64,000 nt of DNA from contig NZ_LT607751.1 in NCBI RefSeq assembly GCF_900090305.1, positions 4,960,001 to 5,024,000 on the forward strand, written 5' to 3'. Shown piece after piece: positions 1 through 64,000 of this stretch. Both the position numbers and the translations under genes were made by a program. The first letter of the stretch is position 1. Every line of letters starts with the position of its first letter. Source of the DNA: Micromonospora siamensis. GTDB taxonomy: Bacteria > Actinomycetota > Actinomycetes > Mycobacteriales > Micromonosporaceae. The notes beneath the pieces are model-generated. The model searched no databases and was not told the DNA's origin. It saw only the letters and a program-made list of their open reading frames with translations.

Positions 1-1415
<1,415 letters not shown>

Positions 1416-1422
1416 CCTTGCG

Positions 1423-1428
1423 AGTCTA
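1423..1428 (-). promoter_or_regulatory. putative -10 box of a leaderless hisD transcript
   Basis: The minus strand reads TAGACT, then 7 bases, then the hisD GTG. This TANNNT spacing would put the transcription start at or next to the start codon. There is no convincing Shine-Dalgarno. The same arrangement recurs at several other genes in the window. No -35 element is obvious. Confidence 0.55.
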
Positions 1429-1508
1429 GGCGGCGGCACCGCGGGCGGCCCGCGCCGCCCGGACCACGGGACGGTGAGCCGGGACACGCCGCGCGGGACG
1501 CGGCGGGC

Positions 1509-1514
1509 TACGCT
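1509..1514 (+). promoter_or_regulatory. putative -10 box of a leaderless LON-domain gene
   Basis: TACGCT is followed by 7 bases and then the GTG start at 1522. It mirrors the divergent hisD box 80 bases away, so the intergenic region appears to hold two back-to-back promoters for leaderless mRNAs. Confidence 0.5.
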
Positions 1515-1521
1515 CGGAGCC

Positions 1522-2223
1522 GTGACTGCGCGGCTGCCGGTGTTCCCGCTCGCAACGGTGCTCTTTCCCGGTCTGGTGCTGCCGCTGCACATATTCGAGG
1601 AGCGCTACCGGGCGCTGGTGCGGCACCTGATGGCGCTCCCCGACGGCACCCCCCGGGAGTTCGGCGTGGTGGCCATCCGGGCCGGCTGGGAGGTCGCTCC
1701 GGGCGGTGGCCGGGCCACCCCGGGCGGCGGCGAGATCACCCTGCACGAGGTGGGCTGCACCGCCGAGCTGCGTCAGGTCACCGAGCTGGCCGACGGCGGG
1801 TTCGACATCGTCACGGTCGGGCGGCGTCGGTTCCGGATCGGCGACGTCGACCGGGACTCCGCGCCGTACCTGACCGCCTCGGTGGACTGGCTGCCGGAGC
1901 CGGCCGGCCCGGACGAGGCCGCCGACCTGCTGGCCGCCCGGGTGATCTCGGTGTTCCGGCAGTACCTGGGCCTGATCCGGCCCGATCCGGAGGAGATCTC
2001 CGAGCAGCTGCCGGAGGACCCGACGGTGCTGTCGCACCTGGTCGCCGCGACCGCCGCGCTCACCGTCGACGACCGGCAGCGGCTGCTGGCCGTCGACGAC
2101 ACCGCCGCCCGGCTCCGCGCCGAGCTGCGGCTGCTCAACCGCGAGACGGCCCTGCTGCGCCAGGTGCGGGCGGTTCCGGTGCCGCTGGCGGAGCTGGCCA
2201 GCCCGCCGCCGGCCCCGAACTGA
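1522..2223 (+). CDS. LON peptidase substrate-binding domain protein
   Basis: A 233-residue protein that begins with the signature of the LON N-terminal (substrate-binding, PUA-like) domain: [26 protein letters not shown], followed by VAIRAGWEV and a TVGRRRFRI stretch. No AAA or protease domain is present, so it is a stand-alone LON_substr_bdg protein, a common actinobacterial family of unknown exact role. The GTG at 1522 is preferred over the upstream start at 1474 because it begins right at the domain and follows a TANNNT box by 7 bases. The 3' end overlaps the convergent DUF2567 gene by 89 bases. Confidence 0.85.
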
Positions 2224-2989
2224 CCGGTCCCGGACCGCCCGGACCGACCGGGCCCGGGCCGGACGGCTCCGCACCGAACGGCACCGGGCCGAACGGCGCC
2301 CCGGCGAAGGGCTCCGGCTCCGGACGCAGCGACGGCCAGCGCGACCAGCCGGCCAGCAGGGTGTACGTGACGGCCACCCCGAAGGCGGGCAGCAGCAGGT
2401 TGCCGTGCGGGTAGGGCAGCACCCCGTGGAACCAGTCGACGCCACCGGCGCGCAGGTCGGCCGGCTTGGTGAAGGCCCGGCCCGGTGGCGCCGTCTCCAG
2501 CAGCCGCTGGTACGTCGACAGGCCGATCCGGCGTCCCACCTGCCAGGCGACCAGCGCCGCCGCCAGCGCGCCGGCCGTCCCGCCCAGCAGCGAACCGGGT
2601 CCGCGGCGGCGGCGCAGCACGAACCAGAGCGCCACCCCGGCGAGCACCCCGAAGCCCAGCCCGAGCAGGCTGAACCAGCCGTCGGCGGCGATCGGCTGCT
2701 CGGGCTGCGGCTGGGCGTACACCGCTCCCTCGGGGGTCTTCACCACCGGGATGTCCGGTGCCAGGGCCGCCCAGAGCAACCCCAGCGGGAGGCCCAGCAC
2801 GGTCAGCGCCGCGAACGCGGCCAGCCCGGCGAGCACCGCCCGCCGACGGGCACCCGGCTCCGGCGCGGGCGCGGGCGGCGGCTGCCACCACCACGGCGGC
2901 GCCTCTCCCGCCCCTGCGGACGCGGCGGGCGGATCGGTGGCAGCGCGACCGGCTTCGGCCCGCTCGGCATCGGAATTCTCCGGACTCAC
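2135..2989 (-). CDS. DUF2567-type membrane protein
   Basis: A 284-residue protein with a disordered, Pro/Trp-rich N-terminus (about residues 1-50) and four hydrophobic segments: around 51-75 (AVLAGLAAFAALTVLGL), 105-125, 135-155, and near 225-240. Between them lies a soluble loop starting with DIPVVKTPEGAVYAQP. This layout and the motif order match the actinobacterial DUF2567 family of unknown function. The C-terminus is Pro/Gly-rich and low complexity, and its coding sequence overlaps the convergent LON-domain gene. The GTG start has an AGAGG Shine-Dalgarno. It lies 27 bases after the ParA-like gene on the same strand and may be cotranscribed with it. Confidence 0.7.
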   Translation of the reverse strand: MSPENSDAERAEAGRAATDPPAASAGAGEAPPWWWQPPPAPAPEPGARRRAVLAGLAAFAALTVLGLPLGLLWAALAPDIPVVKTPEGAVYAQPQPEQPIAADGWFSLLGLGFGVLAGVALWFVLRRRRGPGSLLGGTAGALAAALVAWQVGRRIGLSTYQRLLETAPPGRAFTKPADLRAGGVDWFHGVLPYPHGNLLLPAFGVAVTYTLLAGWSRWPSLRPEPEPFAGAPFGPVPFGAEPSGPGPVGPGGPGPVSSGPAAGWPAPPAAPEPPAPGAAGPSRG

Positions 2990-3016
2990 CCGATGATCCT
3001 CTCAGCCCGGGCGGGG

Positions 3017-4804
3017 TCAGCGGGCGAAGGGTTCGAGCATGACGGCGGCGGCCTCCAGCCAGGCGCGCCGGGTGTCCGGCTGGAGCTGGTGGTACTCGAT
3101 CGAGGAGCCGGTCTCCAGCGCCGGGTCGTACGGCACCACGGCCACCGCCCGGGTCCGGGTGGCGAAGTGCCGCTCCAGGTCGGTCTGCAACGACGACCGG
3201 CCCGGCGTGGGGCAGGAGATCAGGGTCACCGCGTTGTCGGCCAGCTCCCCCATCCCCACCTCGTGCAGCAGGTCCAGCATCCAGTCCGCGCTGAACGCGG
3301 CGTCCTCGCGCGGCACGGTGGTGACGACGAGCTGGTCGGCGGCCTGCATCACCGTCCGCCAGTTGGCGCTCTCCACGTTGTTGCCGGTGTCCACGCAGAC
3401 CACGTCGTGGGTACGGCGTAGCAGCTCCAGCACCCGCTTGACGGTGAACTGGTCCAGCCGCTGGGCGAACCGGGGGCTCTCCTCACCGGCCAGCACGTCG
3501 TACGAGCCGTCGGAGGCGTGCCGCAGGTAGTCGTCCAGCTGGTCCAGCAGGGTCGCACCCTCCAGGATCTCGATCTGGGCGAGGTCGTGGATCAGGTGCC
3601 GGATGGTGCGGGCGTGCCGGGCGCTGCCGGCGCGCAGGCCCAGCGTGCCGCGCAGCTCGTTGTCGTCCCAGGCGAGCACGCCCTTGCCGCGCACGCTGCC
3701 CACGGTGGCGGCGGCGAGCACCGTGGCGGTGGTCTTGTGCACGCCGCCCTTGGGGTTGGCGAAGGCCAGCACCCGCGGGGCGCCCAGCTCGCGGCGGAGC
3801 ACGGCGGACGCCCGCTCGGACTCGCTCTCCGGTGCCGGCGCCCGCCAGTCCGGCCGCTCGGCGACCACCGCGGAGGCGACCACGGCGGAGGCGACCACGG
3901 GCGGGGCCGCCTCGACGGCGGCGGTGGCCCGGTACGCCGGTTCGACCGCCGCCACCGACCGGTACGTGGGCTCCGGCCGGGCCGGTGTGGGTGGGTAACC
4001 CGGATCCGGGTGGCCGGGGTCGACGTAGTCCGGGTCGAGCGGACCGGGGCGGGCCGGCTCCGGCGGGGCGACCGTTGGGGCGAGCTGCTGCCGCCGCGCC
4101 TCCGGCTGGTGCGCCTCGGGCCGGTAGCCGCGCCCCTCCAGCAGCGCGTACCGGGACTCCACCGGGGGCGGCTCGTGCCGGTAGCCGTTCTCCAGCGCCG
4201 AGTACCGCGACTCGGCCACCGGCTCCTGCCACGCCGGCTCGGGCTGGTACGCCGACTCGGCCCGGTAGGCCGGCTCGGGCTGGTACGCCGGCTCGGGCTG
4301 GTACGCCGGCTCAGGCTGGTACGCCGGCTCGGCCCGGTACGCCGGGTCCACCCGGTACGTCCCCTCGGCCCGGTAACCGGGCTCGGCCCCGTACCCCGGC
4401 TCCCGGTAGGCCGCGTCGGGACGACCCGGCTCCGGATACGCCGGCTCGCGATAGGACTCCGCGCCGTAGCCCGGCTCCGCGCCGTAGCCCGGCCCCGCCC
4501 GGTGGGTGGGGTCGGCCCGGTAGCCGTCCTCTGCCCGGTAGCCGGCCAGCGGGTCGTACGCCGGCTCGGTCACCCGGCCGACCGCCGACACCCGCCCCGA
4601 GTACCCGCTGCCGGACGCGCGTCGCGGCAACGCCTCCCGCGCCGCCGGTGGGGGCTCCTCCGTGCGGTGGTCGGCGTCGGCCTGTTCCGCGGTACGACCG
4701 CCGAGCCGGGCCCGGTCGAACAGCGCCCGCCACCGCGGTGCTGGTTCGACCGGCCGTGACCAGCCGGTCTCCGTGCCGTCCAAGGCTCGCCCTCCCAGCG
4801 CCAT
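3017..4804 (-). CDS. MinD/ParA-family ATPase with long repetitive N-terminal region
   Basis: A 595-residue protein. The C-terminal half (about 345-595) is a SIMIBI ATPase with a deviant Walker A, FANPKGGVHKTT, and later DVVCVDTGNN and a VTTVPREDAAFSADWMLDL segment, as in MinD/ParA-like proteins that position or partition cargo at the membrane or nucleoid. The first half is low complexity, dominated by six-residue repeats of the PAYQPE/PAYRAE type, rich in Tyr, Pro and Glu, and probably disordered. It is not next to parB or to type VII secretion genes, so its cargo cannot be inferred. The ATG has only a weak GGGAAC ribosome site, and a TAGCCT box lies 15 bases upstream. Confidence 0.8.
   Translation of the reverse strand: MALGGRALDGTETGWSRPVEPAPRWRALFDRARLGGRTAEQADADHRTEEPPPAAREALPRRASGSGYSGRVSAVGRVTEPAYDPLAGYRAEDGYRADPTHRAGPGYGAEPGYGAESYREPAYPEPGRPDAAYREPGYGAEPGYRAEGTYRVDPAYRAEPAYQPEPAYQPEPAYQPEPAYRAESAYQPEPAWQEPVAESRYSALENGYRHEPPPVESRYALLEGRGYRPEAHQPEARRQQLAPTVAPPEPARPGPLDPDYVDPGHPDPGYPPTPARPEPTYRSVAAVEPAYRATAAVEAAPPVVASAVVASAVVAERPDWRAPAPESESERASAVLRRELGAPRVLAFANPKGGVHKTTATVLAAATVGSVRGKGVLAWDDNELRGTLGLRAGSARHARTIRHLIHDLAQIEILEGATLLDQLDDYLRHASDGSYDVLAGEESPRFAQRLDQFTVKRVLELLRRTHDVVCVDTGNNVESANWRTVMQAADQLVVTTVPREDAAFSADWMLDLLHEVGMGELADNAVTLISCPTPGRSSLQTDLERHFATRTRAVAVVPYDPALETGSSIEYHQLQPDTRRAWLEAAAVMLEPFAR
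4234..4350. repeat. 18-base tandem repeats coding for PAYQPE
   Basis: Inside the ParA-like gene the sequence repeats with an 18-base period, around the unit GGCTCGGGCTGGTACGCC on the plus strand. Four nearly identical copies lie back to back, and more divergent copies continue towards 4560. Each unit codes for six residues on the minus strand. Near-identity at the DNA level suggests recent copy-number change, so this tract may vary in length between strains. Confidence 0.85.
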
Positions 4805-5018
4805 CGGTTCCCGCCTGACAGGCTACGGAGACAAACCCTATTCGGACCACACCCGTGCGCGCACATCCCCCGTCGGTCATGCTCGCCGCCGCCTGCCGGC
4901 GCCTCCGGGCCGGAGCGTGTCCGGCGAGGTCAGCGCGGTGCCGCCGGGTGGCGGACCGGTCGGCCGCGCGGCCGGCCCCGGTGACGGATCGATCACCTCC
5001 GGTGCCGCTTCCGACGAA

Positions 5019-5798
5019 TCACCCGCCCGGGGCCAGCTCCCGGTCGGCCGGCGGCCGGGCCAGGTCGCGCTGTTCCGGCAGCGGTGGGGTGAGCACCGCC
5101 CGGTCGAGCCGCCGCAGCTCGGGCGCCGGATCGACCGCGCGGACCCCGGGCCGGCCGGCGAGCGCCCGCAACGCGGCCGGGTCGGCCCGGACCAGGGCCG
5201 CGTACACGCAGGAGCAGCCGGACCGGTACGCCGCCGCCTCGGCGGTCGCCACCCGGGCGCCGCTGTCGTACACCCGGCGCAGTTCACCACCGGGATCGGT
5301 GGCGTCGGTCAGCGCGGCGGACCGGTCCCGCTGGTCGGCGGCCTCCCGGTCCTTGCGCGCGGCCACCTCGGTCATCCCGGCTCGGACGTGCTCCGGCACC
5401 AGCTGCGCGGGGATCCGGACGATCTCGGTCTGCCGCTGCGGCAGCGGCACCCGGGCGACCACCTCGGCGACCGTCGTCCCGGCCAGTACCGGCGCCAGCC
5501 GTCCCGGCGGGAGGTAGCCGGCGAAGGTGACCAGCGCGTACGGCTCACCGCCGGCCGGCAGGGCCGCCAGCTCGGCGGACGAGGCGCGCAGGTAGGCGGG
5601 GACGGAGCCGCCGGCGGCCACCCCGACCCGGGTCACCTCGCCGACCGTGGTGTCCACCGCCGCCGGCCGGTCCGCCGTACGGGCGGCGACCGCCCCGACG
5701 GCGAGCACGCCGGCCAGCGCGGCGACGGTCAGCCGCCCCGGCGTCCGCCACCGGGGCGACGCCGGCGGCGCGGCGGTCGGTTCTTCCGCTCGGCTCAT
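5019..5798 (-). CDS. membrane-anchored protein of unknown function
   Basis: A 259-residue protein that I do not recognise. It has a short cytoplasmic N-terminus, one membrane segment at about residues 23-41 (LTVAALAGVLAVGAVAA) and an extracytoplasmic domain of about 215 residues. That domain has a helical, charged middle part (AARKDREAADQRDRSAAL) and a later GCSCVYAAL pair of cysteines. The fold and length suggest a bitopic secreted-side protein, but no catalytic motif is visible. It follows the RluA gene by 19 bases on the same strand and is probably read with it. Confidence 0.6.
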   Translation of the reverse strand: MSRAEEPTAAPPASPRWRTPGRLTVAALAGVLAVGAVAARTADRPAAVDTTVGEVTRVGVAAGGSVPAYLRASSAELAALPAGGEPYALVTFAGYLPPGRLAPVLAGTTVAEVVARVPLPQRQTEIVRIPAQLVPEHVRAGMTEVAARKDREAADQRDRSAALTDATDPGGELRRVYDSGARVATAEAAAYRSGCSCVYAALVRADPAALRALAGRPGVRAVDPAPELRRLDRAVLTPPLPEQRDLARPPADRELAPGG

Positions 5799-5817
5799 CG
5801 GACAGCTCGCACCGGCG

Positions 5818-6762
5818 TCAGTCGGCCAGGATCTCCAGCGCCCGGGCCAGGTCCGCCGGGTAGTCGCTGACGAACGTGACCTCCTCGCCCGTGCCCGGGT
5901 GGGTGAAGCTCAGCGAGCGGGCGTGCAGCCACTGCCGGGACAGCTTGAGCCGGGCCGACAGGGTCGGGTCCGCGCCGTAGGTGAGGTCGCCGACGCACGG
6001 GTGCCGCATGCTGGAGAAGTGCACCCGGATCTGGTGCGTACGCCCGGTCTCCAGCCGGACGTCGAGCAGGCTCGCCGCCGGGAACGCCTCGAGGGTGTCG
6101 TAGTGGGTGATGCTCGGCTTGCCGCCGGAGACCACCGCCCAGCGGTAGTCGTGGTTCGGGTGCCGGTCGATCGGCGCGTCGATGGTGCCGCGCGACGGGT
6201 CGGGGTGGCCCTGCACCACGGCGTGGTAGCGCTTCTCCACCTCGCGGTACTTGAAGGCCCGCTTCAACGCCGTGTACGCCTGCTCGCTCTTGGCCACCAC
6301 CATGATCCCGGTGGTGCCGACGTCCAGCCGATGCACGACGCCCTGCCGCTCGGCGGCGCCGCTGGTGGAGATGCGGTGCCCGATGCCGGCCAGGCCGCCG
6401 ATCACGGTCGGGCCGGTCCAGCCGGGGCTGGGGTGGGCGGCCACCCCGACCGGCTTGTCCACCACCACGATGTCGTCGTCGGCGTAGACCACGTCCAGGC
6501 CGGGAACGGCCTGCGGCACCACCGTCGGCGGGGCGGCCGGCGCGGGGAGGGTGACCTCCAGCCAGGAGCCCGCCTTGACCTTGTACGAGTTGGCCCGCGC
6601 GGCGCCGTCGACGAGCGCGTCACCGGCGTCGACCAGCGCCGCTGCGGCGGTGCGGGAGAGACCGAACAGCCGGGACACCGCCTGGTCGAGGCGCATGCCC
6701 TCCAGGCCGTCCGGGACCGGCAGCGAGCGGTGGTCGCCGCCCGCGGAGAAGGCGGAGGTCAC
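5818..6762 (-). CDS. RluA-family 23S rRNA/tRNA pseudouridine synthase
   Basis: A 314-residue enzyme with an N-terminal S4 RNA-binding domain (about residues 20-70, [17 protein letters not shown]) and an RluA catalytic domain. The active-site motif is HRLDVGTTG, with the catalytic aspartate at residue 147. Other family marks are GRTHQIRVH and the closing [10 protein letters not shown] segment. The GTG at 6760-6762 overlaps the lspA stop (GTGA), which is why the much longer open frame to 7263 is rejected. Coupling to lspA is common in bacteria. It is RluD-like by domain order, but the target uridines cannot be told from sequence. Confidence 0.9.
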
Positions 6763-7391
6763 GAGCGCCCCCGGGGCTCGGTGGTGGTGCCGTCGGCGGG
6801 CTCCGGCGTGGGTTCGGCGCCGGCGGTCGGCCGGTCGGCTCCGGCCCGGCCACCGTCGCGCTGGCGTCCGGTCAGCTCCAGCAGCACCGCCAGGGTCACC
6901 CCGGAGACCAGGGCGCTGTCGGCCAGGTTGAACACCGGCCAGACCTGCCCGTACGGGTCGAAGAGGCTGACCATGTCGACCACGTGGCCGACGAAGTGAC
7001 CCGGGGCGCGGAAGATCCGGTCGACGAGGTTGCCGAGCGCCCCGCCCAGCACCAGGCCCAGCGAGACCGCCCAGGGCACCGAGCGCAGCCGTACCGCCAT
7101 CCAGCAGATCCAGCCGACGACGCCGAGGGTGATCAGCGGAAAGACCCAGGTGTGGTCGGAGCCGATGCTCCAGGCGGCGCCGCTGTTGCGGGTCAGGCTG
7201 AAGTAGACCGCTCCACCGAGCACCCGCACCGGGGCGCGGTCGGTGAGCGCGGAGAGCGCCCACTGCTTGGTGAGCAGGTCGGCCGCGAGGACCGCGACGG
7301 CGAGGCCGACGAGCACCCCGACCGCCTTTCGGCGACGGGTGCCGCCGCCCGGCTCGGCGGTGCCGGATCCAGCGGGTGGCGCTGCGGTCAT
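6759..7391 (-). CDS. lspA: prolipoprotein signal peptidase (signal peptidase II)
   Basis: A 210-residue membrane protease that cuts the signal peptide from diacylated prolipoproteins. It has four membrane segments and both catalytic aspartates in family context: GNLVDRIFR (D124) and FNLADSAL (D158), with the NSGAAWSI motif before them. The C-terminus is longer than in model enzymes and charged. The ATG is preceded by GGGGAG. It is the first gene of an lspA-RluA pair with a 4-base overlap and lies about 67 bases after the DksA-like gene on the same strand. The lipoprotein at 31885 in this window is an example of a substrate. Confidence 0.95.
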
Positions 7392-7458
7392 CTGCTCCCC
7401 ATCGACACTATCGACGGTGATGCCTCACCGTCGGCTCATCGCCGCCGGGGAGCGGACC

Positions 7459-7878
7459 TCAGCGCCGCTCCTCCAGCTGCTTGCACTTCACGCAGAGGGT
7501 CGCCGACGGGAAGGCGGCGAGCCGCTCCACCGGAATCGGGTCGCCGCACCGCTCGCACCAGCCGTAGCCACCCTCGTCGAGCCGCTCCAGGGCGCGTTCG
7601 ACCTGCGTGATCCGTTCCCGGATGCTGTTGGCGAGAGAGATCTCCTGCTCCCGCTCGAACGTCTTGGTCCCGGTGTCGGCCTGGTCGTCCCCGGCCGAGT
7701 CGGTCAGCCGGTCGCGCTGCAGCTCGGTGATCTCGCTCAGCGTCTGATCGTACTCGGCGCGCAACTCGTCGCGCCGTGCCGCCAGGGCCGCCCGGATCTT
7801 CTCGGTCTCCGCCGCGCTGCGGGTGGCCTTCGCCACCGGCTTACGGCCGGCGGTCCTGGTGTCGGCTGGCTTCGCCAT
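7459..7878 (-). CDS. DksA/TraR-type zinc-finger protein
   Basis: A 139-residue protein with a Lys/Ala-rich N-terminus, a long helical hairpin (about 35-105) and a C-terminal four-cysteine zinc finger, WCERCGDPIP...CVKCKQ, as in the DksA/TraR family that binds the secondary channel of RNA polymerase. The acidic tip residues typical of true DksA are not clearly present, so action on rRNA promoters is not assured. The ATG at 7876-7878 has a GGGAG ribosome site. The open frame to 8046 is longer but has no conserved sequence upstream of this ATG. In actinobacteria this gene usually precedes lspA, as here. Confidence 0.85.
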   Translation of the reverse strand: MAKPADTRTAGRKPVAKATRSAAETEKIRAALAARRDELRAEYDQTLSEITELQRDRLTDSAGDDQADTGTKTFEREQEISLANSIRERITQVERALERLDEGGYGWCERCGDPIPVERLAAFPSATLCVKCKQLEERR

Positions 7879-8106
7879 CGTCAGCTCCCTCGGCCACGGA
7901 AGACCCGCAGCGGTCGGCGGTCGGACAGGGTCCGCCGGCCTGGCGTCCCCCATGCAGGTACGAAACGGGCACACGGCAGCGACGACCGCGCACTCCGGAG
8001 GTTGGCAAGAATACGGAACGTACAGGCGTCCGACAACGTGGCGCACCGTGGCACCGTGATTCCGCCTCGATCATCCCCTAACCAGGGCAAAAGGAACGCT
8101 AGCAGA

Positions 8107-9609
8107 TCAGTCGTCGTGATCTTCGCCGTACTCGCCAAACCACCTGGCCAGACGACCCCGCCGGCTGACCGCCCGGAGCCGGCGCTCGGCGGCGTCCCGC
8201 ACCCCCGCGGTGGCCACGATCAGCAGGCTGTCCCCCACCTTCAGCCGGGTGTCCGGACCGGGCACGAAACCGACGCCGTCGCGCAGCACCAGGGTCACCG
8301 CGGCACCCACCGGCAGCCGCAGCTCGTCCACGTGCACCCCGCCCAGCCGGGAACCCGGTGGCACCTCCAGCTGGAGCAGGTCGGCCCGCATCCGCTCCAG
8401 TGGCGCGGTCTCCACCCGGATCTCCGCCGCCTCGGCCGGCGCGGTCACCCCCAGCCGGCGGGCCGCCGGCGCGAGCGTCCCCGCCTGGAGCAGCGTGAAG
8501 ATCACCACCAGCACGAAGACCGCGTCGAAGAGCCGGTCCGCGCCCGGCACCCGCTCCGACAGCGGGATGGTGGCCAGCACGATCGGCACCGCCCCCCGCA
8601 GCCCGGCCCAGGACAGGAACGCCTGCTCCCGCAGCCGGAACCGGAACGGCAGCGCGGCGACCGCCACCGACAGCGGCCGGGCGGCCAGCACCAGCGCCAG
8701 CCCGGTGACCACCGCCGGCCACACCGCCGCGCCCAGCCGGCTCGGCGTGACCAGCAGGCCGAGCAGCACGAACAGGCCGATCTGGGCCAGCCACGCCAAC
8801 CCGTCGGCGAACCCCAGGATGGCCTGCCGGTGCGGCAGCCGCGCGTTGCCCAGCAGCACGCCGGCGACGTAGACGGCGAGGAAACCCGAGGCGTGCAGCA
8901 CCGCGCCGGCCGCGTACGCCAGCACCGTGAAGCCGACCACCGCGATCGGATAGAGCCCCGCCGACGGCAACGCCTCCCGGCGCAGGGCGAACCGCCCGGC
9001 GAGCCCGGCGAGCAGGCCGACCGCCGCGCCGGCACCCAGCTCGTAGCCGAGCACGAGCACCTCGTACCACCAGGGGTGGCCGGTCGGCGCGCCCCGGGAC
9101 AGCAGCACCACCAGCAGCACCACCGGGGCGTCGTTCATGCCGGACTCGGCCTCGAGGGTGGCCACCAGCCGGGGTGGCAGGCGCAGCCGGCGCAGGGTGG
9201 CGAAGACCGCGGCGGCGTCGGTGGAGGAGAGCACCGCGCCGTAGAGCAGGGCCAGCCGCCAGTCCAGGCCGAGCGCGACGTGCACCACCACGCCGACCAC
9301 CACGATGCTGACCAGCACGCCGAGGGTGGACAGCGTCGCCGCCAGGCCGAGCACCGGGCGCAACGTGCTCCACCGGGCGCTCAGCCCACCCTCGGCGATG
9401 ATCACGATCAGCGCACAGAACCCGAGCACCCGGGTCAGCTCGGCGTCGTCGAAGCGGATCCCGAGGCCGGACTCCCCGATCGCCACGCCCAGCGCCAGGT
9501 AGACCAGGAGGCTGGGCACGCCCAGGCGGGTGGAGAAGCGGACCGCGCCGACCGCCACCAGCAGGACGGCGGCCCCGAGCAGCAGGGCCAGGTCGAGCCC
9601 GGGCGTCAC
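8107..9609 (-). CDS. cation/proton antiporter with RCK C-terminal domain (NhaP2/CvrA type)
   Basis: A 500-residue protein with about 12 membrane helices of the Na+/H+ exchanger fold (residues 5-385) and a cytoplasmic TrkA-C/RCK_C domain (about 415-480, GGVHVDELRLPVGAAVTLVLR...VGDSLLIVAT). Helix motifs include LSSTDAAAVFATLRR and EAESGMNDAPVVL, the ion-binding Asp region of the CPA1 family. It probably exchanges K+ or Na+ for protons. The GTG start lies 22 bases after the DUF167 gene, which places it at the end of the divIVA-side gene string. Confidence 0.85.
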   Translation of the reverse strand: MTPGLDLALLLGAAVLLVAVGAVRFSTRLGVPSLLVYLALGVAIGESGLGIRFDDAELTRVLGFCALIVIIAEGGLSARWSTLRPVLGLAATLSTLGVLVSIVVVGVVVHVALGLDWRLALLYGAVLSSTDAAAVFATLRRLRLPPRLVATLEAESGMNDAPVVLLVVLLSRGAPTGHPWWYEVLVLGYELGAGAAVGLLAGLAGRFALRREALPSAGLYPIAVVGFTVLAYAAGAVLHASGFLAVYVAGVLLGNARLPHRQAILGFADGLAWLAQIGLFVLLGLLVTPSRLGAAVWPAVVTGLALVLAARPLSVAVAALPFRFRLREQAFLSWAGLRGAVPIVLATIPLSERVPGADRLFDAVFVLVVIFTLLQAGTLAPAARRLGVTAPAEAAEIRVETAPLERMRADLLQLEVPPGSRLGGVHVDELRLPVGAAVTLVLRDGVGFVPGPDTRLKVGDSLLIVATAGVRDAAERRLRAVSRRGRLARWFGEYGEDHDD

Positions 9610-9631
9610 GGGCCACCGACCGGCGGCGCCG

Positions 9632-9934
9632 TCACCCGGCCGATCCGTCGCGCAGCCGGCGCAGCGCCTCCGGCAGGCCCGGCGTCACCTGGACCCCGAA
9701 GAGCTTGTCCCGGCTGGTCGCCCCGGCCCGCAGGGACACCGCGGCCGGCCGGAGGCCGAGCGCGTCGGCCAGGGCACGGCGGGCCGCCTCGGTGGCCCGC
9801 CCGTCGACGGCCGGCGCGTTCACCGCGATCACCAGGGCGGGGCCGTGCGGACCGTCGTACCGGCCGCCGACCCGGGCCCGGGAGGAGCCCGGCTTCACCC
9901 GTACGGCCACGGTGAGGGTGTCGTCCACGGTCAC
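9632..9934 (-). CDS. DUF167 (YggU-type) small protein
   Basis: A 100-residue protein of the DUF167/YggU family, with the family core VAVRVKPGSSRARVGG, then VNAPAVDGRATEAARRALADALG and VSLRAGATSRDKLF. The function is unknown; the fold is a small alpha/beta domain. The GTG at 9934 is used because it begins just before the domain. A TTG at 9949 that overlaps the upstream stop (TTGA) is an alternative and would add five residues. It is the usual neighbour of yggT/divIVA clusters in many bacteria. Confidence 0.85.
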   Translation of the reverse strand: MTVDDTLTVAVRVKPGSSRARVGGRYDGPHGPALVIAVNAPAVDGRATEAARRALADALGLRPAAVSLRAGATSRDKLFGVQVTPGLPEALRRLRDGSAG

Positions 9935-9945
9935 GGTGGGGCGGC

Positions 9946-10623
9946 TCAACTCGGGCCGGACTCGGCGAGCAGCACGGCGTCCGGGGTGCAGCGGGAGCAC
10001 GGGGTGAAGCCCAGCTCGACCGCCTCGGCGACCGGGAGCGACTCGTCGTCGCGGCCGACCAGGTGGACGCAGTCGGCGAGGTGGTAGCGGGGCCGGCCGT
10101 CCACCACCCGCACCTCGGCCTGCAGCCGGGCCACCAGTGCGGCCTGTGCGGGGGTGACCGGCTCGGCGGGCGGCTCGTCCGGCAGGAGCACGGAGGTGGC
10201 CACCGGCTCCGGGGTCACGAACCGCTGGTCGAGCGGGTCGAACGGTGGCCGGCCGGCGTAGGGGTTCGCGCCGGCGTACCGGTCGGCGTCGAGGTCGAGG
10301 TCGGGCCCGGCCTCGGCGAACGGGTCGACGGTCGCCGACGGGCCGGGCGGTTGCCGCCACCCGGCGCCGTCGGTGTCGACCGTCGTGGGGACGTACTGCC
10401 CCGGGATGTCCGCCGGCGCGACGGACGGGTCACGCGGGGCCGTCCCGGCCCGGGCCGCAGCGGCGCGGGCGGTGGCCGCCTGGCGGGCGCCCACCACCAG
10501 CGCGATCGCGGCCAACAGGCTGGCCGCGATCGAGGCGACCAGCAGCGGGCTGGACCCACTGGCCAGGCCGAGGACGAGTGACCCGACGGCGACGAGGATG
10601 AGCAGCACGCTTGCGACTATCAC
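9946..10623 (-). CDS. two-helix membrane protein with C-terminal Cys/His metal-site motif
   Basis: A 225-residue protein with two N-terminal membrane helices (about 2-20 and 25-45), a variable Pro/Asp-rich linker and a small conserved C-terminal module (about 175-215). The module reads YHLADCVHL, then about 20 residues, then GFTPCSRCTP. The His/Cys...CxxC spacing resembles the small zinc-binding motif seen in Ada-type and related bacterial modules, but I do not assign it to a named family. It follows divIVA and overlaps the DUF167 gene end region. The GTG start is preceded by GGGGGTGAG. Confidence 0.6.
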   Translation of the reverse strand: MIVASVLLILVAVGSLVLGLASGSSPLLVASIAASLLAAIALVVGARQAATARAAAARAGTAPRDPSVAPADIPGQYVPTTVDTDGAGWRQPPGPSATVDPFAEAGPDLDLDADRYAGANPYAGRPPFDPLDQRFVTPEPVATSVLLPDEPPAEPVTPAQAALVARLQAEVRVVDGRPRYHLADCVHLVGRDDESLPVAEAVELGFTPCSRCTPDAVLLAESGPS

Positions 10624-10703
10624 GGCTCACCCCCGCCGCCTCGCAGTCGGTGTGGCAGGGCCGGCGGGCGCCGCGCTCGAGGCGACGGCCGCCGACGGTT
10701 GGG

Positions 10704-11513
10704 TCAGCGACCCGACTCGAGGGCGCCGCCGGAGCGGCCCCCGCCGTACGAGCCCGCGAGGCCGGCCGTGGCGAGGCCGTTGGTGCCGGCCCCCGACCGG
10801 TTGCCCTCGACGCGGGTCATCTCGGCCTCCAGGCCCTGGCCCCGACCGTCGAGGTCCCGCAGCTGGCTCTCCAGGTACGCCTTGAGCCGGGTGCGGTACT
10901 CGCGCTCGAACTGCTTGAGTTCCTCGATGTGCTTCTGCAGCGCGGTGCGCTTGGCGTCCAGGCCGCCCATGGCCTCCTGGTGCCGCTGCCGGGCGTCCCG
11001 CTCCAGGGCGTCGGCCTTGGCGCGGGCCTCGCGGGTGACCTCCTCGGCCTTCGAACGGGCCTCGGAGAGCAGCTGGTCGGCCTCGCGGCGGGCGTCGGAG
11101 ACGTGGTCGTCCGCGGTCCGCTGGGCCATCATCAGCACCCGCAGGGCCTGCTGCTCGCCGTCACCGGCGGCCGCAGCCGGGCCGCCGGTCGCGCGGACCT
11201 GCTCCAGCTCGGCCTGCATCGCACGGGCCGCCTGCTCGGCGGCCGACTTGTCACGCTGGACCCGGTCGAGCTGGGCCTTCACGTCGTTGAGCTCGGCCGC
11301 GAGCCGGGCGTCGCCGCCGGGGCCGGCGGGGGCACCGCCACGGCCACCGCGCTCCACCTGGGCACGCAGCTCGTTGTTCTCCTCGATCAGACGGGCGAGC
11401 TCGCGCTCGACCTCGTCCAGGAAGGCGTCGACCTCCTCCTCGTCGTACCCCCGCTTACCGATCGGCGGTTTCTTGAAGGCGACGTTGTGGACGTCGGCCG
11501 GGGTCAGCGGCAT
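10704..11513 (-). CDS. divIVA: polar growth/division scaffold DivIVA (Wag31)
   Basis: A 269-residue protein with the DivIVA membrane-binding head [33 protein letters not shown] followed by coiled coil. A second long coiled coil (about 100-225) is rich in Ala, Glu and Arg. It marks curved membrane at cell poles and septa and organises apical wall growth in actinobacteria. The ATG at 11511-11513 has an AGGAG site 6 bases upstream. The longer frame to 11570 adds only non-conserved residues. Position downstream of sepF and yggT is the standard dcw tail. The Gly/Ser-rich C-terminus is non-conserved. Confidence 0.95.
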
Positions 11514-11566
11514 CGAAACTCCTCGGGTCAGTTGCGGCCGCGTAGCGGGCTGTTCCAGCGGGTCGT

Positions 11567-11866
11567 TCACCCGAGGATCAGCCGCTTCAACACGAACTCC
11601 ATCAGCACGAACAGGATAACCAGGAGCACAAGGGAGGCCAGGTCGATGCTCACGGTACCAATTCGCAGTGGAGGGATCACACGCCTCAACGCCTTGAGAG
11701 GCGGATCAGTGACGCTCCACACGGATTCCAGTCCCGCGGCCGCTCCCCGGCCCGGCTGCCAGCGGCGACCGTACTGGAGTACCGCGCTCAGGACAAAACG
11801 GGCCAGCAGCAGGAGCAGAAAGACGTACAGGATCAGGTAGAGAACCTGAAGCAGGATCGACAACAC
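11567..11866 (-). CDS. YggT-family membrane protein
   Basis: A 99-residue protein of the YggT (DUF751) family with two hydrophobic segments, residues 3-30 and 73-95, and the intervening [18 protein letters not shown] stretch typical of the family. The family is linked to division and to osmotic tolerance in other bacteria, but the exact role is unknown. It lies between sepF and divIVA, in the conserved dcw order. Confidence 0.9.
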
Positions 11867-11897
11867 GGCAGGCGACGTCCCTCGGTCGAGCGGAGGA

Positions 11898-12605
11898 TTA
11901 GCTCAGGCTGAAAAAGCCGCCCTCAGCGATCTTGGCCTTGTCCTCCGCGGTGACCTGGACGTTGGCCGGTGAGAGCAGGAACACCCGGTTGGTCACGCGC
12001 TCGATCGTACCGCGCAGCCCGAAGGCCAGCCCGGCGGCGAAGTCCACCAGTCGGCGGGCGTCGGCCTCGTCCATCTCGGTGAGGTTGATGATCACCGGAA
12101 CCCCGTCCCGGAAGTGCTCGCCGATCGTGCGCGCCTCACGGTAGGTGGTCGGGTGCAGCGTGGTGATCTGGTACCGCTGCTCGTCCTCGACCGGCACGAC
12201 CCGCTCCCTCGGCTGGACCTGCGGCGCGAGGGCCAGGTTGTCCCGGGTGTGGTAGGTCAGCGCCCCGGACGTCTCGCCGGCCCCGGACCGGGTGATCGAC
12301 CGGACGCTGGACCGTTCCGCCCGCTCCGGCCGCTCCGGCCGCTCGACGTCGGCCCGGTCGCCGTCCAGGCCACGGGCCGTGGACCGCTCGCCGAGCCGAC
12401 CCCGGTCACCCACCCGGGGCCGCGGCGCCGGCGGCTCGTCGGGCTCGTCGTCCTCGTCGTCGGCGAACTCCTCGGCGTACCGGCTGCTCGACCGGTACCG
12501 CGACTCGCGGTAGCCACCCTTGTCGTAGCCGCCGTCATCGTAGGCCCGCTCGTCGTCCTCCTCGACGAGACCGAGCCAGACCCCCGCCTTGCGCAGTGCA
12601 CCCAT
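11898..12605 (-). CDS. sepF: cell-division protein SepF
   Basis: A 235-residue protein. Its first residues ([13 protein letters not shown]) form the amphipathic membrane-binding helix. The middle is acidic and disordered, and the last 95 residues are the SepF core ([39 protein letters not shown] and so on), which dimerises and binds the FtsZ tail. It is the main FtsZ membrane tether in actinobacteria, which lack FtsA. The ATG at 12603-12605 has a GGAAGG site. The longer frame to 12698 is rejected because it precedes the membrane helix. Confidence 0.95.
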
Positions 12606-12796
12606 CCCGCGCCCTTCCGTCCGCCGTGCGGCACGCACCCCCGTGCCGTGTCGCCTGATCACTAGTGGACGACCATGCCCACCGGATCGGACCGGCAATC
12701 CCCTGGCGTCCGGTTCGCGTTCCGTCCGCCGTGGCCCCCGACAAGGGGACGCCGTTCCTCAAACAACACTGATGTAATTTGCTTATCGCGGTCAGG

Positions 12797-13540
12797 CTAC
12801 CCCAGGGTGGGACGCATTCCGAGTAACGCGCTGCCGACGCGGACATGTGTCGCGCCGTACCGGATCGCGATTTCCAGATCCCCGCTCATTCCCGCGGAGA
12901 GCGCCGTGGCCGCCGGATGGGCCGCCCGCACCTCGGCGGCCACCTCGGCGAGCCGGGCGAAGGCGCGCTCCGGCTCCCAGCCCAGCGGGGCGACCGCCAT
13001 CAGCCCGGCGAAGCGCAGCTCCCCGGCCGCGGCCAGCGCCTCGGCCACCGGCCCGAGCCCCCGGTCCGGGTCGGCCGAGCCGGGCAACGCCCCGCCCCGG
13101 GCCGGGTCGCCGTCGATGCTGACCTGGGCCAGCACCTCCAGCGGCCGCTCCCGGGACGCCGCCGCGGTGGCCAGCGCCCCGGCCAGCCGCACGCTGTCGA
13201 CCGAGTGGACGACGTCGGCGTACCGGACCACCGAACGGCACTTGTTGCGCTGCAACTGGCCGATGAAGTGCCAGCGCGGACGCAGCCCGGCCGCGGCGAC
13301 CTCGGCGGCCTTGCCGGCCGCCTCCTGGTCGCGATTCTCCCCCACGTCGGTGACCCCGAGCCCGGCCAGCGCGATCACGTCGCCGGCCGGGTAGGTCTTG
13401 GTCACCGCGATCATCGTCACCGCGGACCGGTCCCGGCCGGCCGCCGCGCAGGCGTCCGAGATCCGGGTCCGGACCCGGCCCAGGGCGGCCGCGAGCTCGG
13501 CCCGCCGGTCCGGCCGCACCGTGGCGTCCCGCTGTGTCAT
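12797..13540 (-). CDS. YggS-family pyridoxal-phosphate homeostasis protein
   Basis: A 247-residue PLP-binding protein of the YggS/PLPHP family, a single TIM barrel like the N-terminal domain of alanine racemase. The PLP lysine is K48 in AVTKTYPA. Later marks are GENRDQEAAGK, RWHFIGQLQRNK and the phosphate-binding GMSGDLEIAIRYGATHVRVGSALLG. It keeps PLP levels balanced and is not known to have a catalytic role. It starts 9 bases after the ftsZ stop, so it is probably cotranscribed with ftsZ. Confidence 0.95.
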   Translation of the reverse strand: MTQRDATVRPDRRAELAAALGRVRTRISDACAAAGRDRSAVTMIAVTKTYPAGDVIALAGLGVTDVGENRDQEAAGKAAEVAAAGLRPRWHFIGQLQRNKCRSVVRYADVVHSVDSVRLAGALATAAASRERPLEVLAQVSIDGDPARGGALPGSADPDRGLGPVAEALAAAGELRFAGLMAVAPLGWEPERAFARLAEVAAEVRAAHPAATALSAGMSGDLEIAIRYGATHVRVGSALLGMRPTLG

Positions 13541-13549
13541 CGGTACGAC

Positions 13550-14665
13550 TCAGGACCCGTTCTTGAGGAAGTCCGGCACGTCCACGTCGTCGAAGAGCAC
13601 CCGACGCGGGGACTGGGCCGGCGGGGGCATCGGCGCGGGCGGCGTCACCGGCGTGGCCGGCTGCGCGGGCTGGTTCTGGTTGGTCTTGCGTGCCGTCTCG
13701 GCCGCCTTGTACGCCGGGGCGCCCCCGTCGAAGCCCGCGGCGATCACGGTCACCCGCACCTCGTCGCCGAGCGCGTCGTCGATCACCGCGCCGAAGATGA
13801 TGTTGGCGTCCGGGTGGGCGGCGTCGGTGACCAGCTGAGCCGCGTCGTTGATCTCGAACAGCCCCAGGTCGGAGCCGCCGGCGATGGAGAGCAGCACCCC
13901 CCGCGCGCCGTCCATGCTCTGCTCCAGCAGCGGGCTGGAGATGGCCGCCTCGGCCGCCTCGACGGCGCGGTTCTCGCCGCGGGCGCTGCCGATGCCCATC
14001 AGGGCGCTGCCGGCGCCGCTCATCACGCTCTTGACGTCGGCGAAGTCCAGGTTGATCAGTCCCGGGGTGGTGATCAGGTCGGTGATGCCCTGGACACCGG
14101 AGAGGAGCACCTGGTCCGCGGTGCGGAAGGCGTCCATCATGCTGATGTTGCGGTCACCGAGCGCGAGCAGCCGGTCGTTGGGGATCACGATGAGCGTGTC
14201 GCACTGGTTGCGCAGCTCGTCGATGCCCGACTCGGCCTGCACCTGCCGGCGCTTGCCCTCGAACGAGAACGGCCGGGTCACCACGCCGATGGTCAGCGCG
14301 CCCAGCTTGCGGGCGATGTTGGCCACCACCGGCGCGCCGCCGGTGCCGGTGCCGCCGCCCTCGCCGCAGGTCACGAAGACCATGTCGGCGCCCTTGAGCA
14401 CCTCCTCGATCTCGTCGCGGTGGTCCTCGGCGGCGTTCTTGCCGACGTCGGGGTTCGCGCCGGCGCCGAGCCCGCGGGTCAGCTCCCGGCCGACGTCGAG
14501 CTTCACGTCGGCGTCACTCATCAGCAGCGCCTGCGCATCGGTGTTGATCGCGATGAACTCGACGCCCTTGAGCCCAACCTCGATCATGCGGTTGACGGCG
14601 TTGACGCCGCCGCCACCGATGCCGACGACCTTGATGACCGCCAGATAGTTGTGCGGAGGTGTCAT
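13550..14665 (-). CDS. ftsZ: cell-division GTPase FtsZ
   Basis: A 371-residue tubulin homologue. The nucleotide-binding motif GGGTGTG is at residues 103-109, and INTDAQAL (around residue 40) is the T1-T2 region. The T7 catalytic-loop region NLDFADV follows. A Pro-rich linker leads to the conserved C-terminal peptide VDVPDFLKN, the docking site for SepF and FtsW. It forms the Z-ring. A strong promoter-like sequence lies about 110-140 bases upstream. Unlike Streptomyces, the next gene is yggS with no pgeF between. Confidence 0.98.
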
Positions 14666-14773
14666 CTCCGGTCCCTTTCCCTTCGAGATTGGCGTGGGCC
14701 GACCAGTAACGGCTTGGCCAGAACGGTGGCCGACTCGACGGTCCCCAGTGGAGGATCGGGGGTGAACCCTAAC

Positions 14774-14802
14774 CCTCTACTAGAGGCTTACGGTTATGTC
14801 AA
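14774..14802 (-). promoter_or_regulatory. putative ftsZ promoter, -35 TTGACA and -10 TAGAGG
   Basis: On the minus strand TTGACA (14802-14797) is followed by exactly 17 bases and TAGAGG (14779-14774). This is one of the few consensus-like housekeeping promoters in the window. The -10 lies inside a 13-base palindrome, CCTCTACTAGAGG (14774-14786). The predicted 5' UTR is about 100 bases. The sequence is AT-rich for this genome. Confidence 0.6.
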
Positions 14803-14907
14803 CCACTGATCCTCTTCCGGGCAACGTAGGCGCACCCACGCCGCGAGCCAAGGACCTGCGCGGCGTGTCGCCGCCCGGAGCGGAACGTCTCACGTCCACC
14901 CCCCGGA

Positions 14908-15726
14908 TCACTTGAAGGTCACCACGTCGGGCGCGCTGACGTCGATCGTGTCGGCTTCCCGACCGAGCAGCGCCGCGGCCACCCTCGCCTTGTCATTACC
15001 CCGGCTGGAGTCTCCCCAGACCACCGTCCGGTCGTCGGCCAGTCGCAGGCTGATCCGGGCCAGCCCGTCCACCTCGACCTCCCGCAGCACGGCGCGCAGC
15101 GGCGGGGTCAGCGCGGCGAGCACGGTCAGGCCGGCCCGGGTGTCCGGATCCTCCGGCCCCGGCCGCGCCACCCGCAGCAACGGCAGCCCGGCCGGCTGCT
15201 CGGCCGGGGTCAGGAAGACCACCCCCGCCCGGTCAACCACCGCGAACCGGTCGCCCTGCGGCACCACCGCCACCTGCCGGCGTTCCACCACCCGGACCAC
15301 CAGCGTCCCCGGCCAGTCCCGGTGCACCGACGCCCGCTCCACCGGAGCCAGGGCACCGATCCGGCGGGCCGCGCCGGCCAGGTCGACCCGGGCCAGCGGC
15401 ACCCCGTCCGGCACCGCCGCCGCGTCCCGCACCTGCACCGGGGTGACCAGCTTCGCGCCCTCCACCCGGACCTCCCGGACCCCGAACAGCCCGGTCCCGA
15501 GGACCGTCCAGGCGACCAGCCCGGCCAGGGCGAGCACCCCGGCGGCGACCGCCCAGGGCAGCGCGGCCCGCATCCGGCGACGCCGGGCCCGGGCCATGAA
15601 CCGTCGGGTGGACGGCGGAACCGCGTCGGTGCCGGCGCGGACCAACTGCCAACGCCGGACCGGCCCGCGGCGCGTACCACCGGGGTCCGCCCCGGAGGTA
15701 CGGCCTCGCGCCGGCCCGGGGCTCAT
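14908..15726 (-). CDS. ftsQ: division protein FtsQ/DivIB
   Basis: A 272-residue bitopic protein with a basic cytoplasmic tail of about 55 residues, one membrane helix (about 58-78, WAVAAGVLALAGLVAWTVL), a POTRA domain (FGVREVRVEGAKLVTPVQVRDAA...) and the FtsQ beta domain up to the C-terminus. It links early and late divisome proteins in complex with FtsL and FtsB/DivIC. Its ATG overlaps the murC stop (ATGA). About 240 bases separate it from ftsZ, which has its own promoter. Confidence 0.9.
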   Translation of the reverse strand: MSPGPARGRTSGADPGGTRRGPVRRWQLVRAGTDAVPPSTRRFMARARRRRMRAALPWAVAAGVLALAGLVAWTVLGTGLFGVREVRVEGAKLVTPVQVRDAAAVPDGVPLARVDLAGAARRIGALAPVERASVHRDWPGTLVVRVVERRQVAVVPQGDRFAVVDRAGVVFLTPAEQPAGLPLLRVARPGPEDPDTRAGLTVLAALTPPLRAVLREVEVDGLARISLRLADDRTVVWGDSSRGNDKARVAAALLGREADTIDVSAPDVVTFK

Positions 15727-17207
15727 CCGGCCGCGGCGGCCGCGTCCGGACCCACGGCCGAGCCGATCGCGGTCGTGCCGGCGTCGCCCGTGCGGGCCAG
15801 CAGCGCGTCCAGCAGCTCGTCACCCATCAGCGAGATCGGCGGCGCGCCCATCGTCACCACCACGTCACCGGCCCTGGCCCGGCGGGCCACCTCCACCGGA
15901 GCCGCCTCCCACGAGTCGACGAAGACCTTCCGGTCGGCCGGCAACGGCACCTCCGCGATCAGGGCCACCGAGCCCTCCCCCGGCGCCCGCAGCTCACCCG
16001 GGCCGAAGACCTCCAGCAGCACCACCTCGTCGGCGATGCCCAGGGCCGCGGCGATCTCGGCCTGGTTGTCCCGGGTCCGGTAGAGCCGGTAGGGCTGGAA
16101 CACCACGATCAGCCGGCCCTCGCCGGCCACCTCGCGCAGCGTCTGCAACGCCAGCGTCATCGAGGTCGGGTGGTAGGCGTACTCGTCGTAGACCAGCACA
16201 CCGTCCGCGACGCCCTTGCGCTCGAACCGCCGCCGCACGCCGGGGAACGCGCCCAGCGCGGCCTCCGCCGCGGTCAGCGGCAGCTCCAGCAGGTACGCGG
16301 TGAGCACCGCCGACGCGGCGTTTAGCCCCATGTGCCGGCCCGGGATCGGCAGCCGGATCTCGCCCAGCGACCGCCCCTGCATCTCGGCCAGGAAGCGCAC
16401 GCCCCGCGCCGAGGACGCCAGCTCGGTCATCCGCAGGTCGGCGTCGGCCGCCTCGCCGTACGTCCAGACCCGTCGCCCCTCGGCGCGCAGCGTCTCCGCC
16501 AGCCGCCGCCCACCCGGGTCGTCGGCACAGGTGACGATGAAGCCCTCCGGGTCGGTGAGCCGGGCGAACTCGGCGAACGCGGCCTCCAGGGTGGCCAGGT
16601 CGCCGTAGGTGTTGAGGTGGTCCGCCTCGATGTTCGTGATGATCGACACGTACGGGCGGTAGATCAGGAAGGAGCGGTCGCTCTCGTCCGCCTCCACCAC
16701 GAAGTACTCGCCGGTGCCGTGGTGGGCGCTGGACGCCGACTCGGAGATCTCGCCGCCGATGACGAAGGACGGGTCCACCCCGGCCTGCTGGAGCACCATC
16801 GTGATCATCGAGGTGGTGGAGGTCTTGCCGTGCGTGCCCGCCACCGCCACCGTGCGCCGGCCGGTCATCGCCGCGGCCAGCGCCTCGGAGCGGTGCAGCA
16901 CCCGCAGGCCGCGCCGGCGCGCCTCGACCATCTCCAGGTGGTCCTGCGGGATGGCGGTCGAGTAGACCACGGTGTCCACGCCGTCCAGGTTGGCCGTCTC
17001 GTGGGTCATGTGGATCGTCCCGCCGAGCGCCCGCAGGCCGGCCAGGGAGGGCCACTCCCGCAGCTCGCTGCCGGAGACCGGCAGGCCCCGGGTGAGGAAG
17101 AGCCGGGCCAGGCCGGCCATCCCGACGCCGCCGACGCCGATCAGGTGGATCCGGCCCAGGTCCTCCGCGGTGAGGGTGCCGGCCGGGGTGAACTGCGCGG
17201 TGTTCAT
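15723..17207 (-). CDS. murC: UDP-N-acetylmuramate--L-alanine ligase
   Basis: A 494-residue Mur ligase that adds L-Ala to UDP-MurNAc, the first amino acid of the stem peptide. The N-terminal Rossmann motif is HLIGVGGVGMAGLARL, the ATP loop is AGTHGKTSTTSM, and EADESDRSFL and NIEADHLNTYGD complete the active site. The ATG at 17207 has a GGGAAGG site. ftsQ follows with a 4-base overlap. The C-terminal 15 residues are Ala-rich and non-conserved. Confidence 0.97.
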   Translation of the reverse strand: MNTAQFTPAGTLTAEDLGRIHLIGVGGVGMAGLARLFLTRGLPVSGSELREWPSLAGLRALGGTIHMTHETANLDGVDTVVYSTAIPQDHLEMVEARRRGLRVLHRSEALAAAMTGRRTVAVAGTHGKTSTTSMITMVLQQAGVDPSFVIGGEISESASSAHHGTGEYFVVEADESDRSFLIYRPYVSIITNIEADHLNTYGDLATLEAAFAEFARLTDPEGFIVTCADDPGGRRLAETLRAEGRRVWTYGEAADADLRMTELASSARGVRFLAEMQGRSLGEIRLPIPGRHMGLNAASAVLTAYLLELPLTAAEAALGAFPGVRRRFERKGVADGVLVYDEYAYHPTSMTLALQTLREVAGEGRLIVVFQPYRLYRTRDNQAEIAAALGIADEVVLLEVFGPGELRAPGEGSVALIAEVPLPADRKVFVDSWEAAPVEVARRARAGDVVVTMGAPPISLMGDELLDALLARTGDAGTTAIGSAVGPDAAAAAG

Positions 17208-17298
17208 GCGGTGTACCTTCCCGTCGCGGTCGACCAGATCACCGGTCCACCGTTCGTTCGCGACTGCGGGGCTCGCAACCCCGGCTCACTCCTCGCGC

Positions 17299-18405
17299 TC
17301 ACCGGTTGACCGCCTCGTAGACGAACCTGAGCAGCGCCTCGTCGCCGTCGCGACGGCCGTACGCGGCGGCGGCGTGGCTCATCGCCGCGAGCCGCTGCGG
17401 GTCCCGCACCAGCGGGATCACCGTACGCTCCAGCCAGTCCGGGGTCAGCTCGGCGTCGTCGACGAGCAGCCCTCCACCGGCCTGCACCACGGGCAGCGCG
17501 TTGCGCTTCTGCTCCTGGTTGCTGTGCGGGTACGGCACGTAGATCGTGGGCAGGCCGATCGCGGCCACCTCGGCGCAGGTCATCGCCCCGCCCCGGGCGA
17601 GCATCAGGTCGGCGGCGGCGTAGCCCAGCTCCATCTCCGACAGGTAGGGCAGGGTCACGTACGGCACCGGCAGGTCGGTGGGGACCGGCACCGGCTCGTT
17701 GCGGGCGCCGATCACGTGCAGCACCTGCACGCCGTTGCGGGCCAGCTCCTTGGCCGCCCCGGAGACGGCCAGGTTGATCGAGCGGGCGCCCTGCGAGCCA
17801 CCGGCGACGAAGAGCACCGGCAGGTCGGGGCGGAGTCCGAAGTGGGCGCGGGCGGCGTTGCGCATGGCCGTCCGGTCCAGCCCGGAGATGCCCCGGCGCA
17901 GCGGCACCCCGACCACGCGGGCGTCACGCAGCGCCTCGGCCTGGGCCGGCTGGTGCGGGAAGCCGACCGCGACGTTCTTCGTGAACTTCATGCCCATCCG
18001 GTTGGCCACGCCCGGGGGCACGTTCACCTCGTGGATGACGATGGGCAGCTCGCGCCGCCAGGCCGCCAGGTAGCCGGGGACCGAGACGTACCCGCCGAAG
18101 CCGACCACCACGTCGGCCCGCACCTCGTCGATCACCTTGCCCGCCGCGCGCGCCGCCTTCCACATCCGGTCCGGGGTGCGGACCAGGTTGAGGTTGATCG
18201 AGCGGGGCAGCTGGTAGGCCGGGATCTGGCGCAGGTCGTAGCCGTGCGGCGGGATCAGCTCGTTCTCCAGGCCCTTCGGCGTGCCGAGGCAGGTGATCCG
18301 GACGCCCGGGTCGTGTCGGCGCAGGCAGTCGGCGAAGGCCAGCAGCGGGTAGATGTGCCCACCCGTGCCCCCTCCGCAGAGCACCACCGAACGCAGCGGA
18401 CCCAT
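17299..18405 (-). CDS. murG: lipid II synthase MurG
   Basis: A 368-residue GT-B glycosyltransferase that adds GlcNAc to lipid I on the inner face of the membrane. The N-terminal glycine loop is CGGGTGGHIYPLLAFAD, and later marks are VVGFGGYVSVPGYLAAW and the donor-site VAGGSQGARSINLAV and ARGGAMTCAEVAAIGLPTIYVPYPHSNQEQKRNA. The ATG overlaps the ftsW stop (TGATG) and has a GAGGAG site. The longer open frame to 19341 is only a shadow over ftsW. Confidence 0.97.
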   Translation of the reverse strand: MGPLRSVVLCGGGTGGHIYPLLAFADCLRRHDPGVRITCLGTPKGLENELIPPHGYDLRQIPAYQLPRSINLNLVRTPDRMWKAARAAGKVIDEVRADVVVGFGGYVSVPGYLAAWRRELPIVIHEVNVPPGVANRMGMKFTKNVAVGFPHQPAQAEALRDARVVGVPLRRGISGLDRTAMRNAARAHFGLRPDLPVLFVAGGSQGARSINLAVSGAAKELARNGVQVLHVIGARNEPVPVPTDLPVPYVTLPYLSEMELGYAAADLMLARGGAMTCAEVAAIGLPTIYVPYPHSNQEQKRNALPVVQAGGGLLVDDAELTPDWLERTVIPLVRDPQRLAAMSHAAAAYGRRDGDEALLRFVYEAVNR

Positions 18406-19928
18406 CAGCGTCTCCTCTCGTTCGCCGTCCCCGCCCGGCCCGTGCGGGCGGCGCGGGGTGCGGCCTGGTCGTCGGACCGCCGCGCTCGCGCCCGGGGCAC
18501 GGACCCTCGGGCAGCCGGCGGCGGTGCCGCCGGTCGGCGGCGCCGGCCGGGAAGCGGCGGCAACGGGGCCCACACTAGCCGGACCCATCGGGCCGGCGGA
18601 CGGGCGTGCAGGGCCCGGGCCGCGTCCGGCTCCGCGCGGGCGAACGAGGCGAGCATCCCGACCGCGGCCATCGTCACCACCAGGGCGCTGCCGCCGTCGG
18701 AGATGAACGGCAGCGGCAGGCCGGTGATCGGCAGCAGGCCGACCACCCCACCGATGTTGATCGCCGCCTGGCTGACCAGCCAGGTGGTGACCGCGGCGGC
18801 GGCCAGCCGGCGGAACGGGTCCTCGACCCGGCGGGCGATCCGCAGCCCGCTGTAGGCCAGCACGGCGAAGAGCACCAGCACCACCGTGCAGCCGACCACG
18901 CCCAACTCCTCGGCGATGATCGCGAAGATGAAGTCGTTGTGCGCCTCGGGCAGCCAGTCCCACTTCAGGCTGCTCTTGCCCAGGCCGACGCCGAACCAGC
19001 CACCGTGCTCGATGGCCAGCCGCCCCTGGTAGATCTGCCAGCAGCTGGTGAGCTTGCACTTCGCCGGGTCCTCCAGGAAAGAGGTCAGCCGGGCGAAGCG
19101 GTAGTTGGTGGCGTCCCGCTCGCCGGAACCGGCGCCGAGCGAGGCGGCGGCGATCAGCAGGCCGATGCCGGCGACGCCGACAGCGCTGAGCACGGCGAAG
19201 ATCTGCGTCCGCACCCCGGCCGCCCAGAGCAGGCCCACCACGATCGCCAGCAGACAGAGCATGGTGCCGAGGTCGTTGTAGCCGACCAGCACGGCGAGCA
19301 GGCCCATCACCGGGAACATCGGGGTGGCCAGCTCCTTCCACCAGCCCAGCGCGGCGCCCTTGCGAGCGATAACCCGGGCCCCCCAGAGCACCAGCGCGAA
19401 CTTCGCCAGCTCGGAGGGCTGCAGCTGGACCGGGCCGAGGTAGAGCCAGTTCAGGTGGGCCCGCAGCGGGCCGATGACGCCGTCCTCCTGGCCGGTCAGC
19501 CGGGCGTAGGCCAGCAGCAGGTTGAGCACCAGCAGCAGCGCGATCGCGGTGGCCAGCGCCGGGCGGCCCAGCGCCCGGTAGGTGCGGGCGGGCAGCCGTT
19601 GGCAGGCCCAGAAGGCCACCACGCCGATCAGCGCGAAGATCGTCTGCTTGGCCAGCGAGGCGGAGGCGTCGCCGTCCTTGGCGTAGTCCACCACCGACGT
19701 CGCCGAGAAGACCATGGTCAGGCCGATCACCAGCAGCAGGCCGCCGCTGGAGAGCAGCAGATAGTACGAGGCCAGCGGCCGGGCCAGCAGACCGCGCAGC
19801 GCGGCCAGCCCGGCCGCCGCGGTCGCCCCGGACGGCGGTGCGGGCGGGTCGGGCGTACGCCCACCGCCCGTCACCCGCCGTGCCGCCGTGTCCGTCGTCG
19901 TCGTGCCGGTACCTCGGTCCTCCCCCAC
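18405..19928 (-). CDS. ftsW: septal peptidoglycan polymerase FtsW
   Basis: A 507-residue SEDS glycosyltransferase with ten membrane helices that polymerises lipid II with its partner FtsI. Family segments are LQPSELAKFALVLWGAR, YNDLGTMLCLL (catalytic loop region), HNDFIFAIIAEELG and LPFISDGGSALV. Both ends are extended by disordered, Pro/Arg-rich cytoplasmic tails (about 45 residues at the N-terminus and 70 at the C-terminus). The GTG start lies 76 bases downstream of mraY, and murD, which would normally lie between them, is absent. murG follows with overlapping stop and start codons. Confidence 0.95.
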   Translation of the reverse strand: MGEDRGTGTTTTDTAARRVTGGGRTPDPPAPPSGATAAAGLAALRGLLARPLASYYLLLSSGGLLLVIGLTMVFSATSVVDYAKDGDASASLAKQTIFALIGVVAFWACQRLPARTYRALGRPALATAIALLLVLNLLLAYARLTGQEDGVIGPLRAHLNWLYLGPVQLQPSELAKFALVLWGARVIARKGAALGWWKELATPMFPVMGLLAVLVGYNDLGTMLCLLAIVVGLLWAAGVRTQIFAVLSAVGVAGIGLLIAAASLGAGSGERDATNYRFARLTSFLEDPAKCKLTSCWQIYQGRLAIEHGGWFGVGLGKSSLKWDWLPEAHNDFIFAIIAEELGVVGCTVVLVLFAVLAYSGLRIARRVEDPFRRLAAAAVTTWLVSQAAINIGGVVGLLPITGLPLPFISDGGSALVVTMAAVGMLASFARAEPDAARALHARPPARWVRLVWAPLPPLPGRRRRPAAPPPAARGSVPRARARRSDDQAAPRAARTGRAGTANERRR

Positions 19929-20004
19929 CCGACCATCATTGCGGGTCGGGCGGGTCCGTTCCCGGTGAACCGCCCGGTCGGCGTGTCGGAACGTGGAACC
20001 AGGC

Positions 20005-21132
20005 TCAGGTGACCGCGGCCAGGAACTCGCTGTAGAACAGGCCCAGCGCGATCGCCACGCCGATCCCGGCGATGATCCAGAAGCGGACCACGATGTTGAC
20101 CTCGCTCCAGCCGGCCAACTCGAAGTGGTGCTGCAACGGGGACATCCGGAACACCCGTTTGCCGGTCGTACGGAACGAGATGATCTGGATCACCACGGAC
20201 ATCGTGACGATCACGAAGAGCCCGCCCAGGATCGGCAGCAGCAGGATGGTCCGGGTGGACATCGCCATGCCGGCGATCAACCCGCCCAGGCCGAGCGCCC
20301 CGGTGTCACCCATGAAGATCCGCGCCGGTGAGGTGTTCCACCAGAGGAAGCCGACGCAGGCCCCGGCGGCCGCCCCGGCGATCAACGCGATCTCCAGCGG
20401 GTCCCGGACGGTGTAGCAGTACTCCCCGGCCGGGTAGTTCGGGTCGGCGCACCAGTGCCGGTACTGCCAGAAGGCGATCAGCGCGTACGCCCCCAGCACC
20501 ATCACCGAGGCGCCGGTGGCCAGACCGTCCAGGCCGTCGGTGAGGTTCACGCCGTTCGTCGCGGCCATCACCACCATCACGATGACGATCACCGAGCCGA
20601 TCTTGCCGATCTCCAGCGCCGGGATGTCCCGGATGAAGCTCAGCGTGGTGCTGGCCACGGTCTCGGTGTTGGTGGTCTTGCCCCCGGCGTCGGTCATCGT
20701 GGACGGGAAGTAGAGCGCCACGATGCCGAAGACCACGCCGACCAGGATCTGGCCGAGCAGCTTGCCGCGCTTGTTCAGGCCGCCGCTGTGCCGCTTGCGG
20801 ACCTTGAGGAAGTCGTCGAGGAAACCGACCGCGCCGGAGAAGACCATCAGCCCCAGCAGCACCAGCGCCGTGATGGTCGGCTCGACCTGCGCGATCTGCT
20901 GGTCCGGCAGGGTGGTCAGGGCCAGGTGGCCGGCGACGTACGCGATGACGGTGGCCAGGATGAACACCACCCCGCCCATCGTCGGGGTGCCCTTCTTGCC
21001 CTGGTGCATCGCCGGGCCCTCGGCCCGGATCGGCTGGCCGGCCTTGAGCCGGGTGAACACCTTGATCGCGATCGGGGTGCAGAGCAGCGAGACCACGAAG
21101 GCCACCCCGATGGCGACGATGACCGCCCTCAT
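20005..21132 (-). CDS. mraY: phospho-N-acetylmuramoyl-pentapeptide transferase MraY
   Basis: A 375-residue polytopic enzyme with ten membrane helices that moves phospho-MurNAc-pentapeptide from UDP to undecaprenyl phosphate, giving lipid I. Visible family motifs are [45 protein letters not shown] and the closing [11 protein letters not shown]. The ATG overlaps the murF stop (ATGA). The next gene downstream is ftsW, not murD. Confidence 0.97.
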
Positions 21133-22547
21133 GCGGCGCCGCCCTCGGTCGCGACCGCCACGTTCCCGGCGGCCGGCTCGCGCAGCGCGTCGGCCACCTC
21201 CCAGGTCCGGTACCGGGAGCCCTTCACCAGGACGACGTCGCCCGGCCTCAGTTCGCCCCGCAGCACCTCGACGGCCGCCGCCTGATCGGTGAGCAGCACC
21301 GACTCTCCTCCCCAGTCGTTCACGGATGTCGCGCCTTCGTGGATCGGCGCCGCCGGCTCACCCACCACGAGCAGCCGGTCCACCCCCAGCTCGGCCGCGA
21401 GCCGGCCGACCTGCCGGTGTCCCTCGGCCTCGAAGTCGCCCAGTTCGGCCATGTAGCCGAGCACCGCGACCGTACGCCCCCGACCGCGCATGCTGGCCAG
21501 CGCCCGCAGCGCCACGCCGGTCGACGCCGGGTTCGCGTTGTACGAGTCGTCGATCACCGTCACCGAGTCGGAACGCTCGAAGACATCCATCCGGCGGGTG
21601 GAGACCAGGCCCAGCTCGCCCAGCGCCGCGGCCACCTCGGCCGGCGGCATGCCCAGCTCGCGGGCGACCGCCGCGGCGGCCAGCGAGTTGGAGACCTGGT
21701 GGCGGCCGGTCAGCCCGAGCCGCACCGGCGCGCTCCCCTCCGGCGTCACCAGGGTGTACGCCGGGCGGCCCCGCTCGTCCAGCGTGACGTCCACGGCGCG
21801 CACGTCGGCCCGCTCCGACTCGCCGTAGCGGACCACCCGGGCCGCCGTACGCGACGCCATGGCGTCCACCAGCGGGTCGTCGGCGTTGAGCACCGCGAGC
21901 CCGTCGGCGGGCAGCGCCTCGACCAGCTCCCCCTTGGCCAGCGCGATCGCCTCCACCGAGCCGAACTCGCCGATGTGCGCCACGCCGACGTTGAGCACCA
22001 CGGAGATCCGCGGCGGCACCACGTCGCACAGGTAGCGGACGTGCCCCACCCCGCGGGCGCCCTTCTCCATCACCAGGTAGCGGGTCTCCGGCGTGGCCTG
22101 CAACGCCGTGTACGGGTGGCCCAACTCGTTGTTGAACGAGCCGGGCGGCGCCACGGTCGGGCCGAGCCGGACGGTGAGCTGGGCGATCAGGTCCTTGGTG
22201 GTCGTCTTGCCGGACGAGCCGGTCAGCCCGATCACGGTGAGCCCCGGCAGCCGGTCGACGACCGCGCGGGCCAGCCAGCCCATCGCGTCGAGCGCGTCGG
22301 CGACCAGCACCATCGGCACCCCGGGCACCTCGCGGGTACCCAGCACCGCCACCGCGCCCGCCTCGACGGCGCGGGCGGCGTAGTCGTGCCCGTCCACCTT
22401 CTCCCCGGGGAAGGCGACGAAGAGCCCACCGGCGGCCACCTTGCGGGAGTCGAACTCGACCGTCCCGGTCACCCGGGCGTCCCGCTCGGCGGCCACCAGC
22501 CGCCCGTCGACGGCCGCGGCGACCTCGGCCAGCGTCAGCGGGATCAT
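21129..22547 (-). CDS. murF: UDP-N-acetylmuramoyl-tripeptide--D-alanyl-D-alanine ligase
   Basis: A 472-residue Mur ligase that adds the D-Ala-D-Ala dipeptide. The uridine-binding N-terminus (residues 1-100) includes [25 protein letters not shown]. The ATP loop is [13 protein letters not shown], followed by [11 protein letters not shown] and [14 protein letters not shown], and the third domain has [12 protein letters not shown]. The order of motifs and length fit MurF rather than MurE. It overlaps murE upstream and mraY downstream by four bases each. Confidence 0.96.
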
Positions 22548-24097
22548 CGCTGCCCCACCAGGTCGCCGAAACGGGCCCGCAGCGCCGCCGCCAACTCCAC
22601 CCGGTCGTCGAACGGCAGCACCTCGCCACCCACCTCCTGGCCTCGTTCCTGTCCCTTGCCCAGCAGCGCCACCACGTCACCCGGTTCGGCCAGCCGGACC
22701 GCCTCGGCGATGGCGTCCCGCCGGCCGGGCGCCTCGATGATCCGCGCCGGGGTGCCCGCCTCGTACGCCCCGGCCAGCACCTCGGCCCGGATCGCCGCCG
22801 GGTCCTCGGTACGCGGGTTGTCGTCGGTCACCAGCACCACGTCGGCCCCCTGCGCCGCGGTCGCGCCCATCACCGGCCGCTTGCCCCGGTCCCGGTCGCC
22901 GCCGGCGCCCAGCACGCAGATCAGCCGGCCGGCGCTCAGGCCGCGCAACGCGACCAGCACCGCCTCGATGGCGTTGGCCTTGTGCGCGTAGTCCACCACC
23001 CCGCGCACCGGGGCCGCGCCGCTGACGAGTTCCAGCCGCCCGGGAACCCCGCCGCAGTCGGCCACCCCGGCCGCCGCGGTGGCCGGGTCCACCCCGATCG
23101 CCACCAGCATGGCGATGGCCAGCAGCGCGTTGGCCACGTTGTGCCGGCCGGGCAGCGCCACGCCGGTCTCCAGGGTCTCCCCGTGCGGACCGTGCACGGT
23201 GAACCGTTGCGCGTAGCCCTCGCCGCCGACGCCGGTGGCGTACCAGGTGGCGGTCGGGTCACCGGTCGCCGAGTAGCTGACCGTGGCCGGCTTGAACAGC
23301 GGCCGCAGCGCCGGGTCGTCGTGGTTGAGCACCTCGACGCCGCACCGGCCGTCGAAGAGCCGCGCCTTGGCCGCGAAGTAGTCCGCCGAGTCGGCGTGGA
23401 AGTCGAGGTGGTCGGAGCCGAAGTTGGTGTAACCGCCCACGGCGAAGCGCACGCCGCCCACCCGGCCCATCACCAGCGCGTGGCTGGACACCTCCATCAC
23501 CACCGCGGTCACCCCTCGCTCGCGGGCCGCGGCCAGCATGGCGTGCAGGTCGGTCGCCTCCGGCGTGGTGCGGACGCTGTCCACCACCAGGTCACCGAGG
23601 CGGGTCTCCACGGTGCCGATCAGCCCGGTGGTGTGACCGGCGGCCCGCAGCCCCGACTCGACGAGGTAGGCGGTGGAGGTCTTGCCCGCGGTGCCGGTGA
23701 TCCCGATCATCGTCAGGCCCTCCGTGGGGTCGCCGTAGACGGCGGCGGCGACCAGGCCGAGCACCGCCCGCGGGTCGGGCACCACCAAGGCCGGCAGGCC
23801 CGCCTCGGCCGCCGCGGCAGCGCCGGCGTGATCGGTGAGCACGGCCACCGCGCCGGCCGCCGCGGCCTGGGCGGTGAATTCCGCGCCGTGCCTACGGGCG
23901 CCGGGCAGGGCGGCGTACAGGTCGCCGGGGCGGACCTCCTGGCTGGCGTGGGTGGCGCCGGTGACCGCGACCTCGGCGGCTTCCGGCGGCAGCGCGAGCG
24001 GCTGGTCGCCGGTCGCCGGGGTGCTGGCCCGTAGCCGGGCGACGAGGTCGCCGAGCCGGACGGGATTCACGATCTGGGGACGTGGATTGCCGGGCAC
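22544..24097 (-). CDS. murE: UDP-MurNAc-L-alanyl-D-glutamate--diamino acid ligase
   Basis: A 517-residue Mur ligase for the third stem residue, expected to be meso-DAP or a related diamino acid in this group. The ATP loop is GITGTAGKTSTAYL; RTTPEATDLHAML and NFGSDHLDFH follow, and the diamino-acid pocket region is VTDDNPRTEDP. In meso-DAP enzymes this loop reads DNPR, as here, which supports meso-DAP. The start GTG at 24095-24097 lies 8 bases after a TAGGGT box, so a leaderless internal transcript is possible. The longer frame to 24304 has no family sequence. Confidence 0.95.
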   Translation of the reverse strand: MPGNPRPQIVNPVRLGDLVARLRASTPATGDQPLALPPEAAEVAVTGATHASQEVRPGDLYAALPGARRHGAEFTAQAAAAGAVAVLTDHAGAAAAAEAGLPALVVPDPRAVLGLVAAAVYGDPTEGLTMIGITGTAGKTSTAYLVESGLRAAGHTTGLIGTVETRLGDLVVDSVRTTPEATDLHAMLAAARERGVTAVVMEVSSHALVMGRVGGVRFAVGGYTNFGSDHLDFHADSADYFAAKARLFDGRCGVEVLNHDDPALRPLFKPATVSYSATGDPTATWYATGVGGEGYAQRFTVHGPHGETLETGVALPGRHNVANALLAIAMLVAIGVDPATAAAGVADCGGVPGRLELVSGAAPVRGVVDYAHKANAIEAVLVALRGLSAGRLICVLGAGGDRDRGKRPVMGATAAQGADVVLVTDDNPRTEDPAAIRAEVLAGAYEAGTPARIIEAPGRRDAIAEAVRLAEPGDVVALLGKGQERGQEVGGEVLPFDDRVELAAALRARFGDLVGQR

Positions 24098-24188
24098 GGC
24101 GTCAGACCCTACCCGGTCGTCCGGTTCCGACCGCACAGCCGCCCCGGTGGTTCGTCGCCACCCAACGATGATGTCCCGCCCCGGTCGC

Positions 24189-26447
24189 TCAGCGTGGATA
24201 GACCACGAACTTCGGTGCCGGCTCACTGCTCGGCGGCACCCGGTAGTGGCGCAGCGTGAAGCCCATGATGTCCCGGAAGGCCGGCGCGGCCGAGGTGCCG
24301 CCACCGCCCGTGGTGGGACCCCAGACGAAGACCGCCACCACGTACCGGGGGTTCTCCGCCGGTGCCATCCCGATGAACGAGCCGACCTCGCCGGGCTGCT
24401 GCTTGCCGTCGAGGTAGCGCAGACCGGTGCCGGTCTTGCCCGCCACCCGGTAACCGGGGACCGCGGCGGCCAGCCCGGTGGCCCGGTCCACCGTGGTGAC
24501 CGCCTCCAGCATGCTGCGCAACGCCACCGCGTTCTGCGGACTGAGCACCGGGTGCGTCGCCGGCGGCGCGGCCGGGATCCGCTTGCCGTCGCTGATCGTG
24601 GCCCGGATCAGGTGCGGCTGCACGTAGGTGCCGTTGTTGGCGACCGCCGCGTACACCGCGGCCATCTGCAACGGTGTGGCGTCCACACTGTGCCCGATCG
24701 GCACCGACCCGTGCGACGACTCGCTCCACTTGTCGGCCGGCAGCAGCCGCCCCGAGGCCTCGCCCGGCATGCCCTCCCCGGTGGGCCGGCCCAGTCCGAA
24801 CCGCTTCTGGTAGTCGATCAGCCGGTCGGGGCCGAGCTTCTCCCCGATCTCGATGGTGCCGACGTTGGACGAGTAGGCCAGCATGCCGGGGATGCTCATC
24901 TTGCGGCCGCCCGCGGGGTGGCTGTCCTTGAACCGGACGTCGCCCTTCACGATGCTGTCCTGTAGGGGCAGGGCGGTCTGCGGGGTGATCACCCCCTCCT
25001 GCAGCGCCGCGCCGTAGGTGATCGCCTTGTGCACCGAGCCCGGGTCCACCACGAAGCTGGTGGCGGCGTCCTCCCGGTCGGTCGGCCGGCTGCGCCCGGG
25101 ATCGGCGGCGTCGTACGTCGGCTGGCTGGCCTGGGAGAGCACCTCTCCGGTGCGGACGTCCAGCACCACGGCGGCGCCGACGCTGCCCTTGACCTTGTCC
25201 ACCTGGGCCTTGAGCATCCGCTGGGTCTGGTACTGCAGGTCGGCGTCGAGGGTCAGCTCCAGCGAGCTGCCCGGCTGGGCCGGGGTGGTCTCGCTGTAGC
25301 CACCGGGGATCGGCGCGGCGAGGTTGCCCTGGCCGGCCTCGAAGAGCCGCCGGCCGTCGACCCCGCGCAGCACGTCGTCGTACTTGGCCTCCAGCCCCTC
25401 CAGGCCGACCATGTCCTCGCCGGTGAAGCCGATCAGGTTGGCCGCCAGGTCACCGCCGGGCACCTCGCGCCGCTCGTCGCGGCTCAGGTCGATGCCGCGC
25501 AACTTGAGGGCGGCGACCTGCTTGGCCTTGTCGATCGGCACCCCGCGGGCGAGGTACTGGAACCGGGAGCCGGGGCCGGTCCGGTGCCGCATCTTCTCCG
25601 CCAGCTCGGACACGGGCACCCCGAGCAGCGGGGAGAGCGCCTTCGCGGTGGCGTCGGGGTCCTTGACCAGGGTGGGATCGGCGGAGACGTACCGGGCCTC
25701 GACGCTGTGCGCCAGCGGGGCGCCGGACCGGTCGTAGATCGCGCCCCGCGGGGCGGGCAGGTCGATCCGGCTCAGCCGGTCGGTGACCCCGCCGCCGGCG
25801 AACGCCGGGCTGTCGGTCGCCTGGAGGAAGACCAGCCGGATGCCGATGACCGCGAAGAGGGCCAGGGTGAGCAGCGTGCCCAGCCGCAGCCGGCGGTTCG
25901 GGTCGGCCAGCTTGGGCGGGCGTCGCGGCTTGCGTGACGGGCGCCGGGCCGCCGGCCGGTCCGGGCGGCGCGGGGCGCGCGGGCCGGGGCGGCGGCGCGG
26001 CGGCGGCGGCAGGTCGTCGTCGTCGAAGGGATCGTCGTCGACCGGACGGGCCCGCACGGTGCGGACCACACCGCCCCGGCCGGCGGCCGGGGCGTCCCGG
26101 CGCGCGGCCCGGGCCTGGCCGGTGCGACCGCCGTCGAGCACCTGCAACGCGGGGCGGAACGGGTCCGCGGCCCGGCTGCTACGGGGCGTACGCCGCTGGC
26201 CGCCACCCGCGGCCCGGGTGCTCCGCTCCGGCCGTTCGACGCTGTGTTCCTCGCGCGGCGCGCGGCCACGCTCCTCGTTGCTCTCCCGCACGGTCCGGCC
26301 CCGCGGGGTGTACGCGCGGGCCCCGGAGATCCCGCCGACCCCCGGCTCACCGCCGCGCGGCTCAGCGACCCGGCCACCCCGGGACGACGAACCGCGCCGG
26401 GAGCCTGTGGCGTCCCGGCGCGGGTCCTCCGACGATCTCGGGGGCAC
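24189..26447 (-). CDS. ftsI: septal transpeptidase FtsI (PBP3) with long cytoplasmic tail
   Basis: A 752-residue class B penicillin-binding protein that crosslinks septal peptidoglycan with FtsW. The three active-site motifs appear in order: SVHK (in VVDPGSVHKAITYGAAL), SSN (AYSSNVGT) and KTG (VAGKTGTG). One membrane helix lies at about residues 190-212, followed by the dimerisation/pedestal domain (RGAIYDRSGAPLAHS). The first 185 residues are cytoplasmic, Arg/Pro/Asp-rich and far longer than the tail in model FtsI proteins; the tail has acidic DDDPFDDDDL and basic clusters. It follows ftsL by 3 bases. Confidence 0.95.
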   Translation of the reverse strand: MPPRSSEDPRRDATGSRRGSSSRGGRVAEPRGGEPGVGGISGARAYTPRGRTVRESNEERGRAPREEHSVERPERSTRAAGGGQRRTPRSSRAADPFRPALQVLDGGRTGQARAARRDAPAAGRGGVVRTVRARPVDDDPFDDDDLPPPPRRRPGPRAPRRPDRPAARRPSRKPRRPPKLADPNRRLRLGTLLTLALFAVIGIRLVFLQATDSPAFAGGGVTDRLSRIDLPAPRGAIYDRSGAPLAHSVEARYVSADPTLVKDPDATAKALSPLLGVPVSELAEKMRHRTGPGSRFQYLARGVPIDKAKQVAALKLRGIDLSRDERREVPGGDLAANLIGFTGEDMVGLEGLEAKYDDVLRGVDGRRLFEAGQGNLAAPIPGGYSETTPAQPGSSLELTLDADLQYQTQRMLKAQVDKVKGSVGAAVVLDVRTGEVLSQASQPTYDAADPGRSRPTDREDAATSFVVDPGSVHKAITYGAALQEGVITPQTALPLQDSIVKGDVRFKDSHPAGGRKMSIPGMLAYSSNVGTIEIGEKLGPDRLIDYQKRFGLGRPTGEGMPGEASGRLLPADKWSESSHGSVPIGHSVDATPLQMAAVYAAVANNGTYVQPHLIRATISDGKRIPAAPPATHPVLSPQNAVALRSMLEAVTTVDRATGLAAAVPGYRVAGKTGTGLRYLDGKQQPGEVGSFIGMAPAENPRYVVAVFVWGPTTGGGGTSAAPAFRDIMGFTLRHYRVPPSSEPAPKFVVYPR

Positions 26448-26450
26448 GGC

Positions 26451-27059
26451 TCATCCCCCCGCGCCCTGCGGGCTGGTGATGGCCGGCTGGCCGGTGGCCG
26501 GCTGCGGCACGCCGATCACCCGACCGTCCGGCAGCCGGATGTACGCGGGCTCGTCGGACTCGACCAGCCCCAGCTTGCGCGCGTTGGCCGCCAGGTTGCC
26601 CGGCGCCTCCGCCGCGGCGATCTCCTTCTCCAACTGCTGCTGGTCCAGGTCGAGCTTGGCCTGCTGCTCGTGCAGCTTCTCCAGCCGGAAGGCGTTCTCA
26701 TTGATCTTGGTGTTGACCAGCAGGATGCCCAGCACCCCGCCAACCACCAGCAGCACGACCAGCGCGGCGAACGGCGCCCGCGGCACCGAGATCGGCGCCG
26801 GCGGGGCGACCCGCAGCCGCGGCCCCGCCGCCGCGGTCTCCCGCTTCGCCGGCCGTTCGGCCGGGCGCAGCGCGGCGCTGCCCTGGGTCGGGAACTCGCG
26901 CGCCCCCCGGGCGCGAGTCTCCCCCTGGCGTACGCGGTCCGCCGTCGGCGTTCCCGCCTCGCCGCGCGTGGCCCGCTGCGCCGCGATCCGGCCCCCCGAC
27001 CGCGGTGCGCGTGGCCCGACGCCGGTACGGTCCCGGCGGTCGCGCTCGTCAACGTTCAT
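26451..27059 (-). CDS. ftsL: division protein FtsL-like
   Basis: A 202-residue bitopic protein with a basic disordered N-terminus of about 90 residues, one membrane helix (about 98-118, [19 protein letters not shown]) and a coiled coil ([27 protein letters not shown]), then a short C-terminal tail. This is the layout of actinobacterial FtsL between rsmH and ftsI. The ATG at 27059 is preceded by GGAGGGAACAT, a strong ribosome site, and overlaps the rsmH 3' end by 11 bases. The alternative start at 27089 has no such site. Confidence 0.85.
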
Positions 27060-28170
27060 ATGTTCCCTCCCCCTCTTCGTCCGTCCCACTGCCGTCCCTC
27101 GGCGTCGCCGGGAGAGCCGCCTCGGCTCCCGTCGTCGACCCCGTTCCCGGTTGGTGCATCGCCTTGACCCGCCGGCGGTACCGTTCGCGGTCGGTCCGCC
27201 CCTGCTGTTCCGCGTCCGGGTCGAGCCGTTCCGCCGCCCGCAGCCGCACCGAGGCGGCCCGCGGGTTGGCGGCGACCTCCGCGTCCCCGGGGAGTTCGGC
27301 GCCCCGGCTGAGCAGCCGGAACGTCGGACCCGACCCGGGCAGCTCGACCGGGAGGTCGATCGGGCCCTTACTGCGGACCCGATCGGCGAGCGCCTGCTTG
27401 GTGAGCCGGTCCTCCAGCGAGTGGTAGGACAGGACCACCATGCGACCGCCCACGGAGAGCTTGTCCAGAGCGGCCGGCAGCGCCGTCTCCAGCGCTGCCA
27501 GTTCTCTGTTTACCTCGATCCGTAAAGCCTGAAACGTTCTCTTGGCCGGGTGTCCCCCGGTTCGTCGGGCTGGCGCCGGAATGCTCTCCCTGACCAGCTC
27601 GGCGAGCCGGGCCGACGACGTGATCCGGCCCTTCTCGCGCTCCCGGATGATCGCCGAGGCGATCCTTCCGGCGAACTTCTCCTCGCCGTACACCCGCAGC
27701 ACCCGGGCCAGGTCCGGATGCGAGTAGGTGTTGACCACCTCCTCGGCGGTCACCCCCCGGGTCTGGTCCATCCGCATGTCCAGGGGCGCGTCCTGCGCGT
27801 ACGCGAACCCCCGGTCGGGCGCGTCGAGCTGCAACGAGGAGACGCCGAGGTCGAACAGCACCCCGTCGATCTCCGGGTAACCCAGGCGGTCCAGCACCTC
27901 GGGCAGCTCGTCGTAGACGGCGTGCTCCAGGTGGATGCGGTCGGCGAACCGGGCCAGCCGGACCCGCGCGTGGGCGAGAGCCTCGGTGTCCCGGTCCAGA
28001 CCGATCAGCACCGTGTTCGGATGGGCCTCCAGGACCGCTTCCGCGTGCCCCGCCAGACCCAGCGTCGCGTCGACGTGAACCGTCCGACCGTTGCGCCCCA
28101 GCGCGGGGGCCAGCAGCTCGAGACACCTCTCGAGCAGCACCGGCACGTGCGTGCCGCGAAGCTCCCCCAT
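27049..28170 (-). CDS. rsmH: 16S rRNA (cytosine-1402 N4) methyltransferase
   Basis: A 373-residue SAM-dependent enzyme (MraW/RsmH) that methylates N4 of C1402 in 16S rRNA. Family motifs are [13 protein letters not shown] at the N-terminus, [14 protein letters not shown] (SAM loop), [35 protein letters not shown] and [10 protein letters not shown]. The ATG at 28170 starts exactly at the conserved [12 protein letters not shown] block. An ATG at 28254 with a GGGAG site would add 28 non-conserved residues and remains possible. The C-terminal 60 residues are charged and variable. Confidence 0.95.
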
Positions 28171-28376
28171 GTCGACCCCCACTGGTTGAACCGTCCGTTC
28201 CTTCCGCGTCCTGCTCGTCGGGCGACGCTTGCCGTCGTACCGCCAGATCCCCATCCGCTCCCGCCCGCCGGAGGCCGCGGCCCTCCGTTACGGATCGTGC
28301 GCCTGGCACCGGGGAAGGGGTGCCAGGAACTCGAAAGCGGCTGGAGATCTCGCAGTACGTCGGGCGTCGCCACGCC

Positions 28377-28808
28377 CTACAGACCGCCGGGCAGCACCCC
28401 CTCCTCGATGTCGGCGAAGTCGTCTTCGCTCTCTGCGAGGTAGGTCTCCCAGGCCGTCCGGTCCCAGATCTCCACCCGGGTGCTCGCCCCGATGACCACG
28501 AGATCGCGGTCGAGTGCGGCGTACTCCCGGAGGTGGGCCGGGATGGTGACCCGGCCCTGCTTGTCGGGGACCTCGTCGTGCGCGCTGGCGAAGAAGACCC
28601 GGTTGTAGGCCCGGGCCGCCTTGTGCGTCATCGGCTGCGCGCGCAACTGCTCCGCGATGCGCTCGAACTCGGGCATCGGGAAGACGTAGAGGCAGCGCTC
28701 CTGCCCTTTGGTGATCACGACACCCCCCGCCAGCTCATCCCGGAACTTCGCCGGAAGGATCAACCGGCCCTTTTCGTCCAGGCGTGGGGTGTGGGTGCCG
28801 AGGAACAT
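28377..28808 (-). CDS. mraZ: dcw cluster regulator MraZ
   Basis: A 143-residue DNA-binding protein with two AbrB-like SpoVT/MraZ domains: [23 protein letters not shown] and [16 protein letters not shown], each containing the DxxGR...P signature. MraZ binds repeated GTGG/TGGG boxes upstream of its own gene, in some bacteria repressing and in others activating the cluster. Three such boxes at 10-base spacing lie about 90-110 bases upstream here. The ATG at 28808 begins at the domain; the longer frame to 28856 does not add conserved sequence. Confidence 0.95.
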
Positions 28809-28894
28809 CGGCCCAACCCCCTCGCCCTTCCAGACGGCGTTCGCGGCGCCGCCCACCCCCCGGGCCGGTGGGCCCTCCCGGCCTCACCATCGCG

Positions 28895-28920
28895 CCCCAC
28901 TCTACTCCACTTCCCTCCAC
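28895..28920 (-). promoter_or_regulatory. MraZ-type operator: three GTGG boxes at 10-base spacing
   Basis: Read on the minus strand, GTGGAG (28920), GTGGAG (28910) and GTGGGG (28900) start exactly 10 bases apart, one helical turn. This is the known form of MraZ operators (repeated GTGG/TGGG units at 10-base intervals upstream of mraZ). They lie 87-112 bases before the mraZ ATG. A TTGACA at 28964-28959 on the same strand could be a -35 element but has no good -10 at normal spacing. Apart from these boxes and the murT-facing elements, the 342-base gap between mraZ and murT shows nothing else. Confidence 0.75.
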
Positions 28921-28982
28921 CCGCAACCAGAATCGCCCGCGTGGCGCGCCGTTTGAATTGTCAAAACCGCACGTCAGAGGGG

Positions 28983-28999
28983 GTGGAGCGGAGTGGAGG
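28983..28999 (+). promoter_or_regulatory. second GTGG box pair facing murT
   Basis: GTGGAG at 28983 and GTGGAGG at 28993 repeat with the same 10-base spacing as the mraZ operator but on the opposite strand, in the direction of murT-gatD. A degenerate GTCAGAG sits one unit further upstream at 28973. This could let MraZ act on the divergent lipid II amidation genes. It is an inference from sequence likeness only. Confidence 0.45.
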
Positions 29000-29137
29000 G
29001 CCCCGGCGGCGCCCGGCGGCGTCCGCTTCCCGACATCGGTCCACCCCCGGTCGGCCGAGCGCCGGCCGACCGGTCGCCCGGGCGGTCCGGCCGAACGGTT
29101 CGCCGTCGGCGGCGATCTGGTGGCACCGCCGGTCCGG

Positions 29138-29143
29138 TAACCT
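29138..29143 (+). promoter_or_regulatory. putative -10 box of a leaderless murT transcript
   Basis: TAACCT is followed by 7 bases and then the GTG start at 29151, with no Shine-Dalgarno. The arrangement matches other leaderless-type starts in the window. Confidence 0.5.
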
Positions 29144-29150
29144 CGCTCGG

Positions 29151-30413
29151 GTGACGGACGCGAAGATGCCCCTGCGGGCGAAGGTGGCCAGCTCCGTGTC
29201 CCGGACGGCCGGGGCGCTCTCCCGGGCCGCGGGCCGGGGCGACGGCTCGGTGATCGGTGGCTGGATCGGCCTGAAGATCGACCCCGACCTGCTCGCCCAC
29301 CTCTCCGCCGGCCGCGCCATCGCGCTGGTCTCCGGCACCAACGGCAAGACCACCACCACCCGGCTCTGCGCCGCGGCGGTCGGCGTGCTCGGCCGGGTGG
29401 CCACCAACTCCTTCGGCGCCAACATGCCCACCGGGCACACCTCGGCGCTGGCCCGGGCCGGCAGCACCCCGTACGCGGTGCTGGAGGTCGACGAGCACTA
29501 CCTCGCGCAGGTGCTGGAGGCCACCGAGCCGCACGTGGTGGCCCTGCTGAACCTCTCCCGCGACCAGCTCGACCGGGCCAAGGAGGTCGCCATGATGGCG
29601 CAGCTCTGGCGGGCCGCGCTGATCCGGCACCCGCAGCTCCGGGTGGTCGCCAACGCCGACGACCCGATGGTGGTCTGGGCGGCCACCCCGCCGGCCGACC
29701 CGGCCCGGGGCGCGCACCCGCCGCACGTCACCTGGTTCAGCGCCGGCCAGCGCTGGCACGACGACTCCTGGGTCTGCCCCGAGTGCGGCTCCACCATCCA
29801 GCGCTCCGGCGAGCAGTGGTGGTGCAGCGGCTGCCCGCTGCGCCGGCCCGAACCGCAGTGGACCGTCGAGGACGACGGGGTGATCGACCCGACCGGCGCC
29901 TGGCACAAGGTCACCCTCCAGCTGCCCGGCAAGGTCAACGTCGGCAACGCCGCGACCGCCCTCGCGGTCGCCGCCGAGTTCGGCGTACGCCCCGTCGACG
30001 CGGTGTCCCGGCTGGGCTCGGTCACCTCGGTGGCCGGCCGCTACGCCCAGGTCGACCGGGACGGGCGCAACATCCGGCTGCTGCTGGCCAAGAACCCGGC
30101 CAGTTGGCTGGAGGCGTTCGACATGGCCGACGTGGCGCCGACCCTGCTCTCCATCAACGCCCGGGACCCCGACGGCCTGGACACCTCCTGGCTCTTCGAC
30201 GTCGACTTCGCCCCGCTGCGCGGCCGGCAGGTGCTGATCACCGGTGACCGGGCGTACGACCTGGCCGTCCGGCTGGACGTCAACGACGTGCCCTTCCAGC
30301 ACGTCCGCGACTTCGACGACGCGGTCCGCGCGGTGCCGCCGGGTCGCCTCGAGGTCATCGCCAACTACACCGCCTTCCAGGACATCCGAGCGGAGCTGGA
30401 CCGTGTCAACTGA
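29151..30413 (+). CDS. murT: lipid II isoglutaminyl synthase, Mur-ligase subunit MurT
   Basis: A 420-residue Mur-ligase-like protein that, with GatD, uses ATP and glutamine to amidate the alpha-carboxyl of D-Glu (position 2) in lipid II. The ATP loop GTNGKTTTT is at residues 62-70, the LNLSRDQLDR segment follows, and a four-Cys zinc ribbon (C209, C212, C225, C228; CPECG...CSGC) interrupts the central domain as in known MurT proteins. The C-terminal DUF1727 domain is present. gatD overlaps by 11 bases. The start used follows a TANNNT box; an ATG at 29166 is an alternative. Confidence 0.95.
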   Translation: MTDAKMPLRAKVASSVSRTAGALSRAAGRGDGSVIGGWIGLKIDPDLLAHLSAGRAIALVSGTNGKTTTTRLCAAAVGVLGRVATNSFGANMPTGHTSALARAGSTPYAVLEVDEHYLAQVLEATEPHVVALLNLSRDQLDRAKEVAMMAQLWRAALIRHPQLRVVANADDPMVVWAATPPADPARGAHPPHVTWFSAGQRWHDDSWVCPECGSTIQRSGEQWWCSGCPLRRPEPQWTVEDDGVIDPTGAWHKVTLQLPGKVNVGNAATALAVAAEFGVRPVDAVSRLGSVTSVAGRYAQVDRDGRNIRLLLAKNPASWLEAFDMADVAPTLLSINARDPDGLDTSWLFDVDFAPLRGRQVLITGDRAYDLAVRLDVNDVPFQHVRDFDDAVRAVPPGRLEVIANYTAFQDIRAELDRVN

Positions 30414-31125
30414 GAGCCTGCGCATCGTCTGGATCTACCCCGACCTGCTCTCCACCTACGGCGACCGGGGCAACGCGCTGATCCTGGCCCGCCGGGCGCA
30501 GCGCCGCGGCATGCCGGTCGAGGTGTTGGAGGTCCGCTCCGACCAGCGGCTGCCCGCCACCGCCGACATCTACCTGATCGGTGGCGGCGAGGACGGGCCG
30601 CAGGCGCTCGGCGCCCAGCGGCTGCTGGCCGACGGCGGCCTGCACCGCGCCGTCGCCCAGGGATCGGTGGTGTTCGGCGTCTGCGCCGGCTACCAGCTGC
30701 TCGGGATGTCCTTTTTCGCCAAGGGCACCCGGTGCGCCGGGCTGGAGCTGCTCGACATCTCCTCCGACCGGGGGCCGACCCGCGCGGTCGGCGAGCTGGC
30801 CGGCGAGGTGGACCCGCGGCTGGGCCTGCCGGCGCTCTCCGGCTTCGAGAACCACGGCGGCCGTACCCACCTCGGCCCGGGCGTGGCGCCGCTGGCCCGG
30901 GTCACCGCCGGGGTCGGCAACGACGGCGCCACCGAGGGGGCGTGGCGGGGCAAGCTGCTCGGCACGTACTCGCACGGGCCGGCGCTGGCCCGCAACCCCG
31001 CCCTGGCCGACCTGCTGCTGCGCTGGGCCACCGGCATCCACCAGCTGCCCCCGCTGGACGACACCTGGGCGGACCGGCTGCGCAACGAGCGCCGCGCCGC
31101 GGTGGCCGCCGCCGCCCGGCCGTGA
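30403..31125 (+). CDS. gatD: lipid II isoglutaminyl synthase, glutamine amidotransferase subunit GatD
   Basis: A 240-residue class I glutamine amidotransferase that supplies ammonia to MurT. The nucleophile is C94 in GVCAGYQLLG, and the catalytic histidine is H191 in GTYSHGP. The opening RIVWIYPDLLSTYGDRGNALIL is typical of GatD. The GTG start overlaps the murT 3' end by 11 bases, and the stop overlaps the next gene (GTGA), so the three genes are translationally coupled. Confidence 0.95.
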   Translation: MSTESLRIVWIYPDLLSTYGDRGNALILARRAQRRGMPVEVLEVRSDQRLPATADIYLIGGGEDGPQALGAQRLLADGGLHRAVAQGSVVFGVCAGYQLLGMSFFAKGTRCAGLELLDISSDRGPTRAVGELAGEVDPRLGLPALSGFENHGGRTHLGPGVAPLARVTAGVGNDGATEGAWRGKLLGTYSHGPALARNPALADLLLRWATGIHQLPPLDDTWADRLRNERRAAVAAAARP

Positions 31126-31820
31126 TCCCCGCCGCCCGGCGGCTGCTCCGGCAGCCGTCGGCGCGACGGTTCGCCCTGCTGCTGCTTCTGCTGGCCGGGT
31201 TCGCGGCGCTGCTGCCGACGCTGCCCCGCCCCGACCCGCACCGGCTGCCCGAGCTGGCCGACCAGCTCGGCGGGCTGGCCCCGGTGGTGGCGATCGTCGG
31301 CGGGGCCCTGCTGCTGGTCGCGCTGGTCCCCCGGACCTTCATCACGCTCGCCACCGGCGCGATCTTCGGCCCCTTGCCGGGCGCCGCGTACGCCCTCGGC
31401 GCGGCGCTGCTCGCCGCGGCGATCGGCTTCACCGTCGGCCGGCTGCTCGGCCGGGAGTTCGTCGCGGAACGGGTCCGCGGCCGGCTGGCCCGCCTCGACG
31501 GCTGGTTCGCCCGGCAGAGCGTCTTCGGCGTGGTCACCGTCCGGCTGCTGCCGATCGCCGGCTTCGGTCTGGTCAGCTACGGCTACGGCACCACCGGCGC
31601 CCGGCTGCTGCCGTTCCTCGCCGGCAGCGTCATCGCCTCCGCCCCCACCGCCTTCGGCTACGCCGCGATCGGCGCCGCCGCCACCTCACCCGGGAACATC
31701 AACTGGTACGCCGCCGCCCCGGCCAGCCTCGGCCTGATCGCCAGCGCGGTGCTGATCCACCGGTGGTGGCGCGCCGAGCGGCGGCGCCGGGCCGCCCCAC
31801 CTACCGAACCGGTGGCATAA
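31122..31820 (+). CDS. VTT-domain (TVP38/TMEM64, DedA-like) membrane protein
   Basis: A 232-residue polytopic protein with about six hydrophobic segments and the VTT-domain core: TGAIFGPLPGAAYALGAALLAAAIGFTVGRLLGRE, then VRLLPIAGFGLVSYGYG and the reentrant FLAGSVIASAPTAFGYA. DedA-superfamily relatives include lipid flippases or transporters, some acting on undecaprenyl phosphate, which would fit a place behind murT-gatD. The true substrate is unknown. It overlaps gatD by four bases. Confidence 0.85.
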   Translation: MIPAARRLLRQPSARRFALLLLLLAGFAALLPTLPRPDPHRLPELADQLGGLAPVVAIVGGALLLVALVPRTFITLATGAIFGPLPGAAYALGAALLAAAIGFTVGRLLGREFVAERVRGRLARLDGWFARQSVFGVVTVRLLPIAGFGLVSYGYGTTGARLLPFLAGSVIASAPTAFGYAAIGAAATSPGNINWYAAAPASLGLIASAVLIHRWWRAERRRRAAPPTEPVA

Positions 31821-31872
31821 CGACCCGACGTCGATCGGGCCGACGGGCCGACGGGCGGCCCGGGGCGCCGCC

Positions 31873-31878
31873 TAGTCT
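31873..31878 (+). promoter_or_regulatory. putative -10 box of a leaderless lipoprotein transcript
   Basis: TAGTCT is followed by 6 bases and then the GTG at 31885. No ribosome site is visible. Confidence 0.5.
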
Positions 31879-31884
31879 GCGGCG

Positions 31885-33105
31885 GTGATCCCACCCCGTC
31901 GGGCCGGGCTCCGCCGACCCACCGCCGCCCTCGCGTCGGCGGCCGTGGCGCTGCTTCTCGCCGCGTGCACCCCGGCGGGCCCGCCCGCCGCGTCGGCGTC
32001 CCCCGCCGGCGTCGAAGCGACGCCCGCGACCCGGGTGACCACCCCGCCGACCTCGGACTTCTGCTCCGTCCCCCTGCCGCAGAGCTGGCGGGACGCGATC
32101 CGCGACAGCCGGCTGCCGCAGCGGCCCGGTGAGCGGTGGGTCGGGCTGGTCCCCGCACCGGACGGCCGGTCCGCGTTCGCCACGGTGGCCGAGGGCACCG
32201 CGGCCGCCCCGATGACGCTGGTCTGGCAGCGGGCGGACGGCAGCCGGCGGGAGGTGGCCACCATGCCGGACATGTTCACCCTTCCGCTGTGGGCGGTGTT
32301 CGACGGCCGTTGGCTGGTCTACCTGCGCAGCGACCTGGGCCGGGCGGCCCCGCACGGCAGCGGGGGCGGGGAGCTCTTCGTCTGGGACGCGCGAGCGGGC
32401 GGCGAGCCCCGGCAGCTCGCCGACACCAACGGGATGCCCGGTCTGCTCCTGCACGACGGCACGCTCGCGGTGACCCGGGTGCTCGGCCGGCACCGCTCCG
32501 AGGTGGTCCGGTACGACCTGGCGGCCGGGACCAGCCGCCCGGTGGCCAGCGGTTGGGTGACCGCCGTCGGATTCCGCGGTGACGACCTGCTCTGGTACGA
32601 CGACACCGCCCGGCGGCTGCGCTCCTCCGGTGCCGAGCCCGCGGTGCCGCCCGGCCCGCTGTCCGCCCAGATGCTGACGACCGACGGGCTCACCACCGCG
32701 TGGACCTCCCGGGACGAGCTGACGCTGACCGCCTGGCGGCCGGGGTGGCCCGCACCCGTCCGACTGTTCCGCGTCCCGCCCGCCCCCAAGGGTCCGCCGC
32801 CGTCGCTCGTCCCGCACGGCTCCGGAACGCCGCCGCCCGCCGTGCCGGACTGGGCCGACCCGTTCCGGACGGTCGGTCGTCCGAGGGCCGTGGGCGACCT
32901 GGTGGTCTTCGAGTTCAAGCAGGGCTGGTACGTGGCCGACCTGCGCAGCGGCTCGTACGCCCGGTTGGCCGCCGACCACACGCTGCCGTCCCTGACGGGC
33001 ACGGCCCTGCTGTTGGATCCGGACGACACCTCGGTCCCGCCCGAGCGGCACGCGTACTCGCTGATCCACCTGGACCGGCTGCCCCCGCTGCCGGGCTGCC
33101 GGTGA
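31885..33105 (+). CDS. putative lipoprotein with propeller-like repeats
   Basis: A 406-residue protein with a basic signal peptide and a lipobox LLLAAC, the Cys at about residue 28, followed by an Ala/Pro/Ser-rich linker. It should be a lipidated, cell-surface protein. The rest shows loosely repeated strands with Trp and Asp at similar intervals (WVGLVPAPDGRSAFAT, LVWQRADGSRREVAT, LFVWDARAGGEPRQLAD, VVRYDLAAGTSRPVAS), consistent with a beta-propeller of the TolB/WD type. No catalytic motif is seen. It is coupled by GTGA overlap to a kinase-like gene. Confidence 0.65.
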   Translation: MIPPRRAGLRRPTAALASAAVALLLAACTPAGPPAASASPAGVEATPATRVTTPPTSDFCSVPLPQSWRDAIRDSRLPQRPGERWVGLVPAPDGRSAFATVAEGTAAAPMTLVWQRADGSRREVATMPDMFTLPLWAVFDGRWLVYLRSDLGRAAPHGSGGGELFVWDARAGGEPRQLADTNGMPGLLLHDGTLAVTRVLGRHRSEVVRYDLAAGTSRPVASGWVTAVGFRGDDLLWYDDTARRLRSSGAEPAVPPGPLSAQMLTTDGLTTAWTSRDELTLTAWRPGWPAPVRLFRVPPAPKGPPPSLVPHGSGTPPPAVPDWADPFRTVGRPRAVGDLVVFEFKQGWYVADLRSGSYARLAADHTLPSLTGTALLLDPDDTSVPPERHAYSLIHLDRLPPLPGCR

Positions 33106-33917
33106 CCGGCCAGGAGGAGCTGCTGCCGGGCGGCTTCGTCACCGAGGTGGTGCGGATCGGCGACACCGTGCGGCGCACCCGACCGGCCAACGCCGACTTC
33201 GTCGAGGCGTTGCTGCGGCACCTGGAGCGGGCCGCGCCGGGCCTCGCGCCGAGGCACCTCGGCTACGACGAGCGGGGCCGGCAGGTGCTCAGCCACGTCG
33301 ACGGGCGTGTTCCCTGGCGGGAGCGGGAGGACCCCGGCTACCGCGGCGACGCGGCCCTGACCCGGCTGGCGGCGCTCATCCGCCGGCTGCACGACGCCTG
33401 CGCGGGCACCGAACTGGCCGGTGCCGCGCAGACCGTCTGCCACCTGGACCTGTCCCCCAAGAACACCGTCTACCGGGACTCCCCCGAGGGGCCGCTACCG
33501 GTGGCGCTGCTCGACTGGGACCTGGCCGCCCCGGGTCGGCGGATCGACGACGTGGCGTTCGCGGCGTGGCACTTCGCCGAGCTGGGCGACGGCGCCGACC
33601 CGGGCGAGCTGGGCCGGCGGGCCCGGCTGCTCTGCGCCGGCTACGACGCCGCCGCCAGCGCGACCGGCACGGGCGCGACCGGCAGGGGCGCGGCCCGCGA
33701 CGACACGGCCGGCGGCGGCCGGCTGGACCGGGCCGAACTGGTCGACGTGATGCTGCACCAGATCGAGTACACCTGGCGGGGCATCGACGCCGGCGCGGAC
33801 CTCGACCGACCGGGAATGCGCCGGCTGCGCGACGCCGGCGCGGTCGACGGGGTACGCGCCTGGCAGCACTGGCTGGTCGCCCACCGGGACGCGGTGACGG
33901 CGGCGCTGCTGGGCTGA
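33102..33917 (+). CDS. aminoglycoside/choline kinase-fold phosphotransferase
   Basis: A 271-residue protein of the APH/choline-kinase-like family. The catalytic loop is HLDLSPKNTVY (HxDxxxxN) and the metal-binding motif is LLDWDLAAPG, followed by DDVAFAAWHF. An Ala/Gly/Thr-rich insert of about 25 residues follows. The substrate is unknown: members phosphorylate antibiotics, sugars or small metabolites. The GTG start overlaps the lipoprotein stop, so the two are made together. About 460 non-coding bases follow. Confidence 0.75.
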   Translation: MTGQEELLPGGFVTEVVRIGDTVRRTRPANADFVEALLRHLERAAPGLAPRHLGYDERGRQVLSHVDGRVPWREREDPGYRGDAALTRLAALIRRLHDACAGTELAGAAQTVCHLDLSPKNTVYRDSPEGPLPVALLDWDLAAPGRRIDDVAFAAWHFAELGDGADPGELGRRARLLCAGYDAAASATGTGATGRGAARDDTAGGGRLDRAELVDVMLHQIEYTWRGIDAGADLDRPGMRRLRDAGAVDGVRAWQHWLVAHRDAVTAALLG

Positions 33918-34378
33918 GCCGGCGAGCCGGCCCGACGCGAGCGGGCCGACGGGCCAGCCTGGCCGCGGCGGGTCGAATCCAGGTCCGACAACGCGGAGGA
34001 GCGTGATGACTCTGGGGAATATCTATGACTCTCAGGTATCACGCTCAATCAGGAAATCACTCCCGGCGGACGGCAGACCGGGCGTCCACCTCCCCACTGC
34101 GAGAACCGGCCGGACCGCGCCGCAGCGGGTTGCGGCAAGCCGGCCCATCAGCGCCACGACGTCTCGCCAGTCGCCGCACTGGGGTCCACGCGCCCGCCGG
34201 AAGCCACGACTTGCCGCAACCCGGGCACGGGCCGACGCGGCGAGACCGCCCCACGCCACATGCCGCGAACCGGATCCACCAGACGCGTGGAGGCCGCGAC
34301 ATGCAACATGTCACGGCCTCCACGGCGGGTCGAGCGACCACGCCCTCGCCGGCCGGACGGACAGCGGGGACGCGGTGG
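33918..34378. other. gene-free stretch between convergent genes, rich in inverted repeats
   Basis: No gene here has support, although a good ribosome site (GGAGGAG) precedes an ATG near 34006 and an AT-richer opening with a doubled ATGACTCT. A 14-base perfect inverted repeat, CGGGTTGCGGCAAG near 34126 and CTTGCCGCAACCCG near 34210, encloses one arm of a second pair, GTCTCGCC near 34161 and GGCGAGAC near 34239, so the arms interleave. A strong hairpin at 34286-34324 ends the stretch. It may be gene remnants or a structured element; I cannot tell which. Confidence 0.4.
34286..34324. terminator. bidirectional hairpin between the kinase gene and leuS
   Basis: An 18-base arm (CGTGGAGGCCGCGACATG) pairs with 34307-34324 across a 3-base loop, with one mismatch. 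There is no T-tract on either side. Its place between convergent genes suggests a terminator for both. Confidence 0.65.
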
Positions 34379-37219
<2,841 letters not shown>

Positions 37220-37273
37220 GGCGTCTCCTCGGCGCGGTCATGTCGGACATGGGGAGTTTCTGCTTGCGGGCAC

Positions 37274-37299
37274 AAAAAAGCCCCTCGCGCAGGAGGGGC
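37274..37299 (-). terminator. leuS leader intrinsic terminator
   Basis: On the minus strand, GCCCCTC (37299-37293), a 6-base loop, GAGGGGC (37286-37280) and six T (37279-37274) form a classic intrinsic terminator. It lies 54-80 bases before the leuS ATG and after the leader peptide stop. Upstream, GCCGTGCTG/CAGCACGGC (37301-37309 with 37326-37334) forms a perfect 9-base stem that overlaps the leader stop codon and could compete in switching. Confidence 0.8.
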
Positions 37300-37324
37300 G
37301 GCCGTGCTGTCGCGCGTCAGCGGA

Positions 37325-37363
37325 TCAGCACGGCTCGGTAAGAAGCAGGAAGACTCCGGCCAT
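37325..37363 (-). CDS. leuS leader peptide MAGVFLLLTEPC
   Basis: A 12-codon open frame, with the consecutive Leu codons CTG CTT CTT at positions 6-8. CTT is rare in this GC-rich genome, which would sharpen stalling when Leu-tRNA is scarce. The ATG is 7 bases after a TACACT box, so the peptide is probably read from a leaderless mRNA. A 9-base stem covers its stop codon and a terminator follows. Attenuators of this kind have been predicted before upstream of leuS in some Streptomyces. Confidence 0.75.
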   Translation of the reverse strand: MAGVFLLLTEPC

Positions 37364-37370
37364 GACCGGC

Positions 37371-37376
37371 AGTGTA
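37371..37376 (-). promoter_or_regulatory. putative -10 box of the leuS leader transcript
   Basis: TACACT on the minus strand stands 7 bases before the leader peptide ATG. No clear -35 is seen. It sets the transcription start at the leader peptide, which fits the attenuator model. Confidence 0.5.
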
Positions 37377-37652
37377 GCGCGCCGGGCCCGACCGCACGTC
37401 GGCGCGCCCACGCGCCGGGACGGCCGACGGAACGCGGTGTGATCGTCCCGTTGCTCCCGGAGATCCCCGGACGGGCGAATATTCGGGGCGTAACCGACCG
37501 ACCGCCTGCGGGGGTCGGCGGTGACGAGAAACATGGATAGCCTGAGAGGCCAGTGAGATTTTTGCGGCAGACGAGGCTCGCACGTCGCGAACCCAACGGC
37601 GGGTCCAGGTGCTCTTTACAGAGCTGCCGTTCCGGCGACGAGGAGGAGGCCC

Positions 37653-38705
37653 GTGACACAACAGACCTGGGACGAGGTGGGCGGTCTGCTGCCGCACGAC
37701 GAGTTCCGCGCCGCCAGTGAAGCCATCGTCGGCAACATCGAGCAGGTCATCGAGGGCAAGACCGCCACCGTGCGGCTGGCCCTGGCCGTCCTGCTCGCCG
37801 AGGGGCACCTGCTCATCGAGGACGTGCCCGGGGTCGGCAAGACCAAGCTGGCCAAGGCGTTGGCGCGCTCGATCGACTGCTCGGTGCGGCGGATCCAGTT
37901 CACCCCCGACCTGCTCCCCAGCGATGTCACCGGCGTGAGCGTCTACAACCAGGAGACCCACGACTTCGAGTTCCGCCCGGGCGCGGTCTTCGCGAACCTG
38001 GTCGTCGGCGACGAGATCAACCGGGCCTCGCCGAAGACCCAGTCGGCGCTGCTGGAGTGCATGGAGGAGCGGCAGGTCACCGTCGACGGGGTGACGTACC
38101 AGCTCCAGACCCCGTTCATGGTGATCGCCACCCAGAACCCGATCGAGATGGAGGGGACCTACCCGCTGCCCGAGGCGCAGCGCGACCGGTTCACCGCCCG
38201 CATCGCGATGGGCTACCCGGGGCCCGAGGCGGAGCTGGCCATGTTGGACGGGCACGGCGCCACCGACCCGTTGCAGGAGCTGCGGCCGGTCTCGGACGCG
38301 GCGATCGTCCGCCGGCTGATCGCCCACGTCCGCCAGGTGCACGTCGCCGACGCGGTCAAGCAGTACGCCATCGACCTGGTCACCGCCACCCGGGAGGCCC
38401 CCGACCTCCGGCTGGGGGCGTCCCCGCGGGCCACCCTCCAGCTGCTGCGCACCGCCCGGGCGGTGGCCGCCCTGGAGGGACGCGACTACGTGCTCCCCGA
38501 CGACCTGCAGGTGCTGGCGGTGCCGGTGCTGGCGCACCGGATCATCCCGACCGCCGACGCGCAGCTCGCCCGGCGGACCACCGACGCGATCGTCTCCGAG
38601 CTGGTGCACCGGCTGCCGTTGCCGCACGACCGCAAGCGCTCGCCGTACGACACCCGGCCGGCGCCGAACAACGGCCGCGGGCCGTACGAGCCGCGGAGGC
38701 CGTGA
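37653..38705 (+). CDS. moxR: MoxR-family AAA+ ATPase
   Basis: A 350-residue AAA+ protein with Walker A GVGKTKLAKAL, Walker B VVGDEINRA, sensor-1 IATQNPIEMEGTYPLPEAQRDRF and the MoxR lid domain. MoxR ATPases act as chaperones that help assemble or insert metal ions into partner proteins, usually with DUF58/von Willebrand-type proteins coded alongside. The GTG has a perfect AGGAGGAGG site (37641-37649). It heads a three-gene operon with DUF58 and transglutaminase-like genes. Confidence 0.95.
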   Translation: MTQQTWDEVGGLLPHDEFRAASEAIVGNIEQVIEGKTATVRLALAVLLAEGHLLIEDVPGVGKTKLAKALARSIDCSVRRIQFTPDLLPSDVTGVSVYNQETHDFEFRPGAVFANLVVGDEINRASPKTQSALLECMEERQVTVDGVTYQLQTPFMVIATQNPIEMEGTYPLPEAQRDRFTARIAMGYPGPEAELAMLDGHGATDPLQELRPVSDAAIVRRLIAHVRQVHVADAVKQYAIDLVTATREAPDLRLGASPRATLQLLRTARAVAALEGRDYVLPDDLQVLAVPVLAHRIIPTADAQLARRTTDAIVSELVHRLPLPHDRKRSPYDTRPAPNNGRGPYEPRRP

Positions 38706-38706
38706 C

Positions 38707-40005
38707 GTGCGGGAGGGGCTGCGCGGCCTGACCACCCGCGGCCGGTCGTTCCTGGCCGCCGCGGTCGCCGCCGCGATCTCCGCGGCCATCCTCGGCGAGA
38801 AGGACCTGCTGAGGGTGGCCGTCCTGCTCGCGGTGCTGCCGCTGCTGGCCGCGGCGTACGTCGGGCGCAGCCGCTACAAGCTGGCCTGCAACCGGTCCCT
38901 GGAGCCGCACCGGGCGCCGGTGGGGGCGAGCTCCCGGGTGGTGCTGCGCCTGCAGAACCTGTCCCGGCTGCCCACCGGGACGCTGCTGCTGGAGGACCGG
39001 CTGCCCTACGCCCTGGGCAGCCGGCCGCGGGTGGTGCTGGAGCGGCTCGGCGCGCACCAGGCGAGCTCGGTGGCGTACACGGTCCGCGCGGACGTGCGCG
39101 GCCGGTACGAGGTGGGCCCGCTGGTGGTCCGGATGACCGACCCGTTCGGGCTCTGCGAGCTGTCCCGGGCCTTCCCCAGCATCGACCGGCTGACGGTGGT
39201 CCCGCAGGTCACCCCGCTGCCGTCGGTGCGTCTCCCCGGCGAGTACGCGGGCAGCGGCGACAGCCGGGCCCGGTCGGTGGCGGTGCACGGCGAGGACGAC
39301 GCGGCCACCCGGGAGTACCGGATGGGCGACGACCTGCGTCGGGTGCACTGGAAGTCCACCGCGCGCACCGGCGAGCTGATGGTGCGCCGGGAGGAACAGC
39401 CCTGGGAGAGCCGGGCCACGGTCGTGCTGGACACCCGGGCGTACGGGCACCGGGGCGAGGGGCCGACGGCCAGCTTCGAGTGGGCGGTCTCGGCCGCGGC
39501 GAGCGTCGCGGTGCACCTGCGCCAGGCCGGCTACAAGCTGCGCCTGGTGACCGGCGCGGGCGCGGACGCGGACGCCAACGAGGCCGCCGGCGACGGGGTG
39601 ATCCTGGACCACCTGGCCGACGTCCGGCTGGACAAGCGGGGCGAGTTGAGCACCCTGGTGCAGCAGGTCCGCCAGCGCGCCGACGGTGGTCTGATCATCG
39701 CCCTGCTCGGCACGCTGAGCACCGCCGAGGCGGAGCTGTTGGCGAGCCTGCGGGGCAACGGCGCGACCTGCGTCGCGTTCCTGCTGGACAGCTCGACCTG
39801 GCTGAACCTGCCGGCGAAGGCGCGGGCCGAGGCCGAGCACGCGCACGGCAGCGCCGCGCTGGCCCTGTTGCAGAGCGGGTGGCGGGTGATCGGCGTGGAG
39901 CACGGCACCCGGCTGCCCGCGCTCTGGCCGCAGGCGGGTCGCGGGTCGCAGGGGTTCGCGATGCGGGCGGCGATGGCCGAGACGGTGGCCGGTGGGATGA
40001 AATGA
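38707..40005 (+). CDS. DUF58 domain protein
   Basis: A 432-residue protein with two membrane segments near the N-terminus (about 10-60), a beta-rich region and the DUF58 signature YRMGDDLRRVHWKSTARTGELMVRREEQ, followed by a von Willebrand A-like fold (TVVLDTRAYG...). It is the standard partner of MoxR ATPases; the biochemical role is unknown. It starts one base after the moxR stop and is followed closely by the transglutaminase gene. Confidence 0.9.
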   Translation: MREGLRGLTTRGRSFLAAAVAAAISAAILGEKDLLRVAVLLAVLPLLAAAYVGRSRYKLACNRSLEPHRAPVGASSRVVLRLQNLSRLPTGTLLLEDRLPYALGSRPRVVLERLGAHQASSVAYTVRADVRGRYEVGPLVVRMTDPFGLCELSRAFPSIDRLTVVPQVTPLPSVRLPGEYAGSGDSRARSVAVHGEDDAATREYRMGDDLRRVHWKSTARTGELMVRREEQPWESRATVVLDTRAYGHRGEGPTASFEWAVSAAASVAVHLRQAGYKLRLVTGAGADADANEAAGDGVILDHLADVRLDKRGELSTLVQQVRQRADGGLIIALLGTLSTAEAELLASLRGNGATCVAFLLDSSTWLNLPAKARAEAEHAHGSAALALLQSGWRVIGVEHGTRLPALWPQAGRGSQGFAMRAAMAETVAGGMK

Positions 40006-40021
40006 CGTCGGGAGTGAGTTC

Positions 40022-42493
40022 ATGATCGGGCAACGCAGCCTCGGCTTCGTGGCGGCGGCGGCCACCCTGCTCGCGGCGGCCCCGCTGTCGGCGATCTTCC
40101 AACGCTGGACCTGGCTGGTCCAGGCGGCCGTCGCGGTCACCGTGGTGGCCGGCGTCGCCGCGCTGGCCCGAATGGTCCGGGTGCCACTCTGGGGACAGGT
40201 CCTCGGCATGCTGGCCGGCCTGCTGCTCGCGCTGACCTGGATCTTCCCCGGCGGCACGGAGCTGCTCGCGTTCCTGCCCACCCCGGCCACCATCGACCAC
40301 TTCGGCGACCTGCTGGCCGCGTCGGTGCAGGACATGCGGTCGTACGGCGTCAAGGTGCCGGACACCGACCCGCTGCTCTTCGTCACCGTGCTCGGGGTCG
40401 GCGGCGTGGCGATCGTGGTGGACGTGCTGGCGGTCGGGCTGCGCCGCCCCGCGCTGGCCGGGCTGCCGATGCTGGCGATCTACTCGGTGCCGGTGGCGGT
40501 GTACGTGGACAGCGTGCCCGCCGTGCCGTTCGCGATCGGCGCGGTCGGTTACCTGTGGTTGCTGCTCACCGACAACGTCGACCGGGTCCGCCGGTTCGGC
40601 CGCCGGTTCACCGGCGACGGCCGCGACATCGACGTGTGGGAGGCGTCGCCGCTGGCCGCCGCCGGCCGCCGCCTGGCGGTGGTGGGTGTCGCGCTGGCCG
40701 TGGCCCTGCCGCTGGCGGTGCCGGGGATGACCGGCGGCCTGCTCGACTCGCTCAACTCGGGCAACGGCACCGGCACCGGCCGGCCCGGGCAGGGCGGCTC
40801 TCCGAGCCGGATCGACCTGTTCGCGGCGCTCAGCGGGCAGTTGAACCAGTCCGAGGAGACCGAGATGGTCAAGGTGAACACCAACGAGGAGGCGCCGTTC
40901 TACCTGCGCTACGCGGTCGCCGACCAGTTGCGGCCCAACGGTTTCCAGGTCAGCCAGCCCAACGGCCGGCCGGCCAACGGAGACCTGCCGGAGCTGACCT
41001 CGAAGGCCGGGCCGGGGGTGCAGCAGCGGACGTACCAGGCCTCGGTGGAGGTCAAGAACCTCAACATGCCGTTCCTGCCCAGCTACGCCGAGCCGACCCG
41101 GATCAGGGACCTCAGCGGCGCCTGGCTGTACGACCGGGGGCAGCAGGTGCTCTTCTCCAACCGGGACAACTCCCGGGGCAAGAAGTACTCCTTCGACTAC
41201 GTCCGCTCGACGTACACCCAGGAGGCGCTGCGCCGGGCCCAGCCGCTCGCGGCGGACAACCCGATCAAGCAGCTGCAGACCCAGGCCCCGACGGTGCGCG
41301 CGGTGGATCAGCTGGTCCGCAAGCTGGTCCAGGGCAAGGACACCGAGTACGACAAGGTCCGCGGGATCTACGACTACTTCTCGGTGGAGAACGGCTTCAG
41401 CTACTCCAAGACCACCGGGGACGGCAGCAGCGGTGACGAGATCACCGACTTCCTGACCAACAAGGTGGGCTACTGCCAGCAGTACGCCGTGGCGATGGCC
41501 TGGCTGGTGCGGGCCGCCGGCATCCCGGCCCGGGTGGCGTTCGGCTTCACCAACGGCAGCAACTCCTCCGGCGGCACGTACGTGCTGACCAACCGCAACC
41601 TGCACGCCTGGACCGAGGTCTACTTCGACGGGATCGGCTGGGTCCCGTTCGACGCCACCCCCGCGTACGCGGTGCAGGGCTCGACCCGGTCGGCGTGGGC
41701 GCCGGACACCGACGCGCCGCCCGACGTCTCCCCCTCCACCCGCAGCACCGCGGCCCCGGGCAACACGGACCCGTCGGCCGGCCCGGCACCCCGGGACAAG
41801 GCCGACGAGGAGACCGACCAGGGGTTCAGCGGGAGCGCCGGCGGGCCGACCCGGCAGGCGCCCGTCTGGCCGTGGTGGACCGCCGGCATCCTCACCCTGC
41901 TGGCCCTGCTCGCCCTGCCGGCGCTGCGCCGGATGGCCCTACGTCGGCGACGCGTCACCCGCGCCGCGGCACGTCCGACGGTGAGCCCGACCGACGTCCC
42001 CGCGGAAGCGGCCGGCGGCGGTCGGATGGTGGTGGTCGGGGCGGACCCGGACCGGGCTCGCGCCGACGCCCATGCCGCGTGGGACGAGCTGCTGGACACC
42101 CTCGTCGACTACCGGGTCCTCGTCGACCGGACGGAGACCCCGCGGGCCACCGCCGACCGGCTGGTCCGGGACGAGCTGGGTGGCGACACCCCGGCCGGCG
42201 GGGCGGTACGCCTGCTCGGCCGGGCCGAGGAGCGGGCCCGCTACGCGCGTCAGCCGCTCACCGGTGAGGAGTTGCACCCGGCGCTGCGGGCGGTCCGTGG
42301 CGAACTGGCCGCGCGGGCCGACCGGCGTACCCGGCTGATGGCCGCCGTGCTGCCGCCATCGGTGCTGCACCGCTGGCGGACGGGCTTCGCCGACCGGTCG
42401 TCGGGCCTGGTGTCGACGTTCAGCCTGGGCCGCTACCGGCTGGCCCGTCGGTTCAACCCGCGCCGGATCCTGGCCGACCGGGCCGCCCGCTGA
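40022..42493 (+). CDS. transglutaminase-like membrane protein (DUF3488/DUF4129 type)
   Basis: An 823-residue protein with about six N-terminal membrane helices (residues 1-200), an extracytoplasmic transglutaminase-like domain (about 420-560), another helix near 615-640 and a cytoplasmic DUF4129-like tail. The Cys-His-Asp triad is visible: GYCQQYAVAMAWLVRAAGIPAR, then LHAWTEVYFDG and WVPFDATP. A Thr/Pro/Ala linker precedes the last helix. Such proteins stand beside MoxR/DUF58 in many bacteria and may act on cell-surface peptides or proteins. Confidence 0.9.
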   Translation: MIGQRSLGFVAAAATLLAAAPLSAIFQRWTWLVQAAVAVTVVAGVAALARMVRVPLWGQVLGMLAGLLLALTWIFPGGTELLAFLPTPATIDHFGDLLAASVQDMRSYGVKVPDTDPLLFVTVLGVGGVAIVVDVLAVGLRRPALAGLPMLAIYSVPVAVYVDSVPAVPFAIGAVGYLWLLLTDNVDRVRRFGRRFTGDGRDIDVWEASPLAAAGRRLAVVGVALAVALPLAVPGMTGGLLDSLNSGNGTGTGRPGQGGSPSRIDLFAALSGQLNQSEETEMVKVNTNEEAPFYLRYAVADQLRPNGFQVSQPNGRPANGDLPELTSKAGPGVQQRTYQASVEVKNLNMPFLPSYAEPTRIRDLSGAWLYDRGQQVLFSNRDNSRGKKYSFDYVRSTYTQEALRRAQPLAADNPIKQLQTQAPTVRAVDQLVRKLVQGKDTEYDKVRGIYDYFSVENGFSYSKTTGDGSSGDEITDFLTNKVGYCQQYAVAMAWLVRAAGIPARVAFGFTNGSNSSGGTYVLTNRNLHAWTEVYFDGIGWVPFDATPAYAVQGSTRSAWAPDTDAPPDVSPSTRSTAAPGNTDPSAGPAPRDKADEETDQGFSGSAGGPTRQAPVWPWWTAGILTLLALLALPALRRMALRRRRVTRAAARPTVSPTDVPAEAAGGGRMVVVGADPDRARADAHAAWDELLDTLVDYRVLVDRTETPRATADRLVRDELGGDTPAGGAVRLLGRAEERARYARQPLTGEELHPALRAVRGELAARADRRTRLMAAVLPPSVLHRWRTGFADRSSGLVSTFSLGRYRLARRFNPRRILADRAAR

Positions 42494-42971
42494 CCCTTCC
42501 GGTCGTCCGGGTTCGTCGCAGCCGCGTCCGCCGAGCGCCTCCCGCCGCTCGGCGGACCGGCCCGCCGGCCCGGCCCCCGGATCCCCGGCCGGGGCCCCGG
42601 GCAAAGTCCGGCAACTTCGGATCTCCCAGACACCCACGGTCCACGCGCTGTTGGGGCGGGGCGTCGGGGTACAGGGCTGGGCGTGCGGATGGTCGGGGCC
42701 GTGAGTGGAACACCACGGGTGTCTCCGGGCCCCGTTGACAGCCATGGCGTTCCACTCACCGGTGCCACCGAGCGTCGCGGCGGGTTGGATGTCCGTTTCC
42801 AGCGGCCAGATTCGTGCAGTGCCGGATGCGTCCGGAGGCCACCCCACCTACTGCAAGGGCGCGATCCGGCCACCGGCCGAACCCCTCCGGACACCAGCAG
42901 ACGCCCAGCCCGGCCTGGGGATCCGGGCCGGGCACGGTCCGGGGTGGCTCAGGCCCTGAGGCCGGGGCGGC
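42494..42971. other. gene-free stretch between convergent genes with two hairpins
   Basis: I see no gene here. Just after the transglutaminase stop, a GC-only stem (about 42568-42578 with 42590-42602, GGCCCGGCCCC/GGGGCCCCGGGC) looks like a terminator. A larger inverted repeat lies at 42701-42759. The remaining 210 bases before the convergent DUF3040 gene show no clear feature. Confidence 0.5.
42701..42759. repeat. 23-base inverted repeat with 13-base loop
   Basis: GTGAGTGGAAC at 42701 pairs with GTTCCACTCAC at 42749-42759. The full 23-base arms (42701-42723 and 42737-42759) differ at three positions only. The arms are less GC-rich than their surroundings. Because both strands read almost the same, it looks like a mobile or dispersed palindromic repeat or a bidirectional terminator. 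Confidence 0.65.
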
Positions 42972-43370
42972 TCAGCGGTGGCCCTCCGGGCGCTGTCGCC
43001 AGCGGTCCTCCAGCCGGTCGAGGAACGACGGCCGCCGGCCGCCGCTGCGCCCGCGCGGACGCCGACGGCTGGTCGTGCCGCCCACCACGTGCAGGTCGGG
43101 CGACTGGGCCCGGCGTTGCGACTGCACCGCGTAGCCCAGCGCGGCCAACATCACGACGAAACCCGCCACCGCCAGCGGCGGCGTCTTGATCACCGCGCCA
43201 TAGACCAACAGGGCCAGGCCGACGATCACCACACCGGCAGCGACGAGCAGGCGACGCCGCGCGTGGAAGCGCGGATCGCTGGCGCGCACGGCCGAGGCGA
43301 ATTTGGGGTCCTCGGCAAGCGACCGCTCGATCTGCTCGAACAGCCGCTGCTCGTGCTCCGAGAGCGGCAC
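42972..43370 (-). CDS. DUF3040 membrane protein
   Basis: A 132-residue protein of the actinobacterial DUF3040 family: the MPLSEHEQRLFEQIERSLAEDPKFASAVR opening is the family signature, followed by two membrane helices (about 40-60 and 66-84) and a basic tail. The function is unknown. The ATG has a GGAGGAG site. It lies about 115 bases after dinB on the same strand. Confidence 0.9.
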   Translation of the reverse strand: MPLSEHEQRLFEQIERSLAEDPKFASAVRASDPRFHARRRLLVAAGVVIVGLALLVYGAVIKTPPLAVAGFVVMLAALGYAVQSQRRAQSPDLHVVGGTTSRRRPRGRSGGRRPSFLDRLEDRWRQRPEGHR

Positions 43371-43486
43371 GGCACTCCTCCCCGGTCACGCTTGGTCGAC
43401 CCGGACGGGCCAACAGACCGTGGCAGCCAACCGGCTGCTTACCCGCAAGTCTACGAGGGGGGTCGCGCGTCGGAAAGCGGGACGAC

Positions 43487-44746
43487 CTACGGCCGGGGTG
43501 GATTTTCATTTCGTCGATGATCACGGCGCCCCAACAGACTGGCCGGACCTATGACGGATCGCCCGAATCGGGCAGCCGCGGCGTCCGCGGCGGCTTCGGC
43601 CTCGCGCCAGCCGCGCTCGGGCGCGCCCAGCGTGAGCTGGCGGGGCGTCTCGGCCACCGCGGTCAGCCCTTCGACGCGTACACCGACGAGCCGGATCCGC
43701 TCGCCCGGGTCGAGGGCGGTGAAAAGCGCCCACGCCGTGTCGAAGATCTCCCGGGCCACGTCTGTCGGGGTTCCGACGGTGCGGGACCGGTTGACGGTGC
43801 GGAAGTCGGCCAGCCGCACCTTGAGGGTGACCGTCCGGCCGACCTGACCGGCGCCGCGCAGGCGTACGCCCACCTTCTCGCTCAGCGCCAGCAGGGACCG
43901 GCGGATCTCCACCGGGTCGGCGACGTCGGCGTCGAAGGTGACCTCCGCGCCGATCGACTTCTCCACGTGCTCCGGGGTGACCGCCCGAGGGTCGCGGCCC
44001 CAGGCCAGTTCGTGCAGGTGACCGGCGGCCGCGTCGCCGACCGCCCGGCGGAGCATGCCGTACGGCGCCTCGGCGAGGTCGCCGATGGTGGCCAGGCCCA
44101 GCCGGCGCAGCGACTCGGCGGACCGCTCCCCCACCCCCCACAGGGCGTCGACCGGCAGCGGGTGCAGGAAGTCGAGCACCCGGTCGGCGGGGACCACCAG
44201 CAGGCCGTCCGGCTTGGCGCGGGTGGAGCCGAGCTTGGCCACGAACTTGCTCGGCGCCACCCCGACCGAGCAGGTGATGCGCTGTTCCTCGACGACCCGG
44301 CGGCGGATCAGCCGGGCGATCTGGACGGGCGGACCGAACAGGCGCCGGGCGCCGGCCACGTCGAGGAACGCCTCGTCCAGCGAGAGCGGCTCGACCAGCG
44401 GGGTGACGTCCCGGAAGATCTGCATCACCGCCCGGGAGGCCGCCGTGTACTGCGTGAAGTCGGGCGGCAGGTAGACCGCGTGCGGGCAGAGCGACCGGGC
44501 CCGCGCGGTCGGCATGGCGCTGCGGACGCCGTACCGCCGGGCCTCGTAGCTGGCGGAGCTGACCACGCCGCGCGGCCCGATGCCGCCCACCACCACCGGC
44601 CGGCCGCGCAGCTCGGGCCGGCGACGCACCTCGACCGAGGCGAAGAAGGCGTCCATGTCGACGTGCAGGATCGGGCTGCCGGAGTCGTCGGCGTCCGGCC
44701 CGAAGCGCGGGTCACCGCCGCGCGGCAACGACTGGCTCCGACCCAT
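43487..44746 (-). CDS. dinB: DNA polymerase IV (Y family)
   Basis: A 419-residue translesion polymerase with the catalytic carboxylates in HVDMDAFFASVE and SLDEAFLDV, a helix-hairpin-helix thumb region (WGVGERSAESLRRLGLATIGDLA) and a little-finger domain (VEKSIGAEVTFDADV...). Compared with ImuB in this window, its active site is intact. The ATG is 6 bases after a TAGCCT box, so it is probably leaderless and shows no LexA box, which suggests it is not directly SOS-controlled here. The extreme C-terminus is basic and could not be matched to a clamp-binding motif. Confidence 0.95.
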   Translation of the reverse strand: MGRSQSLPRGGDPRFGPDADDSGSPILHVDMDAFFASVEVRRRPELRGRPVVVGGIGPRGVVSSASYEARRYGVRSAMPTARARSLCPHAVYLPPDFTQYTAASRAVMQIFRDVTPLVEPLSLDEAFLDVAGARRLFGPPVQIARLIRRRVVEEQRITCSVGVAPSKFVAKLGSTRAKPDGLLVVPADRVLDFLHPLPVDALWGVGERSAESLRRLGLATIGDLAEAPYGMLRRAVGDAAAGHLHELAWGRDPRAVTPEHVEKSIGAEVTFDADVADPVEIRRSLLALSEKVGVRLRGAGQVGRTVTLKVRLADFRTVNRSRTVGTPTDVAREIFDTAWALFTALDPGERIRLVGVRVEGLTAVAETPRQLTLGAPERGWREAEAAADAAAARFGRSVIGPASLLGRRDHRRNENPPRP

Positions 44747-44752
44747 CCCCGC

Positions 44753-44758
44753 AGGCTA
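44753..44758 (-). promoter_or_regulatory. putative -10 box of a leaderless dinB transcript
   Basis: TAGCCT on the minus strand is followed by 6 bases and the dinB ATG. No ribosome site intervenes. Confidence 0.5.
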
Positions 44759-44783
44759 GCCCCCGGGTCCGACACCCCGGCGG

Positions 44784-45947
44784 TCAGCCGCGGACGACCA
44801 GCAGCGGAATGGTCATCTCGGCCGCCGTGTCCGCGCCGTGGTACGCCACCAGCCGCGCCTCGACCGGGTTCTCCGACCGGCTGGCCACCACGGCGGCGGT
44901 CCCCTGGCAGACGACCACCACGTCGCCGATGCGACGCAGGTGCTCCTCGGGCACCGGCCCGAACCAGCCGGTGGCCACCGCCTCGTCGCGGGTGAGCACC
45001 CGCGCGGCCCCGCCCAGCACCGTCGACCAGGCCGCGACCACGTCGTCGACCGCGCCCGGCTCGGCGTGCAGGTAGCGGACCCGGGGCTCGCCGGCGACCA
45101 CCCGCACCCCGGCCCGCAGCCGCGGGTCGGTGTCGAGGTCGAAGCGGTCGGCCCACGGCACGTTCAGCTGCCCGTGGTCGGCGGTGACCAGCAGCGCCGC
45201 GTCCGGCGGCAGGCCGTCGACCAGGCGGGCCAGCAGCCGGTCCACCTCGGTCGCGGCCAGCCGCCACGGGGCCGAGTCGACGCCGCTGAGGTGCCCGTGC
45301 CGGTCCAGGTCCGGGTGGTAGCCGGAGACCAGGGTGGGCCCCGCGCCGGCGGCCAGCGCGGTGAGCATCCGGACGGCCAGCTCGTCGACGTCGGCGGCGC
45401 CCCGGTAGTCGCCACCCCGGTTCGCGGCGAGGGTCAGCCCGCTGCCGCCGTACTCCGGGCGGCTGACCACGGTCACCGCCACCCCGGCGGCCCGGGCCTG
45501 CTCGAACCGGGTGGCCACCGGCTGCCAGCGCAGCGGCTCCGGGTCGCCGGTCCACTCGATGTGGCTGAGCACCCGGTCGGTGCCGGGCACCCGCACCCGG
45601 AACCCGAGCACCCCGTGCGCGCCGGGCGCCCGGCCGGTGCCGAGGGTGACCAGGCTGGTCGGGGTGGTCGAGGGAAAACCCGAGGTGAGCGGCCGGCCCG
45701 CGGTGGCGGCCAGGCCGGCCAGCGTCGGGGCGTACCGGGCGGCGGTGGGGATCTGGTACCAGCCGAGCCCGTCGACCAGCAGCACCGCCACCCGGCGTAC
45801 GCCGTCCAGGCGCGGCACCAGGCCGAGCGGGTCGGCGACACCGGGGACGCCGAGCACCGCGAGGGCGCTGGGCAGCACGTCGGCGAGGCTGCCGCCGTCG
45901 TACGCGGGCGCCACCCGGGCCAGCGGGTCGACCGGCGGGGCGGTCAT
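44784..45947 (-). CDS. alkaline-phosphatase-superfamily phosphodiesterase
   Basis: A 387-residue protein of the nucleotide pyrophosphatase/phosphodiesterase branch. Metal-site motifs appear in order: LLVDGLGW, then FPSTTPTSLVTLGTG with the nucleophile Thr, YHPDLDRHGHLSG, and TADHGQLNVPW. No signal peptide is present, so it acts in the cytoplasm. The substrate is unknown. The ATG overlaps the methyltransferase stop (ATGA), so the two are coupled. Confidence 0.88.
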   Translation of the reverse strand: MTAPPVDPLARVAPAYDGGSLADVLPSALAVLGVPGVADPLGLVPRLDGVRRVAVLLVDGLGWYQIPTAARYAPTLAGLAATAGRPLTSGFPSTTPTSLVTLGTGRAPGAHGVLGFRVRVPGTDRVLSHIEWTGDPEPLRWQPVATRFEQARAAGVAVTVVSRPEYGGSGLTLAANRGGDYRGAADVDELAVRMLTALAAGAGPTLVSGYHPDLDRHGHLSGVDSAPWRLAATEVDRLLARLVDGLPPDAALLVTADHGQLNVPWADRFDLDTDPRLRAGVRVVAGEPRVRYLHAEPGAVDDVVAAWSTVLGGAARVLTRDEAVATGWFGPVPEEHLRRIGDVVVVCQGTAAVVASRSENPVEARLVAYHGADTAAEMTIPLLVVRG

Positions 45948-46675
45948 GCCGGGCGGCGGGCGAACAGGTGCAGCTGGGCGGCGAGGTCCCGGTACGGCGG
46001 CCGGGCGGCCAGCGCCCGCTCCAACTCCACCAGCGCGGCCGGCTGGCCGTCGGCCACCGCGGCGGGCAGCAGGTCGGCGAGGACGCGTACCCCGTGGATC
46101 TCCTGCACGGTGAGCCCGGCGGCGGTGAGCAGCGCCGTGGCGCCGTCGGCGTCGTAGCGGCGGCGCAGGGTGTCCCGCGGCCCGGCGGCGCCGGCCGGGT
46201 CGGCGGCGAGCGCGGCGGCGGTGTCCAGGTGGCCGTTCATCGCCCGGCCGAGCACGGCGGCGGCCCGGCCGGCGACCAGGACGCTGGCCGCCCCGCCCGG
46301 GCGCAGGGCGGCGGCCAGCGCGGCCACCACCGGCGCCGGGTCGTCCACCACCTCCAGGACGGAGTGGCAGAGCACCAGGTCGACGGCGGCCGGCTCGACC
46401 AGGCCGCCGAGCGCGTCACCGTCGCCCTGCACCGCGCGTACCCGGTCGGCGACCCCGGCCTCGGCGGCCCGGCGGGTCAGCGCGGCCAGCGCGTCGGGGC
46501 TGGCGTCGACCACCGTGACCTGGTGGCCGGCCTCGGCGAGCGGCACCGCGAAACCGCCGGTGCCGCCGCCCACGTCGAGCACGGTGAGTCGTTCGCCGGC
46601 CCGGCGGTCCAGCTCGGCCGCCAGGACCGCCCAGATGACGGCGGTACGGGGGGTCAGCGTTCGGGTCTGCTCCAC
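45944..46675 (-). CDS. class I SAM-dependent methyltransferase
   Basis: A 243-residue methyltransferase with the SAM loop LDVGGGTGGFAVPLAEAGHQVTVVDASPDAL and a later DLVLCHSVLEVVDDP motif. It belongs to the Methyltransf_11/25 type with an unknown acceptor. The GTG at 46675 lies 7 bases after a TAGGCT box, so it is preferred over the GTG at 46702. It is coupled to the phosphodiesterase downstream. Confidence 0.85.
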   Translation of the reverse strand: MEQTRTLTPRTAVIWAVLAAELDRRAGERLTVLDVGGGTGGFAVPLAEAGHQVTVVDASPDALAALTRRAAEAGVADRVRAVQGDGDALGGLVEPAAVDLVLCHSVLEVVDDPAPVVAALAAALRPGGAASVLVAGRAAAVLGRAMNGHLDTAAALAADPAGAAGPRDTLRRRYDADGATALLTAAGLTVQEIHGVRVLADLLPAAVADGQPAALVELERALAARPPYRDLAAQLHLFARRPA

Positions 46676-46682
46676 GCCGCCG

Positions 46683-46688
46683 AGCCTA
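46683..46688 (-). promoter_or_regulatory. putative -10 box of a leaderless methyltransferase transcript
   Basis: TAGGCT on the minus strand is followed by 7 bases and the GTG at 46675. Confidence 0.5.
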
Positions 46689-46797
46689 GTCACCCGCGCC
46701 ACTCAGCCCTTGCGGCCGGTGTCGACGGTCGGCGCGGCGGGGGGTCGACCGGATCCCACGCGGAGACCGGCGGGGCCACGCCGCGCGACCGCCGCGG

Positions 46798-46974
46798 TCA
46801 CGACTCGGTCCCGCCCGGGGCCTCGTCCTCGGCCCGGGAACGCCGGGCGTTGGCGACCGGACCGTCGGTCACCTCGTGCTCCCGCGGCTCGATGTGGTGC
46901 GTCGGCAGCCAGCCGGCCCCCAACCGGGTACGCCGCGAGTTGGCCACGCCGTTGTGGCCGTAGATCCCCGTCAC
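46798..46974 (-). CDS. 58-residue small basic protein with an internal VAN-RR-R repeat
   Basis: A short gene with a strong ribosome site, GGGGGAGG four bases before the GTG. The product is 58 residues, has no membrane segment and contains a repeated element: GVANSRRTRLG (residues 9-19) and GPVANARRSRAED (38-50), joined by LPTHHIEPREHE. Codon use follows the third-position GC bias of the neighbours. It lies 167 bases after dnaE2 on the same strand and could be the last gene of that SOS-controlled string or have its own promoter near the palindrome at 47029. I do not recognise the family. Confidence 0.65.
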   Translation of the reverse strand: MTGIYGHNGVANSRRTRLGAGWLPTHHIEPREHEVTDGPVANARRSRAEDEAPGGTES

Positions 46975-47028
46975 TTTTCCTCCCCCTCGTGGTACACGAA
47001 CCTGTTGCTGAGTTTCACCTGCACCAGC

Positions 47029-47048
47029 GTGATCAACAATATGATCAC
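47029..47048. promoter_or_regulatory. 20-base palindrome GTGATCAACAATATGATCAC
   Basis: Two perfect 7-base half-sites, GTGATCA and TGATCAC, stand 6 bases apart in an AT-rich pocket between dnaE2 and the 58-residue gene, 55 bases before the latter's start. The size and symmetry suit a dimeric repressor of the GntR or TetR kind. A small hairpin role is also possible. Confidence 0.45.
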
Positions 47049-47141
47049 GAACAGGCCTGGACGTCTCCCCTTCTCCGGCTCTTCAAACCGTTTTGTGACG
47101 CATCCACGCCCCTCATCGGTGACCTGGGGCGGGGCACGGCG

Positions 47142-50100
47142 TCAACGGAAGTCCCGGGAGGCCGGGGCGACCGGCGGGTCGATCGCGTCCAGCCGGTCGG
47201 CGGTCAGGCTGGTGACCCCCTCGTGGCGCTGCAACCGCCCGCGCACCACCAGCGCGGCACTGGTCCGGGCCACCGTCCGGTAGCGCTGCCACAACCCCGG
47301 CGAACAGGTGACGTTGAGCATCCCGGTCTCGTCCTCCAGGTTGAGGAAGGTCACCCCGCCCGCGGTCGCCGGCCGCTGCCGGTGGGTGACGATCCCGCCG
47401 ACCCGGATCCGCTGCCCCGGCTCCACCCGGCCCAGCCGGGCGATCGGCACCGCGCCCAACGCGTCGAGACGGTCCCGGACGAACCGGGCCGGGTGGCTCT
47501 CCGGGGACAGGCCGGTGGCCCAGACGTCGGCCACCAGGCGGTCCACCGCCTCCATCCCGGGCAGGGTCGGCGCCGCCGCGCCGGTCACCGTGCCCGGCAA
47601 CCGGCCCGGCCGGTCCTGGGCGGCGGCGCCGGCGGCCCAGAGGGCCTGCCGCCGGGTCAGCCCGAAACAGGCGAAGGCGTCCGCGGTGGCCAGCGCCTCC
47701 AGCTGCGCGGCGGTCAGACCCACCCGGCGGGCCAGGTCCGGCATGTCGGCGTACGGGCCGTGCGCCGTCCGCTCCGCCTCGATCCGCTCGGCCACGTCGT
47801 CGCCGAGGGTGCGTACGCCGGACAGCCCGAGCCGGACCGCCGGACCGCCCAGCCCCCAGGCGTGCGGCGGTTCACCGGGCACGCTGCCCCACCGGGTCTG
47901 CGGGGTGGACTCCAGCACCGCCCTGGCACCGCTGGCGTTGATGTCCGGCCGGCGTACCTCGACGCCGTGCCGGCGGGCGTCGTCGACCAGGGTCTGCGGC
48001 GAGTAGAAGCCCATCGGCTGAGCGTTGAGCAGGGCGGCCAGGAACGGGGCCGGGTGGTAGCGCTTGAGCCAGGAGCTGGCGTACACCAGGTAGGCGAAGC
48101 TCATCGCGTGACTCTCCGGGAAGCCGTAGCTGGCGAACGCGGTGAGCTTGCGGTAGACGTCGTCGGCCAGCTCCCCGGTGATGCCCCGCTCGGCCATCCC
48201 GGCGTAGAGCCGGTCGGCGATCTGCGCCATCCGCTCCACCGACCGCTTCGCCCCCATCGCCCGGCGCAGCTGGTCCGCCCCCGCCGCGTCGAAGCCGGCC
48301 AGGTCGATGGCGAGCTGCATCAGCTGCTCCTGGAACAGCGGCACGCCGAGGGTCTTCTCCAGCGCGTTGCGCATCAGCGGATGCGCGTACGTCACCGGCT
48401 CCTGGCCGTTCTTGCGCCGGATGAACGGGTGCACCGAGCCGCCCTGGATCGGGCCCGGACGGATCAGCGCCACCTCCACCACCAGGTCGTAGAACTCGCG
48501 GGGCTTGAGCCGGGGCAGGGTGGCCATCTGGGCCCGGCTCTCCACCTGGAACACGCCCACCGAGTCGGCCCGGCAGAGCATGTCGTAGACCTCGGGGTCG
48601 TCCAGGGTCATGTCGCCCAGGTCGAGGGACTCGCCGATCATGTCGTAGCCGTAGTGCAACGCCGAGAGCATGCCCAGGCCGAGCAGGTCGAACTTGACCA
48701 GCCCGACGGCGGCGCAGTCGTCCTTGTCCCACTGGAGCACGCTGCGGCCGGGCATCCGCCCCCACTCCACCGGGCACACCTCGATCACCGGCCGGTCGCA
48801 GATCACCATGCCGCCGGAGTGGATGCCCAGGTGCCGGGGGAACGTCTGGAGCTCGTTGGCGTACGCCACCACCTGCTCGGGAATGTCCTCGACGTCGACC
48901 GCGGCGACCGACCCCCAGCGGTCGATCTGCTTGCTCCAGGCGTCCTGCTGCCCGGGCGAGAAGCCGAACGCCTTGGCCACGTCCCGCACCGCCGACCGGG
49001 GACGGTACGAGATGACGTTGGCGACCTGGGCGGTGTGCTCCCGGCCGTACCGGGCGTAGACGTGCTGGATGACCTCCTCGCGGCGGTCGGACTCGATGTC
49101 CACGTCGATGTCGGGCGGGCCGTCCCGCTCCGGGGCGAGGAAGCGCTCGAAGAGCAGCCGGTGCCGGACCGCGTCCACGTTGGTGATCCGCAGCGCGTAG
49201 CAGACCGCCGAGTTGGCCGCCGAGCCCCGCCCCTGGCAGTAGATGTCCTGCTCGCGGCAGAAGCTGACCAGGTCGTAGACGACCAGGAAGTAGCCGGGGA
49301 AGCCCAGCTCGTCGATCATGCGCAGCTCGTGCTCCAGCTGCGCGTACGCCTCCGGGTGCGCCTCGGGTGGGCCGTACCGCTCGTGGGCGCCGGCCATCGT
49401 CAGGTGGCGCAGCCAGCTCATCTCGGTGTGCCCCGCCGGCACCGGGTACGCCGGCAGCTGCGGCGCGACCAGCTGGAGGTCGAAGGCGAGCCCCGCGCCG
49501 AACTCGGCGGCCCGGGCCACCGCCCCCGGGTACGCCGCGAACCGGGCCGCCATCTCCGCGCCGCTGCGCAGGTGGGCGGTGGCCGCGGCGGGCAGCCAGC
49601 CGTCGATCTCGTCGAGGCTGCGCCGGGCCCGCACCGCGGCCACGGTGGTGGCCAGCCGACGCCGGCCCGGGGTGGCGTAGTGCACGTTGTTGGTGGCCAC
49701 GGTGGGCAGCCCGGCCGCGGCGGCCAGCTCGGCCAGGGCGTCGTTGCGGTCGGCGTCGACCGGGTTGCCGTGGTCGGTCAGCTCCACCGCCACCGTGTCG
49801 GCGCCGAAGAGCGCGGTGAGCCGGTCCAGCTCCCGGGCCGCCGCGTCCACTCCCTCGGTGAGCAGCGCGGCCGGCACGTGCCCCTTGCGGCAGCCGGTGA
49901 GCACCAGCACGTGGTCGCGCAGCTCGGCGGCGACCTCATCCAGCTCGCCGTAGACCGGGCGGCCCTTCTCCCCACCGCGCAACTGGGCCCGGGAGATGGT
50001 GGCGGCGAGGCGGGCGTACCCCTCGTGACCGTGGGCGAGCACCAGCAGGTGTGACCCGTGCGGGTCGGGCTCGCCGTTCTGCGGGCCGGGCAGCCCGAGG

Positions 50101-50525
50101 GAGAGCTCCGCGCCGAAGACGGTCGGCAGGTGCAGCGCGCGGGCCGCCTCGGCGAAGCGGACCACGCCGTAGAAGCCGTCGTGGTCGGTGACGGCGAGCG
50201 CGGTCAACCCCAGCCGGGCCGCCTCCTCGGCCAGCTCCTCCGGGTGGCTGGCGCCGTCGAGGAAGCTGAAGTTGGTGTGCGCGTGCAACTCGGCGTAGGG
50301 CACCGTGTCGTCGGGTCGGGGCAGCTCGGGCGGCTCGTAGTGCTGCCGCTTGCGGCTCCAGGCCGGGGAGTCGCCACCGTCGGCGTCGACCGCGAGCGGG
50401 TCCACCACGTGCAGGTGCCGCTCGCCCCGCCCCTTCGCGCCCCGGCCCGCCGGCCCGCCGCCGGACCCGCCGGAGAGCACCTGTTCCAGCTCCGACCAGG
50501 GCATCTTCGGATTGTGGAAGCTCAA
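47142..50525 (-). CDS. dnaE2: error-prone DNA polymerase III alpha, DnaE2
   Basis: A 1127-residue C-family polymerase. An N-terminal PHP domain (YAELHAHTNFSFLDGASHPEELAEEA... and VTDHDGF) leads into the polymerase core with the catalytic PDIDVDIESDRREEVIQHVYARYG, a helix-hairpin-helix region and an OB domain (RVGGIVTHRQRPATAGGVTFLNLEDETG). It works with ImuA' and ImuB in SOS mutagenesis in mycobacteria and relatives. The ATG follows the imuB stop by about 20 bases. Replicative DnaE1 would be longer and keep a different tail. Confidence 0.97.
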   Translation of the reverse strand: MSFHNPKMPWSELEQVLSGGSGGGPAGRGAKGRGERHLHVVDPLAVDADGGDSPAWSRKRQHYEPPELPRPDDTVPYAELHAHTNFSFLDGASHPEELAEEAARLGLTALAVTDHDGFYGVVRFAEAARALHLPTVFGAELSLGLPGPQNGEPDPHGSHLLVLAHGHEGYARLAATISRAQLRGGEKGRPVYGELDEVAAELRDHVLVLTGCRKGHVPAALLTEGVDAAARELDRLTALFGADTVAVELTDHGNPVDADRNDALAELAAAAGLPTVATNNVHYATPGRRRLATTVAAVRARRSLDEIDGWLPAAATAHLRSGAEMAARFAAYPGAVARAAEFGAGLAFDLQLVAPQLPAYPVPAGHTEMSWLRHLTMAGAHERYGPPEAHPEAYAQLEHELRMIDELGFPGYFLVVYDLVSFCREQDIYCQGRGSAANSAVCYALRITNVDAVRHRLLFERFLAPERDGPPDIDVDIESDRREEVIQHVYARYGREHTAQVANVISYRPRSAVRDVAKAFGFSPGQQDAWSKQIDRWGSVAAVDVEDIPEQVVAYANELQTFPRHLGIHSGGMVICDRPVIEVCPVEWGRMPGRSVLQWDKDDCAAVGLVKFDLLGLGMLSALHYGYDMIGESLDLGDMTLDDPEVYDMLCRADSVGVFQVESRAQMATLPRLKPREFYDLVVEVALIRPGPIQGGSVHPFIRRKNGQEPVTYAHPLMRNALEKTLGVPLFQEQLMQLAIDLAGFDAAGADQLRRAMGAKRSVERMAQIADRLYAGMAERGITGELADDVYRKLTAFASYGFPESHAMSFAYLVYASSWLKRYHPAPFLAALLNAQPMGFYSPQTLVDDARRHGVEVRRPDINASGARAVLESTPQTRWGSVPGEPPHAWGLGGPAVRLGLSGVRTLGDDVAERIEAERTAHGPYADMPDLARRVGLTAAQLEALATADAFACFGLTRRQALWAAGAAAQDRPGRLPGTVTGAAAPTLPGMEAVDRLVADVWATGLSPESHPARFVRDRLDALGAVPIARLGRVEPGQRIRVGGIVTHRQRPATAGGVTFLNLEDETGMLNVTCSPGLWQRYRTVARTSAALVVRGRLQRHEGVTSLTADRLDAIDPPVAPASRDFR

Positions 50526-50546
50526 CCGACCGCTCCCCCGCCGCGC

Positions 50547-52106
50547 TCAGTCATAGATCGCCTCCACCAGCCACCGGCCGCCCTCGACGGCGAGCAGCAG
50601 GGCGGCGCCGTCGGCGAGGCCGACCTGGAACCGGGCCCGCCGGCGGGCCTCGGCCGGGGCCCACCAGCGCTCGTCCACCGGCCACGGGCCGGCCCAGCCG
50701 ACGATCTCGGCCGGCCGGCCGGTGCCGACGGTCAGCCGCGCGGGTGCGGCGCTCACCGCCAGCCGGGCGGTGACCACGACCGGTTCCCCGGCGGCGTCGT
50801 GCACAGTGGCCGGCAGCGGGCTGGGCAGCACCACGGCCGGCGCGGGCGGCGGGATCCGGCCCGGCCACGGCGGCTGCCCGGGACGGGCGGGCAGCCGCTC
50901 GTCGCCCCACGGGACCAGTCGGGTCTGGTCGGCCGGGGAACGGCCGCCGCCGAGCACGGCGGTGACCACCGCCTCCGGCCCGAGGATGCCCTGCACCCGG
51001 CTCAACGCCCGGTGCGCCCGCTCCCGCTCCTCGCCGGCCTCCCCCCAGAGCCCGGCCTGCAACCCCGCCTGGGCGAGCACCCCGTCGGGGACCAGGCGCA
51101 GCCGGATGATCCCGGCCGTCGGCCGGGCCGGGCGGCCACCGGCCCGGCCGTTGCTGCCGGAGAGCCAGCCGTCGAGCTGCCAGCGGACCCGGTCGGCGAT
51201 CGCCGCGACGGTCAGCAGCCCGTCGTGCCGCCACACCCGGTGCAGTTCCTGGCCGTGCGCGGTGACCGCCTCGATGCCGAGCCGGGTGCAGGCCAGGCCG
51301 TGCGCGGCGAGCCGCTCGTGCAGCCGCTCGGCCAGCGCCCGGGCGGCGAACGCCGCCGCGTCGACCCGGTCGATCGGCTCGTCGTGGTCGGCGGTCACCG
51401 CCAGGTCGACCGGGGGCTGCCGGACCGCGAGCGGCCGGTGGTCCCTTCCTGCGGCGAGCCGGTGGGCCAGGGCCCCGTCGAAGCCGAACCGGGCCAGCAC
51501 GTCGCCGGCCGGCAGCGCCGCGAAGTCACCCAGCGTGCGTACGCCGAGCCGGCGCAGCAGGTCGGTCAGGGCCGGCCGGCCGAGCGCCTCCACCGGCAGG
51601 TCGGCCAGGAAGGCGGGCGACCCGCCCGGCGACACCACCCGCCCGGTCCGCGCGGCCAGCCCGGCGGCGAAGACCCCGTCGGCGATCCCGACCTGGCTCT
51701 CCACCGCACACGCCTGGGCGACCTGCTCGATGATCCGTTCGGCGGCCGCCTCCTCGCCGCCGAGGTAGCGGGCGGGGCCCCGGGCCGCCAGCGCGCAGGC
51801 GCCGGGACGGACCACCTCGACCCCGGCGGCCACCTCCTCGACCGCGGCGACCACCGGCTCGAACGCCCGGGCGTCCCGGCCGGGGTCGTGGTCGACCACG
51901 GTCAGCCGGGGGCAGCGCCCCTGCGCCTCCCGTCGGCGCAGCCCTCGGCGCACCCCCTCGGCGCGGGCCTGTTCCGAGCAGGCCACCACCCGGTTGGCGT
52001 GCAGCACGGCCACCGGCCCGGTGGCCGGCACCCCGTCGACGATCTCCGCGGCGATGACCGGCCAGTCCGGGCACCAGAGCAGCAGGGTGCGTACCGGCGC
52101 GGTCAC
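50547..52106 (-). CDS. imuB: mutasome Y-family-like protein ImuB
   Basis: A 519-residue Y-family protein. Where DinB has DMDAFF, this protein reads LLLWCPDWPVIAAE, so the catalytic carboxylate pattern is lost and it should be a scaffold rather than a polymerase, as in mycobacterial ImuB. Other segments follow the Y-family order (VGIADGVFAAGLAA, DLLRRLGVRTLGDFAALP). The last 200 residues are Pro/Arg-rich and include no clamp motif I could identify with certainty. The GTG overlaps the imuA' stop (GTGA). Confidence 0.9.
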   Translation of the reverse strand: MTAPVRTLLLWCPDWPVIAAEIVDGVPATGPVAVLHANRVVACSEQARAEGVRRGLRRREAQGRCPRLTVVDHDPGRDARAFEPVVAAVEEVAAGVEVVRPGACALAARGPARYLGGEEAAAERIIEQVAQACAVESQVGIADGVFAAGLAARTGRVVSPGGSPAFLADLPVEALGRPALTDLLRRLGVRTLGDFAALPAGDVLARFGFDGALAHRLAAGRDHRPLAVRQPPVDLAVTADHDEPIDRVDAAAFAARALAERLHERLAAHGLACTRLGIEAVTAHGQELHRVWRHDGLLTVAAIADRVRWQLDGWLSGSNGRAGGRPARPTAGIIRLRLVPDGVLAQAGLQAGLWGEAGEERERAHRALSRVQGILGPEAVVTAVLGGGRSPADQTRLVPWGDERLPARPGQPPWPGRIPPPAPAVVLPSPLPATVHDAAGEPVVVTARLAVSAAPARLTVGTGRPAEIVGWAGPWPVDERWWAPAEARRRARFQVGLADGAALLLAVEGGRWLVEAIYD

Positions 52107-52843
52107 ACGGACCCGACCAGGGTGAGCGCGCCCCGACGGGACGGGACCGCCCGGGACGGAGCCGACGCTCCGGCGGACCGGGGGACGACCCGGGTCAGCG
52201 CGTCCCCGGGCAGCCAGACCTTGATCTCCTTGGGCCGGGCGGCCGCGCCGCGACCCCGGGCCGACACGGTGACCTCGCGGCGGCGCAGCCGCCCCCGGCC
52301 CGCGCCGAGCCCCTCCCAGACCCCCCGGACCACCTGGAGGGTGACGTCCGCGCCGTCCCACCGGCCGTACGGGACGAGCACGCTGCCCCGCTGCCGGGCC
52401 CGGGCGGCCAGCCGGGTGGCCACCGACGCGGAGACGCTCGCCGGCACGGCGGTGACCACCACGTCCACCCCGTCGATCAGCGCGGCGACCACGGTCGACC
52501 ACTCGGGGCCGGGGTTGGGCACCAGGGCGAGCCGGTCCAGGGCGATGCCGGCCTCGGCGGCCGCCCCGGCGCCGAAGGTCGGCACCCCCACCACGGCGCA
52601 CCACGAGCCGGCGCGGGACGCCTCGGCGAGCAGCGCCAGCACCAGCGAGGTGCCGCCGCTGCGCCGGGGCTGCCCGGTGGCCACCGCGACGGTGCTGCCC
52701 CGGCGCAGTCCCCGGTTGGGCAGCAGCCCGGTCAGCTCGGGCGCGACCGGCAGCACCCGGTGGCCGCCCGTCGGATCGGGTGCGCTCGCCGGACGCACCA
52801 GACCGGCCAGTGCGGCGGAACCGACAACCATGCGGCCCGCCAT
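52103..52843 (-). CDS. imuA': mutasome protein ImuA' (RecA-like fold)
   Basis: A 246-residue RecA-fold protein directly upstream of and coupled to imuB, the position of ImuA'. The P-loop region is degenerate (ATGQPRRSGGTSLVLALL without the GKT lysine), and the later VVVTAVPASVSASVATRLAARARQRGSVLVPYG strand follows the RecA core. It joins ImuB and DnaE2 in induced mutagenesis. The ATG at 52843 is chosen; an in-frame ATG at 52831 is possible. A hairpin lies between it and the HEPN gene. Confidence 0.85.
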   Translation of the reverse strand: MAGRMVVGSAALAGLVRPASAPDPTGGHRVLPVAPELTGLLPNRGLRRGSTVAVATGQPRRSGGTSLVLALLAEASRAGSWCAVVGVPTFGAGAAAEAGIALDRLALVPNPGPEWSTVVAALIDGVDVVVTAVPASVSASVATRLAARARQRGSVLVPYGRWDGADVTLQVVRGVWEGLGAGRGRLRRREVTVSARGRGAAARPKEIKVWLPGDALTRVVPRSAGASAPSRAVPSRRGALTLVGSV

Positions 52844-52940
52844 CGGACCAACCCCCCGTCGTGTGACCCCGGGGCGAAGCCCGGTCGTGCAGTGCCGAAT
52901 TGGCCGGCCTAAGCCCGGCCGGTCTGCTGGATCTGGATGC

Positions 52941-52983
52941 GTGGCGTCCGGCCACGGTTCTCCCGCCGGTGGCCGGACGCCAC
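52941..52983. terminator. perfect 15-base hairpin between the HEPN gene and imuA'
   Basis: GTGGCGTCCGGCCAC (52941-52955) pairs perfectly with 52969-52983 across a 13-base loop. It starts six bases after the HEPN stop. There is no T-tract. It may end or thin out transcription before imuA', or serve as a processing site within one operon. Confidence 0.6.
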
Positions 52984-52988
52984 GGGCC

Positions 52989-53438
52989 TCAGGCGGCGAG
53001 CCCGTCGAGCGCGGGTTGGTGCGGCACGCCGAGCGCGTTCTCCACCACCGTCACGAACTCCTCGGCGGCGCGGAGCAGATCGTCGGCCTCCCGGGCGGTC
53101 ACCACCCGGGGGATGCCGGCCTCGGCGGCGGCCCGCTTGCCGGCGCCGGCGGCGAAGTAGCGCGCCCACTCGTCCAGCTCGGGGGCGACGGCGCTGAGCA
53201 GCACCCAGACGCTGGTGATCCGGTTGCGTCGGGTGGGCGCGGGACGGGCCCGGGCGGCGAGCAGGGCCGCGGCGGCGCGCAGGGCGGAGAGGTGGGCGGC
53301 GGCGTACCGGAGACCGTCGGGACGGGTCTGGGCGGCCTCGACGAGACCACGACGGGCCACCGCGAGCAGTTGGGCCGGGGTGCGGTGCGGCAGCACGTGC
53401 GCCGGCACCGTCGGTGCCTGGGCCGGACTGGTCGGCAT
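52989..53438 (-). CDS. SAV_6107-type HEPN domain protein
   Basis: A 149-residue all-helical protein matching the actinobacterial SAV_6107-type HEPN family. It keeps an RX4-6H element, RYAAAH at residues 44-49, as in HEPN RNases, but activity is not shown. The ATG has a GGAGGAG site. Longer frames to 53579 or 53733 run through the hairpin leader and are rejected. It is the first gene after the LexA box and leads into imuA'-imuB-dnaE2, so it is expected to be DNA-damage induced. Confidence 0.75.
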   Translation of the reverse strand: MPTSPAQAPTVPAHVLPHRTPAQLLAVARRGLVEAAQTRPDGLRYAAAHLSALRAAAALLAARARPAPTRRNRITSVWVLLSAVAPELDEWARYFAAGAGKRAAAEAGIPRVVTAREADDLLRAAEEFVTVVENALGVPHQPALDGLAA

Positions 53439-53770
53439 GGGACGTCTCCTCCACGTGACCGGGACGGACGCGCCGCGCCGCGGACCGGAATCCGCCGGTG
53501 GTGCGCCCGAGGGCGGTGGTGCGGAGGAAGACGCACCTGGTGGTGGCCGGCCGGGTGTGGACGCTTCCCCACACCACACCCGGCCGGCGTACCGGCGGGT
53601 CCGTCGTCCGCCGCCCGGGGGTCGGTGGGCGGCGGACGACGGTCCTGCCTTGACGGGAACCGGGCTCGCGACTGCCCGGCGCCCGGCGCGGTCCGCGGAA
53701 CCGCGCCGCCCGGGAGGCGGTGCCGCGAAACACCGCTCCCGGAGATCGTTGGAACGGGTGTGCGACTCAA
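53439..53770 (-). other. long leader with two perfect hairpins upstream of the SOS genes
   Basis: Between the LexA box and the HEPN start lie 332 bases without a gene. In transcript order a 14-base stem, GTCGTCCGCCGCCC/GGGCGGCGGACGAC (53640-53603, 10-base loop), is followed after 14 bases by a 15-base stem, GCCGGCCGGGTGTGG/CCACACCCGGCCGGC (53588-53546, 13-base loop). Both are perfect. They could be terminators, a structured leader, or a transcription roadblock limiting SOS output. Confidence 0.55.
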
Positions 53771-53786
53771 TCGAACACTCGTTCTA
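53771..53786. promoter_or_regulatory. LexA (SOS) box TCGAACACTCGTTCTA
   Basis: One mismatch to the actinobacterial consensus TCGAACNNNNGTTCGA. It stands upstream of the minus-strand HEPN-imuA'-imuB-dnaE2 genes and about 140 bases before the plus-strand reductase. ImuA'-ImuB-DnaE2 are LexA-controlled in mycobacteria, so damage induction is expected. Confidence 0.85.
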
Positions 53787-53926
53787 ACTACTGCTGACAG
53801 TACACCTCCCCGCCGACGAAAACGCAACGTGTGGCGCGCCGGGCAGGCGAATCCCCGGTCCGGATTCCCAGGTGGCGCACAGCGACGGCAAAGCAGGCGC
53901 AGAGTTCCCCGGACCAGGGTGAGGTC

Positions 53927-53962
53927 ATGAACGTGAGCCGTACCGAAACGACCGTCCGGTGA
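53927..53962 (+). CDS. possible 11-residue upstream peptide MNVSRTETTVR
   Basis: An ATG with a GGTGAGG site opens an 11-codon frame whose TGA overlaps the GTG start of the reductase (GTGA). The overlap suggests translational coupling. It may be only a coupling device and need not give a stable peptide. Confidence 0.4.
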   Translation: MNVSRTETTVR

Positions 53963-55356
53963 CCGCCGCCGTCGCGGACCGGCGCACCGTCCGCCGCCCG
54001 CTCCCGGCCGCCCCCCGCTGGTGGGCGGACCTGGCGGGCGTCGCCGCCGGGCTCAGCCTGCTGGTGGTCACCGCGCTCTGGACCGCCGACCGGGGGGTAC
54101 AGGAGCTGCTCTCCGGCCCGGCCACCGGCCTGACCTCCGCCGGCCGGCTCACCGGCCTGCTCAGCGCCGACCTGATGCTCGTCCAGGTGGTGCTGATGGC
54201 CCGGGTTCCGCTGATCGAGCGCAGCTTCGGCCAGGACCGGATCGCCCGCTGGCACCGGCTCGCCGGCTTCACCTCCTTCGACCTGCTCCTCGCCCACGTC
54301 GCGCTGACGGTCCTCGGGTACGCCGGCACCGCCCGGCAGGGCGTACTCGCCGAAACCTGGGACCTGGTCGTCACGTACCCGGGGATGCTGCTGGCCACGG
54401 CGGCGCTGGCGCTGCTGGTCCTGGTCGTGGTGACCTCGGTCCGGGCGGCCCGGCGCCGGCTGCGCTACGAGTCCTGGCACCTGCTGCACCTGTACGCCTA
54501 CCTGGGCATCGCGCTGGCGCTACCGCACCAGCTCTGGACCGGCGCCGACTTCGTCGACTCGACCGCCGCCCGCGCCTACTGGTGGACGGTGTACCTGCTG
54601 GCGCTGGGCAGCGTGCTGCTGTTCCGGCTGGGGCTGCCGGCCTGGCGCTCGCTGCGGCACCGGGTGGAGGTGGCCGCGGTGGTGCCCGAGGCGCCCGGCA
54701 TCACCTCCGTCTGGCTGCGCGGGCGCCACCTGCACCGGCTGCCCGTCCGGGCCGGGCAGTTCTTCAACTGGCGGTTCCTGGACGGCCCCGGTTGGTCCCG
54801 CGCCCACCCGTACTCGCTGTCCGCGCCGCCGTCGGGTGACCTGATGCGGATCACCGTCAAGCAGCTCGGCGACGACAGCTCCCGGGTGGCCGCCCTGCGC
54901 CCCGGCACGAAGGTGCTGCTGGAGGGGCCGTACGGGCGGCTGACCGGGGAGCACTGGCGCGGCGGCGGGGTCACCATGCTCGCCTGCGGCGTGGGCATCA
55001 CCCCGCTGCTGGCGCTGCTCTGGGAGCTGCCGTACGCCCCGGGCCACGCGGTGCTGCTCTACCGCGCGCGTACTCCAGAGGAGCTGGCCTTCCGCGCGGA
55101 GCTGGACCGGATCGCCGCGGAGCGCGGCGTGGTGGTCCACCACCTGGTCGGGCCGCGCGCGCGGCGACCGTCCTGGCTGCCGGCGTACGCCGAAGGGCTC
55201 TCCGACGTCGAGGCGCTGCGCCGGCTGTCGCCGGAGATCGCGGGACACGACGTGTACCTCTGCGGCCCGGACGGCTGGGTCGACGCCGTCCGCGCCGCCA
55301 CCCGCGCGGCCGGGGTACCCAATGGGCACGTCCATTACGAACGCTTCGCCTGTTGA
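53959..55356 (+). CDS. membrane ferric-reductase-like flavin oxidoreductase
   Basis: A 465-residue protein with about six membrane helices (residues 20-235) of the ferric-reductase/NADPH-oxidase type. Heme-ligand histidines are probable in IARWHRLAGF, LLLAHVALTV, YESWHLLHL and ALALPHQLW. An FNR-like module follows, with the FAD motif RAHPYSLS (RxYS type), the GVGITPLLALL nucleotide loop and YLCGPDGW. It should pass electrons from NAD(P)H through FAD and heme to outside acceptors. The last codons read into the right end of a TnpB element, which supplies the stop. FMN-binding and ApbE genes follow after the element. Confidence 0.85.
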   Translation: MTAAVADRRTVRRPLPAAPRWWADLAGVAAGLSLLVVTALWTADRGVQELLSGPATGLTSAGRLTGLLSADLMLVQVVLMARVPLIERSFGQDRIARWHRLAGFTSFDLLLAHVALTVLGYAGTARQGVLAETWDLVVTYPGMLLATAALALLVLVVVTSVRAARRRLRYESWHLLHLYAYLGIALALPHQLWTGADFVDSTAARAYWWTVYLLALGSVLLFRLGLPAWRSLRHRVEVAAVVPEAPGITSVWLRGRHLHRLPVRAGQFFNWRFLDGPGWSRAHPYSLSAPPSGDLMRITVKQLGDDSSRVAALRPGTKVLLEGPYGRLTGEHWRGGGVTMLACGVGITPLLALLWELPYAPGHAVLLYRARTPEELAFRAELDRIAAERGVVVHHLVGPRARRPSWLPAYAEGLSDVEALRRLSPEIAGHDVYLCGPDGWVDAVRAATRAAGVPNGHVHYERFAC

Positions 55357-56600
55357 CATCCTCTCCGTCCTAAAGGACGGGGATTCCCTCGATCGCTCGA
55401 GAAAGTTCCTGGTTCATTGCAGACCGCACGGAAGGAGGCCTTCCATGTCTGACGTCCGCTCCGCAGGCGTTTATCGTCTCCGCCAGCCCGGCGGCGACCG
55501 CGATGTTCTTGGCGGCGTTGACGTCCCGGTCGTGCCGGGTGCCGCAGTTCGGACACGTCCAACGACGCGTTTGGAGCGAGAGTCTGGCGAGCAGGTGTCC
55601 GCACGTCGAGCACGTCTTGCTGGACGGGTACCAGCGGTCGACGACGGCCAGGTGCCGGCCGTCACGGTGTGCCTTATAGGCCAGCATCTGCCGGAACTCG
55701 GCCCAACCGGTGCGGGAGATCGCCTTGGCGAGTCTGTGGTTGCGGGCCATGTTCGCCACGGCAAGATCTTCCACCGCGATCGCGTCGAACCGGCGCACCA
55801 GAGCGGTGCTGGCCTTGTGAAGGAAGTCCCGCCGAGCATCACGTACCTGGGAGTGCACGCGGGCGATCTTCTTCTTGATTTTGGCCCGGTTGTTGGAGCC
55901 ACGCTTTTTGCGGGCCATCATCCGCTGGTACCGCCTGAGTCGGCGCTCTCGGCGTTCCATGTGCTTCGGGTGGGGGATGCGTTCGCCGGTGGACAGGACC
56001 GCGAAGTCGGTCAGCCCGAGGTCGACGCCGACGACCCGCCCGGTCAGCTCGGGTGCCGGCGGGACCTCGACGTCAAGGGCAAAAGTGACATACCAGCGGC
56101 CGTCCGGGTTACGCGACACCGTCACCGTGGACGGGTCGAGGGTGGCCGCATCGATGTTCGGCCACGACCAGACGAACGCCAGAGCCCCCGGGGTCTTACC
56201 GAGGCTGAGATGCCCGTTGCGCATCCGGAACGCCGACCGGGTGTAGGAGGCGGACTGACGGCCGTGGCGAGACTTGAACCGGGGGTAACGAGCCCGCTTC
56301 GCGAAAAAGGCAGTCATGGCGTTGTGCTGGTGTCGCAGCGTCTGCTGCAACGGCACAGACGACACCTCGTTAAGGAACGCCAACTCAGGCACGCACTTCA
56401 TCTCGGTCAGCGCTCGGTCGGTTTCGGCGTACGAGGTGCTCTTGCGCTCGGTGTGCCAGCGAGCGTGACGAGCGACGAGGGTGCGGTTCCAGACGACGCG
56501 CACGCATCCGAACGTACGGTTCAGCACCGCGGCCTGTTCGGGCGTCGGGTAGGCCCGGCACTTGTACGCCGTCCTCATAGGACCAGATTACCAAAGGAGA
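55353..56600 (-). mobile_element. IS200/IS605-type TnpB-only element inserted in a flavin operon
   Basis: The element carries tnpB and no tnpA. The right end is marked by the hairpin CCGTCCTAAAGGACGG (55365-55380) and the adjoining TTGACATCCTCT, a form common to actinobacterial elements of this group. The left end has a related short hairpin, GTCCTCATAGGAC (56571-56583), that spans the tnpB ATG. The right boundary is placed at about 55353; the left is uncertain and may lie around 56600. GC content is clearly below the neighbours. The element sits after the last sense codons of the reductase and before the FMN-binding gene. Confidence 0.8.
55370..56578 (-). CDS. tnpB: RNA-guided endonuclease TnpB
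   Basis: A 402-residue OrfB/TnpB protein with an intact RuvC triad: D186 (GVDLGLTD), E270 (AVEDLAV) and D352 (HDRDVNAAKN). A four-Cys zinc finger (C323, C326, C342, C345) lies before the last Asp. The N-terminal helix-turn-helix region (RAYPTPEQAAVLNRTFGCVR) and the Arg/Lys-rich bridge are present. TnpB proteins of this kind are programmed by an omega RNA made from the element's 3' end. The stop codon lies inside the right-end hairpin. All key residues are kept, so the protein may be active. Confidence 0.95.
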   Translation of the reverse strand: MRTAYKCRAYPTPEQAAVLNRTFGCVRVVWNRTLVARHARWHTERKSTSYAETDRALTEMKCVPELAFLNEVSSVPLQQTLRHQHNAMTAFFAKRARYPRFKSRHGRQSASYTRSAFRMRNGHLSLGKTPGALAFVWSWPNIDAATLDPSTVTVSRNPDGRWYVTFALDVEVPPAPELTGRVVGVDLGLTDFAVLSTGERIPHPKHMERRERRLRRYQRMMARKKRGSNNRAKIKKKIARVHSQVRDARRDFLHKASTALVRRFDAIAVEDLAVANMARNHRLAKAISRTGWAEFRQMLAYKAHRDGRHLAVVDRWYPSSKTCSTCGHLLARLSLQTRRWTCPNCGTRHDRDVNAAKNIAVAAGLAETINACGADVRHGRPPSVRSAMNQELSRAIEGIPVL

Positions 56601-56605
56601 TGATC

Positions 56606-56677
56606 ATGGCTAACAGCGAGAGGTCCGCCAATCTTCCCCGCCCCGAACGGTCGGGCGTCCTGGCGGCAATTCGATGA
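56606..56677 (+). CDS. possible 23-residue peptide before the FMN-binding gene
   Basis: An ATG with an AAAGGAG site opens a 23-codon frame (starting MANSERSANLPRPERSG) that ends TGA at 56675-56677, overlapping an ATG in the FMN-binding frame. It may be a relic of the operon's original leader or a product created by the insertion. The ribosome site could even belong to the element's left end. Support is limited to the ribosome site and overlap. Confidence 0.35.
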   Translation: MANSERSANLPRPERSGVLAAIR

Positions 56678-56697
56678 CCGAAAGTAAAGGAGGATCC

Positions 56698-57195
56698 GTG
56701 CGACGGATCACCCTCTGGTTGCTGTCCACGGTCGCCGCGCTGGTGCTGCTGTTCAGCTACAAGACCAGCACCATGGGACCGGGCAGGGAGAGCAGCGCGA
56801 TCGCCGCCGGCTCGGACGGCTCGACCGGCAGCTCCTGGAGCGGCACGGACGACGGCAGCGACACCGACTCCTCCGGCGGCTCGTCGAACGACTCCGGCGG
56901 CTCGTCCGGCGGGGCTTCCGGCACGGCCACCGGGTCGGTGGCGCAGACCCGGTGGGGGCCGGTGCAGGTCCGGATCACCGTCTCCGGCGGGAAGATCACC
57001 GACGTCACGGCGGTGCAGGTGCCGGACGGCAACCACCGGGACCAGGAGATCAACGACTACGCCGTGCCGGTGCTGCGGCAGGAGGCCATCGCGGCCCAGA
57101 GCGCGAACATCGACACCGTCTCCGGGGCCACCGTCACCAGCGAGGGCTATCGGGAGTCCCTCCAGTCGGCGCTCGACGCGGCGCACCTGAAGTGA
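56698..57195 (+). CDS. FMN-binding domain protein (RnfG-type, flavinylation substrate)
   Basis: A 165-residue protein with an N-terminal membrane anchor (about 3-20), a Ser/Gly/Asp-rich linker (about 35-80) and an FMN_bind domain. The flavinylation motif DTVSGAT is at residues 139-145, T145 being the expected site for covalent FMN. The GTG at 56698 has an AAAGGAGG site and starts with VRRITLWLL; an in-frame ATG at 56674 is less likely. ApbE directly downstream should attach the FMN, and the reductase upstream should feed electrons. Confidence 0.88.
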   Translation: MRRITLWLLSTVAALVLLFSYKTSTMGPGRESSAIAAGSDGSTGSSWSGTDDGSDTDSSGGSSNDSGGSSGGASGTATGSVAQTRWGPVQVRITVSGGKITDVTAVQVPDGNHRDQEINDYAVPVLRQEAIAAQSANIDTVSGATVTSEGYRESLQSALDAAHLK

Positions 57196-57202
57196 GGACA
57201 CC

Positions 57203-58009
57203 ATGAACCTGACCGTGGAACCCGACCGGCGCGCCTGGGTGGTGCAGGTGATGGGGCTGCCGGTCAGCGTGCACCTGCGCGGGCCCGAGGTGCGTACCGA
57301 CGCGGTGGCGCAACGGGTGGAGCGGATCTTCGGCGAGCTGCGCGAGCTGGACGCGGTGTTCAGCACGTACCGGCCGGAGAGCGCGCTGGGCCGGCTCGGC
57401 GGCGCGCCGCCCGGCCCGGCCGTCACCGCCGACCCGCTGGTGCGCGAGGTGGTGACGCTCTGCGAGGAGGCTCGCGCGCGGACCGGCGGGTGGTTCGACG
57501 CCCGCCACCTGCCGCTACCCCTGGGCGGCGTCGGCTTCGACCCGTCCGGCCTGGTCAAGGGCTGGGCGGTGCAGCGAGCCGCCCGCTGGCTCGCCGACCT
57601 GGACGGGCACGACCTGTGCCTGAACGCCGGCGGTGACGTGCTGCTGCGTACCGGCCCGGGGCGCCCGTCGTGGCGGGTCGGCGTGGAGGATCCGGGTCAC
57701 CCCGAACGGCTGCTCGACGTGCTCGAACTGGAGCGCGGCGCGGTCGCCACCTCGGGCACCGCCCGGCGCGGCGCGCACATCACCGACCCACGCTCCGGGC
57801 GACCGGCCGAGGCCGTCCGGTCGGTCACCGTGGTCGGGCCCGAGCTGCTCTGGGCCGACGTGTACGCCACCGCGGCGGTCGCCCGGGGCGCCGACGCCGT
57901 GGACTGGCTGGCCACCCTGGACGGGTACGCGGCCCTGCTGGTCAACGCGGCCGGCCGGGTGACCGCCACCCCCGGTTGGCCCGGCAGCAGGATCCTCCGC
58001 CCTGCCTGA
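57203..58009 (+). CDS. apbE: FAD:protein FMN transferase ApbE
   Basis: A 268-residue ApbE-family enzyme that moves FMN from FAD onto a Thr of FMN-binding proteins. Family features are MGLPVSVHL near the N-terminus, FSTYRPESALGRL, FDPSGLVKGWAV, LCLNAGGDVLLR and the metal-site region VATSGTARRGAHITDPRSGRPA. No signal peptide is seen, unlike many ApbE proteins, so it may act before export or on the cytoplasmic side. It starts 7 bases after the FMN-binding gene, its most likely substrate. Confidence 0.92.
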   Translation: MNLTVEPDRRAWVVQVMGLPVSVHLRGPEVRTDAVAQRVERIFGELRELDAVFSTYRPESALGRLGGAPPGPAVTADPLVREVVTLCEEARARTGGWFDARHLPLPLGGVGFDPSGLVKGWAVQRAARWLADLDGHDLCLNAGGDVLLRTGPGRPSWRVGVEDPGHPERLLDVLELERGAVATSGTARRGAHITDPRSGRPAEAVRSVTVVGPELLWADVYATAAVARGADAVDWLATLDGYAALLVNAAGRVTATPGWPGSRILRPA

Positions 58010-58568
58010 CGGCCACCCGACTCCGGATGCTCATGGCTCTGCGCGACACTCCCCTCGGCCGAGGGATTTGGTCACGATCCGTGGTCGCCCGCACCGAACC
58101 GGCGCGGGCCTGGCCAACCCTTCCGGCGGGCGCAACCCGCCGACCAGGAGATTCGCGAAGAGCTCCGCCCAGCCCGGCGCATCTCTTCGCGCCCCTTTGC
58201 TCTGCTGCCTTCCACGCAACAGTGACCGAGGGTGCCTGTTGCGCCGGCGGCAGCAGAGCAAAGGGAGCGACACAGGTGGTCGAGGGGGCAAGCCTGGTCG
58301 CTGTCGGTAACCATCGGGTCGCTGGCTGGCGACGGATACGGCTTGGGACCTGGCCGCCGCGCGGCGGGACCGCGGTCGTGGCGGCCGTGGCGGCGGGCCG
58401 GCGGAGACCGAGATCCGCCGGCCGTGGCGACAGGCCGGGCAGGACCGTGCCGACGCGGCCCATCGCGGCGGCGGCGCGGCGCGGAGCCGTGGAGCGGGTG
58501 GCGGCTCGATGCGGCGCGCGGCGTGGCCGGCCGAACGGCGCGGCGGCGAACCGGGAAGAATGGTCGGC
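58010..58568. other. gene-free stretch with a series of hairpins
   Basis: Three inverted repeats follow one another: CGGCGGG/CCCGCCG near 58125-58143, CGCGAAGAG/CTCTTCGCG (58154-58162 with 58183-58191) and the large palindrome at 58193-58265. The rest (58270-58550) is GC-rich with no convincing start or ribosome site on either strand. It looks like a non-coding or dispersed-repeat region. Confidence 0.5.
58193..58265. repeat. 73-base symmetric palindrome with two stems
   Basis: A perfect 17-base outer stem (CCCTTTGCTCTGCTGCC at 58193-58209 with 58249-58265) encloses a 5-by-5 internal loop, a perfect 8-base inner stem (CGCAACAG/CTGTTGCG, 58215-58222 with 58236-58243) and a 13-base loop. The composition is richer in A and T than around it. 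It resembles a dispersed palindromic repeat of the REP/BIME kind or a structured RNA. Confidence 0.7.
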
Positions 58569-59057
58569 ATGCAGCCACACCCGAACGTGCAGGCGGTGCA
58601 GCGGGCGCTCGACGACGCGGGAGCGCGGGACGCCTCCGGGGCCGCCACCCAGGTCCGCCTGCTGCCCGACGCCGTGCACACCGCCGCCGCGGCGGCCGAG
58701 GCGCTGGGCGTCCAGGTCGGCCAGATCGCCAACTCGCTCATCTTCGACGCCGACGGCGCGCCGCTGCTGGTGCTGACCTCCGGCGCGCACCGGGTGGACA
58801 CCGCCGGCCTGGCCGCCTCCCTCGGGCTCACCCACCTGCGCCGGGCCACCCCGGAGTTCGTCCGGGAGCACACCGGCCAGCCGATCGGCGGGGTCGCGCC
58901 GGTCGGCCACCCAACACCGCTACGCACGCTGGTCGACACCGCGCTCGAGGCGTACGACGAGGTGTGGGCGGCCGGCGGGGTGCCGCGGGCGGTCTTCCCC
59001 ACCACGTACGCCGACCTGCTGTGGATCACCGCGGGCACCGCGGTCGGGGTGGCGTGA
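58569..59057 (+). CDS. YbaK/EbsC-family aminoacyl-tRNA deacylase
   Basis: A 162-residue protein of the YbaK/ProX editing family: VGQIANSLIFDADGAPLLVLTSGAHRVDT holds the conserved Lys/Asn-like pocket region, and GQPIGGVAPVGHPTPLRTLVD is the GxxP-type loop typical of the family. Members remove wrongly attached amino acids from tRNA-Pro or related tRNAs. The ATG at 58569 is preferred to one at 58560. It is coupled by GTGA overlap to the next gene, an odd link between tRNA editing and carotenoid genes. Confidence 0.88.
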   Translation: MQPHPNVQAVQRALDDAGARDASGAATQVRLLPDAVHTAAAAAEALGVQVGQIANSLIFDADGAPLLVLTSGAHRVDTAGLAASLGLTHLRRATPEFVREHTGQPIGGVAPVGHPTPLRTLVDTALEAYDEVWAAGGVPRAVFPTTYADLLWITAGTAVGVA

Positions 59058-59794
59058 GCGAGCCCGCTGTCCCCGACCTGGTCACCCTGCACGTGTGGCG
59101 GATCCCCCGCACGACCGTCCCCCGGGCGCTGGCCCGGATGGCGACGCTCCCGCCGCGGCTGCGCCGGCTGCCCGGCGTCCGGTTCGCCAAGCTGCTCGGC
59201 ACCGGGACGGGCACCGGCTTCGGCCCGGGCGACGCCGACCTGACCCGCTGGGCCGCCCTGGTGGTCTGGGACTCCGCCGCGGCGGCGGACCGCTTCGACG
59301 ACTCCCCGGTCGGCCGGTCCTGGGCCCGGATCGCCCGTTCCTCCGCACGGGTCGACCTGCGGCCGGTGACCAGCCGGGGCGAGTGGTCCGGCCGGCGGCC
59401 CTTCGGCGACCCGCCGGGAGGCCGGGTGGCCGGGCCGGTGCTGGCGCTGACCCGGGCCCGGCTGCGGCCCCGGCGGGCGGCCACCTTCTGGCGGGCGATC
59501 CCGCCGGTGGCCGCCGCGCTGCACGGCGCGCCCGGCCTGCTGGCCCGGTTCGGCGTGGGCGAGGCCCCGCTGGGCTGGCAGGGCACGGTCAGCGTGTGGC
59601 GCGACCCGGCGGACCTGGTGGCGTTCGCGTACCGTCACCCCGAGCACCGGGCCGCGATCACCCGCACCCCCACCGAAGGGTGGTACGCCGAGGAACTCTT
59701 CGCCCGGTTCGAGGTGCGCGACGTGGTCGGTGACCGGACGGTGCTGGGTTGGGTCGCCGAGGGCGACCAGGTGACGGGGAAGGAACACGCATGA
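59054..59794 (+). CDS. spheroidene-monooxygenase-like (CrtA-type) protein
   Basis: A 246-residue protein resembling CrtA-type spheroidene monooxygenase, with LHVWRIPRTTVPRALARMA, GVRFAKLLGTGTGTGFGPGDADLTRWAALVVWD and FWRAIPPVAAALHGAPGLLARFGVGEAPLGWQGTVSVW. In purple bacteria CrtA adds oxygen at C2 of the carotenoid chain. Its place in a carotenoid operon supports a hydroxylation or keto step, but activity is inferred. It is coupled to both neighbours by 4-base overlaps. Confidence 0.7.
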   Translation: MSEPAVPDLVTLHVWRIPRTTVPRALARMATLPPRLRRLPGVRFAKLLGTGTGTGFGPGDADLTRWAALVVWDSAAAADRFDDSPVGRSWARIARSSARVDLRPVTSRGEWSGRRPFGDPPGGRVAGPVLALTRARLRPRRAATFWRAIPPVAAALHGAPGLLARFGVGEAPLGWQGTVSVWRDPADLVAFAYRHPEHRAAITRTPTEGWYAEELFARFEVRDVVGDRTVLGWVAEGDQVTGKEHA

Positions 59795-60360
59795 GGCTGG
59801 TCCGGTGGACACCGGAGGATCTCGTCCGGCGGCTGGACGACGTGGTCGCCGTCTACGGCGAGGCGATGGGCTACCGCGCCGACCTCCTGCAGGCCCGGCG
59901 CGGCTACATCGCCACCCACGTCCGCCGCCCCGGCTTCCGGGCGGTGGCCAGCCTCTCCTCGGAGGGACACCTGGCCGGCTTCGGCTACGGCTACCTCGGC
60001 ACGTCCGGTCAGTGGTGGCACGACCAGGTCCAGCGCGCCCTGGACCCGGCGGCCCGGCAGCGCTGGCTCACCGACTGCTTCGAGGTCGTCGAGCTGCACG
60101 TCCGGCCCGCGGCGCAGGGGCACGGGCTGGGGGCCGGACAGCTGCGCGCCCTGCTCGGCATGGCGGAGGGGAGCACCACCCTGCTCTCCACCCCCGAGGC
60201 CGACGAGCAGAAGTCCCGGGCCTGGCGGCTGTACCGCCGGTTCGGCTTCGTCGACCTGCTGCGCCACTTCCACTTCCCCGGCGACGAACGCCCGTTCGGG
60301 GTGCTCGGCCGGGACCTGCCGCTGGAGGCGCCGACCGCCGACCGCCCGGGGCAGCCGTGA
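59791..60360 (+). CDS. GNAT-family acetyltransferase
   Basis: A 189-residue GNAT protein with the CoA-binding motif VVELHVRPAAQGHGLGAGQLRALLGMAE and the later AWRLYRRFGFVDLLRHF. The target is unknown; it may modify a small molecule or protein. It sits inside the carotenoid operon (overlapping start and stop codons on both sides), which raises the chance of a link to pigment metabolism, but this is not established. Confidence 0.8.
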   Translation: MRLVRWTPEDLVRRLDDVVAVYGEAMGYRADLLQARRGYIATHVRRPGFRAVASLSSEGHLAGFGYGYLGTSGQWWHDQVQRALDPAARQRWLTDCFEVVELHVRPAAQGHGLGAGQLRALLGMAEGSTTLLSTPEADEQKSRAWRLYRRFGFVDLLRHFHFPGDERPFGVLGRDLPLEAPTADRPGQP

Positions 60361-61193
60361 TCCGCGCGCGGTTGTCCTGGGTGCTGCTGGCCGTCCTGGT
60401 CCTCGCCCAGATCTGCTACCCGCTGACCGGGGGCGGCACCCGCAACCGGCTGACCGTCGCCACGGTGGTGCTGGGCTGGCTGCTCTCGGTGAGCCACGCG
60501 CTGCTCACCCGGGGCCCGCGTACGGCCGCCGCCCTGGTCGCCGTGGCCACCGGCGGCGGTTTCGCGATCGAGGCGCTGGGGGTGGCCACCGGTTTCCCGT
60601 TCGGCAGCTACGACTACTCCGGCCAGCTCGGCCCGAAGCTGGCCGGGGTGCCGCTGATCATCCCGCTCGCCTGGACGTGGATGGCCTGGCCGGCCTGGCT
60701 CACCGCCGTCCGGCTCACCACCGCCCGGACCGCCCGGATCGGGCTGGCCGCCGTCGGGCTGGCCGCCTGGGACCTCTTCCTCGACCCGCAGATGGTGGCC
60801 GAGGGGCACTGGCGGTGGCGCGACGCGACCCCGGCGCTGCCCGGGCTGCCCGGCATCCCGGTCAGCAACTACCTCGGCTGGCTGCTCTTCGCGGTGCTGC
60901 TGATGGCGGCGCTGCGCCCGCTCGCCGGGCCGGCCGTGGACCAGACCGGGCCGGCGGACCGGCCGATGTTCGCGCTCTACCTGTGGACGTACTTCTCCAG
61001 CATCCTGGCCCACGCGGTCTTCCTCCGGCTGCCCGCGTCGGCGGTCTGGGGCGCGCTGGGCATGGCGGTGACCGCCGTGCCGCTGGCCGTCGCGCTCGGC
61101 CGGGGGCGTCGCCCGGACGCCGGGGACAGCCCGGCCGACGTGACGCCGGACCGGGCGGGCACCCCGGCGGGCGGGGTCGACGCGACCCGATGA
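60357..61193 (+). CDS. cruF: carotenoid hydratase CruF-like (DUF422) membrane protein
   Basis: A 278-residue polytopic protein of the CruF/DUF422 carotenoid biosynthesis family, with about seven membrane helices. Key segments are EALGVATGFPFGSYDYSGQLGPKLAGVPLIIPLAWTWMAWPAW, AWDLFLDPQMVAEGHWRW and GIPVSNYLGWLLF. CruF hydrates the C1',2' double bond of the psi end, giving a 1'-hydroxyl for later glycosylation. In Salinispora a related gene serves sioxanthin synthesis. It overlaps its neighbours by four bases on both sides. Confidence 0.88.
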   Translation: MIRARLSWVLLAVLVLAQICYPLTGGGTRNRLTVATVVLGWLLSVSHALLTRGPRTAAALVAVATGGGFAIEALGVATGFPFGSYDYSGQLGPKLAGVPLIIPLAWTWMAWPAWLTAVRLTTARTARIGLAAVGLAAWDLFLDPQMVAEGHWRWRDATPALPGLPGIPVSNYLGWLLFAVLLMAALRPLAGPAVDQTGPADRPMFALYLWTYFSSILAHAVFLRLPASAVWGALGMAVTAVPLAVALGRGRRPDAGDSPADVTPDRAGTPAGGVDATR

Positions 61194-62317
61194 CCGCCGC
61201 CCTCGCGCTGCTGCTCGTCGTGGCCGCGCTGACCGCGCACAGCTGGCTCAACGCCACCCGCTGGCTGCGCCGCCCCACCGACCGGCCGGTCGAGGTCGCC
61301 GACCCGGTGGCGGTGCTGCTGCCGCTGCGCGACGAGGCGGACCGGGTCACCCCGTGCCTGCGGTCGCTGCTCGCCCAGCGGGGCGTACCCGGGCTGCGGA
61401 TCGTGGTGCTCGACGACGGCTCCACCGACGGCACCGCCGACGTGGTGCGGTCGGTGGCCGGCGACGACCCGCGGGTCACGCTGCTCACCGGGGTGGCCCC
61501 GCCGCCGGGCTGGCTGGGCAAGCCGCACGCCTGCTGGCAGCTGGCCAGCCGCGCCGACCCGGCCGCCACCGCGCTCGCCTTCGTCGACGCCGACGTCGTG
61601 CTCACCCCGTACGCGGTCGCGGCGGCGGTGACCGAGCTGCGCGCGGCGGACGCGGCGCTGCTGTCGGCGTACCCCCGGATCGTGGTGCGGTCGGTGGCCG
61701 ACCGGCTGGTGCAGCCGCTGTTGCAGTGGTTGTGGCTGACCTTCCTGCCGCTGCGGGCGATGGAACGCTCGCCGCGGCCGTCGCTGGCCGCCGCGGGCGG
61801 CCAGTTCCTGGTCGTGGACCGGGCGGGCTACCTGCGGGCCGGCGGGCACGCGGCGGTCGCCGACAAGGTGCTGGAGGACATCGAGCTGGCCCGGGCGGTG
61901 AAGCGGTCCGGCGGCCGGATCGCCCTGGCCGACGGCTCCCGGCTGGCCGCCTGCCGGATGTACGAGACCTGGCCCGAGCTGCGCGACGGCTACACCAAGT
62001 CGCTCTGGGCCTCGTTCGGGCACCCGACCGCCGCGGCGGTCGTGGTGACGCTGCTGCTCCTGCTCTACTCCGCTCCGCCGCTGCTGGCGGTGGCGGCGCT
62101 GCTGGCCGGCGCGCCGGCCGTGGCCGGGGTCACCCTGGCCGCCTACCTGCTGGGAGTCGCCGGGCGGCTGGTCTGCGCCCGGGCCACCGGCGGCCGGGCG
62201 TGGCCCGACGCGCTGGCACACCCCGTGTCGGTCGTGGTCCTCGGTTGGCTGACCGGGCGGTCGTACCATCTGCGGAAGCGGCGCCGCCTGTCCTGGCGTG
62301 GCCGCCCCGTCACCTAG
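61190..62317 (+). CDS. family 2 glycosyltransferase (CruG-like)
   Basis: A 375-residue membrane-linked GT-A glycosyltransferase. It has an N-terminal hydrophobic helix, the donor-site motifs VLDDGSTDGTADVV, FVDADVV and LEDIELARAVKRSGG, and three C-terminal hydrophobic segments. Beside CruF the likely job is to glycosylate the 1'-hydroxyl of the carotenoid, as CruG does in cyanobacteria. The acceptor is inferred from context. It overlaps cruF by four bases; the ribosome site of the next gene covers its stop. Confidence 0.85.
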   Translation: MTAALALLLVVAALTAHSWLNATRWLRRPTDRPVEVADPVAVLLPLRDEADRVTPCLRSLLAQRGVPGLRIVVLDDGSTDGTADVVRSVAGDDPRVTLLTGVAPPPGWLGKPHACWQLASRADPAATALAFVDADVVLTPYAVAAAVTELRAADAALLSAYPRIVVRSVADRLVQPLLQWLWLTFLPLRAMERSPRPSLAAAGGQFLVVDRAGYLRAGGHAAVADKVLEDIELARAVKRSGGRIALADGSRLAACRMYETWPELRDGYTKSLWASFGHPTAAAVVVTLLLLLYSAPPLLAVAALLAGAPAVAGVTLAAYLLGVAGRLVCARATGGRAWPDALAHPVSVVVLGWLTGRSYHLRKRRRLSWRGRPVT

Positions 62318-62327
62318 GAGGAGCGGC

Positions 62328-63815
62328 ATGGCGCGGATCGTGGTCGTCGGCGCCGGGGTGGGTGGCCTGGCCACCGCCGCCCGGCTGGCCGCCACCGGGC
62401 ACGAGGTGACCGTCCTGGAGCGGGCCGACACCGTCGGCGGCAAGCTCGGCCGGTACACCCACGACACGGCCGAGGGGTCGTTCCACTTCGACACCGGCCC
62501 CAGCCTGCTCACCCTGCCGCAGGTCTTCCACGACCTGTTCGAGGCGACCGGCGCGAAGCTCGACGAATACCTCGACCTGTCACCGCTGGACCCGATCGTG
62601 CGGCACGTCTTCCCCGACGGCGTCACCCTCGACTCGTGCGCCGACCCGGACGGGTTCGCCGCCCGGATCGGCGCCGCGCTCGGCGAACGCCCCGCCGCCG
62701 ACTGGCGGCGGCTGTGGCAGCGCGCCGCCCGGGTGTGGGCGGCCTCCGAGCGAGACATCCTGCGCCGCACCGTCGACTCGCCGCGCGACCTGGCCGCGCT
62801 GGCCTGGCGGCTGGGTGACCTGGCCGCCATCGCCCCCGGGCGTACGCTGCGCGGGCTGGGCCGCGGTCACCTGTCCGACCCGCGGCTGCGGATGCTGCTC
62901 GACCGGTACGCCACCTACACCGGCGCCGACCCGCGCCGTGCCCCGGCCGCCCTGGTCGCCGTCCCCTACGCGGAGCTGGCGTACGGCGGCTGGTACCTGC
63001 GCGGCGGGCTGGGCACGCTCGCCGACGCGCTGCTCACCCGCTGCCGGGACCTGGGGGTGGTGGTCCGCACCGGCGCCACGGTCACCCGGATCGACGCCGC
63101 CGGCGGCCGGGTGCACGGGGTACGCGTCGCCGGGACCGCCGCCCCGATCCCCGCCGACGTGGTGGTGGCCAACTGCGACGCGCTCACCCTCTACCGTGAC
63201 CTGCTGCCGCACCCGCGCCGGCTGGCCGCGCTGACCGACCGCAGCCTCGCCGGGTTCGTGCTGCTGCTCGGCGTACGCGGCGAGTCCGGGCTGGCCCACC
63301 ACAACGTCTTCTTCCCGCGCGACTACGACGCCGAGTTCGACGCCGTCTTCGGCGCACCGGGCCGGGGGGTGCGCGCCCGGCCGGCGCTGGACCCGACGGT
63401 CTTCGTCACCGTGGCCGACGACCCGATGGTCCGCCCCGCCGGGCACGAGGCGTGGTTCGTGCTGGTCAACGCGGCCCGCCACGGCACCGCCGCCGGGGCG
63501 GTGGACTGGCGCCGGCCGGGACTGGCCGACGCGTACGCCGACCGGATCCTGGACGTGCTCGCCGAACGGGGCGTGGACGTGCGGGACCGGCTGCTGTTCC
63601 GCGAGGTACGCACCCCGGCGGACCTGGCCACCACCACCGCCGCCCCCGGCGGGTCGATCTACGGCACCGCCGGTGGGCTGCTCCGCCCGGCGAACCGGGG
63701 GCCGGCGCACGGGCTGTGGCTGGTGGGCGGCTCCAGCCACCCGGGCGGCGGGCTGCCGATGGTCACCCTCTCCGCCCAGATCGTCGCCGACGAGATCGGC
63801 CCCGCCTGGGACTGA
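62328..63815 (+). CDS. crtD: carotenoid desaturase CrtD-like (CrtI family)
   Basis: A 495-residue CrtI-family FAD enzyme with the dinucleotide motif VVVGAGVGGLATAARLAATGHEVTVLERADTVGGKLGRY, FDTGPSLLTLPQVF, YATYTGADPRRAPA and the closing GLWLVGGSSHPGGGLPMVTLSAQIVADEI. Next to cruF and a glycosyltransferase it is more likely the C3',4' desaturase CrtD than phytoene desaturase CrtI; sequence alone does not decide. The ATG at 62328 has an AGGAGGAG site. It is the last gene of the operon. Confidence 0.85.
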   Translation: MARIVVVGAGVGGLATAARLAATGHEVTVLERADTVGGKLGRYTHDTAEGSFHFDTGPSLLTLPQVFHDLFEATGAKLDEYLDLSPLDPIVRHVFPDGVTLDSCADPDGFAARIGAALGERPAADWRRLWQRAARVWAASERDILRRTVDSPRDLAALAWRLGDLAAIAPGRTLRGLGRGHLSDPRLRMLLDRYATYTGADPRRAPAALVAVPYAELAYGGWYLRGGLGTLADALLTRCRDLGVVVRTGATVTRIDAAGGRVHGVRVAGTAAPIPADVVVANCDALTLYRDLLPHPRRLAALTDRSLAGFVLLLGVRGESGLAHHNVFFPRDYDAEFDAVFGAPGRGVRARPALDPTVFVTVADDPMVRPAGHEAWFVLVNAARHGTAAGAVDWRRPGLADAYADRILDVLAERGVDVRDRLLFREVRTPADLATTTAAPGGSIYGTAGGLLRPANRGPAHGLWLVGGSSHPGGGLPMVTLSAQIVADEIGPAWD

Positions 63816-63830
63816 GGGAGGGCCGGCCGG

Positions 63831-64000
63831 TCAGCCGGCGTCGATCAGGGCCCGGCGGACGGCCGACAGGAGCTGGCCCAGCCCGAAGCCGGCCAGCAGC
63901 ACCCAGACGGCGGTCGCCATGGTCATCGTGCCGGCGGTCAGGTCCGGGTCGATCAGGCCGCTCACCCCGGCCAGCAGCAGCCCCACCAGGGCCACGCAGA
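63831..64000 (-). CDS. C-terminal end of a small membrane protein
   Basis: The last 55 codons of a minus-strand gene that enters from the right edge. The visible part has two hydrophobic segments (CVALVGLLLAGVSGLI and MATAVWVLLAGFGLGQLL) with a short polar loop, ending in RRALIDAG. Family cannot be named from this part. It converges on crtD, with only 15 bases between the stop codons. Confidence 0.6.
   Translation of the reverse strand, partial: CVALVGLLLAGVSGLIDPDLTAGTMTMATAVWVLLAGFGLGQLLSAVRRALIDAG

Follow-up and report, generated by a model that had tools for sequence, protein, structure and literature searches.

Directly upstream of leuS in Micromonospora siamensis, a short reading frame rich in leucine codons and two abutting hairpins, the second of which ends in a U-run, form a real and conserved unit. 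This arrangement is beyond chance, because its RNA folds 3.4 standard deviations below shuffled sequences, a covariance model of it has a hit in each of the 160 genus genomes searched, and both hairpins covary. The anatomy of the unit, its conservation, the covariation of its hairpins, its codon choice, its near-fixed spacing and its target gene were all observed directly. Most likely, this actinobacterial leuS leader is a ribosome-sensing attenuator that tunes leuS to the charging of tRNA-Leu.

We analysed a 64,000-nucleotide stretch of DNA (the window), in which the unit lies on the minus strand in the order TACACT box, leader frame, hairpin A, terminator and leuS (Table 1). The frame has 12 codons before its stop and reads ATG GCC GGA GTC TTC CTG CTT CTT ACC GAG CCG TGC TGA. 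Hairpin A is a perfect 9-bp stem whose 5' arm overlaps the leader TGA, a single spacer base separates it from the terminator stem, and leuS begins 54 nt after the U-run. The leuS product matches TIGR00396 at 870 bits against a cut-off of 548. All of these parts lie where the original prediction, made from the letters of the window, had placed them: the box 7 nt ahead of a 12-residue frame with CTG CTT CTT, the 9-base stem over the stop codon, the GC stem followed by six T, and leuS with its own ribosome site.

Table 1. Features of the leuS leader, in window coordinates.
Feature	Position	Strand	Basis	Details
-10 box TACACT	37371..37376	-	sequence	7 nt upstream of leader ATG
Leader peptide ORF MAGVFLLLTEPC, then stop	37325..37363	-	sequence	ATG 37363-37361, TGA 37327-37325
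Regulatory Leu codons CTG CTT CTT	37340..37348	-	sequence	5 nt between last CTT and hairpin A
Hairpin A	37301..37334	-	folds and covariation	5' arm GCCGTGCTG 37334-37326, 3' arm CAGCACGGC 37309-37301
Terminator hairpin GCCCCTC-CTGCGC-GAGGGGC	37280..37299	-	folds and covariation	7-bp GC stem
Terminator U-run	37274..37279	-	sequence	six T
leuS ribosome binding site GAGGAG	37225..37230	-	sequence	
leuS, leucine--tRNA ligase	34379..37219	-	TIGR00396	946 aa, ATG at 37219

The 181-nt RNA spanning 37380-37200 has a predicted folding energy of -79.6 kcal/mol, compared to -64.9 kcal/mol (SD 4.3) in shuffles. When the RNA ends at 37274, 37270, 37260 or 37240, both hairpins form, with a terminator-stem probability of 0.90-1.0. 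Extending it to 37220 leaves hairpin A in place and lowers the terminator stem to a probability of 0.26, because CUCCU in the 5' half of the terminator (37295-37291) then pairs with AGGAG of leuS (37229-37225). Between 36900 and 37900, no Rfam family reached its gathering score; a T-box, considered as a candidate, was rejected since the Rfam scan of the same interval returned none up to an E-value of 10.

The unit is widespread among relatives. Our sample of sequences upstream of leuS comprised 143 regions from the same genus, family and order, with some genomes represented twice and the extra regions chosen for diversity rather than at random. A parser recovered the unit from 141 of these regions, that is 122 distinct sequences (it was absent in L093 and L143); this parser demanded a -10-like box, in-frame CTN-CTN and a T-run, so that counts on the 122 distinct elements are conditioned on the box and on CTN-CTN. 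A search that dropped the demand for a box found CTN-CTN, 5 nt and GCCG in 139 of the 143 regions, and in 124 of these 139 TANNNT precedes the start codon by 6-7 nt, as expected for the -10 box that had been proposed just ahead of the leader start. The distinct leaders start with ATG (110) or GTG (12), and their peptides take the form M-...-LL(L)-x-x-P-C/R or stop early. GCCG lies 5 nt past the last Leu codon in 113/122 distinct elements. Relatives thus keep both the Leu codons, with CTT in last place in 115/122, and the terminator, whose stem covaries along with that of hairpin A; on their retention the original prediction had staked itself beforehand. The base that follows the last Leu codon (37339 in the window) is A in 108, C in 10 and G in 4 of the 122 distinct leaders, a preference for A that neither hairpin explains. 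One further leader (L177) carries T at this position.

We built a covariance model (R1) from 64 of the 122 elements; its training set includes the window locus and other members of the family and order and leaves out class members outside the order. At E ≤ 0.01, R1 matched every genus genome (160/160, all with E-values below 1e-15), 104/150 genomes of the order, 94/197 genomes of the class (49/90 genera) and 17/149 genomes of a draw from the phylum; the searches of more than 40 genomes ran with stricter filters, which makes these counts lower bounds. In the genome of the window, R1 gives 91.1 bits to the leuS copy and 15.8 bits to the runner-up. One family of the same order (f8) yielded no R1 match in 14 genomes and no Leu-Leu leader in the 4 of 4 regions upstream of leuS.

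Position relative to leuS was checked for the best class matches, not for each order and genus match. A leuS position is listed for 67 of the 94 best class matches, and 66 of these 67 lie directly before leuS; the other one (G458) sits on a different contig from its listed leuS. Reading 21 of the remaining 27 placed 12 before leuS (L252, L382-L384, L385 and L386-L392, with L390 judged by eye) and 9 before other branched-chain genes. Overall, 78 of the 94 best class matches lie before leuS, 9 lie before other genes, and 7 are unplaced (6 unread and G458). Nine of the 17 phylum matches fall outside the class: 2 before leuS, 3 before leuA-like genes, 1 before ilvB and 3 before other or unknown genes (L373-L381). 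To recognise leuS after L382-L384, L386-L392 and L373-L381, we relied on what we take to be a LeuS sequence motif. A degenerate pattern recovered at least 119 stretches; among the matches listed, 113 lie upstream of leuS and 5 near a stretch end, and the genera are mostly Streptomyces and Micromonospora, joined by Plantactinospora, Hamadaea, Jiangella, Actinomadura, Streptantibioticus, Serinicoccus and Saccharomonospora. A pattern match in a gammaproteobacterial MAG (L334) lacks the unit, and we dismissed it as chance.

Both hairpins bear the marks of selection on the RNA. We examined an alignment of 64 sequences that were not chosen for pairing and therefore test the stems independently. The two hairpins pair in 93.0% of cells (shuffles, 90.3%). 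Double-sided changes occur in 34 cells, compared to 11.0 in shuffles (0/500 shuffles as high); slid versions of the stems pair in only 40-53%. The stems thus covary in relatives, which the original prediction had proposed as a check. Hairpin A shows changes on both sides at 5 of its 9 pairs, and its basal pairs GCCG/CGGC are identical in 64/64 aligned sequences. In 17 distinct elements, the frame ends no more than one codon past the last Leu codon (for example, LLLT and then a stop); 16 of these keep GCCG at 5 nt and the remaining one (L135) has it at 6 nt. Because the RNA stem persists in elements that lack the peptide tail, the common EPC/EPR end of the peptide reflects the stem rather than the peptide itself. 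A parser requiring GCCG...CGGC and a terminator stem that starts within 5 nt succeeded on 172/175 leaders. The terminator loop (37292-37287 in the window) reads CTGYGY in 67 of 118 distinct elements and is unexpectedly uniform for an intrinsic terminator. Four leaders (L131, L136, L139 and L160) retain the hairpin pair with a degenerate U-run, so that termination there may need a factor, or the hairpin may have another role.

The Leu codons closest to hairpin A are sharply restricted. Among the 122 distinct leaders, CTT takes the last Leu position in 115 and CTC in 7, and the penultimate Leu codon is CTT in 63, CTC in 56 and CTG in 3. CTT had been called rare, and it is: 97 leuS fragments, a large part of them from close relatives, have it at 10 of their 2538 Leu codons, and it accounts for 10 of 1583 in 40 long window ORFs, whose selection partly by GC3 above 0.88 biases against CTT, giving a share of about 0.4-0.6% in nearby genes. 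The leuS gene of the window goes further and uses CTG at 70/70 Leu codons; with CTG at 68.5% of Leu codons in the 40 window ORFs, such uniformity would arise by chance with a probability of about 1e-12. The genome contains 55 tRNA matches, of which we read the 11 with long variable arms; the tRNA-Leu genes carry the anticodons CAG (twice), GAG, TAG, CAA and TAA (once each). CTT and CTC share tRNA-Leu(GAG). On the simplest reading, the leader watches this isoacceptor, which leuS avoids. A rare codon need not be the sensitive codon, since an explanation by rarity alone has been called too simple: an abundant isoacceptor that is little used remains charged (PMC1183508, in the portion accessible).

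These features suggest how the leader may work. Transcription would start at the leader ATG, and a ribosome would load on the resulting leaderless mRNA. With sufficient charged tRNA-Leu(GAG), the ribosome would pass CUU CUU and leave at the stop codon within hairpin A, upon which the terminator would form and most transcription would end ahead of leuS. If tRNA-Leu(GAG) runs short, the ribosome would wait on CUY/CUU, its leading edge touching the foot of hairpin A, and a larger share of polymerases would read through into leuS: the predicted response to leucine shortage is thus an increase in leuS transcription. The enzyme could still be made under such shortage because leuS uses only CUG, which is read by another isoacceptor. 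The front edge of a ribosome lies 12-13 nt from the first base of the A-site codon. With CTT in the A site, it would come to lie four or five bases into hairpin A, at the invariant GCCG. At a stop codon, the ribosome covers up to 12 nt beyond it, according to the accessible part of PMC4833913.

How a waiting ribosome would restrain the terminator is less clear-cut, and we weighed several explanations. In a classical four-segment attenuator, the stalled ribosome would open hairpin A, and its 3' arm (GCACGG) would pair with the terminator loop (CCUGC) as an antiterminator. We regard this as a tentative candidate that falls short of even chances. The candidate helix forms standard pairs in 89.6% of cells, above any slid version (79.8% for the next best); the uniformity of the terminator loop would fit, and the accessible part of PMC1262725 calls the leuS cases of two Streptomyces species classical and says that they contain antiterminator hairpins. 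Against it, the helix is weak and shows neither covariation nor an excess over shuffles, 257/500 of which score as high. Swapping partners between elements gave no own-pair advantage: 172/200 permutations were as good or better for arm 2 with the terminator 5' half, and 148/200 for the loop with its closing bases, whereas both known stems, as controls, beat all 200 permutations, partly by construction. In a loop permutation over 97 elements, own loops rank at 0.47, compared to 0.5 by chance, and when every pair of columns was scanned over 80 anchored rows, no helix appeared beyond the stems, whose columns were required to pair. The parser behind the 118 element combinations accepted only those with GCCG, CGGC, paired stems and no gap above 4 nt, and the stem columns of the scan, the control stems of the swap test and the gaps of the loop permutation are hence true by construction; the arms, moreover, are nearly invariant, which limits the power of the swap, loop and helix-count tests. 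Masked folding of the 118 elements points the same way. The mean terminator probability is 0.94 with no ribosome, 0.96 with a ribosome at the penultimate or at the last Leu codon and 0.91 at the stop, with a minimum of 0.0 in each of these four conditions, but this measure cannot decide since it also stays at 0.96-0.98 throughout in the E. coli trp leader. Upstream pairing of the terminator 5' half in the nascent RNA of the same 118 elements is 0.25 with no ribosome, 0.11 at the penultimate Leu, 0.25 at the last Leu and 0.41 at the stop, compared to 0.22 with no ribosome, 0.34 at the first Trp, 0.33 at the second Trp and 0.04 at the stop in E. coli trp under the same procedure. The order of ribosome positions in the leuS leaders is therefore reversed relative to E. 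coli trp, and the folding with stalled and unstalled ribosomes that had been proposed as a check did not reproduce the classical switch. Arm 2 becomes more available with the ribosome at the stop codon than with the ribosome at Leu. Two other pairings were tried and rejected. A second register, CGCGaCAG/CUGCGCG, is plausible in Micromonospora, but each of its pairs holds in only 36-55 of 51-64 rows. A helix between the Leu run and the terminator 3' arm is intact at its first six pairs in 58-64 of 64 rows and at the next in 30/62; we rejected it because the Leu run stays unchanged when the terminator stem changes (L115, L119 and L122) and because CTC in place of the conserved CTT would give the better pairing. 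The original prediction had spoken of a full transcription-attenuation unit. Its Leu leader, terminator and leuS target stand, but no antiterminator emerged from five tests of limited power, and the term is too strong because it calls for a stall-favoured structure that excludes the terminator, of which we found none. The earlier interpretation is partly supported, right in kind and in target and overstated as to completeness.

Ribosome-hairpin contact might act with no antiterminator at all: hairpin A at the mRNA entry would prolong the pause or gate the polymerase. Termination would then shift through ribosome-polymerase spacing or factor access. This is possible, if doubtful. The near-fixed distance from the last Leu codon to the invariant GCCG/CGGC pairs, the close succession of hairpin A and terminator stem in nearly all parsed leaders, and a spacing of 3-5 nt in other branched-chain leaders (see below) all fit, but each step is putative and the ribosome footprint is an assumed value. 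Translational control, in which the Leu codons or the terminator 5' half mask the leuS ribosome site, seems improbable. The CUCCU/AGGAG pairing in the longer window RNA agrees with it, and own pairs of terminator half and ribosome site do slightly better than swapped ones (21/300 permutations as good or better in 106 elements). However, the terminator probability averages 0.80 in 106 read-through RNAs, where the site, which was picked crudely, pairs with the terminator half at a probability above 0.5 in 1, and for the Leu run with the ribosome site 253/300 permutations over 106 elements were as good or better. An ordinary leaderless promoter and terminator with a chance ORF in between is hardly credible: high-GC DNA often contains short ORFs with Leu codons, and further ones occur in many of the upstream regions, yet the conserved Leu codons, the conserved spacing and the two conserved hairpins refute this reading. 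Ribosome-sensing attenuation of leuS is thus the explanation we favour, and the antiterminator that is usually assumed finds no support in these sequences. Mutation of the spacer or of an arm could separate classical attenuation from another form of ribosome-terminator control.

The closest known relative is the leuS leader of Streptomyces. Attenuators before leuS were predicted in S. coelicolor and S. avermitilis in 2005 (PMC1262725, accessible in part), in agreement with the earlier remark that some Streptomyces cases had been predicted, and the leuL2-leuS leader of S. lividans TK24, with the peptide MRAVRLLLSEPR, is reported in the accessible part of PMC8079986 to be leaderless and to have a hairpin and a U-run. 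Gene and peptide pattern are the same here (MRAVRLLLSEPR compared to MAGVFLLLTEPC), a hairpin and then a U-run follow in both, and both hairpins are present in class genomes whose leader encodes precisely MRAVRLLLSEPR. A single covariance model covers the two types, with E-values of about 1e-13 for the Streptomyces-type class matches, none of which is in the training set. Streptomyces-type leaders differ in the stem (GCCGCGC, whereas the window has GCCGTGC), in the penultimate Leu codon (CTG, compared to CTT) and in the box (TACCCT, compared to TACACT). Judged by sequence, the window element is the same element as the leuS leader reported for these three Streptomyces species. Our analysis extends this leader from Streptomyces to an element with matches in roughly half of the sampled class genomes and condenses it into a precise rule that can be tested: CTT, then 5 nt, a GCCG hairpin and a terminator. 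The open-licence literature that we searched held no description of a leuS leader outside Streptomyces. A comparative study by Lopatovskaya (2010) may already extend the leuS case.

With the enterobacterial trp and leu attenuators, the window leader shares cognate regulatory codons, a hairpin near these codons, a terminator and a cognate gene; that the leader of the leu operon contains rare Leu codons has long been known (PMC1183508, in its accessible portion). Unlike them, it has a presumed leaderless start, an abutting hairpin and terminator, no antiterminator that we could find, and, in the folding, a reversed order of ribosome positions. The LEU element of leuA likewise places a run of Leu codons before a leucine gene in Actinobacteria, and is described in the accessible part of PMC1262725 with a pseudoknot and a stem between Leu codons and Shine-Dalgarno sequence; the corresponding part of PMC8079986 reports no typical terminator for S. 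lividans leuA. A LEU-element-type pairing between the Leu run and the leuS ribosome site was not supported here, as it has no own-pair advantage in 106 elements, though the window's CUUCUU is able to pair with its GAGGAG.

Weak R1 matches led to further leaders, before ilvB and before citramalate/isopropylmalate-synthase-like, threonine-dehydratase-like and leuA-like genes; those of ilvB are already in print (PMC1262725 and PMC8079986, each accessible in part). Their parts follow in the order -10-like box, 4-8 nt, start, branched-chain codons (ATT, GTA, CTT), GC hairpin and abutting terminator. Compared to the leuS leader, those of ilvB, leuA-like and citramalate-like genes have Ile, Val and Leu codons, mostly a GCGCGC stem, a spacing of 3-5 nt and other targets. 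For the spacing, we took the branched-chain codon nearest the outermost stem pair and at least 3 nt away from it. This parsed 17 of 19 leaders, including one leuS leader (L252) and one wrong hairpin (L241); in the other 15, the branched-chain codon lies 3-5 nt from the outermost stem pair, and L234, L242, L249 and L251 have one more such codon at 1-2 nt from the stem. The similar layout before several branched-chain genes suggests one shared design. Speculatively, and we consider it unlikely as a whole, the actinobacterial leaders of leuS, ilvB, leuA-like, citramalate-synthase-like and threonine-dehydratase-like genes would be one class of antiterminator-free, ribosome-gated terminator, in which a rare-codon pause about 5 nt from an abutting hairpin-terminator pair acts by contact rather than by alternative pairing, and in which the leuS sensor would be tRNA-Leu(GAG), avoided by leuS itself.

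Individual leaders show how far this layout ranges. L233-L236, L239, L246, L250 and L251 combine Leu and Ile codons, a GC hairpin and a terminator before citramalate/isopropylmalate-synthase-like genes (DTTLRDGAQ...). L243, a CTT ATG ATC ATT leader of the same layout, precedes a threonine-dehydratase-like gene. Outside the class, L377 and L378 carry GTA CTT ATT ACC TAG, a hairpin and a terminator before small proteins with no assigned function.
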